In this document: positions 1-64,000 of the stretch, piece by piece
Numbering within the stretch: position 1 is the first letter of the stretch
Layout: each line of letters opens with the position of its first letter
Position numbers and translations under genes: made by a program
Notes under the pieces: generated by a model
The model's input: the letters and a program-made list of their open reading frames with translations, nothing else
Database searches by the model: none
Told to the model about the DNA's origin: nothing
NCBI GenBank assembly: GCA_022605405.1
Contig: JABYQQ010000002.1
Coordinates: 930,001-994,000 of the forward strand
Length of the DNA: 64,000 bases
From: Earliella scabrosa
Taxonomy: Eukaryota; Basidiomycota; Agaricomycetes; Polyporales; Polyporaceae
Direction: 5' to 3'

Positions 1-349
1 CCTGTGATGGTGGTGGATGGACACTGGAGTCTGGACGAAGTCGTGCTCATGCTTATTCCGGTTGTCGTCGTTCCGCTCGTGGACGTCGACGCCGTCGAGG
101 GTGTGGATGCGCCCGTGGCTGTTGGAAGGCACAGCTCAGTCGGGCGTGTACAGCGCCGAGCGGGACTTATCGCAGGGAATGGACGCGGTCGCGAACGGAC
201 GCATGCTTGTCGCGGGATTCTGCCGCGATGGCGCTGTCGCCTGTCGCCTCTACAAGGAAACAAGGAACTACAGGTTGCTTGTACCCACGTCGTTTGAGTA
301 TATGGAGCTGAGCTCGCCTCAGCGTTTGAAGATGACAGAAGGGATATGA
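1..349 (+). CDS. 3' end of an unrecognised protein gene (5' part outside the window)
   Basis: An open frame runs from the left edge to a TGA at 347-349. The stretch from about 130 to 330 reads like real coding sequence (for example GMDAVANGRMLVAGFCRDGA, followed by RLYKETRNYRLLVPTSF), with balanced residue use and no stop. The first 100 bases are less convincing in this frame, and an exon boundary may lie there. I do not recognise the family with confidence. The gene is tail-to-tail with the WD40 gene on the other strand, whose stop lies at 556. Confidence 0.35.
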
Positions 350-555
350 TCAATTGCTTTTACATGGGTTATTCTCATATCACCAATGCAGTATGCGAAG
401 CTCCACTTCAGATATTGTCGACAACGAATTGGACGATCCGCGGCCGTATAGAACCTCGCCACATGGACTGCACCCCGACCAACAAAATTCGGTGAGCAGA
501 CTCGCCCGTCCACTGCCGTGTTATCAGTCTCTGCTCCTGCTCATGCGCCTGGTGA

Positions 556-1971
556 TCATATTGTACTCACCACCGTCACCACCACGAAAACAATGAGCAC
601 GATCCATAACACCTTGCGGATACTATCCAACAAATGTTCGGTGCCAGCTCCAGTCGCCTCGCTAATGGCTGACTTGTGCGATGTGCCCCCGGGTCGCGCC
701 TTGTGGTCCACGCGCACCCAGATCGACATTGACGGGCGACCGTTCGAGGATGTCGCACAGACTATGGTGGATGTTCTGCCGTCCCAGTGCGCCTACACGC
801 CAGATAAGCGACGTCCGCGTCCTACCGTACACCGCACACCGGTCTACGCACTGCTATGCTTTGGACCGTACCGCAGACGTCGTGTTGCAGGACGTCTATC
901 GGTTGGCCCCCCTTCTTCTCAAAGACGTACACGCGTCCATGATTACTGCCGACGATGACCACTCTGCGCCCTTCGCCGAAGATGACAGGTCGGGGCAATG
1001 AGGTGAGTGAGTCTTCGATCTCGTATGTTGCGATCGTTGCTCCGCTCGACAGTTGATGGAGGCTAAAGCCATCCACACTGCTGATGAGAGCGTGTCCCTT
1101 GCCTTCGTCGATTGTTGCACTCCCACTGCTGCAGGGTCAGCTGAGAGTTGGTCACCAAGGAATGTCAGCCACTCACATCACGTCCGCCAGGGGCTTCGGC
1201 TGGCCGATCACATCACCTGTCTCTCCGTTGACCGTGTACCTATGATCTTCGGTGAGCTGTGTGGCAGGTAGCGGAAATGTCATCTCACATGAAGCCATTG
1301 TGGAGGCTTAGCACCCGTATGTTGTTGTTGTCCTGGTATGACATCGCTCGTGGGATTACTACGAACGAGCTGATTCCAAATATGCCCGTGGTAGTATCTC
1401 CCCCGTCGTAATTAAAGGAGACGATGTTGCAATCCAGCGTACCGACCGCCAGACGGAAGCCATTCTCTTGTCCCCTAGACGCGATGCTGATGATTTCACT
1501 GCCTCCGCGCACTCGGAGCCGGACGCGGTGTTCGAACTTCTGTCAAACGGGTGAGTGTGGTGTGGTCTTTCATCATCCCACGTCACGTACATGCTCGAGA
1601 TTGTCCCAAATGTGTACATATCCGTAAGACGTACCGAACATCAGCAGTTTGAGATTCAACCAGTGCATCGTCGTAACTGCGCCATCGACTTGACGGAAGT
1701 ATTGAGGTGTTTCTCGCAGCTCACCGGTCTCGGTGGCTCGTACTAGCGGCTGCTTCTCGCCTGTGCACGATGAGCGCCCGTCACCAGGAACATGCATCCA
1801 ACACTTACCTCCAAACGCGATGTTACGCCCACAGGGAGATAGGGCGACTGTATAGATTGGCTGATCAACGTCGATGCGACTTGCGCATCGATACTGGGAC
1901 CCGTCCTTGCGATGATCAGAGAGATTCATGCAGAACCTGTGAATGAGGGACAAGTAGGACATGTAGGACAT
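556..1971 (-). CDS. WD40 repeat protein with C-terminal membrane anchor, six exons
   Basis: Likely a beta-propeller scaffold protein tethered to a membrane; the partner is unknown. Six exons in consistent phase can be read: about 1971 (or 1929)-1809, 1760-1591, 1539-1289, 1239-1177, 1128-852 and 792-556, with introns of 48-59 bp. The spliced product is 372 residues from the ATG at 1929, or 386 from 1971. Blade-like motifs include IYTVALSPCGRNIAFGG, LLMFGTSYGYVHIWD, RLAVGTLDCNIVSFNYDG and VVIVGSNHGRVYVFEKKGG. The last exon ends in a hydrophobic helix (VLWIVLIVFVVVTVVST) directly before the stop, as in a family of Agaricomycete WD40 proteins I recall. The acceptor near 1240 was chosen because only it keeps the frame open and gives the expected YTVNGETGDV blade. 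No frameshift is needed, so the gene looks intact. The start is uncertain. Confidence 0.8.
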
Positions 1972-2317
1972 GTTGTCGGTGGGAGGCGTCTCGAGGTAGC
2001 GGGGCTTTGCGGCAACGGGAGAGTGTTTTAACGGGGAATGCTTTTTGTCCTGTGTTCGAGACAACGAACACGCCCCTTTTGTTTTCTCACTCGGAACCTC
2101 TGGGAGCGCGGCTGCACAATCGGGAAGGAATAATAGCCTGTGACCGACGGTGGTAGGCACGTCGGGTATACCCGCATTCCTGGACACGAGAAGGTGGCCA
2201 GGTAGCAAAGTCGCATCAGTTTGGGGTGGGAATCCTTACAAATCACTTCCCGTTTCAATTTCAAGTCGCTGAGTCCATTGTCCATGTTCACCAACCTAGC
2301 AACGCGCCGTGTAGAGT

Positions 2318-3038
2318 ATGCCGGACAAGTTTCCGCTGAAGCTTTACTACTTCGCGCCATGCGAGCTAGTCTTTTCCTGGACCGGAGAGAGCCAAGAAGA
2401 GCAGCGTGCATACAAGAATGTGCAGATACTCCTCGTGGAATCGATCGCAGGACCCGAGACATGTGAGTCCTTTGGGGGTTGTTTTGCCCGAGCACTGACA
2501 CCTGACTAGTGCTCTGCTGCGTACAACAACAACACGATGAGGTGCACACGCTTTTCTTTATGGAGATGAGCCGCGCAGAAAGGCCATCTGTGCGCGAGAT
2601 CGTGAGTAAATTCTCCGATGGATTCGCGGATATTTATCGATTATGCACTGTGGATAGGGAGCCGCAATGTTGAGCATATGTCGCGCGGAAACCGGACTCT
2701 TTCTGTCGTTTCCGTTGGACGAAATCCGGGATGAATTCACGACAACAGTGCAAAACTGGCTTGCGAAGCCTGGTCGCAACGAGTTGGAGCGAGAGGACAG
2801 CATGGAGGGGCCTAAGATAGGCGGTGTAGACGCGCCTGCCGCTCTTACTTTCCTGCTGCGGTGTGCAAGGAGGGTTGAGGAGACCAGAAAGTTCTTAGGC
2901 GTGCAACTCATCTCTGGTACGCCGGCGGATTACGATCTGGGGCTCGACGGCGATGAGGAGACGATGACGTTGGCGTTGGCGGCCAGCGACACCGTGATGG
3001 AGGAGGAGAATGAATGTCCAGCCGTTGCAGGAGGATGA
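2318..3038 (+). CDS. unrecognised 205-residue protein, three exons
   Basis: Exons 2318-2462, 2510-2601 and 2658-3038 join in frame across introns of 47 and 56 bp with clean GTGAGT donors and TAG acceptors. The product begins MPDKFPLKLYYFAPCELVFS, is helical in the middle (SREIGAAMLSICRAE-like region spanning the second junction) and ends with an acidic tail rich in Glu and Asp. No membrane segment, signal peptide or known motif was recognised. It starts about 350 bp from the divergent WD40 gene, so the two may share a promoter region. The splice pattern makes a real gene likely; its function is unknown. Confidence 0.6.
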
Positions 3039-3880
3039 CGGGGAGGAGATGTAGGCAAGCTCATCGTATTCATCGTGTTCGTCCACCGGGCACCGTAGTC
3101 TTCCGTCACGCCTCATGTCGTTAACCTTCATTCCTTGACTGTATTTCATCACATATGATATTGGGTACGCACAGTCGCCAATTACTTTACCCGTTCGGCG
3201 TTCCCTCCCTTTTGCGATCCCATCCTTCTGTTACGGACCAGACCGGTGTTCCCGTTGTCGCGCATAAAAGATCGCGCATAGAAGACCATCCGTCGCGGTT
3301 GTCACCCGTTGGATGAGGCGGGTGGAGACACAGCTGATGAAGGCAATTGCATTCAGGAGCACGTGTGGCGGGCACCGAAGCGGGTTACCCTTGCCAGGAC
3401 CTTCGCTGCTTGAAGAAAGCACAAGAAAGCGATTGCAGCGATTGGGTAACCAGCGAACAGGAGCGTTGAGAAAGCTTGCATAAATTGATAGCAGATTTAT
3501 GTTATGCGTGGATTGAACGCGACACAGGGTTGACTTACCTGTAGAGGCAGAGGCGGAGAAGGCGTTGCGATATCGCTTCCACGCGATCAACGAACAAAAG
3601 GACTGACGAATTCTCTCAGGTGCATTGCAATCTCGCCGGTCTTCCCGCGGAGCTGGTGGGCATAAATTCGTTTCGTGCGACTCGCGTGCAAACCGTCGAC
3701 GCGAAGTCATCGCGAGTCAACGAAAGACGAACGCACCGGCTCCCCTTTATAGAGGTGAGCTCGCGCTGGCGTGGGTCGGCGAGCCAGAGATGAGCTCGTG
3801 CTGGCGGTAGTGTCCGCGAGTTGGGTGCGAGCTCGCGAGATAGGAAGGGCAAGAGAACAGGTCTTGATGTTGGGTCTGGG
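3039..3880. other. no assignable gene; possible minus-strand exon
   Basis: A minus-strand open frame at 3231-3710 contains a plausible donor at its GCCTCTACAG/GTAAGT junction (about 3534), so this may be the 5' end of an unrecognised gene. I see no conserved motif and no confident downstream exon. Confidence 0.2.
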
Positions 3881-3884
3881 AGCG

Positions 3885-4835
3885 AGAGTGCGCGGAGGTG
3901 TAACCTTACTGAACGGGAGGTCGAACGGGTCGCGGTGTTGAGCCTCGGTCGGCGAGCTGGAGGTCAGGTCGTTCTGACGTTGGTCTTCGTCCTCGGGCGG
4001 CGAGCTACAGTGCTCGCGCGGGTGGTGGTCTTGATCTTGGGTCTGCGAGCTAGAGTGCGCGGAGGTGTAAGATTGCAATCGCTGACATTCGGATGCATCT
4101 GTGCGGTGGTCATGAAGTAGAATTCGGTGCGTTGCTTCAAGTCATCCTCGAGTTACGCGGTCCCCGCGGCATGCTTTGTCGCTGTTTGGTCGGACGTCCG
4201 TTTCAGGCATATCTGATAGGATCACGGGCGTGCACGCAAACAGAGACAAATCTTGGACTTGCGCATTCGGATCCGAGTCCTCTGCCAGTGTCCACCGCGA
4301 CCGAGGGTGTCCTCCTTGCACGCCAGCTCTGCCCCGCTGTTCCATCTATCTCCATGTCTCTCTCGCCCACGCACGCTTTCCTCGCACCCCGACGCCGACG
4401 CTCAGCCACGACCTCACGATTCCTCCCGCCGTTCGCTCCCGCCCGCAAACTCAGCCCCTCGAGCTTCACGTCCACTGAGGTTTACACCTCCGCGCACTAC
4501 AGCTCGCAGAACAAGGAGCAAGACCATCACCCGCGCGAGCTCACCTGTCGCTTGCCGCCCGAGGATGAAGACCAACGTCAGAACGACCTGACCTCCAGCT
4601 CGCCGACCGAGGCTCAAAACCACGACCCGCCCGAGCTCCTGTCCACTGAGGTTTACACCTCCGCGCACTACAGCTCGCCGACCGAGAATCAAGACTACCG
4701 CCAGCCCGACCTCACCTCTAACTCGCCGACCGAGGCTCAACACCACGACCCGTTCGACCTCCCGTTCACTGAGGTTAGACCCCCGCGCACTACAGCTCGC
4801 AGACCAAGCGTGCAGACCGCCACCCCTCGAGCTCA
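3885..4835. repeat. imperfect inverted repeat with internal direct repeats
   Basis: The minus strand of about 3890-4075 and the plus strand of about 4480-4835 carry the same sequence at high identity, separated by roughly 400 bp. Shared blocks include GAGGTTTACACCTCCGCGCA and GACCAACGTCAGAACGACCT. The plus arm contains the unit twice (near 4482 and 4650). Both arms are open in the matching frame and read as a Ser/Thr/Glu/Asp-rich peptide (YTSAHYSS, PPEDEDQRQNDLTS). Repeat expansion explains this better than two genes, but a repetitive coding exon cannot be excluded. The arms could form a large hairpin. Confidence 0.7.
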
Positions 4836-4869
4836 GCTTTAGCTCGCAGACCCACGATCAAGACCTACG

Positions 4870-5350
4870 CCTGCACGGCTTCGTGTCCATGAAGGTATGT
4901 CCCCGTTAGTCTTCACGTCCCCGCCCCGGCAACCCACCTCTCAACCGACAGGCTGCGCCCGTGGTCGGCCTTTCTTCTCCTCTTCGCCTCTCGCGAGCTC
5001 GCACCCCGGTGTGCGCTCGTGGCTCTCTCCTATCCCGCAAGCTCGCACCTCGGTGTGCGCTCGCGCTCGCCTTCGATACTGACCCCTCATTTCAGACCAC
5101 GACCCGCCCGAGCTCACGTCCGCGAGGTACGTGCACCGCAGTCTTCACGTCCCGGCCCAGACAACTCACCTCTGAACTGACAGTCTGCGCCCGTGCTACT
5201 CCCTCCCTCCCTTCCCATCCCGCGAGCCCGTAACTCGGTCTGCGAGCGCCTGTACTCGCCTGCGATACTGACCCTTCATTTCAGACCACGACCCGCCCGA
5301 GCTCCCGTCCACTGAGGTTTACACCTCCGCGCACTCTAGCTTCGCAACGC
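4870..5350 (+). repeat. direct repeat units of roughly 190 bp
   Basis: Two blocks recur. GTCTTCACGTCCC with a downstream CTGCGCCCGTG is found near 4910-4965 and 5142-5195. GATACTGACCCYTCATTTCAGACCACGACCCGCCCGAGCTC is found near 5075-5120 and 5262-5307. The second block ends in the same ACACCTCCGCGCACT segment that builds the neighbouring inverted repeat, so both arrays share an origin. The repeated TTTCAG/ACC and GAG/GTACGTG junctions look like splice sites, so the units may be amplified exon-intron pieces. Confidence 0.6.
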
Positions 5351-6193
5351 AGACCCCCACATCAAGCTTGTTCCTGGTGAGCATCGGTGGCCCTTCCCTT
5401 AAGCCCTCCATCCACGAGGTAGACGCGACGGAGGCGGGCCCTCTTAATCACCATAGCAGTATCGTCGAGAGTATGCGCACGATGGTTGATACGCTCTCAC
5501 GCTTTCAATGATGCCCCCTGTAAATATACCTAAGACCATCGTGTAGCAGCAGTTATTGGATAATGAGGATCATCTTACCGCGTGCAGGTCTAACATCACC
5601 ACTAACCCTTGACTAACCCGGTGAAGTATGCTGAGATCCATCCTGTGCTAGTCATCGGTCAACCGATCATCGATCATCGATCAACAGCGAGCGTTGGGCC
5701 TTCGATTCTGGCAGACTGGCCACTGCTCATGCCGTCGTGGGACACACCTTTCATTTGCGTATTCAGGGTGTTGGCGCAATATTCTCAGCCCTGCCTTCGT
5801 CTCGTTGAGATTCACTCACCAGCCACTATTCACGATAATCGTCGAGCCCCTGGGTCCTTTGGAAAAATTGTCGTGCTGCGGCGTTCGGATACACGGATCA
5901 AAATGTCAGGCCAGTCCCCCCCGAAGTTTCCATAAATGAGCCCTACACACCTCCTTTGGGAATATTCCCTGTCAGACTACGAGGCAAGCCCGCACAGTCC
6001 ACCGCTAGCGGCGGTCAACTTGCCTGAAGCGAGAACGGGATCTTCGTTGCGTCGCCGTCTGCAGCTTGTCAGTACTTGCCCTTTGCTCGCGGGGCTCCCT
6101 CATATATCTAGGTCCACTCCCGATGTCTGGGTTTGACCAGCGACCTCGATTCCAAGGTCCTCTCGCTCACCTTGGTTTCTCCACCCTGACACA
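5351..6193. other. intergenic, nothing recognised
   Basis: Open frames at 5609-5939 show no family features. The stretch after 6000 is likely promoter and leader of the gene starting at 6194. Confidence 0.3.
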
Positions 6194-8057
6194 ATGCCCG
6201 TCCAATCGCGCTCGAGCAAGAAGAAAAGAAGGGCCTCACCATCTCCGGAGGTGGGTGGAGGACAGCCCCCAGACACAATGCCCAACGACTCCCAGCTCTC
6301 TGAAGACATTCCTGGCGGGCAGTCGTCGAACCCCTCCCTGAGCAACCAAATCTCCCGCATCTGCGTCGAGTGTGCCCGCGAGGGACTCGGAAACCAGTGC
6401 GTGCGCAAGCGCAAAACCATCAAATGTGTGCGGTGTAACCTGGAGAGCAGAGATTGCTCTTTTCGCCAGGGTAAGCATATGTCCGCTTTGCCCAAGGTGC
6501 TCGTGAGGCTAACTTGCCCCCGCAGACATTGTCGCCAGCATCCACGATCTCCAGTTCCCAGATATGGTGATCAAGATCGGTGCATCGCTAAGCCAGAACC
6601 AAACCATCCAGACTGCGCTGTTGGAGATGATGCACGACATGGATCGGAATATGTCCATCACCCGCGTGGAGGTAGAGCGACTCAACAGGACGGTGAGCCG
6701 TCTCGATGATGATGTGCGTGCTCTAAGGGCCTCCGCCAATAGTAACGTCTCCGCAAACGACGAGGTCATCGCCCAAGACGTCGTTCCTCAGTCGCCTGGG
6801 GCCGCAGAGGATCAACAAACCGGAGATGCAGCGGAAGGGTCCGGTCCCTGCGCTCCCTGGGGCCCCAACAATCCGACAAACGTCGAACGTCGGGCATCCC
6901 CCTCCGGGCAGAATCGACCTTCACCTGCCCCGTCGCAAGGTGTCTCTCTTCATTCCCATCCAACAACATTCTCCCCCGAGGCTTCATCTGGGCGCGCTCT
7001 CCGATCCCCTGACTCACCCCAGGACATCCGGAATCCCCTCTCTGTAGCTAACAGCTCACAGACGCTGTTGTCCCCTTGGGCTCCCCGTTCCCCGTCCGCA
7101 ACTTCTATTCCAGGGTCCACGGCTTTGGTCGTTCCACTCTACCCCGACGCTTTCCAAACTGCGGCTGTCAGCTCCGCCTCTTACCGGGGCATGCCTGTAG
7201 ACCTTGCCCCCGGGTCCCCTCAGACGCAGCTCCCTCCGGGCGCCCGAGAGAACGAGGATGCTTCTGGCAACCACGTGGCAGGTCAGTCCTGTTTCGCGAC
7301 AACCAAAGCAAGCATGCTGACGCGACATTTCACAGAGAGTGCCCAACAGCTCAATGAAGTTGATCTCCAGCAGGGCCAGTCTCATACCCCCGGCGATATC
7401 TCCACCCACGAGGCCCTCGCTCGTACCGAAGAGCTTTTGCTGCACTCACACACCGCGGACGGGCGTCCTATTCCCCCACCAGTCGCTGCGCAGGCTGTCG
7501 CCGCCGCTCGACATGTCATCGACATGTCATGCGGGGAGACGATGTTACCTCACATGGATTCGGGGTTTAGCTGGTTTCAACGCATGACGCCTGGAGGTAT
7601 GAGTCCCTTCTCTTCGCTGGGCCTTTATCATCTCAGTGCCCTCCCTGCAGTCTCTCCAATTCCCCCATTCCCGTCGGCGAACGACTCCACCCCCATGCCA
7701 TTATCCGACGTCTTCATTCCGCAGCCAGGGGCCTCCACGCCTACCTCGTTCTTGCCCCCCGAGTGCCCTTCTGTGTCGCGACCACCCAGGGACGGTTCTT
7801 TCCACTCAGGTCACCTGTCGGTGCCTATCCCATCCATGCGAGATCGACGTCGCCGACGTCCACCTGGCATTAGAACCTCACCTCCGGGGGAACGAGTGTC
7901 CGCCTCAGCACCATCGGGTGAAGGCCTAGCAGTTCCCGGTCCTTCGCGGCCTCGTCACTCTCCGGCCAGAAAGGCCCAGGAGAAGCGTGGGCCAAACCAC
8001 GACGAGCGAGCGGTCAAGAAGCCCCGACTGTCTGGATCGAGGCAGAATGCGAACTGA
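6194..8057 (+). CDS. Zn2Cys6-like cysteine-cluster protein with coiled coil
   Basis: Possible DNA-binding or chromatin protein. Exon 1 (6194-6470) joins exon 2 (from 6526) across a 55-bp intron, and the joined frame runs about 600 codons to the TGA at 8055-8057. Cys57, 60, 69, 78, 81 and 88 give C-x2-C-x8-C-x8-C-x2-C-x6-C, close to the fungal binuclear zinc cluster but with a longer first loop. Basic residues precede it (SSKKKRR). The segment just after the intron is predicted coiled coil (VEVERLNRTVSRLDDDVRAL). The rest is Pro/Ser-rich and disordered, with a basic C terminus. Two further 54-bp GT...AG segments (7281-7334 and 7597-7650 or so) are multiples of three and may be spliced out without changing the frame. 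A gene with a similar cluster lies near 21.7-22.2 kb. Confidence 0.65.
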
Positions 8058-8422
8058 CGGGAAGGAATGACATGCTCGGGCGGATATGCACCGCGGCGAT
8101 CCGTTCGTCCCTCGTTCGTCCGGCTCCGACATCGTCACATCGAGGCTTCAATCGCGCACTTATGATCGTGTAATACATTGTCTACATTGGCAGGAGAAAG
8201 CCAACACCCAGGTGGCTTCCACGCCTATGTCCCCAAAGCGACGCTTAGTCCAACATGGGTCTAGTTAGGATAGCCGTGATTCCATCCGGAGGTAGGGTCT
8301 TGATTTGTGTATGTCAGTGTGAATAAGCATCGGCATGGACGTTGGCAGCGCGTAGCGAGCAAGTCAACGGTGTTCAAAGGAGCTATAGTACACAAGAACA
8401 GGAACAAGGAACGAATCAAGCA

Positions 8423-9200
8423 TCACAACAGGCAGTGTCGGCGTCGCCACACGAGGCGGCCTCCTCCAAGGGAGGGTGTCCGCCGCAGGAGACAACGTCC
8501 TCCAAGGGAGGGGGCGCGTCGGAGCACTCCGTCGTCGGGGTGCCGGGTCTGCTCAGCAAACCGCAAACCGTATGGGATCGGCGAGGCGGGAGGTTTGGTT
8601 CGGAGGTAGTAGATCCCTGTCTTGAGGCCCTTCTCCCATGCCCAGTTCTGGAGTCGCATCTGGCAGGAGTAGTATCAGTCTATGTTCGTAGACCGCGCGG
8701 CAGGGCAGGGGAGCACTGACCAGCAGGGCAGTGTTGGGGGCGTCGATGTAGAGCGACAGGGACTGGCTCTGATCGATGTAGGGGGCACGGTCCGCCGCCA
8801 TATCGACCATCACGAACGGCTCGAGTTCCCAGGCGGTGCGGTATATCTCCTTGAGATCGTCGGGCACATACGGAATTGCCTGCACAGATCCTGAGATTGC
8901 CAGAGATTATGATGGTGCTGGCAAATCTACCGCAGAGGTAAGTGGTCGCGGTCTCGCCGATGGTGCTTGGGATCTCACCAATAGCCCGCCCGCGTTCCAC
9001 GCGCCCATGCCGTTCCAAACTACGCTGTTGATATGCCTCCCTCCTCGCTGCGGCGATATGGGGCGACCCCCCGGGGCTGCCATACAGCGCTCTTGTTCGC
9101 GCGATTCGCAATCCAGTTGCCCCACGCATCTGGCCACTGAAGATCGCCACGATCTCGTTGGCGCGGCTGGTCCCCGCACTGCTGGTGGGGTCCATTTGGC
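8423..9200 (-). pseudogene. RNR1: fragment of ribonucleotide reductase large subunit
   Basis: The intact enzyme reduces ribonucleotides to deoxyribonucleotides in the cytoplasm. Here only the C-terminal part of the catalytic barrel is visible: SVQAIPYVPDDLKEIYRTAWEL and MAADRAPYIDQSQSL, then after a probable 61-bp intron NWAWEKGLKTGIYYLRTK, near the end of the enzyme. The bulk of the roughly 900-residue protein, including the active-site Cys/Glu region, is absent. Weak possible continuation upstream to about 9200 is out of frame. The expected C-terminal redox Cys pair is not clear; an alternative frame ends SCGDADTACCDA. This looks like a truncated duplicate rather than the working gene. Confidence 0.7.
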
Positions 9201-10119
9201 AGCGTTGACGGGCTTCTGGGACGATCGGCCATCCCGCGCACCTGCAATCACATTAGACGCGAGATTTGAGTCGCGAGAGGCATGTGCGCCTCCACGCCCC
9301 TCTGCGATTGTGCGCCTAGGGAAGCATTCTCTTGCAGTCGATGTGGCGTCGAGCGCATGCAGGAGCGATATTGCCTGGCACAGGGTATAGATATGGGAGA
9401 CGCACGATGACGTGACGTGGCCGATGTATCCTCCAGCCGCTGCAATCCGGGCTCTTCTGATTAAGAGATAGGGTCTGTACAAGGCTGCACTCGCACTCAA
9501 ACCAGGTACTCACGAGGATGGGGCCCATGCCCCCTTGCTAACTGGAACCCCGCATGCGGAAGGTGCGCGCCACGGGTGGTGGAACCGCGGTGCGAAAAGG
9601 GAGAACGAGAGGGCGGGCGGCGATAAACGGAAGGTGCAAGTTGCAAGGCGGGGATGTGAGGTGGGTGGGTAGCCTGGGCCCTGGGGTGCAACTTGTCAAA
9701 GCTTGAAGCGGGGGGCGGGGAGAGTTTTCAGTAGAGGAACTCACGACACACAATCCAGGCCATCTGTGGTATACACAGCGCTGGCAGTCGGCGCACAGCC
9801 GGGCTAGTGCGTCGCTGCAGCCGGCGCGGGTGCAGGAAGTGGTTGGTGGTTGGGACAACCTGCTGGCAGCATCCTAATAGCGTCCGCAGGCGTCTACTAA
9901 AACACGCACAAATATCATGGTAAATTTGAAACTTGAACGTGCCTCGGCACCAAGTTCCAACAGTTCGCAGGTGCCATCAGGGTGCCATCACTTATACATC
10001 GACTTTTTGCTCAGTGAGTGAGTGTGCTATAGTCGCTATGATCCAGCTAATCGTTCAACAGGTTCATCTACGATCGCATCGTGAGCTGATAACCATCTCC
10101 CTGCCGCGCCGCTCTTTAC
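9201..10119. other. no firm gene; possible Cys-rich exon on the minus strand
   Basis: A minus-strand frame starting at 9858 reads SCTRAGCSDALARLCADCQR then CVYHRWPGLC, a Cys/His cluster followed by a donor-like GTGAGT. It could be the first exon of a small zinc-binding protein, but no second exon was found. The remainder shows nothing recognisable. Confidence 0.25.
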
Positions 10120-11892
10120 ATGTCTAACCGCAAGTTGGCCAGGGCATCACTGGCGTACGGAATGGCTCGTCAGGGTGCAAAGGATGCGAAGGCCCGACGC
10201 CAGAAAGCTTTTCACAAAGCTCTTGAGGGCTTTACTGGTGCAGCAACTGAAGCCATCCCAGAGTCCTTCCCTCCTGCTGTGCGTGGGTGGGTTCTAGTCG
10301 TGCGCGAACTCGCAGCTAGCTCTGCGCGACTAGAACTCGTTCGCCTGGCCCTCTTTCCAACCGCTCGCGCCGACGCCATAAGCATGCTTGATTTCTTAGT
10401 GCAGAAGCACATGAATGTCAAGGTTCAGGACCCTTGGTCTGCTTTCTTTGCCCACTGTGAGAAGTATGCGGAGATTCTCCCCCTGAGTGTTCGTCAGGCG
10501 GTCACCGATTATAAGATAGTCCGCGATGCATATCAGCGCCAGCAGCGACTTCTTGTGAGACGGTGTCGCCTTGACAATTCGGGAGAGAATGCCGAAGAGC
10601 GCAAGCAGCGCCGCGAGCAGCGCGATGCTTTCCTCCGCGCTCACTGCAAGATTATTCGGGTAAAGAAGGTAGACGAGGCCTACCCGCCCCCGCAGCACTG
10701 GCTGTACGAAAACGCGGAGATTGGAGAGAAGTGGCAAACGTACTGCAAGGACCGTGTTCTGAAGGATAAGCGCGAGGGGTACTTCCCTATGTGCCAGGTT
10801 GATGCCAGCAGGATCCAGCACACCGTGAAGGAGGATGCCAGTGAGCTCCTGGTGGATGCGGATACTGGCGATCTTGTTGCTGTGGTTATCCGATCATGGT
10901 GCGAAGACGCGCGGGTTGTTCGCGCCATTTCGGACTACATTGAAGAGACCCATGCATTGAAGAGAAGTGCGCGGGTGGGTCCTATGCAGACATCGCATGT
11001 CCTCTCGTTCTAAAGAATCGTTAGCTCGACGACCCCGGTCACCTAGGACACACCGGGTTTACCCCAGGATCGCGCAACATCCATGGGGCATGCCACTGGG
11101 CTCGCAATCTCCTTTCCACGAAGCTAGCGAAAGATCCTGCTTTTATCGCCGATCTTCAGTATCGCGAGAGCTCGATCTGCGCTTTCTTCTGGAACATGGC
11201 CCTCAGCACGCTTCCTGCACCTATAATCCAGACATACCAAGCATATCTTTGTCAGCACTTCCTCCCGCGGATGGCGCCAGATGGTACACCCTACACTGTA
11301 CAAGGGTCGTATACTGTCTACCTTCCCCCAGACGACGTCACCGACAAGCGCATGCCCCCATGGTTCAACTTCTCCGCTGTTCCTCTGGCACCACCGTCGG
11401 CATCGTTCACTGTCAACTATGCACGGTGCGGGTCGTATTCTACCTTGTGCACATGTGTGAATCTGACTCTGATCTAGGCGCACACACTTTGAGCACTGTC
11501 CCCATCGGTGGCTCATCTCATGGACGCTAACTAGGACTCGTGGCCCTGCCGCCGGCGGCAACTTCTATCTTCCTCAGTACGGCGTCAAGGTTGAGAGTGC
11601 TGCGAACTCTCTTGTGGCCTGGCAACCGCGTATGTGGCATGGAACGAGTCTCCGCGACTGCGATCCTGCCCACATCATGGAGACCATCCAAGAAGTTGGG
11701 GTTTCATTCGTGACCTCACCACGCCTGGCGACTCGATGGAAGCAGTATGCTGCCTCGAGCTGCAGCGCCGAGGAACTGGCAGCCATGGAGGCAGAGCTCG
11801 GAGATGCCGGTTATGACACAGATGTCGAGGGTGAGGATGTAGAGGATGCTGACCTCGATGAGGGTGAGGAAAAATGGTGGATGCTTGGATGA
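10120..11892 (+). pseudogene. decayed Agaricomycete transposon-associated gene (unknown function)
   Basis: The first 297 codons (10120-11013) are open and strongly coding: a Lys/Arg-rich helical start, then a conserved-looking ELLVDADTGDLVAVVIRSWC segment. Beyond the stop, similarity continues in shifted frames: CAFFWNMALSTLPAPIIQTY near 11180, FNFSAVPLAPPSASFTVNYAR near 11370, and SLVAWQPRMWHGTSLRDCDP near 11620, ending with an acidic tail at 11892. This order matches a large family of unnamed Agaricomycete proteins that I recall as single long frames, so at least two frameshifts or stops separate the pieces. A related copy of the 3' half lies inverted at 27.8-28.5 kb. The first part may still be expressed as a shorter protein. 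Confidence 0.55.
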
Positions 11893-13718
11893 GATGGTTG
11901 AGTCCGGCATTTGTCAGTTGTTGATGTGCGAATCATGGATCTTGGCGCTCCGAAGGGCGAGTATGGGCGAGACAAAGATGTCGTTGCGAAACCTGGTCGA
12001 AGAGGTTCGTGTAGCGCTCAACGGAGGGCACGCCCGCGACGACGTCCGTCGTCGAAGGCCGACGAGTGTGCTGAAGAGAAGGCACGGGTGTAGGTTGATT
12101 CGTTGTAGTCCGTGACAACGACGATGTTCACGAACGTATCCCGCTTCACAATGACGGATAGCACACGTGAAACGAATGTTCCAGCCACGCTAGACACGAT
12201 TGACTCCGAATTCACTTGTTGCGAGCGACTCGGAAGCCTGAGGGTGCCCGGTTGCACTTCGCGGGGACAAACAAGTACAAATCTCACGGTACAGGCGCCC
12301 GTAGCAACCCCTCCTGCCACCACAGGTCCGCGGTCAGTCACTGCTTGTTCGATCTCTGTGGCAACTTTGAGAGGAGATGGTTCGGAACCTGCTGAGTTAT
12401 GAACTCACTACCTCCCAGGCGTGGTTGAGGATCAAGTGCCGGCTCAGGCGCCTATCCCTGCTGGGGGCGTAGCGAGCAACACCGTGCTAACGGAGACTAG
12501 TATGAACAGTCAGGATAATTGTTTCAATGACTTTCAGTATGGTTTCCAGACAAGCGCAGTGTTATCACGAGCACAAAGAACTAGCTAGCCCTAGCTGCAC
12601 GCTCGATTGCAAACAACCCCACTCCACCAATACCACGGCTGGGCGGCTGCGCATGGGGAGGGAGGGCAGGCACATTGAGGATGCACCAGAGCAACAGACG
12701 CGAGAAACCGGGAGGAGCCCTATGCAGCTACCGCCCGAACTATGCGGTCGCGCTCACTTCATCTCGTCCCCCTCGGTCGTTCCGGCAATGAAGAGTTAGG
12801 CGCCCCACGTGCTGACATATGTCTGCATGAAGTGCCCACGTCAGCAGATGTGCCGTCTCTGCGTCGCATATAATGATCACTACCACAAACATCTCTGGCT
12901 CGCAGGTCTCGGGATCGAAACAGCAGCTCCTCGCGCTTAATGTGGTTGAGTTCGCGGCGGAGCTCTGGCAGTAATTGTTTCGCGCAGATGACCTGTTGCC
13001 GTTCGATGCACCTGCACGTCCCGCTTGATGTCGTCATCCGGAATGCGATTAACAGTGCTTGGGATGTAATGGTAGGGAGGTGTGCCTGTCGTGAATAAGA
13101 CTGGCCCGTTATCCCCTTCTCGCGCCCGCCAACCTATGGCGAGTATTAGAAGCGCGCATGAGGCATGTTGTACTCAACGGCTTACCCATAAACCGGCATT
13201 CTTCATGCGCCAGAGAGACCTTGCCCGCGCATGAGACGCACGGCGGTAGTTTGGCAAAGCGTACTCCGACTCTAGGGTGCTTACAGTGCAGCTCTGTACA
13301 GTGACTGCCTCTCGTTTGGAGCCCATTCTGATTTCTAGTACGTTTGGCGCGCTGTGGATGCACAAGATATGCTCAATCTCCGACGTACCTACTGTTAGCT
13401 TGGGGACTTGCGTCGGGCGGATCCGGCAGGTTTGGCTTGCGCTGTCAAGAGTCGAGTCGCTATGGCTGGGCGGCTCCAAGGAAGGCGGGCGGTTGATTTA
13501 ATATTCCCATGGGCTTATCAGTCAGTGCCAAGTATTAATAAGTATGCCTTTATGAAATCATAGCAACTGTTAAGATTATTTATTCTTCGCATAGCTGACC
13601 AAATATCTAAGCTCCCTTTTTGTATATATGGCCTATACGCAGCCTTCCAGGGATGTCGCCTTGTCCTTCTACACCGTCAACAGTCAGCGGGACACTCGCT
13701 CGACTCACTCCCCTCTAC
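11893..13718. other. no confident gene; weak minus-strand coding signal
   Basis: Minus-strand frames at 13479-13109 (FAKLPPCVSCAGKVSLAHEE, a Cys pair context, preceded by a donor-like junction near 13265) and 13037-12759 hint at a small spliced gene, but phases could not be joined with confidence. Nothing else was recognised. Confidence 0.25.
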
Positions 13719-14590
13719 ATGGCGAACTCGACTGCGATTCAAGGCCAGCTGAGCCCAGGAAGAAAGCAGATGCGTGGCACGCTGTGCGAGAGAGAGAGAG
13801 AGGTAGGCTCAGAGGAGGCTAGATTGCCACAGCGTTCTGACCCGCATGTCGCGCAGGTTACTAGCAACGTCTTGGAACTTCTCGAGAACATCCGCTCTAG
13901 TACTCTGCAACCTTCAGTCTTGCAGGTCGTGGCGATCGCAGGCTTAGACGAGGCTGCACGCATTCTCCTGAACATCTTGGAAGGGATCAAGGCTATGGGG
14001 GTGAGCGCGCCACATTTTCATGGTTCGTCGAACTACTGACTCTCGCCCGGATAGAACAACAAGCGCCACTGTTTGCCCGTCGTCTCACGTAGTGTTGTGC
14101 TGCTCGACTGGCTGCACAATTCCTTCGAGATGGGCGGAGATGATATTGTAGCCAAATTGAAGCCGCATTTAACTACACTCGTGCAGTACGTCTCTTGCCA
14201 ACACTATGTGCTGATAAGTATGTCCTAACGTAGAACTAGGAGCCTCCAGTGCCTTTACAACTACATCAAGACTCAGACGGCGCTATCGTGGATACAACGG
14301 TATGTGCGACGGAATGAGATCGCCTACGATCTTGAGGAATACCACGAGGATATCACCGACGTGTACAAGAGATGCCATGTGAGTCGTAGCGGCCGCTCAC
14401 TCCATGTCAAACGGCTGACCCCTGCCATGCCCAGGGATCGCTCCAAATTGCGACGCTCAAGGCGCCCGTCGCAGCCGAATTCCCGCTGGACCCGCTTGCT
14501 GCGAAATGCGAGCGCGAACAGAACGCAGGCGCGATTCTCGGAGTTGCTAGCAAAGCGGGTATCGTCGACAGCGTAGTCCCGGAGCTATAG
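13719..14590 (+). CDS. helical-bundle protein resembling fungal cell-death (MLKL/HeLo-like) N-terminal domains
   Basis: Exons 13719-14000, 14055-14185, 14240-14378 and 14435-14590 join in correct phase across introns of 54-56 bp. A further in-frame 54-bp segment near 13801-13856 may also be an intron. After a short Ser-rich start the product is almost all alpha-helical: SNVLELLENIRSS, DEAARILLNILEGIKAMG, SVVLLDWLHNSFEM, QSLQCLYNYIKTQTALSWI and YDLEEYHEDITDVYKRC. That spacing of amphipathic helices resembles the four-helix domains at the N termini of basidiomycete NLR-like and mixed-lineage-kinase-like proteins, which act in membrane-targeting cell death. No nucleotide-binding or repeat domain follows; the stop at 14588-14590 makes it a short stand-alone form. 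Family placement is by pattern only. Confidence 0.5.
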
Positions 14591-15275
14591 GCACACGACA
14601 GACCACTACACACAAACGCCCATTAGCTATGTCCCGATACATTCGCGCCATGACGTTGTCCCCCACGATGCGTACATAACTTCTTGTCGAGACGATTGGT
14701 ATATTATAGCAACCCCAGGTAAGAAGTCAGGGGCTGAGCATGATACCACATACTCATCATGATGGGACATGGACTTGCTGAGACCAACGGCGATGTATGC
14801 GGTCTCAGGCCCTCAGGACTAGCGCGGCTTCCCAAACGAGGTCGTGAGGGGCACAAGGCTGGTTCAGGTCCTGAACTTGGATGACATAATACTAGTCCTC
14901 AATTGTAAGGAGCATTCTAACAGTACTTACCAAGAGTAAGTATTATGTAACGCTTTTCCAGCCTTGTGACGGTACCCACGGTCGTGTAATGACTTTGTAG
15001 CGCCGCTCCAGAGTGCCAACCCCCGCTACCTGGTAACTAAGATCATAGGGGGCATGGTACTTCCAACCTGACTGGCAGTGACAACGCTCTTTAGCACGAC
15101 ATTCAACCATCGTAGCCCATGATTACGAACTTCGACAGTGAGCGTGTCGATTGAGCATCTGACTCCACACAAGCAAATGTGGTGAGCATGAGCACGCTCA
15201 CCCAAGCTTTCAGTGCAAACCTAGAAGTCCCCATCCGAAGTGCGCATCGCACTGGGACTCAAGTAGCCGAGAGCT
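14591..15275. other. intergenic, nothing recognised
   Basis: AT-richer than its surroundings, with no open frame of note and no repeat. Confidence 0.3.
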
Positions 15276-15324
15276 TGTCATGTGTCTTCGCCAAACCTTC
15301 ACACAGTCTTGCATGATTCAAACA

Positions 15325-15470
15325 GTGTTCGATGCTACAAATCATTGTCGTCGTTCGATGCTGCATACAGGTTTCGATGCTACAAACAATTTGCGATGCT
15401 ACAGACAATTTCAACGCTACAGCCAGTGCTCGACGCTACAAATGGACGTCTACGATACAAACGGTCTTGG
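15325..15470 (+). repeat. degenerate minisatellite, core CGATGCTACAAAC
   Basis: About eight imperfect copies of a roughly 18-20 bp unit (GATGCTACAAATCAT, GATGCTACAAACAATTTG, GATGCTACAGACAATTT, GACGCTACAAATG, ACGATACAAACG and others). All three plus frames stay open through it because the unit lacks stops; the peptides are low complexity and probably not genes. Confidence 0.75.
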
Positions 15471-15530
15471 TCATACCCGACGGTTGGAGAATGTCATGGC
15501 AATGCTCACTGCCCGGCGGCCTTCAATCTG

Positions 15531-16672
15531 CTACAACTCACGCGCTTCGTCATCACGGCCCGCTGCCCTCGCGCCGAAGATTGTCGCCACGGCGTGTTCG
15601 CAGAACGCCATGTGCGCACGATGGAACGGTCGGGCTGGTTTGTGCTGCGTTAAGCGATCGTACCATTCCTGACCATTCCTAAGACGTATGTCGCTGCTGC
15701 GCATCCCATCTAGCCTGGTTAGGAACCATGTCTCGCAAGCGGGAGTCCAATAGCCCGCGGCTCCATAGTATCTCTCCCATTGCTTACGCGATGGCCACCA
15801 GGAGACAGTGACCGGCTGCCGGTTTTGCCAGCGACCCTGCCCAGGTGTTGCCACGCCAACGACCTTGCGGTGAAAAACAACAGTACGCGATACATCTCTT
15901 CGCGTTTCATGCACTACACCGAAACCAATGGGGGCGCGCATCTGCTCAGGATTATCGGTAGTAGGACTTCGATATGCCGTTGAACTCTGACTTACTCTCG
16001 GCTAGGAAGGTGTTCACGGTCTTGACTTGTAATTGTGAAGTCTGCCCAAAGCCAACTCCGCGTCTTGCAACTTTCGTTGAGCTTCCGTTTCTCAGCGAAA
16101 GAGGCACAGTCAGCCTCTTTCAGAACTTGGAAGGTCGGATCATCTTCCGGCATTCCAAGACAGCGCAGGATAGCGCGAACCCTACGATATTCTTCGCTGA
16201 ACCTGGTCGCAGCGTCCTTGTGCGTCTGCTGCATGTCACGAACCTTCTTGGCGTGGGCTTGCCCGGCGCCTTGATCATCGAGGTCTCGGAGACTACATTG
16301 GGCCATGATCTGCAGCCGAAGCTCGTTTAGCGCATCATGTGCCTGCCCTTCGCGCAGTTAGCGCTCAATGTTCACTACTACCAGTGGCGTCATGAGAGGA
16401 TGTCTGCGGATCACACTGTGATATAACGATGGGAGGTACATGTCCACGTCCACCAGATCAGCGATCAATGACGCAAGGAAGGTGTCTCTCAGCTTCGGAG
16501 ACTCCGTCGGCTTTTGGACGGGGAGTCCACAAGCACGATCGTCCGCTTCGTCGCGCCATGGCAGAGAGGTTGGTAGGCCAGACTGTTCCCCTATAGGAGC
16601 TGCGTTAGTCTGCCAAACGCGCAGAGTTGTCAGTATCATAATGTGACCCATTCCGAGAGCTACGAATCTCAC
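15531..16672 (-). pseudogene. C-terminal remnant of a KDZ-type transposase
   Basis: Read on the minus strand: YLPSLYHSVIRRHPLMTPLV, then an in-frame TAA (about 16358-16360) where the family continues, then LREGQAHDALNELRLQIMAQ, EEYRRVRAILRCLGMPEDDP, SWLWADF and, after another interruption, VMKREEMYRVLLFF near 15910. This order (helical REGQAxDAL segment, YRRxRAxLxxLGxPEDD, W-L-W, KREEM) is the C-terminal region after the catalytic core of KDZ transposases in Agaricomycetes. The catalytic part is not present next to it. The premature stop and broken frames make it a pseudogene. The upstream segment to about 16954 (RVDTFLAKARTCEDIYSRYV) may belong to it or to another gene. Confidence 0.55.
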
Positions 16673-16954
16673 TCACCGACGCCCTCGGAAGACCTTCTGG
16701 CATTGCTGTTTGCTGCTCCGGGGCAGACAGTCCACCTGAGTACCCAGGTAACTGGGCAACCGCGGGCGCGGATGTGGGCCCAGCTGAGCTCTGCACCGCA
16801 TGGTAAGCAGATGCAACGAGAGGATTGACGTAACGACTGTATATATCTTCGCAAGTGCGCGCTTTCGCGAGGAAGGTGTCCACACGGGCTGCCATTGCGG
16901 AACACTGACGTGCCTTGGTGCTGTCCGTGGTCGCAACTTTATCAATTGACTCAA

Positions 16955-17281
16955 GTCTGCGCGGAAACTGCGTTAGTGTGCAGATTCCGCTGCACGGACT
17001 GGAGCAGCCGGGCGCCTCCTACACCCCTCTCTCACTCAAACGCCCATGCCCAAGCCCGCAGGTAAATAACCTCACTCACCCGATGTCCGCTGGAGCTGAT
17101 TAGCCGCCTTACGGTCCCAACATCAGCCATCCCACGTCAGCACATCGTGCGTCGTTATGAACTCCCGACGGCACTCCCTAGACTCGGAGAGTTCGATGGA
17201 TTCGCCTTTGGCTGCTGGTTAGTAGTGCGGCCTTCCAATCGTTGAGTATGATGCCCACCTTGCATTATAGCCCTTCGATCT
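16955..17281. other. spacer, nothing recognised
   Basis: Short gap between the KDZ remnant and the next plus-strand gene; no feature seen. Confidence 0.3.
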
Positions 17282-19535
17282 CGCAAGCCTCTCGCTCTCT
17301 CCGCGCGGAGAGAACACCAAGACTGCTGAATGCGGGGACAGCGAGATTGAGCATGTTCAAGACGAGCCGCAGCACGCCGAGGATGCGCTTGATGAGAAGT
17401 CGGAGGTAGAGGCGATCCCGTCCGACGCCAGCGGCTCCGAGTTCGAGCCAGACCAGGAGGACGCTGATGTAGGGTTGGGCGAGGAGATGGATGTCGACGA
17501 AGAAGAGGAGCAGGGCTCCTCGCGGCAAAAAGAAGCTCACGCGCGCTGATGTTGAAGACGCGCGTGTCCAACATGCTGCGATGTTGATTCAGTTGAAACG
17601 GAAGGCGCGACCCCAGTCGACGGAGACTGCCGTTGTTGACAAGTGAGTCAATCACAACTCAATTTTGTCCGCCTCGCATATCACACCCCATATTCCCAAC
17701 TCTACTCACTGTCGCCTCTCTACTATCACACCTTCCTCCACTGCCAGTATCTCTCACAAGAAGAGCAAGAAGACAAAGTATCCTGGCGGACTGCGTGCCG
17801 ACTTCCATCAACATCTCGCTGACCCGAGGAACACGCCGCGCCCAACAACGCTGACCACGACGCTCGCACAAGCTGAGACCACGGTGCAGAAGGGGAAGGG
17901 AAAGCTCAAGGCAGCTGATCGTACTCAATCTCACGGTACGTCCCTTGCCACTGCGCCTGAACCGGAGGAATCGTGCGGGGTCAATCCGTATGGAGGTCTG
18001 TTTTATGAAGACGACAACTATGAACGCGATGCCCTCGGAAGACGAGGAGGCCACCCAGATCATCTGGCGTACTCATGCCAGTGGCCGCGCGACTCGCCTC
18101 ACCTTCTCGGATGAAGAGACGACCATTCCTGTGCTCGACCTCCGTACCGGCACCCATGTCAAGTCCGTCCCGCCGACTGCATCAAGTTCAACCCGTCGCA
18201 CTGAGCCATCTGTGAGCGTTCCACGTCGTGCGCGTCATTCTCATCCGCCACTTCCAGTGGGTTACACTGACTCTCTTGCTTGGTAGCGCGATCTTCTCAA
18301 TAAAGTCACTCCGGTTCCCTCCGACCATGGTACGAAGAAGTCCAAGACCCTCCGTTTCACATCCCTCAACATCCCGCGAGACATGCTCCAAGCGTATAAC
18401 GAGAGGCTCACTCCGCTCGCGATGGCATTTGCAGGCATGGGCGAGCCGTTCTGTACGCCCACGCTCGAGCTCGCTCAGACGATGTTCGACCTTGCATATC
18501 CTGACCACAACTATACTGTGCGCGAAGATGACGTATTCTTCTACCTGGTGAGCACGCCCCATCTTTCCTCCATCTCATGTGCAGCGTCCAGCTCTGATAC
18601 GCTCTCAAGATCGGCACACGTTACTCTGGATGGCAGCACAAGATGCGAGAGGGTGTCCTCGAAGTCCTAAAGCACCTCTTTGGCGATCCAAAGCACATCG
18701 ACCTTCATACCACTGAGTCTCGCGCCAAGAACTGTGCCGCACAGCTCGGAGGCTTGAACGATCCTCTTCGTGATGCAATCACGGACATGGAAGCCCCGTT
18801 CTTTTGGAAGAACCCGACTCCTGGTTCACGTAGGTGAGCGCGACCTCTCCAAGCTTGGATATAACACCTCACTGCTCATTGCTTGCTCAGGGCCGCTTCC
18901 GCGGCGCAGTCATGCTCGCTACCTTTGCCTGGGCCCACCAGCTTCCCACTGACCTGCACGACGCGATCGCAGAGATGCCCGACTCGGAGCCTGCCGGTGC
19001 TATAGTCATGGCTGCTCTTGCCGTAAGTACCATAATCTCGGCCGCTCTAGAAGGCTCACCACATATTACTCTCTTTGCAGACTGAATTTGCCCTTCATAC
19101 CTGGCAGACTGGTATCAAGCGCACTACCACCGCCGCCCATGGGCAGTTCTCAAAGCTGAACTACGGTGATGGTGTCCGCTCTGATCCCGCGAACCCAAGG
19201 GAGAAGGTTGAGATCTTCCCTGCGTCGTCGCTCTACGCGCGAGCAAAGGGAATGTCTCCTGACCATTGGAACCAGCTCATGGACGACGCCGTGGTCGCTT
19301 TGAACAAACGTCATCAGTCTGCCAAGAAGAGCCGTGCTGCACCGATGACCCCAGTCCGCCGCAATCGCTCACCTCATTTCGTCTCGTCCGATCAAGGTGA
19401 GTTAGTGCGATCGCTCTCGCCGCCGTCAGTCCCTGACGCTGCATCTGTTGTCAGTATCCACACATCACGCAACCATACCGTCCAGGTATCGTGCGTACAC
19501 CGTTTAGCAATACCAGCTTACTATCCCATGACTGA
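17282..19535 (+). CDS. large multi-exon transposon-associated protein of unknown function
   Basis: A chain of exons can be followed. An acidic N-terminal part (17282-17640) has a Lys-rich patch KKKLTRADVEDARVQHAA. Then come a Lys/Pro-rich linker, LTFSDEETTIPVLDLRTGTH near 18105, LRFTSLNIPRDMLQAYNERL near 18350, REDDVFFYL, MREGVLEVLKHLFGDPKHID near 18650, GRFRGAVMLATFAWAHQLPT near 18890, and FALHTWQTGIKRTTTAAHGQ followed by GMSPDHWNQLMDDAV near 19280. The stop lies near 19509-19535 depending on the last splice. The C-terminal half resembles a very common Agaricomycete repeat-associated family in which this region is one globular domain. One base out of phase near 17520 separates the acidic part from KKKLTRAD, so the gene may be broken or the exon boundary may differ. 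Function unknown. Confidence 0.55.
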
Positions 19536-20700
19536 CCGAAGTCGTTCCTTCAGCTTTCGTGTCATCCGTCCAACCTGGAATCATGGTATGTTTACCACCG
19601 TTCCGAATGTGTAGTATGTCCACGGACTCATATATAGATACAACAGGTTCCGGTCCATGCTCATTCAAACTCTCCGTCTCGCACATCAACCGTTGTCCCA
19701 TCTCTTATCTGACCCGAGTATCACGGTGCGTAATCTCCGATGCATACATTCTGTTGTATGCGCCAGCTGACACATGCGCAGTTCGACAGGTCTTACTCGT
19801 ACTCCGCTCTTTCGCTGCTGCACCCCTCTCGTCGTCAACTCGGACTATCATAACCTTCTCTACCTGTGATTCTCTTGTGTTCTTCCAATGCCATCTGTCC
19901 ATGCCGCCTCTCCTCTCCCTCTCGAGAGAACCGTCCCGGTCATTGTCATTACGTGGATACTCCTGCTCTGTCGTTACGTGGTCATCCCGCGTTCATGTTC
20001 CTACTATAGCCTGGCCCAGTATACCATCTGTCGAGTGGCCAACATCTCTGTGTGAGCCAAGTACGTGACTGAAGTACAACGTCAAGTCAATGACGGCAAC
20101 CGGTGTATTGAACTTGGTCCCAAACTTCCACTGTAATGAGCCCCTACTTGGTGCGCTTGGTACGTACTTTGACTACTTCAGCACACCTTATAAAGTTCAG
20201 CTAACTTCAGTCTCATATAGACATAACTTGAGAAAGATCTGCGTACTTGACCAAGGACGTCTCCTTTGTGCACTTGGGAACCTTGGGGTCATGAAGACGG
20301 AATGCTGATGCCAATGCGCACTCCGGGCTCCCTGGGTATATCCGCTCATACTTGTCAGCCTCCTCTTCATGACTCTTCGTTATGGGTGCGACAAGGAGTT
20401 TTAACGGATAAGCACGCACGAACGGACCTGGAACTGGGCGGTCACAAACATCGGCTCGATGCCCTTGATGCGGGCGAGCAAGTTCTCCAGGCCCAAGCTC
20501 GTCACGAAGACAAAGTGCGTCGGGAGGAACGAGCGGAGGCAGAGAGGGCAGCTCAGCAGGAGGCAGGAGGTATGTTTGACGTACTCGTGTGGACACTGGA
20601 GTCCGAACTGTGACCATTGTCACAGGCCGCACCCCTCGCAAGCATGCCGGTCTTCGTGAAGACTAATGGTTGCTCAGGACGTACCGGCTAGGTTACAGGA
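19536..20700. other. no recognised gene
   Basis: Frames at 19559-20068, 20266-20613 and 20213-20641 (minus) show no family features. The 20459-20580 segment is rich in Glu, Arg and Ala in one plus frame (HEDKVRREERAEAERAAQQE), which may be a real charged helix or chance. Confidence 0.2.
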
Positions 20701-20739
20701 GATGATACCTCCATCTCTCCGTGGGACCTCCATCGCTCC

Positions 20740-21110
20740 GTGGGTGGCCTTCTTCCGTCCATTCCACGCCCACCACCACCCGTTGCAATACCTCCCCAGG
20801 CCACTCCTCGCACCATGGTCGAGGATGCGCCCGTCGAGGATGCGCCCGTCGAGGACGATCTCAACGCACCTCCGCCGCCGATTGCCATGCGGACTCCCGC
20901 GTACACGTCGTCACCCAATCCCTTTGGCGTGTGCCTCGAATACGTCGACAAGCCACGCTGCGACTCTGAGGACGGTTATGTCGAGCGGGCTGCGGCCGCC
21001 ACCCAAACTGGGCCGTTCGTTTGCGCCCTTAAACATTTCAAGCTCATGGAATGGCAGTACATGGGTGAACAGAACAGCTGCAGCGCCACCGACGTGTACT
21101 GACGAAGACG
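20740..21110 (+). pseudogene. N-terminal fragment of a CACTA/Plavaka-like transposase
   Basis: A Pro-rich leader with a repeated VEDAPVEDAPVEDD stretch leads to YTSSPNPFGVCLEYVDKPRC and HFKLMEWQYMGEQNS. The PNPFGVxxxY motif followed by a short linker and a W-x-Y segment is the usual N-terminal signature of this Agaricomycete transposase group. It stops at 21100-21102, long before the catalytic region. On the opposite strand at about 21110-21300 another stretch reads SYIPACNLSQTSAATIGRTT and GFIPEENIIMKPDTKIIGLR, which looks coding but which I cannot place. Confidence 0.45.
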
Positions 21111-21658
21111 GAGTACTTACCGCAATCCCCCGCAGGCCAATAATCTTTGTATCGGGCTTCATGATGATGTTCTCCTCAGGGATGAAACCCACTTGGGCCA
21201 CCATGAGCGTAGTACGCCCGATTGTGGCGGCGCTGGTCTGTGACAGATTGCATGCGGGAATGTAGGATGGATTTGTTCGGACACTGTACCCCTCCGACGT
21301 CTCCCTGTACATTACTCTCTCGTGCGCGCAATGTATCACACTAACATGCTCAATGAGTCAGCTGCGCCTCCAAGGATCCGTCAAAACCTCGCCCTGCCAG
21401 GTAGCCGTCCCCGTCATCTGCATCTGAACATGTCGCGATAGGTATGATCTTGGATGCATTCGATCGTGACGCGCTAAGCCATCCGTGTGGGGCATTGACG
21501 AGAAGTCGTCCATTCATTGGCAGGTCATCTTACATGCGCCGTCTCTTGGATGAAATACCAACCGAATTGCCGTCATCGATGGAACCTTCCTTATCTTCAC
21601 GTGTCGTGCCGCAAGCAGGCTGTGAGCGTCATGAAGAGAATGAGGATAGGATGAAGGA

Positions 21659-22240
21659 CTACTGACCCTGACTAGCGGCATTGTTACCATCTCGCCCAGC
21701 GGCGGCATCATGGAGTGTGCGGAGAATGCTCTCTGTCTCCCCTAGCCACGCGTCCATAGCCTTGATCTGACTGGTGACCTTGCTCAACGTATTGCATGCG
21801 AGATTGAGCACGTCGCTGGCATGTACAGACTGTGCATGCATTCCTATCGCGGCATCGACACTCAAGCAGCCAACTACATCCACTAGGAGTGAAAACTTAC
21901 CCAATTTCCAAGAACAACTCAAGCCCAACGCAGCACATCGAGTACACTCACTAGGACCATGATGCTGCTCACTGTCCGAGGCTACGCTCTTGCGTCGTAC
22001 ACAGGATGATGGGCACCGGGCTTCCGCGCAGGATACACAAACGGGGGATTCATCGCTGTTCGCTGGCGGGATTTCGGGAAACGCTGCGGTATCTGGGATG
22101 TTCATCTGAACTGATCCCTGAGGCCCTAACGCTCTCAACGAAAGAAGCCTTCGTATGCATGCGTTCGACCCGTCTTGAACCGCCTGTACCTTTGCTTCGA
22201 GCAACGCACATCTCGACCGGAAATCTGACGAATAGGGAGA
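21659..22240 (-). CDS. second cysteine-cluster protein, related in layout to the 6.2 kb gene
   Basis: The minus-strand frame from about 22240 reads ALLEAKVQAVQDGSNACIRR, then a cluster with CVSC, AEARCPSSC, ECTRC and a final Cys six residues on, followed by W. A GTAAGT donor directly after CSWKLG and a CACAG acceptor at about 21835 define a 69-bp intron, which by coincidence is open. The next exon is helical (DVLNLACNTLSKVTSQIKAM). Cluster, then intron, then helix is the same order as in the 6.2 kb gene. The 5' exon is not defined and the 3' end near 21660 may be spliced on. Likely zinc-binding; role unknown. Confidence 0.5.
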   Translation of the reverse strand, partial: SPYSSDFRSRCALLEAKVQAVQDGSNACIRRLLSLRALGPQGSVQMNIPDTAAFPEIPPANSDESPVCVSCAEARCPSSCVRRKSVASDSEQHHGPSECTRCAALGLSCSWKLGKFSLLVDVVGCLSVDAAIGMHAQSVHASDVLNLACNTLSKVTSQIKAMDAWLGETESILRTLHDAAAGRDGNNAASQGQ

Positions 22241-23627
22241 GATCAGATATATCAGCTACCCATCTGTTCACATGCACTCACAGAGAAGTTCTTCGGCGGG
22301 TATGGGCTCGACTTTCATCGCACTATCGCCGATCACCTGCGTGCGTTGGTGGGTCGGCTCGAACTTGCGGCATCTGGGGGTGAAGATCCTCCGAGCACTG
22401 CGGAATAGAAGGACTACACGCCTATCTGAGGGATCGGCAGGCAAGAAGTGCGTGTTCATGACGAAGAAGCATGTGAAGGTTATCACACTGACAGAGACTT
22501 AGACTCAGAGGTGAGGCGCGGGCGAGCTGATGTAATCGTGACTCTGTGACAGACCGCATTGATGTCGGCTTGTAAGTCACGTTCTGAAGCGATCCGCGAA
22601 AAACACGCGAATCTATTAGATCTGCACAACAATTTAACGTTCAACGTTGAGTCCAGTTCGAGCCAACAAGTCAGAGAGTCAAGTCAGGACGCGTTTGCGG
22701 CATAATAGAATATATTTTATCCCATCATAAGCACTATGCGGCGCGACGGTCAGCCCCTTGATGTACGCCTCCTTGTCCGAGGGCGGACGCGCTCGCCCGC
22801 CAGTACTAGTGCGCCGCCAGGTAGAGTGTATCGGAAAGGACGTCAGCATGTGCGCGTGGTTCGAGCCAGCCGGTGGGCGCTACCGCCACGGAAAGGCTGA
22901 AAGAGGAGGATTTCCAGTGTCCACCATCATCATCGACAGACGGCTGACCGGTAACCGCGCGGGAGACAGGGTGGCGACGAGCTACGGCATAGCTGCGGGA
23001 ACGTTAAAGCCGGCAGTACTGTCCGGCGACGTCCACGAAGCCGCAGACCACCGACAGCTTACCCCGATCTTGTCCAGCACGACGTGGCTGACCTTGCGCG
23101 CATGCTTGATACCCAAGCTTCGCGTCGACGCCACTGGCGATGAGGATCCTGACCATCGGCACTGCTAATCCGTGTGTTATGTTGCGGAGGTCTTGTCGCC
23201 GAGATAGGTTCAGTGTCGTCCAAACCCGGACGTTCGCGTGCCGCCCAGTGAGAGCCGACCACCGCCAGATCATGCATGGTCGTCTCCCCCCGCCGCTAAC
23301 ACCGTGATGCAGTTGGCGCATGACGAGGACTGATCTGTGTGCGCAGGTAGGCTCGGGGCGCGGGAGCTGATCGCTCATATACAGGCAGTGCATCACACAG
23401 ACCCGCCAGTGGTTGGGCAATCCATTTGTTGCCGCTCTATGGACCATACAGTATGGCTACAGTCATCGTACGGTATGATACACGGAGACGGGTGCATCGT
23501 CATGGCGTGAGACGTCGTGGATGATTGCGGGCTGTTCATCCATGGGGGGACGAGATTCCTGGGTCACGCCGAGGGATGGTCTGCAGCGTCATCGTCTTTT
23601 TGGTGTCGGCGCTGGTTCTGCTTCAGG
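22241..23627. other. no recognised gene
   Basis: Several overlapping frames on both strands (22758-23168 plus, 23004-23447 minus) but no conserved motif or convincing splice chain. Confidence 0.25.
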
Positions 23628-24635
23628 TTACTCGCGGAAGGAGGGAGCCTGGTCGTTCGGGATCTCGTGGCCGTCCCATCGCATGAACGCGGCGTAGGTG
23701 GTGTCGTCCTGCATGTCTTCATCGTCGGCTGACTCCTCGATGGGTTTTGCGCGGTTGTAGTCGTCCATGTGCCAGAGGAACGACGGGAGGTGTCCAGAGT
23801 AGATCAGTCGATCACCATCCTGAAGCGCTTGCTGCATCCTGGTAGATGTCAGGGTTGTACTGCAGTAGAGAATGAGGGAGATACGCACTTGCGCGGGTTG
23901 TCATTGAACTCCGCAATCCATTCGGGCGGGATCATCGCGCGTGCAGTGTGAGCGTTGCGCGCACCACGCCACCGAGCATGCGAGAGCTTGTAGTCTGGGT
24001 CGGGAATGCGCATGGTCTTGACGATGCTCCGGCGAATGCGCAGTAGATCGTCGCTGCGCACCTTGCTAAGAACGGTTGTAAGCTAGACAAGGGCATTAGT
24101 CGGGAATGCAGGGAAAGGTGACAACGTACAAAAGCGCTGATCTTCTTATGGCCTTGAGGTTGTCACGTAGGTCCTCGATGTGCTCCTCGAGGCCCTCAGA
24201 CTACTTACGCCCAGGGTTGTTGATGCCTTGGCGAAGGACGCGCTCGAAGCGCACGAAGTGGCCCGTGTGGTAGAGGTCTTGGAACCGGCCTTGATGCGTT
24301 TCTTCTCACTGAAGGGCGCATACAGTCAGCATATAATGGGTGTATGCACAGATTACGCACCTGCAATATGTTGGTGCTCTGTTCGGACTCTGACTCAGCC
24401 TCGAAGAGCCCCTCGATATGTTGGTCGACAACGTGCTTGTTGGTGGGCGGCGGGGAAGGTGGAGCTGGGGGACTGTCGCGTCCTGCTTGGACTTCCTAGA
24501 TTTGGCAGCGTTGTTGTTCGTGCTTGCTTTGGGCTTACTGTGCGTGGTGGTCGACTCGTCCTTCTTGCGCTTGCGAGACGCAAGCGTGACGAGGGTCTCG
24601 TTGGCGAACGCGGTGGGCTGAGACAGGGCGGGCAT
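23628..24635 (-). CDS. transposon-neighbour protein of unknown function, four exons
   Basis: The start at 24635 (MPALSQPTAFANETLVTLAS) opens a basic, disordered first exon ending in a GLFEAESESEQSTNILQ segment. The next exons read GRFQDLYHTGHFVRFERVLR (about 24310-24210), then LLRIRRSIVKTMRIPDPDYK and SHARWRGARNAHTARAMIPP (24075-23890), then ALQDGDRLIYSGHLPSFLWH with an acidic end and a stop at 23628-23630. Exons are separated by GTGCGT or GTAAGT introns. Exon 1 appears to shift by one base before the GLFEAES part, so a small intron, an error or a real frameshift must lie near 24440. This gene sits head-to-head with the CACTA-like transposase at 24.9 kb, a pairing I associate with such elements; it may be the second gene of the element. 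Confidence 0.5.
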
Positions 24636-24915
24636 GTGAGTCGAGTGATGGAAAGAGGACGGGAGAGGTGGGAGATGAGAGAAGAGGAGCTACATAAGTG
24701 CCATGGCGGGGCATCGATGGTGCGGTGGAGCGCCAGAGGCAGAGGCAGCTGATGCGGTCACGTGGGTGTCTGGCCAGTGCTCCGCGACGCGGCAACCATG
24801 TCCACGCCCGGTCCATCTCGCCAAGCTCTTGACTTTCACTGCGATGTCGATGGGTGTTTGCTCGGCAGCGCCATGATGCAGGGGCTGAATGTACTATGAG
24901 GTGAGACAGCCATCT

Positions 24916-27237
24916 TGCAGCTCACGATTATATTGAGGGGGTCGACACGCCGCAGCTCGAAGCCGACATTCAACGGGCGCGCAAGCATGTCTTCCAGGGT
25001 CACTCAATCAAGAGCGGTCACGTCGAGAACCTGCTCTTTGGAAGATCCCTAATTCCAATTCAGGTATGTGCGCACGGAGATCGGGTTCATCACAAGTGCT
25101 CGCTCACCCTCGCCTGTAGTGCGCCTTCTCACAGAAGCTCTCACGGTTTGGGTTGAACTGCTACGAACTCTTCGCCCCTGATCTGCTTCATGAATTCGAG
25201 CTCGGAGTCAGGAAGAAAGTGTTTGACCATCTGATGCGAATCCTCCAGACGCAAAGTGACGCAAAGTTGACCGAATTGAACCGTAGGCATGTACATGTGA
25301 CAAAGCTCCACTGATACGGGCTAATCATCGTCACAGGATGCGTACAATGCCGACCTTTGGAGCCTGCGACTACGAAGCGTTCCTGGCGGCATGTTAATTG
25401 CTATTACCCGCTCACTGCTTGTTTGACTGACTATGGCTCCAACAGTGCCGACCATCATGCCTGCAATGAAGGCCTACTACCACTCCGCAACGATGACACC
25501 GTTGCCGACCTTCTATTCGAGCTTGCAAACTGGCACGCCCTCGCTAGACTTCGTGTCCACACTGACATCCTCGACAATCTTGGCACGGCCACCAAGCACC
25601 TCTACGCTGCCATGAACAAGTTCGACGAGACGTGCAGAGAGCATCAGGAGGCTGAAGCCCGCGTTCGCCGCGCGCAAGCGAAGAACCCCCATGCGGAGAT
25701 CAGCACCGAGCCGCGACCCGTTCGTATCGATGTGATGAACACTTACTTACAAGTATCACTGTCTTGGGGACTACGTCGAGTACATTCGACAGTCTGGGCC
25801 CACGGAAAATTTCAACTCTCAGGTGGTGCGTAATTGACTACACTGCGCTGCTTGCACGCTCTCACTCAGACTCAGATGACATAGGGAGAACTGGAGCACC
25901 GTCACTCCAAGCGGTACTTCCGCCGCACGAACAAGCTCCGCAAGTCATTCGCATTTCAGATCGCGCAGAAGCAACGACGGCGAGCGATTCTTGAAGGCAT
26001 TCGACGCCGCGACCGCACGTTCACCCCTCGGTGGGAGCAAGAGCTCAGCAAGGCGAACGCCAAGAAGGCCCTTGCCCATCAAGCTTCAAGTCGGCCATGG
26101 ATGCCCGTCAAGGTGACACCGTGCCTCCCACGGCGCCGGTTCTCTACTACGAGGTCTCGCGCTCGCAGTGTGCGCCTCTCGACCTCTAAGTACACACTTG
26201 TCTCCGACCACCGCGATGACCCGGCTAGCCAGGTGCGTGCGCCGTCCTCCTCTTATCGCATCCAGTTGGCTCATTGACCGTACTTGGTACAGAACTTCAT
26301 CCCACGCCTGCGCGAACACCTCCTGAGGCATTTCCTTCAGACCACAAGACTCTGCATGTGAACAGCACGAAGGCATAGAGATTCACCGGGATCGCTTGTT
26401 CCGGCACAGCGTCTTCCGCGTCGACTACACAACATACGATATGCGGCGCGACCAGGACTCTATCAACCCACGCACGCACCCAGACATCATGCTTGTTGAC
26501 CCCGTCATCGACATATTCCACGTCTTCCCCGCATGCATTTCGTGACCCCGGACGACCCGGATGGAGACGCTCGGTTTGGGTTCGTTAATCCAGACGACGT
26601 CTTCCGTGTATCCTACCTGATACCGGCTTTCAACGACAAACGCACGTGCACGAAGGAGAGAGCCCGGACCGCGCGGACTGGGCCGCGTTTCACGTGTGCA
26701 TGTACGTACCCACCAGCTACATCATCTCGAGCACACTAATCACGAAGTTTGGGACGTCAGGTGGGTAGACCGGGACATTTATATGCTGCACCACGGCAGC
26801 GGCATAGGACATCGTGGTGGTGTCGGGGTCAGCCTAGACACCTCTCGCTCACTCACAAGGTCGACACGCTCCCAAACGCCGTCCAAAAGCTTGCACGCGG
26901 CCTGCATCCCCGAGTCCCGAGCCAGGCGCACAGGACATCTGACGATGAGCCCGAGGTCCTCGAGGACGCGAGCAACGAATCTGGCGGTGGAGACGAACCC
27001 GCCAACATGGAACCTCTCCGTGCCATCGAAGACGACGCAGGCCCGATTGAGGGAGACCCGCCGGAAGACGACGACATGGCGTACGAGGGCGACATTGAGG
27101 ACGACAAGGGGTCGGATTACTACGACTCCCCCGACTCCGAGTCTAGTGAAGGAGGCAACACCGACGGTCCCGCCAGCGATGATGAAGATGCATACGACGA
27201 TCCCATCTACGCTGCACGCGGGTATGCGAGGCTGTAG
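24916..27237 (+). pseudogene. CACTA/Plavaka-like transposase, C-terminal part, degraded
   Basis: Coding pieces in order: LEADIQRARKHVFQGHSIKS and GHVENLLFGRSLIPIQ (to 25061), then after an intron LNCYELFAPDLLHEFELGVR and KKVFDHLMRILQTQ, MRTMPTFGAC, GLLPLRNDDTVADLLFELAN, WHALARLRVHTDIL, an EHRxxKRYFRRTNKLRKSF-like basic stretch near 25890, VFRVDYTTYDMRRDQDSINP near 26410, VTPDDPDGDARFGFVNPDDV near 26540, WVDRDIYMLHHGSGIGH near 26765, and an acidic tail to the stop at 27237. The DLLHEFELG and WHALAKLRxHT motifs are typical of this group. About 20 expected residues between PTFG and CDYEAFL are missing, and several joins are out of frame, so it is probably inactive. Confidence 0.5.
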
Positions 27238-27785
27238 CGTACGACAGCAATGATATCCTTGTCTCCCCTAGGCGGACGTTTGGACGACGGTCCTACAACA
27301 TGATATCCTACAATATCCTCAGATCGCCTCCCTCACACGGCGTGATCATGCAAGATCATGACCTCACACCGACAGACCTCACACGACATGTTACAGTAGT
27401 ATGCAGCTGCGCCCGACAAATGCCGATCATGCATGGTCGGCTTCGACGCGCTTCCTTCCCTTTTTGCTGATTTGAAGTGTTGTCAGTAGGCAACAGAATG
27501 AAGTTGATACTAATAGTGCTCATTGCTCATTGCGTGGCCTCAGCTTGGGTGATCAGAGACCGAACACTGATCCTTCGCGAGTGTACTCTATATTTCTTCG
27601 CTGGAGCCTGTTCAAGCGGCATCCCTCGCGCCCGCTAGACGTGCACCTTCCTTAGCGGACTCGTCCTGTTGCTGTCGTCGCGGGCGTAAGGCCCATCCTC
27701 CTTTCCCCACCCTTCGGAGCGCCAAGTTCATGATTGTGCACATCAACTACTGACAAGTTCCAAGCACACGCACGAGCGAGAAGAA
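27238..27785. other. intergenic, nothing recognised
   Basis: Contains short similar words around CATGATATCCTACAATATCCT near 27300, but no gene or clear array. Confidence 0.3.
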
Positions 27786-27788
27786 CAT

Positions 27789-28351
27789 CTATACATGCAT
27801 CCACCATTTGTCCTCACCCTCGTCGAGCTCAGCATCCTCCACGTGATCTTCACCCTCGACATCTGTGTCATACCCGGCCTCTCCTAGCTCTGCCTCCATC
27901 GCTGCCAGTTCTTCGGCGATGTAGCTCGAGCCGGCGTACTGCTTCCAACGAGTCGCCAGTCGTGGGGAGGTCACAAACGAAACCCCAACCTCTTGGATGG
28001 TATCCATGATGTGGGCAGGAACGCAGTCGCGTTGACTCGTCCCATGCCACATGCGCGGTCGCCACGCCACGAGAGAGTTCGCAGCACTCTCGACCTTGAG
28101 ACCGTACTGAGGAAGGTAGAAGTTGCCCCTTGCGGCGGGACCACGCGTGCGAGTTAACGTCCAAGAGATGAGCCAACGATGAGGGCAGCACTCGAAGTGC
28201 GTGCGCCTAGATGAGAGTCAGAGTCGACGATGTGCAGGAGTGGATATGACCCGCACCGCGCACAATTGACAGGTGAACGACGCCGACGGTGGTGTCAGAG
28301 GACAAGCGGAGAAGGAACCGGGCGATGGAAGTGAGTTTCTGGGAGTTCAAA
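27789..28351 (-). pseudogene. inverted partial copy of the 10.1-11.9 kb gene (3' half)
   Basis: On the minus strand, LVAWRPRMWHGTSQRDCVPA, then VGVSFVTSPRLATRWKQYAG and an acidic tail ending at 27789 match the end of the gene at 11.6-11.9 kb almost residue for residue. Upstream, 28140-28300 matches 11380-11545 at the DNA level (CACCGTCGGCGTCGTTCACC versus CACCGTCGGCATCGTTCACT) and shares the same broken reading frame there. The two copies are about 16 kb apart in opposite orientation. Differences are scattered substitutions with a few indels, so the duplication is not very recent. Confidence 0.75.
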
Positions 28352-29089
28352 TTAGCCGCTACCCCCGGGATAGAAGAAGAGCGAAGTGGGAGACTGACTC
28401 GTATCAACGAATTTCGGCTCGTCGGTGCAGACAACCTTACTCCACTGTGCAAGGATCCCACGGAGGTTGGCCAGCCTGGTGGATAGTTCCTCCCGAGCTT
28501 CGCGCACACCGCGATCTTGACTATTCAGCGACTCAAGGGACGTTTGAGCTTGCTTAAGGTAATGACGGAGCTCGTAGTAGAGCTGTAGTGTTGGGATATG
28601 GACCACTCTCTGTTCCCACTGACCTACATCGGCACGAATTCGTCCGGCGATGTTCAGTTGTGTCTGGATAGATTTCTGAGCAGCAGAGGTACGGGGAAGT
28701 CGCCGGGGAAGCGCATCCCCCGATGACTCCGTCTCGGAAGTTGGAGGGTTGGCCGCTGGAGTGGCGGCCATAGCCTGGGAGAATCTCGTCGCAAACGAAT
28801 CGGCCTTCACCTGGTGTAGAGTGTCGTATATGGCCGAGACTACCTCAGGGTTAGCTTGCGGGGTGATGGGCACATGGCTTGTTTGGAAATCAGCCCGAGA
28901 AGTCCACAGTCGGCTGGGTTGGGGATCGGTAGGTCCTTCATCGGCAATCGTCATCGCCAGAACTTGATTGCTAAGTTCTTCGACGTCATGACATTCATCG
29001 ACCGAAGTAGAAGCGGTGCTGTTACGGGGAATGGGAGCAGAAACATATCGCTCTCTCCGACGAGCTAGCGCGGTCGGGTTGGCGGGCAT
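28352..29089 (-). CDS. unrecognised 245-residue protein
   Basis: A single open frame from ATG at 29089 to the stop at 28352-28354. The first 100 residues are Ser/Thr/Pro-rich and likely disordered; the second half is helical (LNIAGRIRADVGQWEQRVV, LQLYYELRHYLKQAQTSLES, REELSTRLANLRGILAQW). No known motif. Its 3' end abuts the inverted duplicate at 27.8-28.35 kb, so the C terminus may have been set by that rearrangement. Confidence 0.5.
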   Translation of the reverse strand: MPANPTALARRRERYVSAPIPRNSTASTSVDECHDVEELSNQVLAMTIADEGPTDPQPSRLWTSRADFQTSHVPITPQANPEVVSAIYDTLHQVKADSFATRFSQAMAATPAANPPTSETESSGDALPRRLPRTSAAQKSIQTQLNIAGRIRADVGQWEQRVVHIPTLQLYYELRHYLKQAQTSLESLNSQDRGVREAREELSTRLANLRGILAQWSKVVCTDEPKFVDTSQSPTSLFFYPGGSG

Positions 29090-29551
29090 CTCTGGAGAGA
29101 AACTGAGGCAATTTCTGGCCTACAGTTCACGCATCATGTGAGGTTAGTACAACTGTGGGCATGCATAGAGATCTAGAAACACACTCGCCGAAGACTTGAA
29201 CACGCGACGCTGTTCCACTGAATCTGCAGCGCATTCGACACCACAAGACGCGAGAGAGATGTTGCAGGCAGCGCAGTCAACACCGCAGTGCAGCCAGCTT
29301 GGGAGATCCGGCGCGATATCTGGAGGAGGAATGAAAGAAGAAGTAGAGCGCACTGAACGCATGCAGCGCCCTCTAGCGCTTGTCTTGGGAAAAAGGTGCA
29401 CCGGTATAAATTACGCGGCGGGCCCATTTCGGACCAGGGCGCGACTGGCGTTCCCTCTTCCCTCCACTCACCACAACCATTCCACATCCTCCCCTCCGCT
29501 CCCACACCATTAGTCCATCTCTCGTTCATCTCTGCATCACCACGTCATACA

Positions 29552-30421
29552 ATGTCTCGTGAGTTTGCCGATATCGATCTATCGCTCAATGTATGCTGAC
29601 GTGTCGGGTCACTAGCAGTGGCAGTTACGGATGTTCCCAAATCCCCGGAGACCTCATCCCTGGTGACCTCATCGGACGCCTTTCCCCTGAAGATCATGCG
29701 AATCAACGATTGGGAAGGGAAAGTTCACCAGACTTTCAACTCGGCCTTGACGATCCACGGTGGCACCGGGAGTAGTTTCTGTGGTGGATGGAACGAGCTC
29801 CTCCACCTCGCCTTCTCGCCGAGCGAGGGAGCTCAGGCTACATCGGGATCACAATTCGTCGTGTGGCCCCAAATGGCCCCGACACACCCTCTCGACGCCT
29901 CACCGATCGACTACAGGGGCGTCGATTCTCAGGCGCTGGAGCTCTTCGTCTGCACGCACGACCGTGACGTTCTGTTGTTTGTGCAGATGAATGATGTCAG
30001 CCAACTCCGTTCTCCCAGCGCTCGCGCTGACGCGGACGCAAGGATTCGTGCTGCGTACAACGTCTACGTTCACAAGTCCAAATATCCCACACTCTACGCC
30101 ATCTCCGCGTTCGGAAACCTGGTTCGCTTCTACAAGGGGACCAAGCACACGGGCATTGTCTCTCCGGCGTACGTACGTCGCGCCTGGCACCGAATGGTGC
30201 CGGCGAATTACCTCGAAGGCGCGTGGAAAGTGGACATTCTGTCGCACACCGGCCTCCAGAAGATGCGTCGGCTTGTCAAGTACATCGCGGCGATGTGCAA
30301 CGTTGACATGGAGCAGAACGAGGTTGATTTGGTGGCCACAGCCAGCGATGAGGAGGTCGTCACGGAGGATGAGCTGGGAGACTTGGAGGAGTCGGGGGAC
30401 GACGGGGGACGACCATGGTGA
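29552..30421 (+). CDS. unrecognised 269-residue protein, two exons
   Basis: A tiny first exon (29552-29558, MS plus one base) joins 29619-30421 across a 60-bp intron with donor GTGAGT, branch GCTGAC and acceptor AGCAG. The frame is then open to the stop at 30419-30421. The protein has a mixed alpha/beta character (LELFVCTHDRDVLLFVQMND, YPTLYAISAFGNLVRFYKGT, SPAYVRRAWHRMVPANYLEG) and ends with an acidic stretch. No signal peptide, membrane segment or known motif. The leader at 29460-29550 is pyrimidine-rich with CATCACCACGTCATACA just before the ATG, a typical fungal start context. It appears intact, unlike most of its neighbours. Confidence 0.7.
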
Positions 30422-30887
30422 GAACTCGAGGAGGTAAACTCCCCTAGTTGTCAAGGAGCCCTTGGACCAGCCGTCGGTCCAGCCGTTACTACGGCTACGG
30501 CTCAAAGATGAGGCCTTCGTTCTACCACTACCCCGCATACCCAGCCACTCGTATGGAGGTCACGCCGCTTCGCGCAATGTGCACCAGACGACTCCGGGCG
30601 AGATGGGTCAGGCTGTCGTGTTACCGTACGCTGTTGTGTTTCCGTTCGTTGAGTCTATTATCACCTCCCGTGTTGTCGCCCCTCGTTGTCGTCATCACCG
30701 CATTGGCAACTTTTCATGTATGTCGTTTCCATGGCTATGGGCATTGCTTGGCCGTACCCGTCTGAGAGGGACTGGCTTGTGGGACGCACTCAGCGCAGGC
30801 GGTCCTCTCTGGAACAGGTGACACGGTGTACGTGGGGAAGACGAGCTGGCTACGACTCCGGAACTGAGACTACGGGGGAGTACGCAC
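30422..30887. other. intergenic, nothing recognised
   Basis: Open frames on both strands without family features. Confidence 0.3.
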
Positions 30888-31319
30888 CTAATCGATGTCG
30901 TCAAGCACGACCTCCTGCACGGTGTCAATGTTGAGCACCTCGTGCACCACACCACCGTCGCCACCAATGACCAAGACCTTCGGATCGGAATGGCTCGCCA
31001 GCGGGATGTGCGCGATCATCTCCTGGTACCTGCGCCCCAATCAGCACCATCGGATTCGAGCTGACCTGGTGTAATACGAGAACTCGTCGCGCTCCGTGCG
31101 CTGGATCACACCGCCGAGGACGAGAACGTTCCCGTACGTCTCCGACTCGAAAATGAGCACGTCCTGGTCGAGCGACTTCTCGACGTGCAGGATTTTGTTG
31201 ACCTTGAGGGTCATCGCCTGGCCCGGCATCTGCGACGAGATCTCACGGAACCAGCCATCTGAGAACGGTGAGCAGCAGTCGCAGGCGTCAGAGCGCATGT
31301 ACACACCGTTGATCGACAT
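30888..31319 (-). pseudogene. SPE3: truncated spermidine synthase
   Basis: The enzyme transfers an aminopropyl group from decarboxylated S-adenosylmethionine to putrescine. The start at 31319 gives MSIN, then after an intron [60 protein letters not shown] and, after a second short intron, [20 protein letters not shown]. The expected GGGDGG cofactor loop reads GGDGG, one Gly short, and a TAG at 30888-30890 ends the frame after VVLDDID. The catalytic Asp and the C-terminal two thirds of the roughly 290-residue enzyme are absent. The N-terminal intron position and sequence are normal, so this is a truncated gene copy rather than a retrocopy. It may be transcribed but cannot be active. Confidence 0.8.
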
Positions 31320-32229
31320 GGCTGCCCAGTGCCAGTGGATCGAGGAAGAGATGCTCGCGAAATTCTAATTCTGACTTGCACTGCATCTGAGTGAGATAAG
31401 ATTACATAGATTGGACCCAGATTGCATCGGGAACGGTCTTCACCGCCGCGATCGTCACCGATGCCAATCATGAGCAAGTCACCCGGTAGTCAAGGATGGC
31501 GGCGAGAACCTATCGAATATTAGACACGAGAGAGAGCGACAAGTGAAACCAGCACGAACGTCGAAGTCTTCCTTGTTGTCAGGAACCGCCCACATGTTGC
31601 GTAGAGTACAAGCTTGTAAGATAGAAGTATGCTGTGAGATGAATGCGCGAGGATCTGAGGATGATGGTCGACTGACGAGTTATTAGTGTTGCGCATACGC
31701 TGCTCGGAAGCTTAAGTACACGTACACAGAGACCGATAGGTCGCGTGCCCTTCTCACGCTCTAGACAGCAGACTTCGTCTCGTTCTGTCTATTCCTAGGA
31801 CCATTGTTGTATGACGACGACTACTCCCATGTCTACTATGATCTCTTGATTCCCCTGGCTTCGTTGGACCATCGCACTATCTCGGGCTTGGTAACCCGTC
31901 TTCGCCGCTGACGACTCCCCATCCTCGATTACGGGCCTACGAAACCTCATCCTCTTGGGCAACGTCGATATTCATCACGCGCATTGCAAGGCTTCTATTC
32001 CCCAGCAAGGGCTCTTAAGATTGGCGTTGTGGAGATGAGCGGGGCGGAGCTTGGCAGCACGAGCATGCAGAGGACACAAACAGAGGCTGCTGGAGGACTC
32101 GACGTGGGGGACGGTTGAGGCTGCAGACCCGGCAGACACGTTAGAGGGAGAGGGGAGCTAGAAGTGATTGCAAGGACTCAGGATATCATGTGAGTGTCAT
32201 CGTGCTTCGCGCCCGACTGACCATCCACG
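31320..32229. other. intergenic between spermidine synthase remnant and the H3-tail gene
   Basis: No open frame or repeat of note; probably promoter of one gene and 3' region of the other. Confidence 0.3.
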
Positions 32230-32952
32230 TCAAGACCCCAAGAGAATCCGGTGAGCGAATACGACGAAGAAAGGGCCGGTTAGGACAGGCTGGACTATCT
32301 TCGCACTGAATGCGAAGACACGGTAGGCGTTCATCCTAAACGAATCAGAAGGTAAGTAAGGTCTACTAGAGTTGATGGGATGACACCCACCTCTCTGCCT
32401 CGATCTTCAGCTGCAAACGCGTGTTGAGGTTTCGAATCAGAGCTCCACAGCTGAGCATCGTGAGCGTAGTCTCGTGTCGCTGGCATAGTTCACGAAGCTT
32501 GTCTGTAGTCATGACTCCCCACCACTAGTCCCGGTCTTCGTCAGTAAGAGATGGCCATGTAACAGTAATAGGCTTACCTCCACCGGATCAGAGGAAGACA
32601 TTTCGCTCCCAAAGTACAAGTCGCCAGTTTCGTCATGAGTGTGAGAATGGATGAAGAGTAGGAGGCGACCAGATGGAATGCTTGAGAAGACCATAAGCAG
32701 TAATAACGGTGAGAGAAACTGATCTAACCTGAATAATCCACTCAGGCTCTTGTCGAGTGCGGCCTTGTGCGACTTGATACCCTTTTGGTCATGAATACAG
32801 TAGGGGATGTCGACGTATCGGAGGTTGGAGCGACGGTCGCCAGGGTAGTATGGCGTGAATAAACCGTAAATGAGATGGGCTGGAGTACCCTCCTCGACGA
32901 GATTGGCCAGCCGGAGGTTGATGACAATTACCGGACGATTGTCGCATCTAGC

Positions 32953-33532
32953 TGTTGAACTTAGGGTTATCCGGCACTGTCCGGACCGATATGTCCCCAT
33001 ATGGACTTGTGGCTATGCGTTCACATGACGCACAGCATGGGCTATGCTTCTTCATTACTATATATAGATAACTCTGCATCTGTACGATAGTTCTTTCTTT
33101 CCGGACTTTACCTCTACGTACCAGTACGTTCTACGATGTTCCGGATAGTTCCAGACCTTATGTCTGACTCAGACTTGGTGCTCATCCTCGCGTCATACTG
33201 ACTCATCCTCGCACCATAGCCTCGTATGCCTCTTACTCATCGTCTTGTGGCTAACATGTGACTGCTTTCTACGCTTACTCAGCTACCTTCCCTACGTCTA
33301 TATAAGCAGCTCACATTTCGCCTCTGCTCTTCAGTCGTTCGCTCACTGACTGAAGAGTAAGTCTCATACATACATATGCTCTCTACTTACTTACTGACTA
33401 AGTACTTGTAGTCTCTCTCTGTTCGACTTACAGGTACTTATCTATGCAATATAGTCGTTCGCTCACTGACTGAAGATCTCTCTCTGTTCGACTTACAGTC
33501 GGCTCCCAGCCTTCCAGGTCTGAAGTTCATCA
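32953..33532 (+). repeat. 5' LTR of the copia element
   Basis: 580 bp, TG...CA. A TATA box (TATATAAGC) lies near 33298. A 23-bp word GTCGTTCGCTCACTGACTGA... occurs at 33334 and 33454, and TCTCTCTGTTCGACTTACAG occurs twice (ending near 33433 and 33498), so the LTR contains an internal duplication. The first copy is followed by GTAAGT and both later words end in TTACAG, which resemble splice sites. Confidence 0.95.
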
Positions 33533-33550
33533 GGTTATGAGCCCTGCGCT
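33533..33550 (+). other. probable primer binding site of the copia element
   Basis: Directly after the 5' LTR the sequence reads GGTTATGAGCCCTGCG, the usual position for tRNA priming. The matching tRNA was not identified. Confidence 0.45.
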
Positions 33551-34053
33551 CTGACCGGTTGCTACTTCGTCGACATCTTCGTGCGCACACCTCTCTCTTC
33601 GTCGACTCTCTGCCCGTGCTCCCTCCATCTTTCCTCACCTCTTGACTGTGCCCGCCGACACTGCTGCCAGGGGGACATTCCTGCGCTCGTGACGCAGCCC
33701 TGAGCGCTTTTGTATAGTTGTCGCGTAGCTAGTACTGTTGTACAGCCTGTTGTGCTCTCGAGGCATTTGGGCTTTCAGGTATCCCTCTGCCAGGCCACGC
33801 ACTTGCGCCCGCCAGCAGTTGTATCCGGGGTGCTTATCACCTTTGGAGACGGAGGACAACCGTGTGGACCCTCCTTACCGTACCCTTTGCTCTCGTATAG
33901 CTACTATAGTCTTTCTGGGCACAGTTGGCAACTTCTATCCAGATTGTCGGGATCTCCAGCTTCCTGACTTTCTTGGCTCGCCTCAATAGGTGTTCCCCAT
34001 CTACCGTTTCGCACGTGGCATCGTCAATCATCGCACCCTTCTAGACCACAGTT

Positions 34054-36630
34054 TTGGAGCCGACACCAGCATCTCCTCCCTCTGAGGCGGAAGTCGAGGA
34101 TCTGATTGACTCCCAGTCGTCGTCTGACTCCTCTGACTACAAACCCACCGTCGACTCTTGTCAGGAACTTCCACACGTTCTCGACGAGGAATACCCTGCC
34201 GATTCTCATCTCCATCCGGAGGACGGCTTCTGGTACAACTGTCACCGGAGTCCTTGTCCTCATCGGTACAACGGGGTTCCCGTTCAACCCGAAGATTATC
34301 CTGACACATTCAAGTGGGCTTTCCCCTCTCCTGACCAAGAGGATTTCCTTGCTGGAGTCAACACTGCCCTTCCAGTCGCATCAGACACACCCTATACCAC
34401 TCCTCTTCCTTTCATCGTCCTAATCCCTCCTACTCCGGAGGTTATCCCTGAGCCATTCGAGACTCTCCCTCCTCCTCTCGTCGAGTTACCTCCTCCTATC
34501 GCAACACCGCTTCCGCCGGTCACACCGGTAACAACATCCGTAGACTTCTCGGAGGACTATCTCGACTCATCGCACTTTCTCTTATCAATCATGGGAGACG
34601 TCAAGCTCGACTCTATCCCTTCCCTTTCGTCGGCGAACCAGTACACCGACTGGTCTGCCAAGATGAAGGGCTACTTCATCTTCATGGGCTGTTGGGACGT
34701 CGTCAACGGCAAGACCAAACGTCCGACTGCTGCTGACAAGCAGGAGTCCTGGGACAAGCTCGATGGGCAGGCTCGCGGCATGATGTACATGCGGGTCGCT
34801 CAGAGCTTCCATTACATCCTCGATGCGGAAATTCTCGACACCGTTACAACCAGTGGGTCCTCTACCACTACATCTCGGGAACAGACCGCAGCGGACATGT
34901 GGAAGTCCCTGAAGGACAAGTTTGGCACGCCAAACAGCGCTCACGTCTGGGGACAGTTCGAGACCCTTGTGGCTGAACCTCGGATGAACGAGCAGAAGTC
35001 CCTCCAGGATCAGATGATGCGTATCGTCAACCGCATGGATGACATCACCAAGAACAAGGTGACGCTCTCTGCCCAGATGAAGGCCCTCCTCCTTCTGTCG
35101 AAGATTCCGGAGTCTTATCGGTCTATGATCTCTGCGCTCATGGCGACCATCGACGTCGACAAGGTCACCGTCGAGGACATCATGTCCAAGACCTTGGCCG
35201 AGGAGTCGCTGCGCAAGGCCGGACAATCCGCGAACCGGGTCTCGCAGACCAAGCCTAAGCCTAAGGGTCCTTGCTCTCACTGCGGTGGCTCTAATCATCA
35301 TGAGTCTAACTGCTGGGACAAGCATCCTGAGAAGAAGCCCAAGGGCAAAGGCAAGGGAAAGGGAAAGGCGAAGGACAAGGATAAGGACAAGGACAAAGGA
35401 AATAACAAGGACAATCAGCCCCATGCGCATACCGTCGTCGAGTCTCAGTCTGTAAATGTAGTCGCGTCGTCTAACATTGTTGGTTCTTTCTACACCGAGG
35501 CCCTTGTTGCCTCTAGTGAGAACTGGACTGCATGGCTGATGGACTCAGGTGCCTCTCAACATATCACGGGCGACCTAAGTGACTTCTCCGAGTATCAACC
35601 ATTTGATACGCCCATCAGCTTCAATACTGCTGATGCGAGCAACATGATCCTTGCTCTCGGGAAGGGCACGGTCCGTGGTAACACTTGGGTTGATGGTGAC
35701 AAGGTTCCGATCGCGCTCACCCATGTGTACTACATCCCGAAGTTGAGAGGTCGTATCTTCTCGACAGGCACCATTGAGCGCAACGGGTACTCCCTTGTCC
35801 AAGGAGATGGGAAGATGTGCATCTTTGACAAGCTGCCAGAAGGCGCTGTCAAATTCGGTTCGATGATTCGGATCAAGGGTCGCAAGATCCTTGAAGCGGA
35901 GTACAACGTCCTGAGCAATATCTACTGGGCTAAGCTCGAACTTCACAATGGCCAGCGTGTTCATCTTAACGTCAGCCGCTTTCGTACCTTGCACCGTCGC
36001 TTTGGTCATCTCGGCAAGGACGCGCTGCGCCATCTCCCGAAGAACGTCCGAGGGGTTGATTCTGTTGATTCCCCTGAAGACGAAGATGAACCGTGTGAGG
36101 GATGCGCCTGGGGCAAATCCACTCGTCTCCCCTTCCCGCCTTCTGATAAGCGTGCTACGGAACCACTCGAGCTCGTTCACACCGATCTTGATGGCCCGAT
36201 GCGCACACAAGCTATCGGAGGTTACAAGTATTTCGCCGGTTTCATTGATGACTACTCCGGACTCGCCCGTGCTTACTACCTTAAGTCGAAGTCGGATGCG
36301 TTCCAAGCGTTCCTCGACTACAAGGCGTGGGCTGAGACCCAGACCGGTCGAAAGATCAAGAAGGTCCGCTCGGACCGAGGGGGAGAATACACTTCTACCG
36401 AGTTCTCTGAGCTTCTTCGTTCGCACGGGATCGAGCACCAGAAGACTATGCCTGGCTCTCCGCAGCAGAATGGACGCGCTGAGCGCTGGAACCGTACTAT
36501 CGTCGAAAAGGCCATGGCCATGCTCCATCAGGCAGGTCTTAGTCACGGTTTCTGGCAACTCGCCATTGATGCAGCCGTTCATATCTACAATCGTCAACCG
36601 ATGCGTCGCGTCAGCGCTATCAGAGCTTGA
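34054..36630 (+). CDS. copia Gag-protease-integrase polyprotein (858 residues), ends at the RT deletion
   Basis: An acidic N-terminal region leads to the Gag body (from about residue 180, MGDVKLDSIPSLSSANQYTD), a CCHC zinc knuckle CSHCGGSNHHESNC, a Lys-rich stretch, the aspartic protease motif WLMDSGASQH, a pre-integrase HHCC module (LHRRFGHLG ... CEGC) and the integrase core with all three acidic residues in context (HTDLDGP, SDRGGEYTS, NGRAERWNRT). The frame stops a few codons after IYNRQPMRR, where the reverse-transcriptase linker should begin. The annotated start is the first ATG; Gag might start further down. All visible domains appear intact. Confidence 0.9.
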   Translation: MEPTPASPPSEAEVEDLIDSQSSSDSSDYKPTVDSCQELPHVLDEEYPADSHLHPEDGFWYNCHRSPCPHRYNGVPVQPEDYPDTFKWAFPSPDQEDFLAGVNTALPVASDTPYTTPLPFIVLIPPTPEVIPEPFETLPPPLVELPPPIATPLPPVTPVTTSVDFSEDYLDSSHFLLSIMGDVKLDSIPSLSSANQYTDWSAKMKGYFIFMGCWDVVNGKTKRPTAADKQESWDKLDGQARGMMYMRVAQSFHYILDAEILDTVTTSGSSTTTSREQTAADMWKSLKDKFGTPNSAHVWGQFETLVAEPRMNEQKSLQDQMMRIVNRMDDITKNKVTLSAQMKALLLLSKIPESYRSMISALMATIDVDKVTVEDIMSKTLAEESLRKAGQSANRVSQTKPKPKGPCSHCGGSNHHESNCWDKHPEKKPKGKGKGKGKAKDKDKDKDKGNNKDNQPHAHTVVESQSVNVVASSNIVGSFYTEALVASSENWTAWLMDSGASQHITGDLSDFSEYQPFDTPISFNTADASNMILALGKGTVRGNTWVDGDKVPIALTHVYYIPKLRGRIFSTGTIERNGYSLVQGDGKMCIFDKLPEGAVKFGSMIRIKGRKILEAEYNVLSNIYWAKLELHNGQRVHLNVSRFRTLHRRFGHLGKDALRHLPKNVRGVDSVDSPEDEDEPCEGCAWGKSTRLPFPPSDKRATEPLELVHTDLDGPMRTQAIGGYKYFAGFIDDYSGLARAYYLKSKSDAFQAFLDYKAWAETQTGRKIKKVRSDRGGEYTSTEFSELLRSHGIEHQKTMPGSPQQNGRAERWNRTIVEKAMAMLHQAGLSHGFWQLAIDAAVHIYNRQPMRRVSAIRA

Positions 36631-37286
36631 TTGGCAGTCTTCTGTACGCCATGCTCGGTACGCGGCCCGACATAGCCTTTGCTGTCACGCGGCTTTCGAA
36701 GTTCAATGCCAATCCCTCAGACGCGCATCTCCACTATGCCAAGTATGTCCTTCGGTATCTTCAGGGTACTAAGGCGTACCGGCTGCGCTACCAGGGAGCG
36801 TCTAATGACGGTCTGATTTCGTACTCCGATTCGGACTGGGCCGAAGACCGTGATGATCGGCATTCTACCTCTGGCTTCATCTTTCTGATGGCAGGTGCTG
36901 CTATATCGTGGGCATCGAGGCGTCAGCCTACCATTTCGCTTTCCTCGACCGAAGCGGAGTATAAAGCGGCCTCTGACACTTGTCGTCAATTGGTGTGGCT
37001 GAGGACGTTCGGTGAAGAACTCGGCGATGACATGTCTCGACCAACTCCCATGTGTCTTGACAATCAGGGGTCTATCTTCCTGTCCGTCAATCCCGTGATC
37101 GACCGCCGGACCAAGCACATCGAGGTTAGATATCACTTCATCCGAGAGCAGGTGGAGTTGGGATCGACCGAGATCTTCTATGTAGCGACTGCGGATCAAC
37201 TCGCCGACGCTCTGACTAAGAATGTGCCTTTGGCAATTCAGTCGAAGTTCGTCCAAGAGATTGGTCTTGCTTATGTCACATCTTGA
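36627..37286 (+). CDS. copia RNase H and C-terminal segment, separated from the polyprotein by deletion
   Basis: The reading frame continues from about 36618 in another phase: YQSLIGSLLYAMLGTRPDIA is the end of the reverse-transcriptase region, then the RNase H motifs YSDSDWAED, SSTEAEYKA, LDNQGSIFL and RTKHIEVRYHFIRE. The palm motifs of the polymerase, including the expected YVDD, are absent. It overlaps the upstream frame by four bases, but this is a deletion junction and not a translational signal. By itself it would not be translated unless from an internal start. Confidence 0.85.
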   Translation: MIGSLLYAMLGTRPDIAFAVTRLSKFNANPSDAHLHYAKYVLRYLQGTKAYRLRYQGASNDGLISYSDSDWAEDRDDRHSTSGFIFLMAGAAISWASRRQPTISLSSTEAEYKAASDTCRQLVWLRTFGEELGDDMSRPTPMCLDNQGSIFLSVNPVIDRRTKHIEVRYHFIREQVELGSTEIFYVATADQLADALTKNVPLAIQSKFVQEIGLAYVTS

Positions 37287-37297
37287 ACGAGTGGGAG

Positions 37298-37877
37298 TGT
37301 TGAACTTAGGGTTATCCGGCACTGTCCGGACCGATATGTCCCCATATGGACTTGTGGCTATGCGTTCACATGACGCACAGCATGGGCTATGCTTCTTCAT
37401 TACTATATATAGATAACTCTGCATCTGTACGATAGTTCTTTCTTTCCGGACTTTACCTCTACGTACCAGTACGTTCTACGATGTTCCGGATAGTTCCAGA
37501 CCTTATGTCTGACTCAGACTTGGTGCTCATCCTCGCGTCATACTGACTCATCCTCGCACCATAGCCTCGTATGCCTCTTACTCATCGTCTTGTGGCTAAC
37601 ATGTGACTGCTTTCTACGCTTACTCAGCTACCTTCCCTACGTCTATATAAGCAGCTCACATTTCGCCTCTGCTCTTCAGTCGTTCGCTCACTGACTGAAG
37701 AGTAAGTCTCATACATACATATGCTCTCTACTTACTTACTGACTAAGTACTTGTAGTCTCTCTCTGTTCGACTTACAGGTACTTATCTATGCAATATAGT
37801 CGTTCGCTCACTGACTGAAGATCTCTCTCTGTTCGACTTACAGTCGGCTCCCAGCCTTCCAGGTCTGAAGTTCATCA
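37298..37877 (+). repeat. 3' LTR of the copia element
   Basis: Same 580 bp as the 5' LTR with no difference seen. Preceded by GAGTGGGAG, a short purine run serving as polypurine tract, and followed by the CTAGC target copy. Confidence 0.95.
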
Positions 37878-38697
37878 CTAGCGTGCTGGGGACGGGCACC
37901 TATGAGATCTAGTTCTACCCATTTGTCAAGAAACTCCGTTCGTTTTCCGTTGACGATGTGATATAGTCCCTGTATTGAAGAGAAACGGCATGAGCATGTC
38001 GGACTGATGACGTGGCAGCAGACAAGTACAGGGCTTACGTAGTACGGGGCACCCGGATCCTTGCGGGCAATTGCATGCCTCTTGTGACACGAAGGGCATA
38101 CGAATTCGAGCGTCGCGCGGATATCTTCAGGAACAGCCTGTATCGCAGGTGCATGACGGAGGCATATGATTCTAGGGCAGTGGTCGCACAAGAGGGTGTT
38201 TCCACCATCTTGGCAGACATAACAGAACTAGAAACAGTCAGCGGTCACATGAAAAACGAGTACAAGCATACTCACATCCTCCGACGATACAGCGGAATTA
38301 TGTGCTGCTGGTTCGGGTTTCTCTGCTGCATGTTGCAACTGCGAGACCGAAGTCTGGGTTCGCTTGGATGGCGGTTGAGTCTCTGGTTGATTGGATTGTC
38401 GGATTTATGTGAGTTGATTGCTCGGCCTCTCATAACGAGTACTTACCCTCGCTTGCTTGGGCGGTCGGCCTCTTGACACGTTTCCGAGTAGCAATCACTG
38501 AGAGGGGCGTGTCATCATCGGATGACAGCTCAATGGTGTTGTTCTCGACGGCGGGGTCAGGGCACTGCGGGAAGCCTGGAGCGAACGCGAGTCAGTAGAT
38601 CACTATCTACCGGACTTTCACTAGTAAGATTACCTAGTGAGTGCCGGGGATGTGTCCCGCCTGTTGACTGTCGAGCAGTCTGTTTCGTGCGTGCCAT

Positions 38698-39301
38698 CTA
38701 GTAGCAATATGTAAGATTAGTCGTTCCAAAAGTTTTACATGAGCAAACTGACCTCTTGCAACGTTGTGGTGAGCAATGAAGATACCAGGTGTGAGCGCTT
38801 CTGTGGCGTCTAGTCGAATGCTTTGTTTGTATGTGTTTGTCTGTCATACTGACCTGTGGGCCGTCAGTAGGACATTGAACGATCTAGGCTCGACAGTGAT
38901 GATGTATGACTCGATACAACTAAGAACCAGTGTTCATACGTATTTTCAGCTTACAGTGAATGTAGATTGAACTGTACGTCCTTTGGGGACGACGGTTAGT
39001 TGCGTAGCCACGTCCTGAAGTGATCACACGTAGTTATAGTCGTGCTCGACTTGCACGTTGTACTTGGTCTAGTGTTGCTGATAGGGCAGATCTATTTTGG
39101 CTGGTGACACTACGTAAGTTCTGCAGCCACTGACTGAGGTCTGCTCGCCTCTGTAGACAAGTGGAAATGAACATTGATGCAGCATGCTGACGATCAGGCC
39201 AATGTGCGACGCATCTCCGGGACAAGCCCTCCTAAAGGTGCTACCGGACCCCTGCAGCGCCCACTAAGTACCACTCGTGAACTAGCGGGTGGTCGTCGTC
39301 C
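38698..39301. other. upstream region of the H3-tail gene, otherwise empty
   Basis: No open frame with family features. The promoter of the minus-strand H3-tail gene should lie in its first few hundred bases. Confidence 0.3.
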
Positions 39302-40333
39302 TCACCTGGGTATGACAAGCGAGCCACCAGACTTCAGGAAGAACGCGAGCAAACGCGTGATGTCCGTGTGATGCGTAGCAGTGCACTGTGTGAAGCTCCC
39401 GTGAGCGCGCTGTGGCAGGTGATGACATGTAACACGTACGACGCTGACGTCAAAATTCGCGGCGTCGAGGGTTGCGCTGGCCCTCAGGTTCGACATGAGC
39501 GACGACTCCAACGCCCAGATGCGGAGCGGCGTGTTGGTATATTTGAACCCGTCGTGGTCGTGAGCGTCTCCTACTTAATCCTTTCTTCCCCTCCGCTGAT
39601 GTTTGGGACGACGTTGTCGGGCATGTCGAGGGAACACTGGAAACGCAACTCAATTGGTCGGAGCACGAGCTCTTTTGGCCGTAGAGACACATACTCGCTT
39701 CAAGCAAGAGGCGGTCACGCGCACCGAGGCCGGTGAACTGCACGGGCGAAGCAGATGGACCGCGACCGTCGGCGAGGGCGGAATGGAGGTCTGTCCAGAT
39801 GAAGAGAATCAATGCGGTGCAAAAACAACGGGAGAGGGGACGAAACAGGAACGCGCCTAGCTGTCCTCGCCACCGTGGGCGACGTGCAGTGCGAAACCCT
39901 GGGCGAGGACGAAGGCGCGTTTGCCGTCTGTATCCCTGGATGATACGATCCCGCAGCGCGGATCGTGATCACACCGCCGTCCAAGTTCCACTTAGACTTA
40001 GACGGCGCATGTGATAGCTGCACGCGCAGCGAGATGGGGTGCCAGGGTGTTTGCCTTCGTTGACGATCGTAAGAGTCGCGCGCAGGGTCCATCTTTGACC
40101 GCTTGAACTCCGTCTGCGCCTGCTGCCATTGGCTGGTTCGTACCGGCCTGAGGCCTAGTCCTGGAAATCGTGGCGCAACGAGGGGCCGTTTGTCGTGATC
40201 GCCTTGGCCCCAGGGCCAGCGCCCGGGAGCTGCTCTCAAGTTGCAGCGCTCGTGTTGTCATCGAGTGTCCTGCCCCAATTGAACTGGTGATAGTGGTAGT
40301 GGATGAATCGTCGAGGCTGGTTCCCAACACCAT
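39302..40333 (-). other. probable protein-coding stretch, unrecognised, frames broken
   Basis: Several minus-strand pieces look coding but lie in different frames: RCGIVSSRDTDGKRAFVLAQ and GFALHVAHGGEDS near 39960-39860, SALADGRGPSASPVQFTGLG then ARDRLLLEA near 39780-39690, and YTNTPLRIWALESSLMSNLR near 39540-39480. They may be exons of one gene or a decayed copy. No family was recognised. Confidence 0.3.
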
Positions 40334-41339
40334 GGCATCGTCAGGATGTCCATAGACTCCGCAATGTCACGCACCTCTGCCTTCTTCTGATCCTCACCCG
40401 TCTGCTCTTACATGCTCCACTGCACCCACCCTCAGCCTGGCTCGCGGACATCGAAGGAGGTGAGAGCCCCGTGGAGGCTTGGGAGGGGCTCCGACCGTAC
40501 AGGACTTGCTCGGTGGTGCTGTCGCACTCGGCGAGGTCAGAGGCGTTCCAGGTCGCAAGCTGGTGGTTGAAACAGGCGAGTCGCCGTCGCGGCGGCCAGC
40601 GTTGTTGGTAGGCGTCTGGCGCGTGCTCTGTTCGGATGTCTGTGTCAGCGATCATCCCGGATTTGGCCTTGATAAACACGGAGAGCGAGGAGCTGCAATA
40701 TGGGCGCGTACTCATGTGCTTGAGGAACTTGCGTCGAAGAAATCGACAGATCCACGGAGTGGCTCGCAACTGGGCGATATGCGTTCGAGAATGTAGCAGA
40801 ATGAGGGAGTGGAGTCTACTACGTACCAGTGCCGACGTTGCCGAAGAGCGGCATGGGGCAGGTCGATATGGGAGTCGTACAGACCGGGAGCATGAGCGAA
40901 CATGCGACGTCTTGGAGACTGGAGTGTCAGGGATTAACCACGCATCTTGATTATAAGGGCTTACGGAGTTGCAGCGTACGTTTCGGCAAGCAGTATTCGA
41001 GTTGCCACCCTTGTCGCCATCGTGCTAGTTGGCGCGGTCGAGGATAGGAACGAAGTGAGCACAAGAGCATTGTCGTGCCAGGGGGACAAGGGACAAGAAC
41101 AGCAACGAGATCTCTGGCGCCTATCCTATCTTATCTGGTACGACATCTTCACGTCCTCGCTTGCACGGTGACCCACTTGCAGAGTTGGAGGCGTGGCTAC
41201 AAAGCGGAGCAGTAGAACTGGCGGAGGAGTGATAATTATATGCGCATGTGTAGTAAGAGTCTATACGTGATGTACGTGATGTCGGGTGTATGCTAGGTGT
41301 GGACATGTATGCAAAGCGGCGGACAACTTGAGCAATGGG
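40334..41339. other. no recognised gene
   Basis: Overlapping frames on both strands without motifs. Confidence 0.25.
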
Positions 41340-43733
41340 TCATGATGAAGACACGGGGATATCGTCCGATTTTATCTGCTCCGGAGAAGGAGTAGTGTAT
41401 TCGACATCCTTGTCGGGTCGAATGATGTTGAATCCTTCCTCGTCGCTCCTCCACCGCATCTCCTTCTTCAGCCGCTCCGCGCGCAACTCGACCTCTGTCG
41501 GTGGCGGGTGATTCCTCTCCTCCTTCGTCGGTTCCCTGGTGTCCCGGGCAAAAGCTCGCGCAGTCTCGAGGTTCTCAACTAGGGGCTTGTAGTAGCTCTT
41601 GCGGGCCGACTCAATCTCCGACAGGAAGTCGCGATCAAGAGACTTCTTGTAATACGACTCGGGTTCGCGGTCGAAGTCAAGATCTGTCGGAGAAGCTCCG
41701 CAAGAAAGGCTTCTGCGGCTGTGCGGGGTCAACGGTGACGACTGGACGGGAGAGAACTTCGGGTGGTGGGGCGGAGAAGGGGCGGGTGTTGCCAATGACG
41801 AGCTTGAGCGCGGCCTCTGCACTTTGGCCCGTTCGTTGAAGAAGTCCCAGATCATGATGGGAATCTGGGTGAAGCCGATGTGATTCGTGAAGCTCACGAG
41901 CAGCATGGGAGGATGTGGGGGGATCGCAGCAGGCGGCGCATTCAGCCGAGAACCGATAGAGTCGGCTGATTTGGGGTGTGGTGTTGGAGCTCGGAGGTTC
42001 TGAGTCGGAAGGACGGAGTAGGGTGCTGAAGGAGGAAGACGAGAAGGTGTAGGGAGGGGTTCATCGTCTCCAACAGACACATCTGGCGAAAGTCCGGCTC
42101 AGGCTCGTCGAACTTGCCGTCCTCCTCCAGCATCCGCGCGAGCTGTTCTTCCCTGTCCACGACCTCCAGACCGTCTGTCCACCCTCGCTTCAGGCCAGCC
42201 ATACACTCCTTGACTGTATGACGATCGCCGGCTCCTTCTTCCCCCAGGTGAGGATCCATGTCGCCCACTCCGTCACGAACCCCAGGATCAAGCCAATCCA
42301 GAGCGAGATCTTGACGAGCTCCTTCTCCGACACGGGCGTGCCCCACGCCTCGGCCATCAAGAACGTGAAGCCCCAGAACGGGACACGCTCGTCGTTGGAG
42401 ATGTTGAACGCCTCGCCCTCGCATCGGGTCCCCGGGCGGCAACGCGGGCGCGTCCGCCGCCTGGAGCAAGCGCGATGCCGCGAGCAGGAAGGCGTGGACG
42501 AGGTTCTCGATGTACGTGGAAGTCGTAGTCGTTCTTGCCCTCGCGCGCCCCGTGCGGACATTGTTCACGACACGCGCGCTCAGCAGGAAGTCCCCGGGCC
42601 CGAACGTGGTGCACGGGCGGATGGCGAGCGTGAGCATGCCGTGCGTACGGTTCGCGGCGAGGCACTCCTCCTCGGCGATGGCCTTAGTGAGTGTGTAGAC
42701 GCGCTTCTGCACGGGGGGGCTTGAGGACGGGGAGCGTCTCGTCCGCGTCGACGAGGTCGCTGATGTTGTCGTGGATGACGGACGAGCTGGAGCAATAGAC
42801 GAAGGCCTTGACGGTGCCCAGTCCTTGCGCGAGGGAGAGGAGGAGGCGCGTGCCGTCGACGTTCATGCGGTAGAACGCGTCGTGGTTGCGCGCGAGCGGC
42901 GGCGGCCACGCGATGTGGAAGATGACGCGCGGCGGGTGCGCGAGGCTGCTGAGGAGCGCGCGCATAGCGGGCTCGTCGGAGATGCCGATGGTGTGGTCCT
43001 CGACGCCGGGGATCGTGTGGCTGGAGGTGTTCACGTCGAGTTGCAGTCCGGCTGCACCTGCTTCAATGCCTTTACGAGATTGCGGCCGACGAAGCAGCAC
43101 GGATCCGAAGGGCCCGCTATGACGAGCCCTCCGTCCGACCATCGTTGACGCTTCTCTTCCGGAGAGCTGCCCGGTAATTTCATTGGCCCCGATATTGGCT
43201 GGTCAAGTCCCAACATATCAACCTGCGCTGAGCGCGGATGTCATCTGCTACTCGACGCGCGATGTCTCCCAGCTTGCGCCCCTTGATCATGTCGTAGTCA
43301 ATGGCTGCTGCAACTAAGACGGGCTGACAGACATATTAGCTCGTCAGAGCGAACGGTCAAAAGAGAATGCACGAGCCTTGACGTACTTCCGGAAGTACCG
43401 CATGCTTCGGTCATAGTCCTCGTCACCCAGCCATTTCGCGCCATACACTGTGACCTTGCACGGGAGTTCCACGCTGCCGAGAGGCTGCGTCGCGACGTCC
43501 TTGACCTTGTCCACATACTCCTGGCGGATCTTCTTGCACTGCTGGCGGTCGTAGATGTAGTATCCCGTGACAGCAGAGGTGACCGAGAGGAAGATAAGCC
43601 AATTGCGGGAGGGGAGACCAGGTCGTTTGTCAAGCCATGACGGAGGGATACCAGTATACTGCGGCACCGTCCTCACGCCAGACTGCGGTGGCTTGTGAGT
43701 GGGGAAGACGCTGTCGCCAGCGTTGGAGCCCAT
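41340..43733 (-). pseudogene. TIM54: TIM54 (mitochondrial inner-membrane translocase subunit), interrupted and frameshifted
   Basis: Tim54 supports the TIM22 complex that inserts carrier proteins. From ATG 43733: YTGIPPSWLDKRPGLPSRNW, a membrane helix LIFLSVTSAVTGYYIYDR, and DEDYDRSMRYFRKYVK; then after an intron VLVAAAIDYDMIKGRKLGDI, SSPEEKRQRWSDGGLVIAG. A foreign 888-bp block (42224-43111) intervenes, after which HTVKECMAGLKRGWTDGLEV resumes in the Tim54 order, down to LLVSFTNHIGFTQIPIMIWD, PESYYKKSLDRDFLSEIESA and EVELRAERLKKEMRWRSDEE, with the stop at 41340. Outside the insert there is a frame change after EPEPDFR (near 42080), and LKLVIGNTRPFSAPPPEVLS near 41800-41760 lies in a shifted frame that returns to DLDFDRE. 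So it cannot be a working copy of this normally important gene unless the sequence contains indel errors. Confidence 0.85.
42224..43111 (-). pseudogene. ERG26-like sterol C-4 decarboxylase/dehydrogenase fragment inside TIM54
   Basis: The insert encodes most of a 3-beta-hydroxysteroid dehydrogenase family protein: VGRNLVKALKQVQPDC (Rossmann start, its glycine motif lost), SSHTIPGVEDHTIGISDEPA, FYRMNVDGTRLLLSLAQGLG, VKAFVYCSSSSVI, the YTLTKAIAEEECLAANR helix carrying the catalytic YxxxK, IRPCTTFGPGDFLLSARVVN, TYIENLVHAFLLA, GEAFNISNDERVPFWGFTFL and a membrane-like ISLWIGLILGFVTEWATWIL, ending at KKEPAI. At least three frame changes break it. In ergosterol synthesis this enzyme acts at the endoplasmic reticulum. 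The ends of the block fall inside codons of TIM54 (GG/C and CGT), no target duplication is evident, and its length is 888 bp. Confidence 0.8.
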
Positions 43734-43938
43734 CGCCAGAGACGACGCTAACGGAGTCCTGCACAAGGCCGGCTGGAAAGATTGGGCAAGCGCGCATTCA
43801 CGAGCGACTGGACGCGCGATCGGGCCGGGGACCGCCCTCTTGACGGCGCCACGGGAGCCAAGCGGAGCCACACAGCCTTCCTGCTTGTTCATGCAGGGCG
43901 CTCACTGACACCACCATTGTGACTGTCGAGTCTCGACC

Positions 43939-45209
43939 ATGGCCGCCCTCGCTTCGTGAGTTCTTGCTCTTGCTGCTCCCGGGTTGTCGGCTTATTCTGC
44001 ATCTCAGACTCCTCCCAAAGCCCTTGAACGCGCCTGTGGTCTCGGATGACGACGACGACGAGGTCCTGCAGGTCCAGGCACAACAGCAGGCCGGTCCTTC
44101 ACAGGCTGTGATCATTCGTCAGGCGGTGCCACCATATGGACAACGGAGAGGATGGAAGCTAACTTCACTAGAGGACCTCGGTGCGTGATGCAGTTCTGTG
44201 CAGGTTCGTGTCGTTTGACCGGCTCGCGGCTTGCAGGAGACATCTGGAGCGGCCGTCAGAGGACGAGGTGCAGGCGACCACGGAGAAGACTCGCGCCGCA
44301 CTCGACCGAAGCTCTCTTCGTGGCTACCGCCATACACGTGAAGAGGTCAGGCAACGCGCTCTCATGCAGCAGAAGCTCTCCGAGAAGGAGAAGGCGCAAA
44401 AGCAGGAGAATCTTCGTCTCCTCGCTCAGCGCGCGCGCGAAGAGCGTGCCGGGATTGCACCTCGCGCTGCCGAGGCAGCGAAACCAAGTGCCGAGCGCAC
44501 CGCCGCAATGCAGTCTTTCTTGGTGCGTACGGTTCCGGGAGTGAGTCGGATTTAGAGCCGTCCGAGGACGAGGAGGACGAGGAGGCGGCTAAGATCCGAG
44601 ACCAGATGCGTCAGGAGAAGAGGAGGGAACGCGAGCGCGAGATGCGCATGAGCAACATGGGCACGGAGCAGCGTGCGAACATGCTTGCTCGACAGCAGAA
44701 CCGTGATATCGGAGAAGATTGCGCTTGGTCTCGCGAAGCCGACCCTTTCCAAGGAGAGCACGCTGGACTCGCGGTTGTTCAACCAGGAGTCGCTCTCTGG
44801 CAGCTTCGCGGACGACGACGCATGCAACCTATATGACTGCCCGCTCTTCCACGGCTCGAGTGCCGCTGCGGCGATCTACAAGGCTCGCGGGAACATCTCC
44901 GAGGGCAACCAGGACTCGTTCGGCGGTGGCACCGAGGAAGGAATCGGCAAGGCTCTGGAGACCGACCGTTTCGAGCTTGGCGCCCCCCGCGTCGGCTTCG
45001 AAGGTGCCAACGAGCAGGAGGTCAGGGAGGGCCCCGTGCAGTTCGAGAAGGACTCCGGGGATGTCTTCGGGCTCAACAAGTTCCTCGACGAGGCGACGAG
45101 CGGCCGGAAACGCGGTCTTGACACCGAGGTGTAAGTGCGAGGATGCCTGACCTGAACCATACTGACGACGTTCCGTTCTGGCAGTGGCGGTTCGCGGAAC
45201 CGGCAGTAG
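43939..45209 (+). pseudogene. PRP45: SNW/SKIP-family splicing factor (PRP45) with central deletion
   Basis: SNW proteins act in the activated spliceosome and in transcription. Exon 1 (43939-43955, MAALA) joins exon 2 at 44008 across a 52-bp intron: LLPKPLNAPVVSDDDDDE, then the conserved AVPPYGQRRGWKLTSLEDL. The normal protein would continue with the long SNW core; here only LERPSEDEVQATTEKTRAAL remains before a jump to TREEVRQRALMQQKLSEKEK and ENLRLLAQRAREERAG. The C-terminal part is good: AAKIRDQMRQEKRREREREM, then, after a two-base loss at NRDI, EKIALGLAKPTLSKESTLDS, LFNQESLSGSFADDD, YKARGNISEG and KFLDEATSGRKRGLDTEV, with a final intron and a stop at 45207-45209. The missing core contains the SNWKN signature, so this copy is non-functional. 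Confidence 0.85.
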
Positions 45210-47046
45210 CTCGATCAGGTGGACCAGCGCGAGTCATGAGGCGGGGATGGACGAGGACCCTGACGTATGTGTTTGTCTTCGTGAGGCTGTTATGAGAGCA
45301 TGCCGACCTGCCGAACTTACATGCCGGAAACATTCTCAATGTATCCACCTCCCGACATCTGGGATGCACCAGAAATTCCATACACCATGTTTCTCAAATG
45401 AAGTCTTGATGTTTCCCTCGATACCATACGCATCATCATTTATTCACATCTCTGCATTATATCTACTATGTTGCTCGATGAACCCCTTCAGAAACATTGA
45501 TGTTGTGAGTACCGATTCGTTGAGGGAATTCGCGCGCGATTCATAGTTGTGATTCGCACCCGACTCGCCATTGTAATTCGCAAACGTACCTGCGGAGGTC
45601 CCCGTTGTTACGATCACAGTCAAGTCACTCTTCTCGCCGATCGTCATGCTCAACGAGCCCACGAGTTGAGGCTGTCTGGGATCGACCTTTCGAAGGTGAT
45701 CACCCCTCCACACATCCCTGCCCGCGCGCCGCCGGTTTTCGCTGCAAATCCTCTCCCCAAAGACGGTGGCGACGGCACAGCTCCCGCGTTGTCCGGCCGC
45801 CACAAGTATCACATATCGACAGAGGGTTTCTGAACGTCAGAGACGTTTGAGCACGCGATTCTTCCTGATTGAAAAGTTCAGAGACGGGGCCCGCGCCCTA
45901 TGCGCCCGCGACCAGGTGGGCGAGCCCAACATTACTGAGGTGCGATCACAGGTTAGCTACATGCGGGACATTAAGAAGGGCGCTGCGCACCGTTGACAGT
46001 CGTCGGAACCGGGCAACAACTCCGGCGGGACGTCATTCATCTGCACCGACGTCGGACCCTCCACAACCTTCGCATTTCAAAGACACGGCACTTCATGTTC
46101 GTGAAGGAGAACGTGCGGTGCAGGCGCGGATGAGGCACAGGGAAAGCCGTGTTGACCGTGAGCGTGGGCACGAGCGATTCAGACTCTAGGTGGCGGCGTC
46201 GCACGTGGAGATGTACTCGCTCATGGGGGAGGAGATTACAGGCGAAGGCCATAGCAAAGGAGGTGTTGAAGCTTCGAGGTGCGGGAGCGCAAAGGAAGGC
46301 GCGGGAGCGGAGGCGGCGGGCACGCTTGATGCGTCCGTATCGGTGGAGAGATTCATCTCGAGATTCAAGGATTGAGGACGGATCACGCAGCAGGATGTAT
46401 CGAATTGTCTGCGGAGATGCTTGTAAGCGACTCGGAATCGCGAATGGAGACAATAGACGGCTGCAGATAGCAAGCAAGCCTACCTGTTCTCGCGGAGCGA
46501 TGCCCTCGCTCTGAAGCGGCCGGAAGGGGGAGGTCACGTCCAGGCGGGCGGGAAGGGAGCGCAGATCCGTGTGGCCTCTTGTGTAGACGAGCATCGCCGA
46601 GGAGCGACGAGTCAGAGTTGCTGCAAGCGTCGCGCCCAGATGAACTGCGGCTGGAGCATCCAACTGGGTTATACGGATACGTACGTGTGGCCACGTTAGT
46701 ACCCACGGCCGCAGACTCGTATGATGGACAGTCGGTCGGAGATGGGCCGACGAGCCGCGCATCCACATCCTCCATATCGGCGCGGACGGTAGGCCTAGAT
46801 CTCGAGATGAAGTGGATGTTCGCCGTCCGGGATTTCGTTTCGCTTCGTGGCTGGGATCCGAGTTCGTCTCGAGCGTGTCTCGAGCGTCGATCGGAGCACC
46901 GCCAGCTGGGATGGATGTCCGCTGCGAGTGCGAATCAGGACGTGTGGCGCGGTGGCCGCCTAAGGACCGAGGGATGTGCGCACGGACGAACGTCCACGTC
47001 CACGTCCGCGGAGGCAGTAAATATAAACTGCAACAAGGAGACTGTC
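45210..47046. other. no firm gene
   Basis: A plus-strand piece at 45620-45830 (LSGIDLSKVITPPHIPARAP then PVFAANPLPKDGGDG) reads like coding sequence, but no second exon or family was found. The 46.0-46.9 kb part is GC-rich, with overlapping frames on both strands and no motif. Confidence 0.25.
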
Positions 47047-47049
47047 AGA

Positions 47050-48320
47050 CGATACGGTGCGCAGACACGCGCTCGCGTGTCTGCATCTCCAATACACCCG
47101 ACCTGGTCCACGACAATGTCGTAAGTCCCCTGGAGATCGGTTACGTCCCCGGTGGGAACGAGACTGCCGGAACTCATGATCCCGGCGCGGAAAAGGCCTT
47201 CTGGGTCTCCGCTGTTGGTGAGCATCTGCAGTGCGACCGAGATGGTCCCTGTGCTCTCGCGCCAGCTGTGTGCATGGAGATAGTCAGTAAGCCTCCGTGA
47301 ATGCGCTCAGAGTAAGCAGGGGGGCATCTCACATAGTGACTTTCGTTGGATCTCCACCGGACGCGGATATGTAATGACAGACCCGTCGGAGGGCGGCGCG
47401 CTCTGTCAACGGCCTCGCGTCAGAGCTGATGCGACTGTGAGGCGGTCGTAACACACCCACGATTGTGCAGACCAAAATTCTCTAGACCCGCTTCCCTTAC
47501 CTCACCACCGAGGAAGCCAAACACATTGAGACTGAAGGATACAGTTCAAAGGTTAGATTTTTGTGTGAATCATGCAGCAACAGTCAAATTTACCGGTAGT
47601 TGATCGCGACAAAGATGATCGATTCACCAATGTCGATGGACCTCTGCACGACGGCAGATCCGTTGTATATAGTGTTGTGGTCGTACGTGCGAGGTATCAG
47701 CTCAAGAGTGTCGAGAAGCCAGATAGATAGATGGGGCTACTTACATAGCATTCGAGCCCAGAGCGAAGCCGCCGCCGTGTATCTACTGCGAGTATACCTT
47801 CAATTGCCGTGCGCACAGGCAGCGCCACGCGCGGTACTCACAAATAGCACGGGAAGCTTCGTGTCGGCAGATATATTCGCGGCACGGATCACGTTGAGAT
47901 TCAGACCTGTGTTGGCATGAGTTTACAGTAGCAGCTCGATGTACGTGACTCATCACTTACAGTCTTCGCTCTGCGGCACGTCACGGTTCTCAATGAACGC
48001 GCTGACCAACGGCGCGACGTCCTGGAGGAGCTCAGGAGGAACGTTGGGCTCGAGCGGTAGCGGCTGCTGAATGCGTTGATTCCCGAATGCCGTTGTACGA
48101 CGTCAAAAGCTTGGGAAGGGCGAGGCGATGCTCATCCGTGCTGCAGATACATAATGTGGTCAGGGAGGACATCGAGTGGGGAAGAACAGCCGGCCGGGGA
48201 CTCACGGGGACTGTGCGAACGGGATCCCTAGGTAGCTCTCTACAGAGCCGCGGTACGGTAGCTGCGTCAAGGCGGACAGTCGGGCCATCGTCAAACGCAG
48301 GGGCAAGCGGGAGATGGAGG
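47050..48320 (-). pseudogene. type B carboxylesterase/lipase, truncated, altered nucleophile elbow
   Basis: Such enzymes are usually secreted and hydrolyse esters. Exon pieces in order on the minus strand: DDGPTVRLD and, one base out of phase, SVESYLGIPFAQSP; PPELLQDVAPLVSAFIENRD and VPQSEDC; LNLNVIRAANISADTKLPVL; the oxyanion loop IHGGGFALGSNA (a TAG sits where Trp is usual unless the acceptor is three bases later); AVVQRSIDIGESIIFVAINY; LNVFGFLGGE; GLHNRERAALRRVCHYISAS and GGDPTKVTI; then WRESTGTISVALQMLTNSG, where family members have GESAG; and GLFRAGIMSSGSLVPTGDVT down to about 47050. The C-terminal half with the catalytic Glu and His is missing. The first Gly of the elbow is Arg. Inactive copy. 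Confidence 0.75.
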
Positions 48321-49615
48321 GTTGGGCGGGAGTTGCATGGTGGCGGTATTCTCCCGAGTGGAAGATCCCCATCTCGTCGCATGCGCCGATTGGGGAAAGC
48401 GGAGGAGAGCGTGCGCTGGCAGGATGGATATACCCTGGCTGCTCGTGCTCCTCTGGAACCCGTGCAACCAATTCCAGGCGCCACTTTGAGCCAGCACCAT
48501 CGGCGAGCTGGAGCGAGTGCACGGAGGAGGGCAAGCAGATCTACCTCCGGCACTGCTTCCAGGACATCCAGCAGATCGTCGCCCGGGAAGCGGCCGTAGG
48601 CGGGGGAGCTCAAGGACGAGCTGCGGAGGATGAGCAAGTGGCGTGAACAGCCGCGATTTGGAGCTGGATTCGGAGCAACAGTACGTCGCGCAGGGGGTCG
48701 ACATGCTCATCGGTCAGCGGGCGCAGGTCATCATCGGGAACGGGGTGAGTAGTCGCTTTGCTGTCTCCGTGCGTGGCGTATCGAGTTCATACTGCCAGGC
48801 GGCGTTGTCCGACGTCTGACGAGTGCGGTGTCTGCAGCGAGCGCAGAAATGAGAGGAGACGAGGAGCAGCAATGAGGGCAGCTGAGGGTGGCAGTCGCTG
48901 GTCGCTGTTAGCTATATGAGGTGATCGCTGATGCTCGCAGCGAGTCGTCCATGTTGATACTGTTATCGTCGCGTTGAATAAGCCTAGGAGGTGTCGATCA
49001 GTCAGTGCTATCTGTGCGAGGCAATTGAGAAGACATGACAAGTGACGCTTACAGCGCATCCGAACTACCCCAGTCGTGATCCGCATCAATCCGCTATCGT
49101 CAACGGTATGCGTCACAGTGCACCGGCGCTGCTGAGAGCAACGGACGACGCCGCTGTAAGACAGGGAGGGATCGCAGCGAGAACTGTTGTTCAGCATGTG
49201 TCAGCGCGGCCTGAGTTGTGAGTAGGCATGGTTGTTAGCAATGTTGTGTGAAAGGCAGCGTTAACAAATGGTCCGAGACCATAAACTCACGCTCTTGATA
49301 GCGATCTCGACCAGCGAGACAAGAACTAGGCAGAAGAACAGAATCAGTGACATCACAGTTCAATGTGGACGAGTCTTGCGTACGTTACATCGTCCCAATA
49401 CGCGATCTTCTGTACGAGAGGTCAGCGTAGGCGGCATGGCTATAGCAAACACTATCGTAAGAATAGCCTGCTGCGGCGTGGCCGTTGCGTCATGAGTCTC
49501 CGGTCGATGAGGAACAAGTGAAAGTCAATCAAGAAGATACGTTGCTAGAGCGTCAGATCTACTACATCACGGACTATCACTTCGAGACGAGCACCTCCCG
49601 AGTCTGGGGACAGAT
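48321..49615. other. no recognised gene
   Basis: Upstream of the esterase remnant; frames on both strands without motifs. Confidence 0.25.
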
Positions 49616-50140
49616 TCATGCGGAGACCTTGAAGTCATGAATAGTCAATCCATACAACTTGAAGAACTTGTCCCTCCACCTGCGTACACGGCTGGTCAGC
49701 AGGATAGACGAGGAGACTGCGGATGCACTCACTGGAGTTTCAGGTAGTCCGGTACAACGTCCCGTGGGGCGTAAAGTCGCTTCTTTCCCTGACGATACAC
49801 TCAGTGATTTCATCCGAGATAGACCGCCCAGTACTCACCTTGAAGAGATAGAACCCCTGGCCTTCCGAACTCGTATCACCCCACAGCGGGTCGAACGATC
49901 CTCCTTCCCCGCTAAAACCAGCGTCACGCAAAGCCTGCGCTGGGTAAGCCTATGCAATCAGCACGCCGTAGTGTTATACTCACCTTGGTGACCTGTTTGA
50001 ACGTGATCTTTGTCTTCGAGATCCCATACATCGCGGCGATTACCTGCACGAATGATTGCTGAGATCAAGGAGGCGGATATTGGCAAGAAGAGATATACTT
50101 CGTATGTCTCAGAGCTGACAGGAATGAAGATCATCGTTGT
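49616..50140 (-). other. two or three exons of an unrecognised gene
   Basis: Minus strand: VIAAMYGISKTKITFKQVTK (ending at a GTGAGT donor near 49982), then from an acceptor near 49938 ALRDAGFSGEGGSFDPLWGD and EGQGFYLFK (donor near 49838), and a possible last exon RWRDKFFKLYGLTIHDFKVS ending at 49616. The first two exons join in phase 0. The residue pattern looks genuinely coding, but I cannot name the family. Confidence 0.4.
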
Positions 50141-53100
50141 AGAGAGAGAGAGAGGATGAATCGGGTTACGGATGAGGCTGCCTGGTAGTGAGATGCGAGA
50201 GCGAATCCGAATCTCCGCTCCTTGGTCTAAATGGCGTAGGCGCCAGTATAGGCGCGCCTGCCACAGACGAATCTTGCCTTCATCGCCGAGTTGTCTGTTC
50301 CTCGCTCTGCTCCAATATCTCCTGGGCTTCGCGTCACCACGTCCTTGCGGCAGCACGGCCTCTTTGGGAGATTCCGATGATTAGGGAAGGGCGGCCCCAG
50401 GGAGGTAGTTTGTTAATGCTGAGGCGACTCGGATAACAAGCGGGAGGTACGTACCTGTAAGTGAGACTCGTTCGTCCTGTGCTTGTACACACAGCCACGC
50501 CTTGCACAACATGCCCCTTCATCCTCCATCCTACCTTTTGTGCCATGCAAGAGCTATAACGACGTATGACAGTCGACGAATCGTTCAGATCACAGATCGG
50601 TCTTGCAGGCCAATCACAAGACCATCCCGAATCTCTATCCCTTAACGTCGACGTCCTACTTACCGAGCGATGCTCTACTTACCGGGCACCGTTCATCTAA
50701 CACCTCCCACTCGCTGATCATCCCGATCATCCCCTCTGCCCTCCAAATAGTTGTCAACTGCGCCCTACATCATCGTTCATGGGCCACGTACCACTTCTGG
50801 AACCATCTCAACCAGCCTCCCTGTCTCTGTGCCGCCCCGCCATCGTTTAGATACTTACTCTATGCATTTCTCGGCCACGATGTGCAGTACACTCTCGAGA
50901 AGTATGGTTCTGCTCAGCCCTCCTACGATGGAAGTAACGCGTTACCAATGGTATAGAGACGTCCCAGACTTCGTCTTAACAGAACGTAGCGAACTATTGC
51001 ATCATGAAGTCAGTACCTGTTGTCCTTCGTGACGACCAAGAAACATACCCTACAAGATCCAATACAGGTGTACCAGGTGTCAACTTTAACGCTGCTTTAT
51101 CTACGCGGAATAACGGGGCATTCCTGCTCTGCCAACGTAATCTATCCGAGCACTGTCTGGCTAGTCGGTCGACGAACGAAGCCCAGGGAAGGAGCCTACG
51201 TAGTTTGGAATACACGACGCAGGAACCGTACGGTCGTACTATGAATGCGCACCTGCCGTCCGCATGCGTGGGCAGCACGCCGACGGAGATGCGCAACCAT
51301 CACACCTGCCGGATGCAGGTTCGGGAGCGCGATAGCCATGACACTTGGAAACGCCCCAAGTTGCACAACGCAAGCATCGGCCCGTAGACGTGAGCAGACA
51401 GCCAAGAGCCACTACCGCGTCGGCAGACTCAATGCCCATCATGCTCAATGGCCAACAACCACGCAACGCAGCGGATCATCGATCTCTGGCCCCCGGATCC
51501 CGGACGATCCATGCGCAGATGCGCAGGCCAGGGTCTCACGCTGAGTCGTGCGGAGGTGAAGGTGAAGGCGCGGTGGAGCGGTTCCCAGCCCGTCGGAGCG
51601 GTTCCCAGCTCGGGAGGGCGAGCTCGGGGTCCCCGACGAGGCCGAGCCAGACGAGACCGGGACCGAGCCGCTCGACGAGGCTGAGAGCGCGGGCGGGCCT
51701 TGGGGCTAGCCTACCAACATGATAGTTCAGTAGACGTAGCAGGATGCCAGGGGACAAGCAAGTCAAGTCCGGCATTCGCAATCAATCATGATAATAAGTT
51801 ATTGTATTAGCGCAGCGCGAACCCTCAAAATGAAGTTATACATACCTACCGGTTGCGTGACCAGCGGAAGACGGATGAGGCTTGCTGGAGCCATTGATGG
51901 TCTGACGGGACTTCTCGACAAGGTCTAGACCCCTCGAAGCTGCACACACGAACGGTGAGCATGCTCTTACGGCGATGCAGAGAAGATCACAAAGGACGGC
52001 TTACCGTTCACGCGAGCGGTTGGAGAGCGTAAGGAAGCTGACCTCGACGCTGCGCACGGCAGACACGCTCCCCGACGCGGTGGTGCGCCACGCAAACCAG
52101 AGAGTTGAAAAGTGTGTCGCATGGAGTAGCCGATGGTGTTAAACAACTTGGAGAGTAACGAGGCGAAATGGGACGCGTCCCAACAGCCTTAGACGGCCAA
52201 GCTGAGTATACGCTGCATTCTGGATGAAGCGCGATTTGCTTCCGATGCTCTGGCTCTTGTTCTTACACGACATCCAGGGATTTGCCTTCCAGGCAGATCG
52301 GAGACGCCAGTGGTCCTCGAGCACCGGTAGTTCGTCCTCAGCAGCGCTCGCGACACCACGTTCGGCAGTCCATACCGTCTTCTTCGATATTCTGGACTCT
52401 ATGTGGGCCAGTCGTCGCGTTTACGCGGGGAGACGCGAAATATGTGACGGTCGGACACAACCTCTGAATATCACGGCGAGAACGCGCATAGAAACTATTC
52501 CAGAGTTGAGTGCGCGATGATTGGGCAATCTACAAGACTCACTCGCAAGATACGTTGAAGCAGACGCCGTAGGAGCCAGGCGTCTTCATCGTGATGAACG
52601 TCCGAAGTCGACTACTGCGGTCAGCTGGCAACAAACGATTAATCTGGAATCACATACGATGAACACGGCACATACTGAGTCTTCCACGACTCTTCGAACG
52701 ACATGGCCATGAGATTGGGTTAGAGACTTGCGACGGTAAATCTTTCACTCTATTGGAGGGTTAGTTACGGATAAACGGAAGATCTTGTTTCGGACAGCAG
52801 CGCCAGTGGAGCTGCGCGTCGAGAAGATCGTGAAAAACTGGATGATCGCATGGTCAATAGAGGAATTTGGACTGACATTCAGGGCATGGGAGAGAGCGGC
52901 TCCATCAACTTTCGTACAAAGACTGTGTTGAACGAATATCACGCTATGGCGCGCGCGCTCACATCGCCGCGGACGGAGGATCGCAGGATGGAGAACGCGC
53001 AGTAGTTAATCGTGGCAGACGCACTCCGAACGAGAGCGCAAGACGTGGATAATCCAGATGCGGAAGGGAACGACAAGTTGGGGAGAGAGGGGAGACTCAC

Positions 53101-53790
53101 CTCGCGCAATGCCTGCATCGGAGGCCGTAATGTTGGCCACAGCGCTTTAGCCATGCGCGCACGGTGAGGACTCCTTATGGGGGAGAGCTGGACGTATAGC
53201 GACGTGGATGGAGAACTGGGGGAGGGGAGACGACGATTCGAGACGAATCTGAGGGAGGGGATGCACTCATCCCTCGTGCAGTTCATCCGTGGGGGGCGGG
53301 TGGGGGGGCGAAAGAGAGGGGAGGTTTGGCCTCGGAGGCTTGGGATGGGGTACAAGAGACGGGGAGCCTGCGACCGCCGATGCGGCATGTGGTGCCAGCG
53401 CTTGGAGAAGTGCCCCGATTGGTCCAACGTGGTGAGCGCGACGCGGAAGGATTGCCGTATTAAGAACTCATCAAGGCACCATCTGAAGGCCTCGGCCCTG
53501 AGACCTGAGGCTTGAACGTCCCATGCTGGTCCCATGTCAGCGATCGTTAATATCTGATCAAGCGAGCAATACTCACCAGTCAGAATGCATGTGGAGGTTT
53601 GAGGAGCTCATTCGTGTCTGCGGTACTCCATAGGAACTACGGTCAGCGGCATCAATCCATGCTTACTCTGCATTCCTACGTCGGTCAGCTGTACTCATGA
53701 ACCGTTTAACGCAGACTCTGCGACATGGTCTACATCACGTTCACCGACGAACCGCAAGGACGGGGCGCATATGGGCCGACGATATCGCTG
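50141..53790. other. 3.6 kb with no recognised gene
   Basis: Many short overlapping frames on both strands. A minus-strand frame from 53535 to 52939 is rich in Arg, Pro and Ser and may be chance. 51540-51690 is very GC-rich with a twice-repeated CGGTTCCCAGC word. No transposon ends, RNA gene or splice chain could be supported. Confidence 0.3.
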
Positions 53791-53799
53791 CCAGCTGGT

Positions 53800-54690
53800 A
53801 AGTCCGATGAACATGTTCAAGTGTTGTGTGAGCGATAGACGGCATTCGAACGCCGGCTGGAGTTGGTCCGAATGGACAGCGATCGAGAGGCGCCCTGCGA
53901 CGCTCCGTAATGCTGGACCCCCTTCCGCCAATTAGCTGTTGGGTGGAGAGCGCAAGCACATCGTCGCTGCCGCTGCTGAGGGCCACGCCGAGGTCTCTGC
54001 ACTCATGGTCCCCCCGGGCACTCGTAGCGTCGATTCGTACTCTCTCTATGTTCCTAAGTCAATCAGAGCTCAATCAGCCTAACTAACGACTCCCTCCTGC
54101 GCAGCCCCGTGGGTATGGCCTATCGCTTCCCGCCCCCCAGCCCGAACGGCGTGGACATAGGCCGACGCGCTCGCCGGTGAGTCTCAACATATTGAGGTAT
54201 TGCCTGAGTGAAACGATGGATTCGGAATGGACGTCGAGCGACGGATGGCCCCCGATCTGCGACGCTCTAGAATGCCGGCAATTCGACCCCGCTCGCCCGA
54301 CTCGCATTCGGGGAGAGACGTCGATGCGGTTGCTGAGGGTGGCGCGGATGGGCGGGTCATCCGATGGCTCGAGCTCGTGCGAGGCTCCACTCAGATGAGC
54401 GTGCATAACGCTAGATGCCCTGTCGCTGTGATCGCATATGGACAGTCCCCGCCCCGCGACGGTTCAGAATGTCCGCGATCCGACTCCTCGCCCCCGATTC
54501 GCTGTCGGGCGGCGTGGGAGGACTCCAGGAGGCGATAGGTGGACATGCTCGTGACGGTCCCCACCCTGAGACGCCCCGACTGGCTGTCGGGTGGAGACGT
54601 TGGTGGCATGCTGAGGGTGTCCCAGGAGCGCATGGGTGCGACATGCTCGCGTCCATCTCGTGCGAGCATGCACATCTCTCGGCGGACTGT
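53800..54690. repeat. degenerate long repeats (about four units)
   Basis: Related segments occur near 53860-53990, 54230-54350, 54440-54530 and 54560-54640. On the minus strand they read variations of ESGxRxRIAxILxRR (ESGERGRIAGILERRRSGAI, ESGARSRIADILNRRGAGTV, LIGGRGSSITERRRAP). Spacing is irregular. Whether this was once a repeat protein or a non-coding duplication cannot be told. Confidence 0.4.
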
Positions 54691-56023
54691 CCGAGTACCG
54701 GTTCGTCACGCTATGTCCGAGGTGGTGCCCGCGCGCAATCATCGGTCCCACGATTCCTGAGCCCCATGCGTGATCTCTGCGGTGCTCGCCACACCTCCTC
54801 GCCCGATGCTTACTTCCAGACAGTCATGCTGAGCCGGCGAGTGCCCGTTGTCGCCGCGTTCATGCAGTTCGTACCGATGTGTCAGGGTCCAGACCTGGCG
54901 TAGACGATCCCGACGATTTCAACATCGACGGCCATTGCCGTTGGTGTTTGACGCTGTCTACCACAGACCTGGGGTCGACCACACCCCTAGATGGATGCAG
55001 CCGGCTCCTGGCTGACGACTCGACGTCTAGTACGAGCAGTGCAAGACCGGGCGACCGAACGAGCGGTGCTCCTTGTCATCTCCCGTACTCCGCTGACGGT
55101 CCTTTCACAGGGTGTCGTCTCTCAATCTACCGGAGATTGTGCGTGTCGGGGCGTTGTGTGCCGCGAAGTTCGCCTATCCGTTCAACGGTGGGGCATACAT
55201 AGGCACTGTAGCTAGCTTGCCCGCGAGTCCATCTCAATTGTACTGCAATCATCACACGCTATAACACCACGAACGTCCGACCTCTGAGACACCACGAACG
55301 TCCGATCTCTGAGAAGCTATCAATTGTTCCTATCCCGCTGTTCAGCTCAAGACTGGACCGTAAACGTGGACGCATATCAAACACCCGAATTCACCTCAGA
55401 GACTCGCACGCAGACTGCATCTACGAGGGCCGCGGCTCGCAAGAATTCGTCCAGGGCATCTCAGCTGTCGATGGTGTGAGTGCTTCTGGGACAATACTCC
55501 GTAAGAACTCACTGTCATCAGCAAGTTCGTAGACTTGGGGCTGTCACGGCGATTGGTTCCCGCACCCGTTGGTGATATATTGTGGCCTGGATCACTCATC
55601 TGTGAGTTCCCTTCGACGGTTGCTTTGCATAGACCATGCGCTCGTGGTTCTCTAACACGATGCGCGTAGGTCCCATGCATACGCAACGTGTGTTCTAGCC
55701 AATGGGGCCGAATCTGCGCCCTCATGATCTCAACCCTTGGTCGCCGCACAGTGCCAAGTGGAGCCGCGGCGACCGCGCAGTCCTTTCCATAGTCGCCTTA
55801 TTCCTGAAACCAGAGTGGCCGGTCCCCACGAGCTCTGAGCGCATGCCATACGCGTTATGCTGTCACTTCGGTGGCGCCACCCTCTCGCGATACCAAGGCC
55901 CGAAGTGCGCCGAGCGAGGAGTCGTCGTGACGTGGACTCATATCTCTTTCCCCGCGGTGTCCCTGCGCCCTCAAATTGCCCTCCATGGCTGTCCGATGGC
56001 TCCGTGCCGTTGGCAAGCTGGTC
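54691..56023. other. no recognised gene apart from a short tandem repeat
   Basis: Frames at 54879-55215 and 55396-56079 carry no motif. The end of the stretch is the leader of the KDZ pseudogene. Confidence 0.3.
55264..55313 (+). repeat. 25-bp tandem duplication
   Basis: ACACCACGAACGTCCGACCT... is repeated directly with one mismatch (55264-55288 and 55289-55313). Confidence 0.9.
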
Positions 56024-56154
56024 ATGAAGCGCCCTCGCAAGAAGACCGCCGTCGAGTTCTATGCCCCGTCCGACGATGAGGCCTCCGACTTCGACAGTGA
56101 CACCGGACGCTGCTCTCGACCGAAACACGCTCACGACGACTGGGGGAGGCTCTA

Positions 56155-56794
56155 CAATCGAACAAAAAAGTCTCCCATCTATTACACGGGGCGACTATTT
56201 TGTCGTCCCAGCCCCTCACGTGGTCACGTCAAGCGCTCTCCAACCTCGCTAGGGCCCGCGGTGCTCTCCCACGCGCCGCGCTTTCCCGCTGCTCTCTCGC
56301 TCCCTCCCGCCGCTCCCGCCGCTCCCGCCGCTCCCTCCCGCCGCTCCCTCCGCTCCCTCCCAGCGCTCCCTCCGCTCCCGCCCGCCGCTCCCTCGCTCCT
56401 TCCCGCCCCCGCCGTACGCCGTACCCTCCCGCCACGCCCAGCCCCCCCCCCCCTCTTCCTCTCGCGCTCCTCCCATCAACGCCCATTTGCCCGCTGCCTC
56501 CCGCTCTCCTCGCGCAACCCTCGAACGCGTTGCCCGTGAACGCCGTCGTTGGGGGCCTGGGCGAGCGCGGCGTTGATTTGCGAAGGCACCGCAAGCGACG
56601 GCGGGAAGACCTAGAAATCGGGGCGGGACGAATGATGCGCCAGGGCGCGGGATTGATGCGCGCAGCGACTTACGCGACGGAGGGGTCGGCACGGTGAGCG
56701 GACGCCGCGCAATGCTCGCTTAGAGCACTGCGAGCGCCGACGACGACAAAAAAGTCGCCCCGTGTACTATACGGGGGACTTTTTTGTTCGATTG
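56155..56794. mobile_element. 640-bp MITE-like element with 53-bp terminal inverted repeats and TA target duplication
   Basis: The ends CAATCGAACAAAAAAGTC (from 56155) and its inverse GACTTTTTTGTTCGATTG (to 56794) continue as imperfect inverted repeats for about 53 bp. Each end is also nearly self-complementary around CCCCGTGTA/TACACGGGG. TA flanks both sides (56153-56154 and 56795-56796). The interior has no transposase; it is dominated by a CGCTCCCTCCCGC-type C-rich simple repeat (about 56285-56470). Excluding the element plus one TA makes the flanking KDZ codons continuous (GGC TCT AGG TTA). TA targets suggest mobilisation by a Tc1/mariner-type enzyme. Confidence 0.9.
56285..56470 (+). repeat. 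C-rich simple repeat (CGCTCCCGC type)
   Basis: Repeated CCGCTCCCG, CGCTCCCTC and related words inside the MITE-like element; open in several frames only because of composition. Confidence 0.85.
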
Positions 56795-58230
56795 TAGGTT
56801 ACTCGACTGGGTACTTGGTGAGCACCGCACCAGCGTTCAGACCTCCTACTACCGCCTTCCCAACTCTCCACCAAAACGGGGACGATCAATGTCCCTTCCT
56901 CCGTTGCTTCCTTCCCTCGCTATGACCCACGACACTACCCATTCTATGTACGATCCGACTGGTTATCCGCTCGACGTGGATTACTTGTATCATCAGCTCG
57001 AGCAGCTTGGAGATGACCCAACACCGCGCAAGCGCACCGCCGGGGTGAGTTCTCCGACTCTACCACACACATCGCGTAACTCGTATTTGGCAGGACCGGC
57101 CGTTGACGCAATGGGTGCCCGAGGCTGACGCCTACTTAGACGAGCTCCTCCGCCTGGAAGGCCGCGGGGAATTCGCAGACTTCCCCTGTCTTTGTGGCGC
57201 AGCCGCCTCTGAGGCTGTGTACCGATGCGATGACTGTACAGATTGTCGCATGTACTGTCAGGCTTGCATCCTGGCTAGTCACGCCGCTCACCCGCTTCAC
57301 CGTATCAAGGTACGTACGCACGGCGGAGAGTCTTCCAACCTCTATACTGATGCATGACACAGCGCTGGGAAGCGGATGGGTACTTCTCTCGAGTCTCCCT
57401 CAAGGCTCTTGGGTTGTACGTCCAACTAGGCCATGAGGTTGGCGAAGGCTGCATCAATTCGAAGACCTCGTGGGGAGACGACTTCGTCGTTCTCGACATC
57501 TTCGGTATCCACGAGGTTCGGGTTAGATACTGTGCTTGCGAGCGAGCCCTTCCGGCGCACATCCAGCTCCTACGTGCGCGCTGGTTCCCTGCGACGTCCG
57601 TCAATCCCAAGACAGCCGCTTCTTTCCACCTCCTCGAATCCTTCCATCTTCTCTCCACCCAGTCGAAGCTTTCCGGCTACGAGTTCTATATCAGTCTTTC
57701 CCGTCGTACTGACAACACAGGTGTCACACCGCCGAAGGTATGTCTTCCATTCTGTCTGTGCCATATGCCAGTTACTGAGTACCTTGCCTCAGGATCGTTA
57801 ACCAGCGTTCTTGACCATGGTCCGCGAGTGGCGACATCTCAAGATGATCGCGCTGGTCGTAGCAATAATCCGGAGGGCATTGCCGGCACACAGCAAGGAT
57901 CATGCGCGGTCGAGTGTCCGGCGTGTCCTCAGCCAGGCAAGAACATTCCCGCGAATGCCGACGCACCGTCAGGGGTGAAGGGGTGAGGAGCTTATGTTCT
58001 AGCCTTCGTAACCATGGCTCACAGCTCTGCTAGCTGGCTGCGACGACTATTCGTCGCCATCGATGCCAACTTCCGTCTCAAACGGAAGAAGGTTTCTTCC
58101 GACGCTCTAGACCCGAGCTTGAACCATGGCTACGCGTACGTTGTCGAGGAAAAGGCGTACAAGCAGCATCTTGCGACCCACGACACCCTCCCCACCGAGT
58201 CCGCCGATCATTGCAACAATCACTTCTGGA

Positions 58231-59443
58231 CCCAACTTTGGAACGAAGGGCGGTGCCCGGAGACGTGGGGCAACGGTGCTTCTGCAGAAATCAAGCAAGA
58301 GTATTACGAGTACCTATACAAGCTCTTCCCCGACCTGCAACTGGGCCCTGGCCGCACACAACTGGAAAGCTGAGTGGATCGCCATTCATTGCTTCCCCGG
58401 CTGGATCAAGAGTGCTCGCAACAGGGACGGCCAGAGAGACAAACGGAGACGTCGGAAACGCACCAGAGGTACGTGTCCTTGACCATCTCTCACCCGTACT
58501 CATGTGTCTCCAGAGAGCATGGACGATACCCCACGGGATGAAGAGAATTCCGAACCCAGCTCAAGCAGACGCCGCGTCGATCGCAACGACGCGCCATTCC
58601 GCCTACCGTCTATGCCCGCGGACGACTTCTACTCCCTGCCTGGCATGCTCCCGCCTCCTCTGCCTATGCCTCCGACGACCTCGACCGCAGCCCCGACGAC
58701 TATGCCCTCAACGACCACGCCGGAGAGTTTGACGACAACGACACCTACCTCGCCCCAGCCCTCGACAACCTCACCGGCCGCGTCTTTCGCAACCACATCC
58801 TTGGCAAACACGACCTTGGCGACTGCGTCTTCGGCGAACACGACCTCGGCGACCGCGTCTTCGGCGAACATGACCTCGGCGAGTGCGTCTTCGGCGAACA
58901 CGACCTCGGCGACCGCGTCTTCGGCGAACATCTCTCCGGCGACCGCATCTTCGCTGCGTCCCGACTGACCTCATTACCAGATCGGAAATCCTCTCGACAA
59001 CCTCTGGACCCACGCGCCGCCCCCGCCAACAATGCCCTGGCTGCCTCCCCCTACTGTGGCCTCAGACACCGGATCTCAGACGACCGGGCCCTCGGGAGGC
59101 TCAAGTTCTGCAACAGCGACAGCCAAAAAATCTCGCAGCAAGAAGACTGCGGACTCGGATGGCCCATGGCCTGCGCCGCCGTCAGAGAGCGACAAACCCA
59201 TGTGCGTCCTCTCTTCTCAGCCTCACCACGACAAACCCCGCTGACGCAGCCTTATCCAGGGACAAGTGCGCGAGGATCTGGAAATCCCTCAACTCCGCAG
59301 GAACAAAAGATGAGTTCAAGGCCTGGTACAAGACTCTTACCCAAACCCAGCGTGCGGTGAGTAGTGACCGTCGTACGTTGGGCAGATAATAATTTCCTTT
59401 TTTGCAGAAATACATCCAGCGCGACGGCAAGGCGAGTTCATGA
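58231..59443 (+). CDS. transposon-associated protein of unknown function, chimeric 5' end
   Basis: The match to KDZ stops at CNNH and the frame runs on into another family: QLWNEGRCPETWGNGASAEI and KQEYYEYLYKLFP, then (one base shifted) LAAHNWKAEWIAIHCFPGWI and a Lys/Arg-rich run to a donor at about 58470. The next exon (from 58514) is acidic and then Pro/Thr/Ser/Ala-rich with a 30-bp repeat; then a Pro-rich linker with KKSRSKKTADSDGPW; DKCARIWKSLNSAGTKDEFK and AWYKTLTQTQRA (59263-59355); and a last exon KYIQRDGKASS with stop at 59441-59443. The W-N-x-G ... NWKxxxIAxHxFPGW and C-terminal I-W-K ... K-D-E-F-x-A motifs are a recurrent Agaricomycete transposon-neighbour family I know only as unnamed proteins. 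One frameshift at 58340 makes functionality doubtful. Confidence 0.5.
58795..58944 (+). repeat. 30-bp coding minisatellite, five copies
   Basis: Unit GCGTCTTCGGCGAACACGAC plus CTCGGCGACC, starting at 58795 (diverged), 58825, 58855, 58885 and 58915. In the gene's frame each unit encodes ASSANTTSAT. It is exactly a multiple of three and is open in all plus frames and at least one minus frame. Confidence 0.9.
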
Positions 59444-61370
59444 TGGTCTCTGTTGCCGTCTCGCTAGCGAGCTAACTACGAATCTGCGTACAGCTCTAAA
59501 TCGAGACAGAACAACCATGGACTTAAAAGATTTCGCCGCCCCTTCTTCCGCGCGACGGCGCCTTCGCACGCGAGGGTCCCCTCGCGCGCGAGTGGAAGAG
59601 CGGTTTGATGACGATCCTAGCTGTATTTGTAGTGTATTCGAGCCCAATATCACCGAGTGACCGCAATGGATGGCGATGGACCGGCGCACATACGAATAGA
59701 TCAGAATGGACGAAAAATCGGCCTGGCGGCCACGTCGCTATTGGGATCCATCCGTATCTATTCATCGCGAGTGACAGATACATGCGATATCTACGTACAT
59801 ACGAGTAGATCCGAATATATGGCGTTCTCACTGGGCTTGATCGATAACATCGCGGTTGAGGAACGTTAGAAACAAGGTGAAGGCAGCCGAAGCATTATGG
59901 AGTTATGATGCGGATGCTGACTCCGCTTTTGTGCTGAGCGGCCGATCACAGCGCCCGTACAGCTCTGTCATCGCGTTTACACTGACACTCCTGCTCGTCG
60001 TCGTCGCCCCTCTGCTCACCGTGCCAGGCCTTTCCCCGCAGCGTTCCCGCCTAGACCGCCCGTTGTGCGCACAGACCACCCCTAGCGTTACACCTGTCTC
60101 TCCCGTGTGACCACAGCCCCACGATTGTCGCCCACCTGAACTAGAGGCTGGTGAGTTACGAGCCTATTCGCACACCCCTCGGTTCGCTCTCCTTGGGCCA
60201 TGGCGTCGATGTTGGGTGTTGCCTACGGAGATATATATATTATAGAACAAACGATGCAGTCGTAGCGACCTCCGATCGTAGTCTGGCTGTCTATACGATG
60301 AGTGGTCGTCGGCTAGTCTCCGTTGCCGACCATGCTGAAAAGATGATAGTCAATCTTTTCTTATCATAGTCGTCGGCGGCACTTCGTCGCCCGATGACCA
60401 CACTATCAGTGGGTCACTCACCGGCCGATGATCTCACTTTCGTCGTCCACTCACCGGCCGATGATCTCACTTTCGTCGTCCGATGATCGGCCCGACGGTC
60501 AATACTACAATTGTTGACCGGGATTACTTAGGATTTGACATAAGACCTGTACAATCACCTATAGAACTGAATAACAATCGAATTGTCCACCTTGTGACCA
60601 ATTGAAACAGAATTACGGTGACTATTTCATATGCTGTATTGAAACAACCATCAAACGTCGAAGAGTTTGACATATCAAATACCCTCTTATCTGTCAACTC
60701 AGCTGTTACCTCGGTGTCAAGGGTGATCTTATCCGAGTCAATAGCTAGATCAACATTAGTCCTATACGCGTCGATGTTATCTTCTTCCACAGTTCGTAAG
60801 TATTCTCGGAGTACATCTCATATCATAATCCGCCTCTTAATTTTCATGTCGATTCGTCTATTTTCTGGGACAAAATGACGAAGGTCCCGATGTGATAGCG
60901 GGTTTGGAGATCTGAACAGGCTGTACGGGCGCACATACTCCGATTCTACAACTCCTCGGACTGAGCGCACGGTCTACTCCTCCCACAGCCCTCAATTAAG
61001 TTCTCGGAGGCATCACATGTTCCGCAGAGCATGCGCTCGAAGATCGCTTGGGGCAGGTACGCACCTTGTTCCTGCCGTAACGCGGTGACGTCGTTGAGGT
61101 CGCCGTGTCGGGGCTCTCACCCATTCACCGCGGTGCGGTGATATCTATCTGTTTCTGTCGGTAGAACGCACGGGCGATGGTGTGAAGTGCTGCTTTGTGT
61201 TTAGCCGCACGTGCAGCAGTCATTCAGTGTGTTGCATGCGGGAGCGGAGAAGCGTGCACTTTGACGTGCTCTCCGCGGGGTGCATACGGTGTCTGAGGCA
61301 GCGCTGGGGCTCGACGGGGAGCTGGAGGAACATGAGCACATGTCTGGCCTGCTGGCTTCCCACCGCGTTT
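59444..61370. other. 1.9 kb without a recognised gene
   Basis: AT-richer from 60.5 to 60.9 kb. Short frames only. Contains the 33-bp tandem repeat at 60415-60480. Confidence 0.35.
60415..60480 (+). repeat. 33-bp tandem duplication
   Basis: CACTCACCGGCCGATGATCT with its 13 following bases is repeated exactly at 60415-60447 and 60448-60480. Confidence 0.95.
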
Positions 61371-61377
61371 GTTGTAA

Positions 61378-61388
61378 GACATATAAGG
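61378..61388 (+). promoter_or_regulatory. probable TATA box of the hydrophobin gene
   Basis: CATATAAGG lies about 65 bp upstream of the hydrophobin ATG at 61448, a suitable distance for a compact fungal promoter. Confidence 0.4.
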
Positions 61389-61447
61389 AGTCGGAGAATG
61401 TCCTGCAGACTCCGAGTCTCCAGCATTCGCAGTGCAGCATCGCCGCC

Positions 61448-62401
61448 ATGTTCGCGCTTCCTTTGCTCACGCTCGCCATATCGGTCACGGTCGGTCTGGT
61501 GCAGGCTGGCCCCTTGCTTGCAACTGCTCCTGATGTGGAGCTGGCCCCTGCCTCGCCGACCAGTCCCGTGTCGGAAATTGACATTGCGCAATGCCTTCTT
61601 GAGGTGCAGTGCTGCCAGGATACCATTCCTGTCCCGTCTATCCTCCCTACCGGGGTGTCTCTCCCGATCCCGTTGCCGACCCTTGGGCCTCTGATCGGGC
61701 TTGAGTGCTCTTCAGCATTTGACATCATCGGTAACAAATGGTACGCACCGCACGCTACTCTGTTGGACAACGATTCGCTCATAGTGGCGTACTCAGCTTG
61801 ACTGGAGGCACGCCTGTGTGCTGCGAGCTCGTTCTCCCAGGTGAGTAGTCGTACTTCTCATTGTCAAGTGCATGCCGGAATGAATACGTGTTGCCACCCA
61901 GGGGGGCTTCTTGCTGTGGGTTGCGAGCCCATCACGGCCGCGCTCCCGACTCTCCCATTCCCAATCCCAATTCCCACCACAACCATTTCGATCCCTGGCC
62001 TACCGCCCATAACCCTTCCTTTCCCCCTTCCTACTGCATTGCCAACCGGCCTTCCTATCTCCATCCCGGGTCTACCACCCGTTCCCACTACAACCATTTC
62101 GATTCCCGGCCTGCCACCCATCACCCTCCCTCTCCCTCTTCCTACGGCACTGCCAACCGGCCTGCCTATCTCTATTCCTGGGCTGCCATCCGTCAGCCTC
62201 CCCATCCCGATTTCTCTCCCTTTCGGGCTCGCGGAGTCCGGGGCGCCTGCCACCGCGCCTGCGCCGACGGACCCGCTCCCTATATCCATCCCGACTTCGC
62301 TCCCGGTATCTCTCCCTACGTCTCTTCCGATCTCTATCCCCACCTCTCTTCCGATCTCTATCCCAACCTCTCTCCCGATATCTTTGCCCGTTGGCCTGTG
62401 A
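61448..62401 (+). CDS. class I hydrophobin with a long repetitive C-terminal tail
   Basis: Hydrophobins are secreted and self-assemble at air-water interfaces to coat hyphae and spores. Exons 61448-61740, 61797-61840 and 61902-62401 give 278 residues. Residues 1-20 are a signal peptide (MFALPLLTLAISVTVGLVQA). The eight cysteines follow the class pattern: C49, C55C56, C87, C98, C106C107, C120. The codon of C98 is split by the first intron (TG/C), and using the earlier GT donor would lose it and break the frame, which fixes the splice site. The core ends with VCCELVLPGGLLAVGCEPI as in typical members. Unusually, 158 residues follow: Pro/Ile/Leu/Ser/Thr repeats including two 37-residue copies (ISIPGLPPITLP, LPTALPTGLPISIPGLP) and a run of SLPISIPT units. 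Normal hydrophobins end within about a dozen residues of the last Cys. The gene seems intact. Confidence 0.9.
61973..62395 (+). repeat. coding repeats in the hydrophobin tail (111-bp and 24-bp units)
   Basis: Two 111-bp units start near 61973 and 62084 (CCCACYACAACCATTTCGAT). Further on, 24-bp units of the type ACCTCTCTTCCGATCTCTAT plus CCC occur three to four times (about 62310-62390). All are multiples of three and keep the hydrophobin frame. The opposite strand is also open for over 1 kb, purely from composition. Confidence 0.85.
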
Positions 62402-63764
62402 ACGCTGAACCGTCGAAGAAGCCATGCAGTCTGGACAAGAAGGAGAATTTGAGGAGTCGGTGGAGCCGAAGGGTTTGATGCTGTGTCGCCGTTTCGACGA
62501 ACCGTTATACGAGAAGAAGATCCGCTCCAAAGTTGGACCGAGAGTGTATCATCGATAATGATAGCTGTGCCTCGAAGGCTGAGACCTGAGACACTGCCAC
62601 GACGTCGGTAGCAATGCGCACTCCTACCACCAGTAAGGCTACTGTAGCCGGGAGCTCCACATGATTCAATTGGTTCAGGCCCAGGGCCAGGGGTGCCGTA
62701 GCACGCTACGGGGAATGGGCTTGGGGTGGTTAGACAATGTGGTATCTTTCGCCACTCCGCGCGCCGTGATCCCGCGGTTTCAAATCTTTTCAGGTGCTCG
62801 AGTCGGGGCTGAGTACGCGCGACTGCCTTATAGGGAATCACCGTCGGGAGGCGCAGATTCCCACGCTTCTTGTCCACCTCCTTCCAACGCAATGGCGCCC
62901 ATTCCATGCCAGTCGTTCCGAGGCAAACATCCTAGCCAGATTCCGCGCTCTCACCTGCTTGCACACATGTGGCAGTGGAAACTTACCTTATGGCTGCCTC
63001 GACTTCGAGCTTGATCAAATCAACGTGATGTTCAGGCCAGATACGCTCGTTATTCGTGCTGGCAGTGCGCGTTCGAGCTCGCTTTCGCGGCGGCGATTCG
63101 CTCGAACTCGCCCTGCCGGCTCATCTATCTCTTGGGCTCGATCGGGAACGTTCCGCTTTGTGGCGCTACCTTCCTAGACATGAGTGGGTTCGTGACAACG
63201 TGAAGCAGAAGCCACGAAACGCGGTCTTGTGCAGGTGAAGGTGTGGGATGTGGCATCTCCTCGGAAGTTGGACGTACCGCTTACATCTACCCCAGCGTGT
63301 GGCCTGCTACAGATGAGCCTGAACGTTCGTTGCAGCTCGCGACGTCGGCTCAATGGTCGTGCCTTGTCGCACTGCTAACGCGTGTGTATCGACACGGAAC
63401 CGATCTGCATGTGTATGTTTTACCGGGCACGCGCTCGACGACCAACGATTGTGAAGGACAAGCACGCGCGGTGCGGCGGAGCGGGACTGAGTCGGGGGCG
63501 CCGTCGCCGTCGGTCTACTCAACGCCCGCAACTCGGACGCGACCTGTCCGTATATGGTGCACTCCACCCCATATCGGGCAGGTGGTGTTCTTCGATGTCC
63601 GTTCTGACCTGCGCCCCTTCACATTGCGCCTCGCGGGGCACGATATAACCTTGACCTCTCCACAGCTCGTCTAAACCCTTCTTCCCCTTCCTTCCCTTCC
63701 TTCCCTTGCGCACCCGCCGAGCACCCCTGTTCATTCCTTCGACGCGCCGCTCATTCTCGCCGCC
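62402..63764. other. no confident gene between hydrophobin and the last gene
   Basis: Plus-strand pieces such as ALTCLHTCGSGNLPYGCLDF (about 62955-63010) and SLELALPAHLSLGLDRERSA (about 63090-63160) look partly coding, but no family or splice chain was established. The CT-rich run at about 63675-63710 is probably promoter of the next gene. Confidence 0.3.
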
Positions 63765-64000
63765 ATGCAGCTCAAGCTCTCCCTCCTTGCCGCAGCAGCC
63801 CTGGCCCTACTCGCGTCTGCGAGCCCGCAGCCCTTGGTGCCGCGCTGCGACTCCTCCCCCGCAGACCATACACATACCGCTCCGGCGACATCCGTCGTTC
63901 ACCCCATCCCGGCGCCCACTACGACCATCGTCGTTCGTCCTACTCTTACGACCCGCACTCGTACGCGCCCCACGCAGACCTTCACGAAGACAGAGACGAA
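63765..64000 (+). CDS. 5' end of a secreted protein gene (runs off the window)
   Basis: ATG at 63765 follows a pyrimidine-rich stretch and GCCGCC, a good start context. The product starts MQLKLSLLAAAALALLASAS, a clear signal peptide, then a short Cys-containing segment and a Thr/Pro/Arg-rich stretch (TTTIVVRPTLTTRTRTRPTQ) that continues to the edge. It may be a Thr-rich surface or secreted protein; the family is not recognisable from 78 residues. Confidence 0.65.
   Translation, partial: MQLKLSLLAAAALALLASASPQPLVPRCDSSPADHTHTAPATSVVHPIPAPTTTIVVRPTLTTRTRTRPTQTFTKTET

Follow-up and report, generated by a model that had tools for sequence, protein, structure and literature searches.

A family of predicted caspase/CHAT-fold proteins with a built-in histone H3 tail copy in mushroom-forming fungi

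Comparative sequence analysis and structure modelling, starting from a stretch of 64,000 nucleotides of the Earliella scabrosa genome (contig JABYQQ010000002.1, positions 930,001 to 994,000, here called the window), identify an apparently undescribed protein family of mushroom-forming fungi, whose members are predicted to have a caspase/CHAT fold and bear an imitation of the histone H3 tail in the same chain. A literature search, covering mostly open literature and best matches, did not find any native protein in which a copy of the H3 tail is joined to both a finger of the reader type and a caspase-like fold. The tail copy probably competes with real H3 for histone-binding sites, either those of the protein itself or those of others. 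The reading that we favour, at a probability of roughly 0.42, is that of a self-binding tail that acts as a built-in decoy and gates a chromatin-directed protease.

The window gene and its start codon

On the minus strand from position 38697, the window reads ATG followed by ARTKQTARQSTGGTHPRHSL, of which 15 of 20 residues are identical to H3(1-20), with Met directly before Ala1. This agrees with the original prediction of an N-terminal H3-tail mimic, made from the letters of the window. That prediction gave the locus as 38276-38697; its tail exon stands, but its extent does not, as this interval covers exons 1-3 only and the gene continues into the finger and CHAT-like exons (Table 1). Exons 1-5 have GT-AG borders.

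The coding sequence of the window gene very likely begins with exon 1, because in-frame stops lie upstream of it and blastn matches end at its ATG. In the window copy an in-frame TAG immediately precedes the ATG, and an in-frame stop is found at most 75 nt upstream in 8 of the 11 family loci inspected (two of these 8 being near-identical duplicates). Where paralogues match one another over exon 1 by blastn, two matches end exactly at the ATG, while in the close pair C10/C11 the match extends 31 nt past it. A start codon farther upstream is unlikely on the same grounds. Among the relatives in other fungi, P0015 begins at the corresponding Met and the Suillus model P0012 begins upstream of it.

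Table 1. Features of the window gene and of the DNA that disrupts it (positions in the window).
Feature	Position	Strand	Remarks
Exon 1, 64 nt: Met and H3-tail mimic ARTKQTARQSTGGTHPRHSL	38634..38697	-	Window sequence; exon 1 likewise 64 nt in the other clearly tailed Earliella models
Exon 2, linker (ELSSDDDTPLS...)	38447..38575	-	Same splicing in the sister copy
Exon 3, linker	38276..38382	-	Window model and sister copy
Exon 4, PHD-like zinc finger FCYVCQDGGNTLLCDHCPRIICLRHAP...CPSCH	38039..38227	-	Pfam PHD E 0.011, below cut-off
Exon 5, 5' part, entering the caspase/CHAT-like domain; interrupted by the copia element	37878..37969	-	
Ty1/copia-type LTR element inside exon 5	32953..37877	+	Identical 580-bp LTRs 32953-33532 and 37298-37877; 5-bp target duplication CTAGC
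Exon 5, 3' part, with the conserved-His segment (LLLFIHSHTHDETGDLY)	32578..32952	-	99.7% match to sister copy L011
Exon 6, conserved-Cys segment (LTMLSCGAL)	32391..32524	-	
Exon 7, first part only (MNAYRVFAFSAKIVQPVL...HRILL)	32238..32335	-	Duplication ends there and the frame stops
Inverted segmental duplication, part	37878..44463	.	Common to C2:837715-845008, 99.8-99.9%; with 32238-32952 (99.7%) about 7.3 kb

The gene copy in the window is dead: it is a truncated duplicate whose exon 5 is broken by a freshly inserted copia element, and the duplicate also ends within the last exon. Positions 37878-40676 match C2:841500-844298 at 99.9%, and 32238-32952 continue the same match at 99.7%; upstream, the match extends to position 44463. 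The two arms of this inverted duplication lie about 125 kb apart on the same contig. With exon 7 broken off, the C-terminal zinc ribbon is absent from the window copy. A fuller sister gene is found at C2:843479, where the modelled frame has tail, finger, CHAT-like domain and ribbon, although the model reaches no stop codon within the stretch used and its exon 5 may hold a 51-nt intron.

As read from sequence, the first open reading frame of the copia element (34045-36630) has a CCHC knuckle and an integrase-like part, and the next (36570-37286) resembles the RNase H end; the reverse-transcriptase core seems to be missing, though the insertion is very recent. Elsewhere in the window, around 30900-31330 on the minus strand, lies a spermidine-synthase-like fragment ending in a stop, which we take to be a broken copy.

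Family members in the Earliella scabrosa genome

The resemblance to H3 is not a chance one. At per-site match rates of 0.05-0.10, at least 15 matches in 20 are expected with a probability of 4e-16 to 1e-11 per start, and a degenerate DNA pattern for ATG-ARTKQTA has 11 matches in the 51.7-Mb genome against 0 for the reversed control, in line with the earlier judgement that chance is very unlikely. The 11 matches are the three H3 genes and eight members of the family of the window gene.

Used as a query against the genome, the C-terminal domain has 15 matches, which fall at 12 loci; the window copy brings the number of loci to 13. The tail is clear at nine of these, eroded at two (C27, MAGTQQTARRSCGEQAAHIAL; C18, MARTKRNATRQ...) and not found at a further two (C3 and C1:2499586). 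The tail does not appear to be required in every paralogue, since the four loci with an eroded tail or none found still have the finger and CHAT-like motifs. All modelled Earliella copies with a clear tail, and C27 as well, have an exon 1 of 64 nt that ends in phase 1, splicing having been modelled by homology with guides from the family itself. The C2_849 copy carries lesions.

There is no clear sign among the loci compared that the family travels as mobile-element cargo. Among the paralogue loci compared, extragenic DNA is common only to C10/C11, C3/C18, window/sister and C1_26/C1:2499586. Upstream of the C10 and C11 copies is a tandem repeat with a 74-bp period (L015 4828-5495, L016 4369-5001), common to both at about 84%. 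The C3 and C18 loci are 99.9% identical over 2.2 kb (L033 1-2226 and L034 1406-3631, respectively); C3 is without the N-terminal exon, and its upstream DNA differs. C1_26 and the tail-less C1:2499586 have two upstream stretches of 85 and 100 bp in common, in the same order and at 78-79% identity (L009 4089-4173 and 4452-4550; L036 495-579 and 110-208), and by this sequence likeness they may share a neighbour. At L011, two family members face each other (1980 on the plus and 8416 on the minus strand), their starts about 6.4 kb apart, the second being lesioned.

Relatives in other fungi

Protein database searches retrieve nine proteins from seven other species, namely Ganoderma sinense, G. leucocontextum, Dichomitus squalens, Polyporus arcularius, Pleurotus djamor, Suillus variegatus and S. 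subluteus. Non-histone fungal proteins with an H3-like start, for which a search had been proposed, thus occur outside Earliella as well. MARTKQ[TS] is present in eight of the nine (in P0012 at an internal Met), and the model of the ninth, P0016, begins downstream, after the finger. Identity to the Earliella C17 protein is no more than 18-27% for the proteins from Pleurotus and Suillus, yet the Pleurotus one begins ARTKQTARQSTG and those from Suillus ARTKQTARKATG or ARTKQTACKATG.

Whether the finger and the C-terminal domain always accompany the tail was another point raised at the outset. Largely they do, but two of the three protein searches used tail-bearing queries, and the search method relies on shared 5-residue words, so that tailed relatives are favoured. 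The tail-less query returned four proteins, of which P0011 was already in the query; two of the three new ones are tail-first (P0015 and P0017), and the third is P0016. CHD5 of birds, matched at E 2e-4 and 9e-4, was excluded from the family, as the matches cover only 16% of the query.

Several public models of family members appear faulty as read: the finger exon is skipped in P0001, the N-terminus is misplaced in P0003, the last part of P0005 is off-frame and P0006 runs on into a peptidase S53 gene.

Conservation and selection on the tail

No part of the protein is better kept than the tail. Mean between-species identity across 12 proteins is 0.88 for A1-G12 and 0.46 for residues 13-20; the finger stands at 0.41, the CHAT-like domain at 0.28, the C-terminal ribbon at 0.26 and the linker at 0.05. 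This set leaves out Earliella C2_849 (lesioned), C27, C18, C3, C1:2499586 and the window copy (whose tail is that of its sister), along with Polyporus P0010 (a model without the CHAT exons), P0012, P0016 and P0017.

A set of 17 tails, counting window and sister once and leaving out C18, C3, C1:2499586 and P0016, shows which H3 residues are kept: A1 in 17, R2 in 16, T3 in 17, K4 in 16, Q5 in 17, T6 in 15, A7 in 16, R8 in 14, K9 in 5, S10 in 14, T11 in 16, G12 in 17, G13 in 5, K14 in 2, A15 in 16, P16 in 12, R17 in 14, K18 in 1, Q19 in 1 and L20 in 17. The preservation of K4 and replacement of K9, pointed out at first for the window copy, therefore hold in most of the tails. Identity to H3(1-20) is 13-17 of 20 residues in 16 of the tails and 10 of 20 in one. 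Two identical Suillus tails reduce the set to 16 distinct ones; 16 of the 17 are clear H3 copies and one (C27) is eroded.

Eight Earliella tails (without the window copy and C27) give pS 0.76 and pN 0.115 over A1-G12, a ratio of 0.15, while the ratio for residues 13-20 is 0.43. Synonymous sites of the tails are near saturation; combined with a pN/pS of 0.15, this shows the tail to be under purifying selection in its own right and not a relic. Between C10 and C11, omega is 0.04 for the tail (resting on 7 differences), 0.12 for the finger, 0.09 for the CHAT-like part and 0.42 for the linker. Tail DNA is no closer to the host H3 genes than to other tails, thus giving no sign of recent copying from H3.

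The remainder of the protein is, as the original prediction had it, not a histone: none of the 20 PF00125 (histone fold) matches in the genome falls at a family locus. The possibility that exon 1 is the remnant of an H3 gene, named there as what would overturn the mimic, is ruled out by the occurrence of the tail on the same type of protein at nine of 13 Earliella loci and in seven other species, and is also countered by the near-saturated synonymous sites and by the lack of a histone fold following the tail.

The finger and the C-terminal domain

By sequence, the finger is closest to the H3K4me0-reader class of PHD fingers. Compared with PDB sequences, the finger of the C17 paralogue matches CHD4, TRIM33, TRIM66, TRIM24, BHC80 (PHF21A) and AIRE at E values of 1.5e-9 to 6e-5, and Foldseek matches the modelled finger to 2puy (BHC80) with a probability of 0.96 and an E value of 0.2. 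Scores against Pfam PF00628 are below its 24-bit cut-off (16.2 bits for the window protein, the best; 15.3 for P0015; 11.7 for P0007). The finger departs from the Cys4-His-Cys3 order, with ligands 5 and 6 swapped to C..H in 10 of 12 members, and the Pleurotus and Suillus sequences differ again. An acidic residue precedes the first finger Cys, at -3 or -2, in 6 of 12 members; in BHC80 and TRIM24, the acid before the first Cys is the K4me0 contact.

The C-terminal domain is modelled with a caspase-like alpha/beta fold (caspase/CHAT), and a zinc ribbon comes after it. One His and one Cys are invariant in 11 of 11 members and, by secondary structure, fall after strands 280-287 and 327-334 in the AF2 model. 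Among these 11 members no Pfam CHAT or caspase model was matched at E values up to 10; PADLOC profiles gave no CHAT or caspase match and one weak Cmr5 match only, and a profile of the domain against PDB sequences gave nothing better than E 0.3. Family members are probably chromatin-directed cysteine proteases. In the AF2 model, tail residues 1-12 have a pLDDT below 50 and ARTK is not docked on the finger; within the tail region pLDDT exceeds 50 only at residues 13-26, at about 64. An AF2 fold from a single sequence was discarded for its pLDDT of 34.5.

Possible roles of the tail

What H3K4me0-reader fingers recognise in an unmodified H3 tail is the free Ala1 together with Arg2 and Lys4. With a copy of that tail and a finger of the H3-reader class in one chain, self-binding is the plainest reading. 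Removal of Met would expose a free ARTK end, to which the finger of the same chain or of a neighbouring molecule would bind, while S10-T11-G12, A15-P16-R17 and L20 would contact other parts of the body, perhaps spanning the active site. The kept positions 10-12, 15-17 and 20 suggest such a second contact, perhaps in the protease groove, which is hinted at because AF2 confidence is raised at residues 13-26, residues 1-12 being undefined. Real H3 unmethylated at K4 would displace the tail by competition, and displacement would both park the protein on nucleosomes and free the protease, for which the simplest candidate substrate is H3 itself. The window copy would be unable to act in this way, being a disrupted duplicate. 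Counting against self-gating are the K4-contact acid, present in only half of the members, the swapped ligands, the sub-threshold Pfam PHD scores, the undocked ARTK, the weak Foldseek E value of the finger and the four of 13 Earliella loci where the tail is eroded or not found. In its most specific form, where the decoy spans finger and active site, K4-unmethylated H3 displaces it and so activates the protease, and H3 is clipped near L20, the scheme is rather unlikely to be right in all its parts.

The tail could instead be free, and be bound by outside readers or writers of H3K4 (PHD proteins, COMPASS, demethylases), serving as a recruitment tag that draws the protease to them or as a sponge that titrates them. 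The keeping of Ala1 and K4, as against K9, K14 and K18, speaks for such a role, and the unconserved linker fits a flexible tether. Most K4 readers, however, contact residues 1-8 only, and this role leaves unexplained both the conservation of positions 10-12, 15-17 and 20 and the presence of an H3K4me0-reader-type finger in the same chain; we give it perhaps one chance in a few. The class of the finger, the caspase/CHAT fold, the 13 loci and their relatives, and the broken window copy together make self-binding and gating at least as likely as recruitment. Somewhat less probable is that the tail is a built-in copy of a substrate, the protease clipping H3 near L20/A21 and its own tail, with L20 at P1 or close to it, serving as a pseudosubstrate or as a site of self-cleavage. 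L20 is invariant while positions 18 and 19 are free, the rise in AF2 confidence falls in this part of the tail, and H3 clipping is often placed around A21, where the mimic ends. PMC10170761 describes proteolysis of the H3 tail as shared by nearly all eukaryotes. Residue 21 itself is not conserved, though, and the raised pLDDT is modest.

We think it improbable that the H3 copy is bait for the H3-tail enzymes of invaders, tampering with which fires the caspase-like domain. CHAT and caspase folds do act in immunity, as PMC9729208 describes for Craspase. Such a conflict would suit the abundance of copies in a single genome, with their divergence, duplication and breakage, but duplication and decay are usual in ordinary fungal families too. 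Least credible of all is a SNAG-like hook for an LSD1-type demethylase. LSD1 contacts H3 residues 1-20, matching the length of the mimic and its kept positions, but the two SWIRM matches in the Earliella genome (C6:649409 and C1:2631842) adjoin none of its 15 amino-oxidase matches, and no canonical LSD1 was seen there in an exon-wise search, which may miss one. This weakens the last idea, and the self-binding decoy remains our preferred reading.

Comparison with known systems

Most of the 17 tails are like the tail encoded by the host H3 genes (C4, C9 and C20) at residues 1-8, 10-12, 15-17 and 20, and in both the initiator Met directly precedes Ala1. They differ from H3 in that K9, K14 and K18 are variable and no histone-fold match accompanies them; the first intron of the family falls after residue 20, unlike in the three host H3 genes as their frames read. 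With the H3K4me0-reader PHDs (BHC80/PHF21A, TRIM24, TRIM33, CHD4, AIRE), the finger has the C-x2-C...QNGG...C-x2-C core in common, but differs by the C..H swap, the inconstant K4-contact acid and the fusion to a protease fold. The C-terminal domain is 5-13% identical to those of SAVED-CHAT, TPR-CHAT, caspases and C11, and the family differs from CHAT and caspase-like proteases in carrying an H3 tail and a finger.

The general proteases reported to clip H3 include cathepsin L and MMP-2, and also yeast vacuolar Prb1; a dedicated, chromatin-addressed protease would be new, if this is what the family is. Most known histone mimicry comes from viruses and concerns short motifs, whereas here fungi have a 20-residue H3 tail of their own, which selection has kept among species with only about 28% identity in the protease-like domain. 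The kept positions (K4 and L20, but not K9, K14 or K18) amount to a natural mutational scan of what a binder of the H3 tail needs. Influenza NS1, SARS-CoV-2 ORF8 (ARKS), hepatitis delta antigen and SNAIL SNAG are likewise non-histone proteins presenting a histone-like peptide. Those mimics copy short or approximate motifs, while in the family as many as 17 of 20 residues match, exactly at the N-terminus; unlike them, its members are the fungus's own proteins and also have a reader-type finger. Each of the three kinds, histone mimic, PHD finger and CHAT protease, has been described before; among the systems found in the literature search, none is a native protein that joins a copy of the H3 tail, a reader-type finger and a caspase-like fold.
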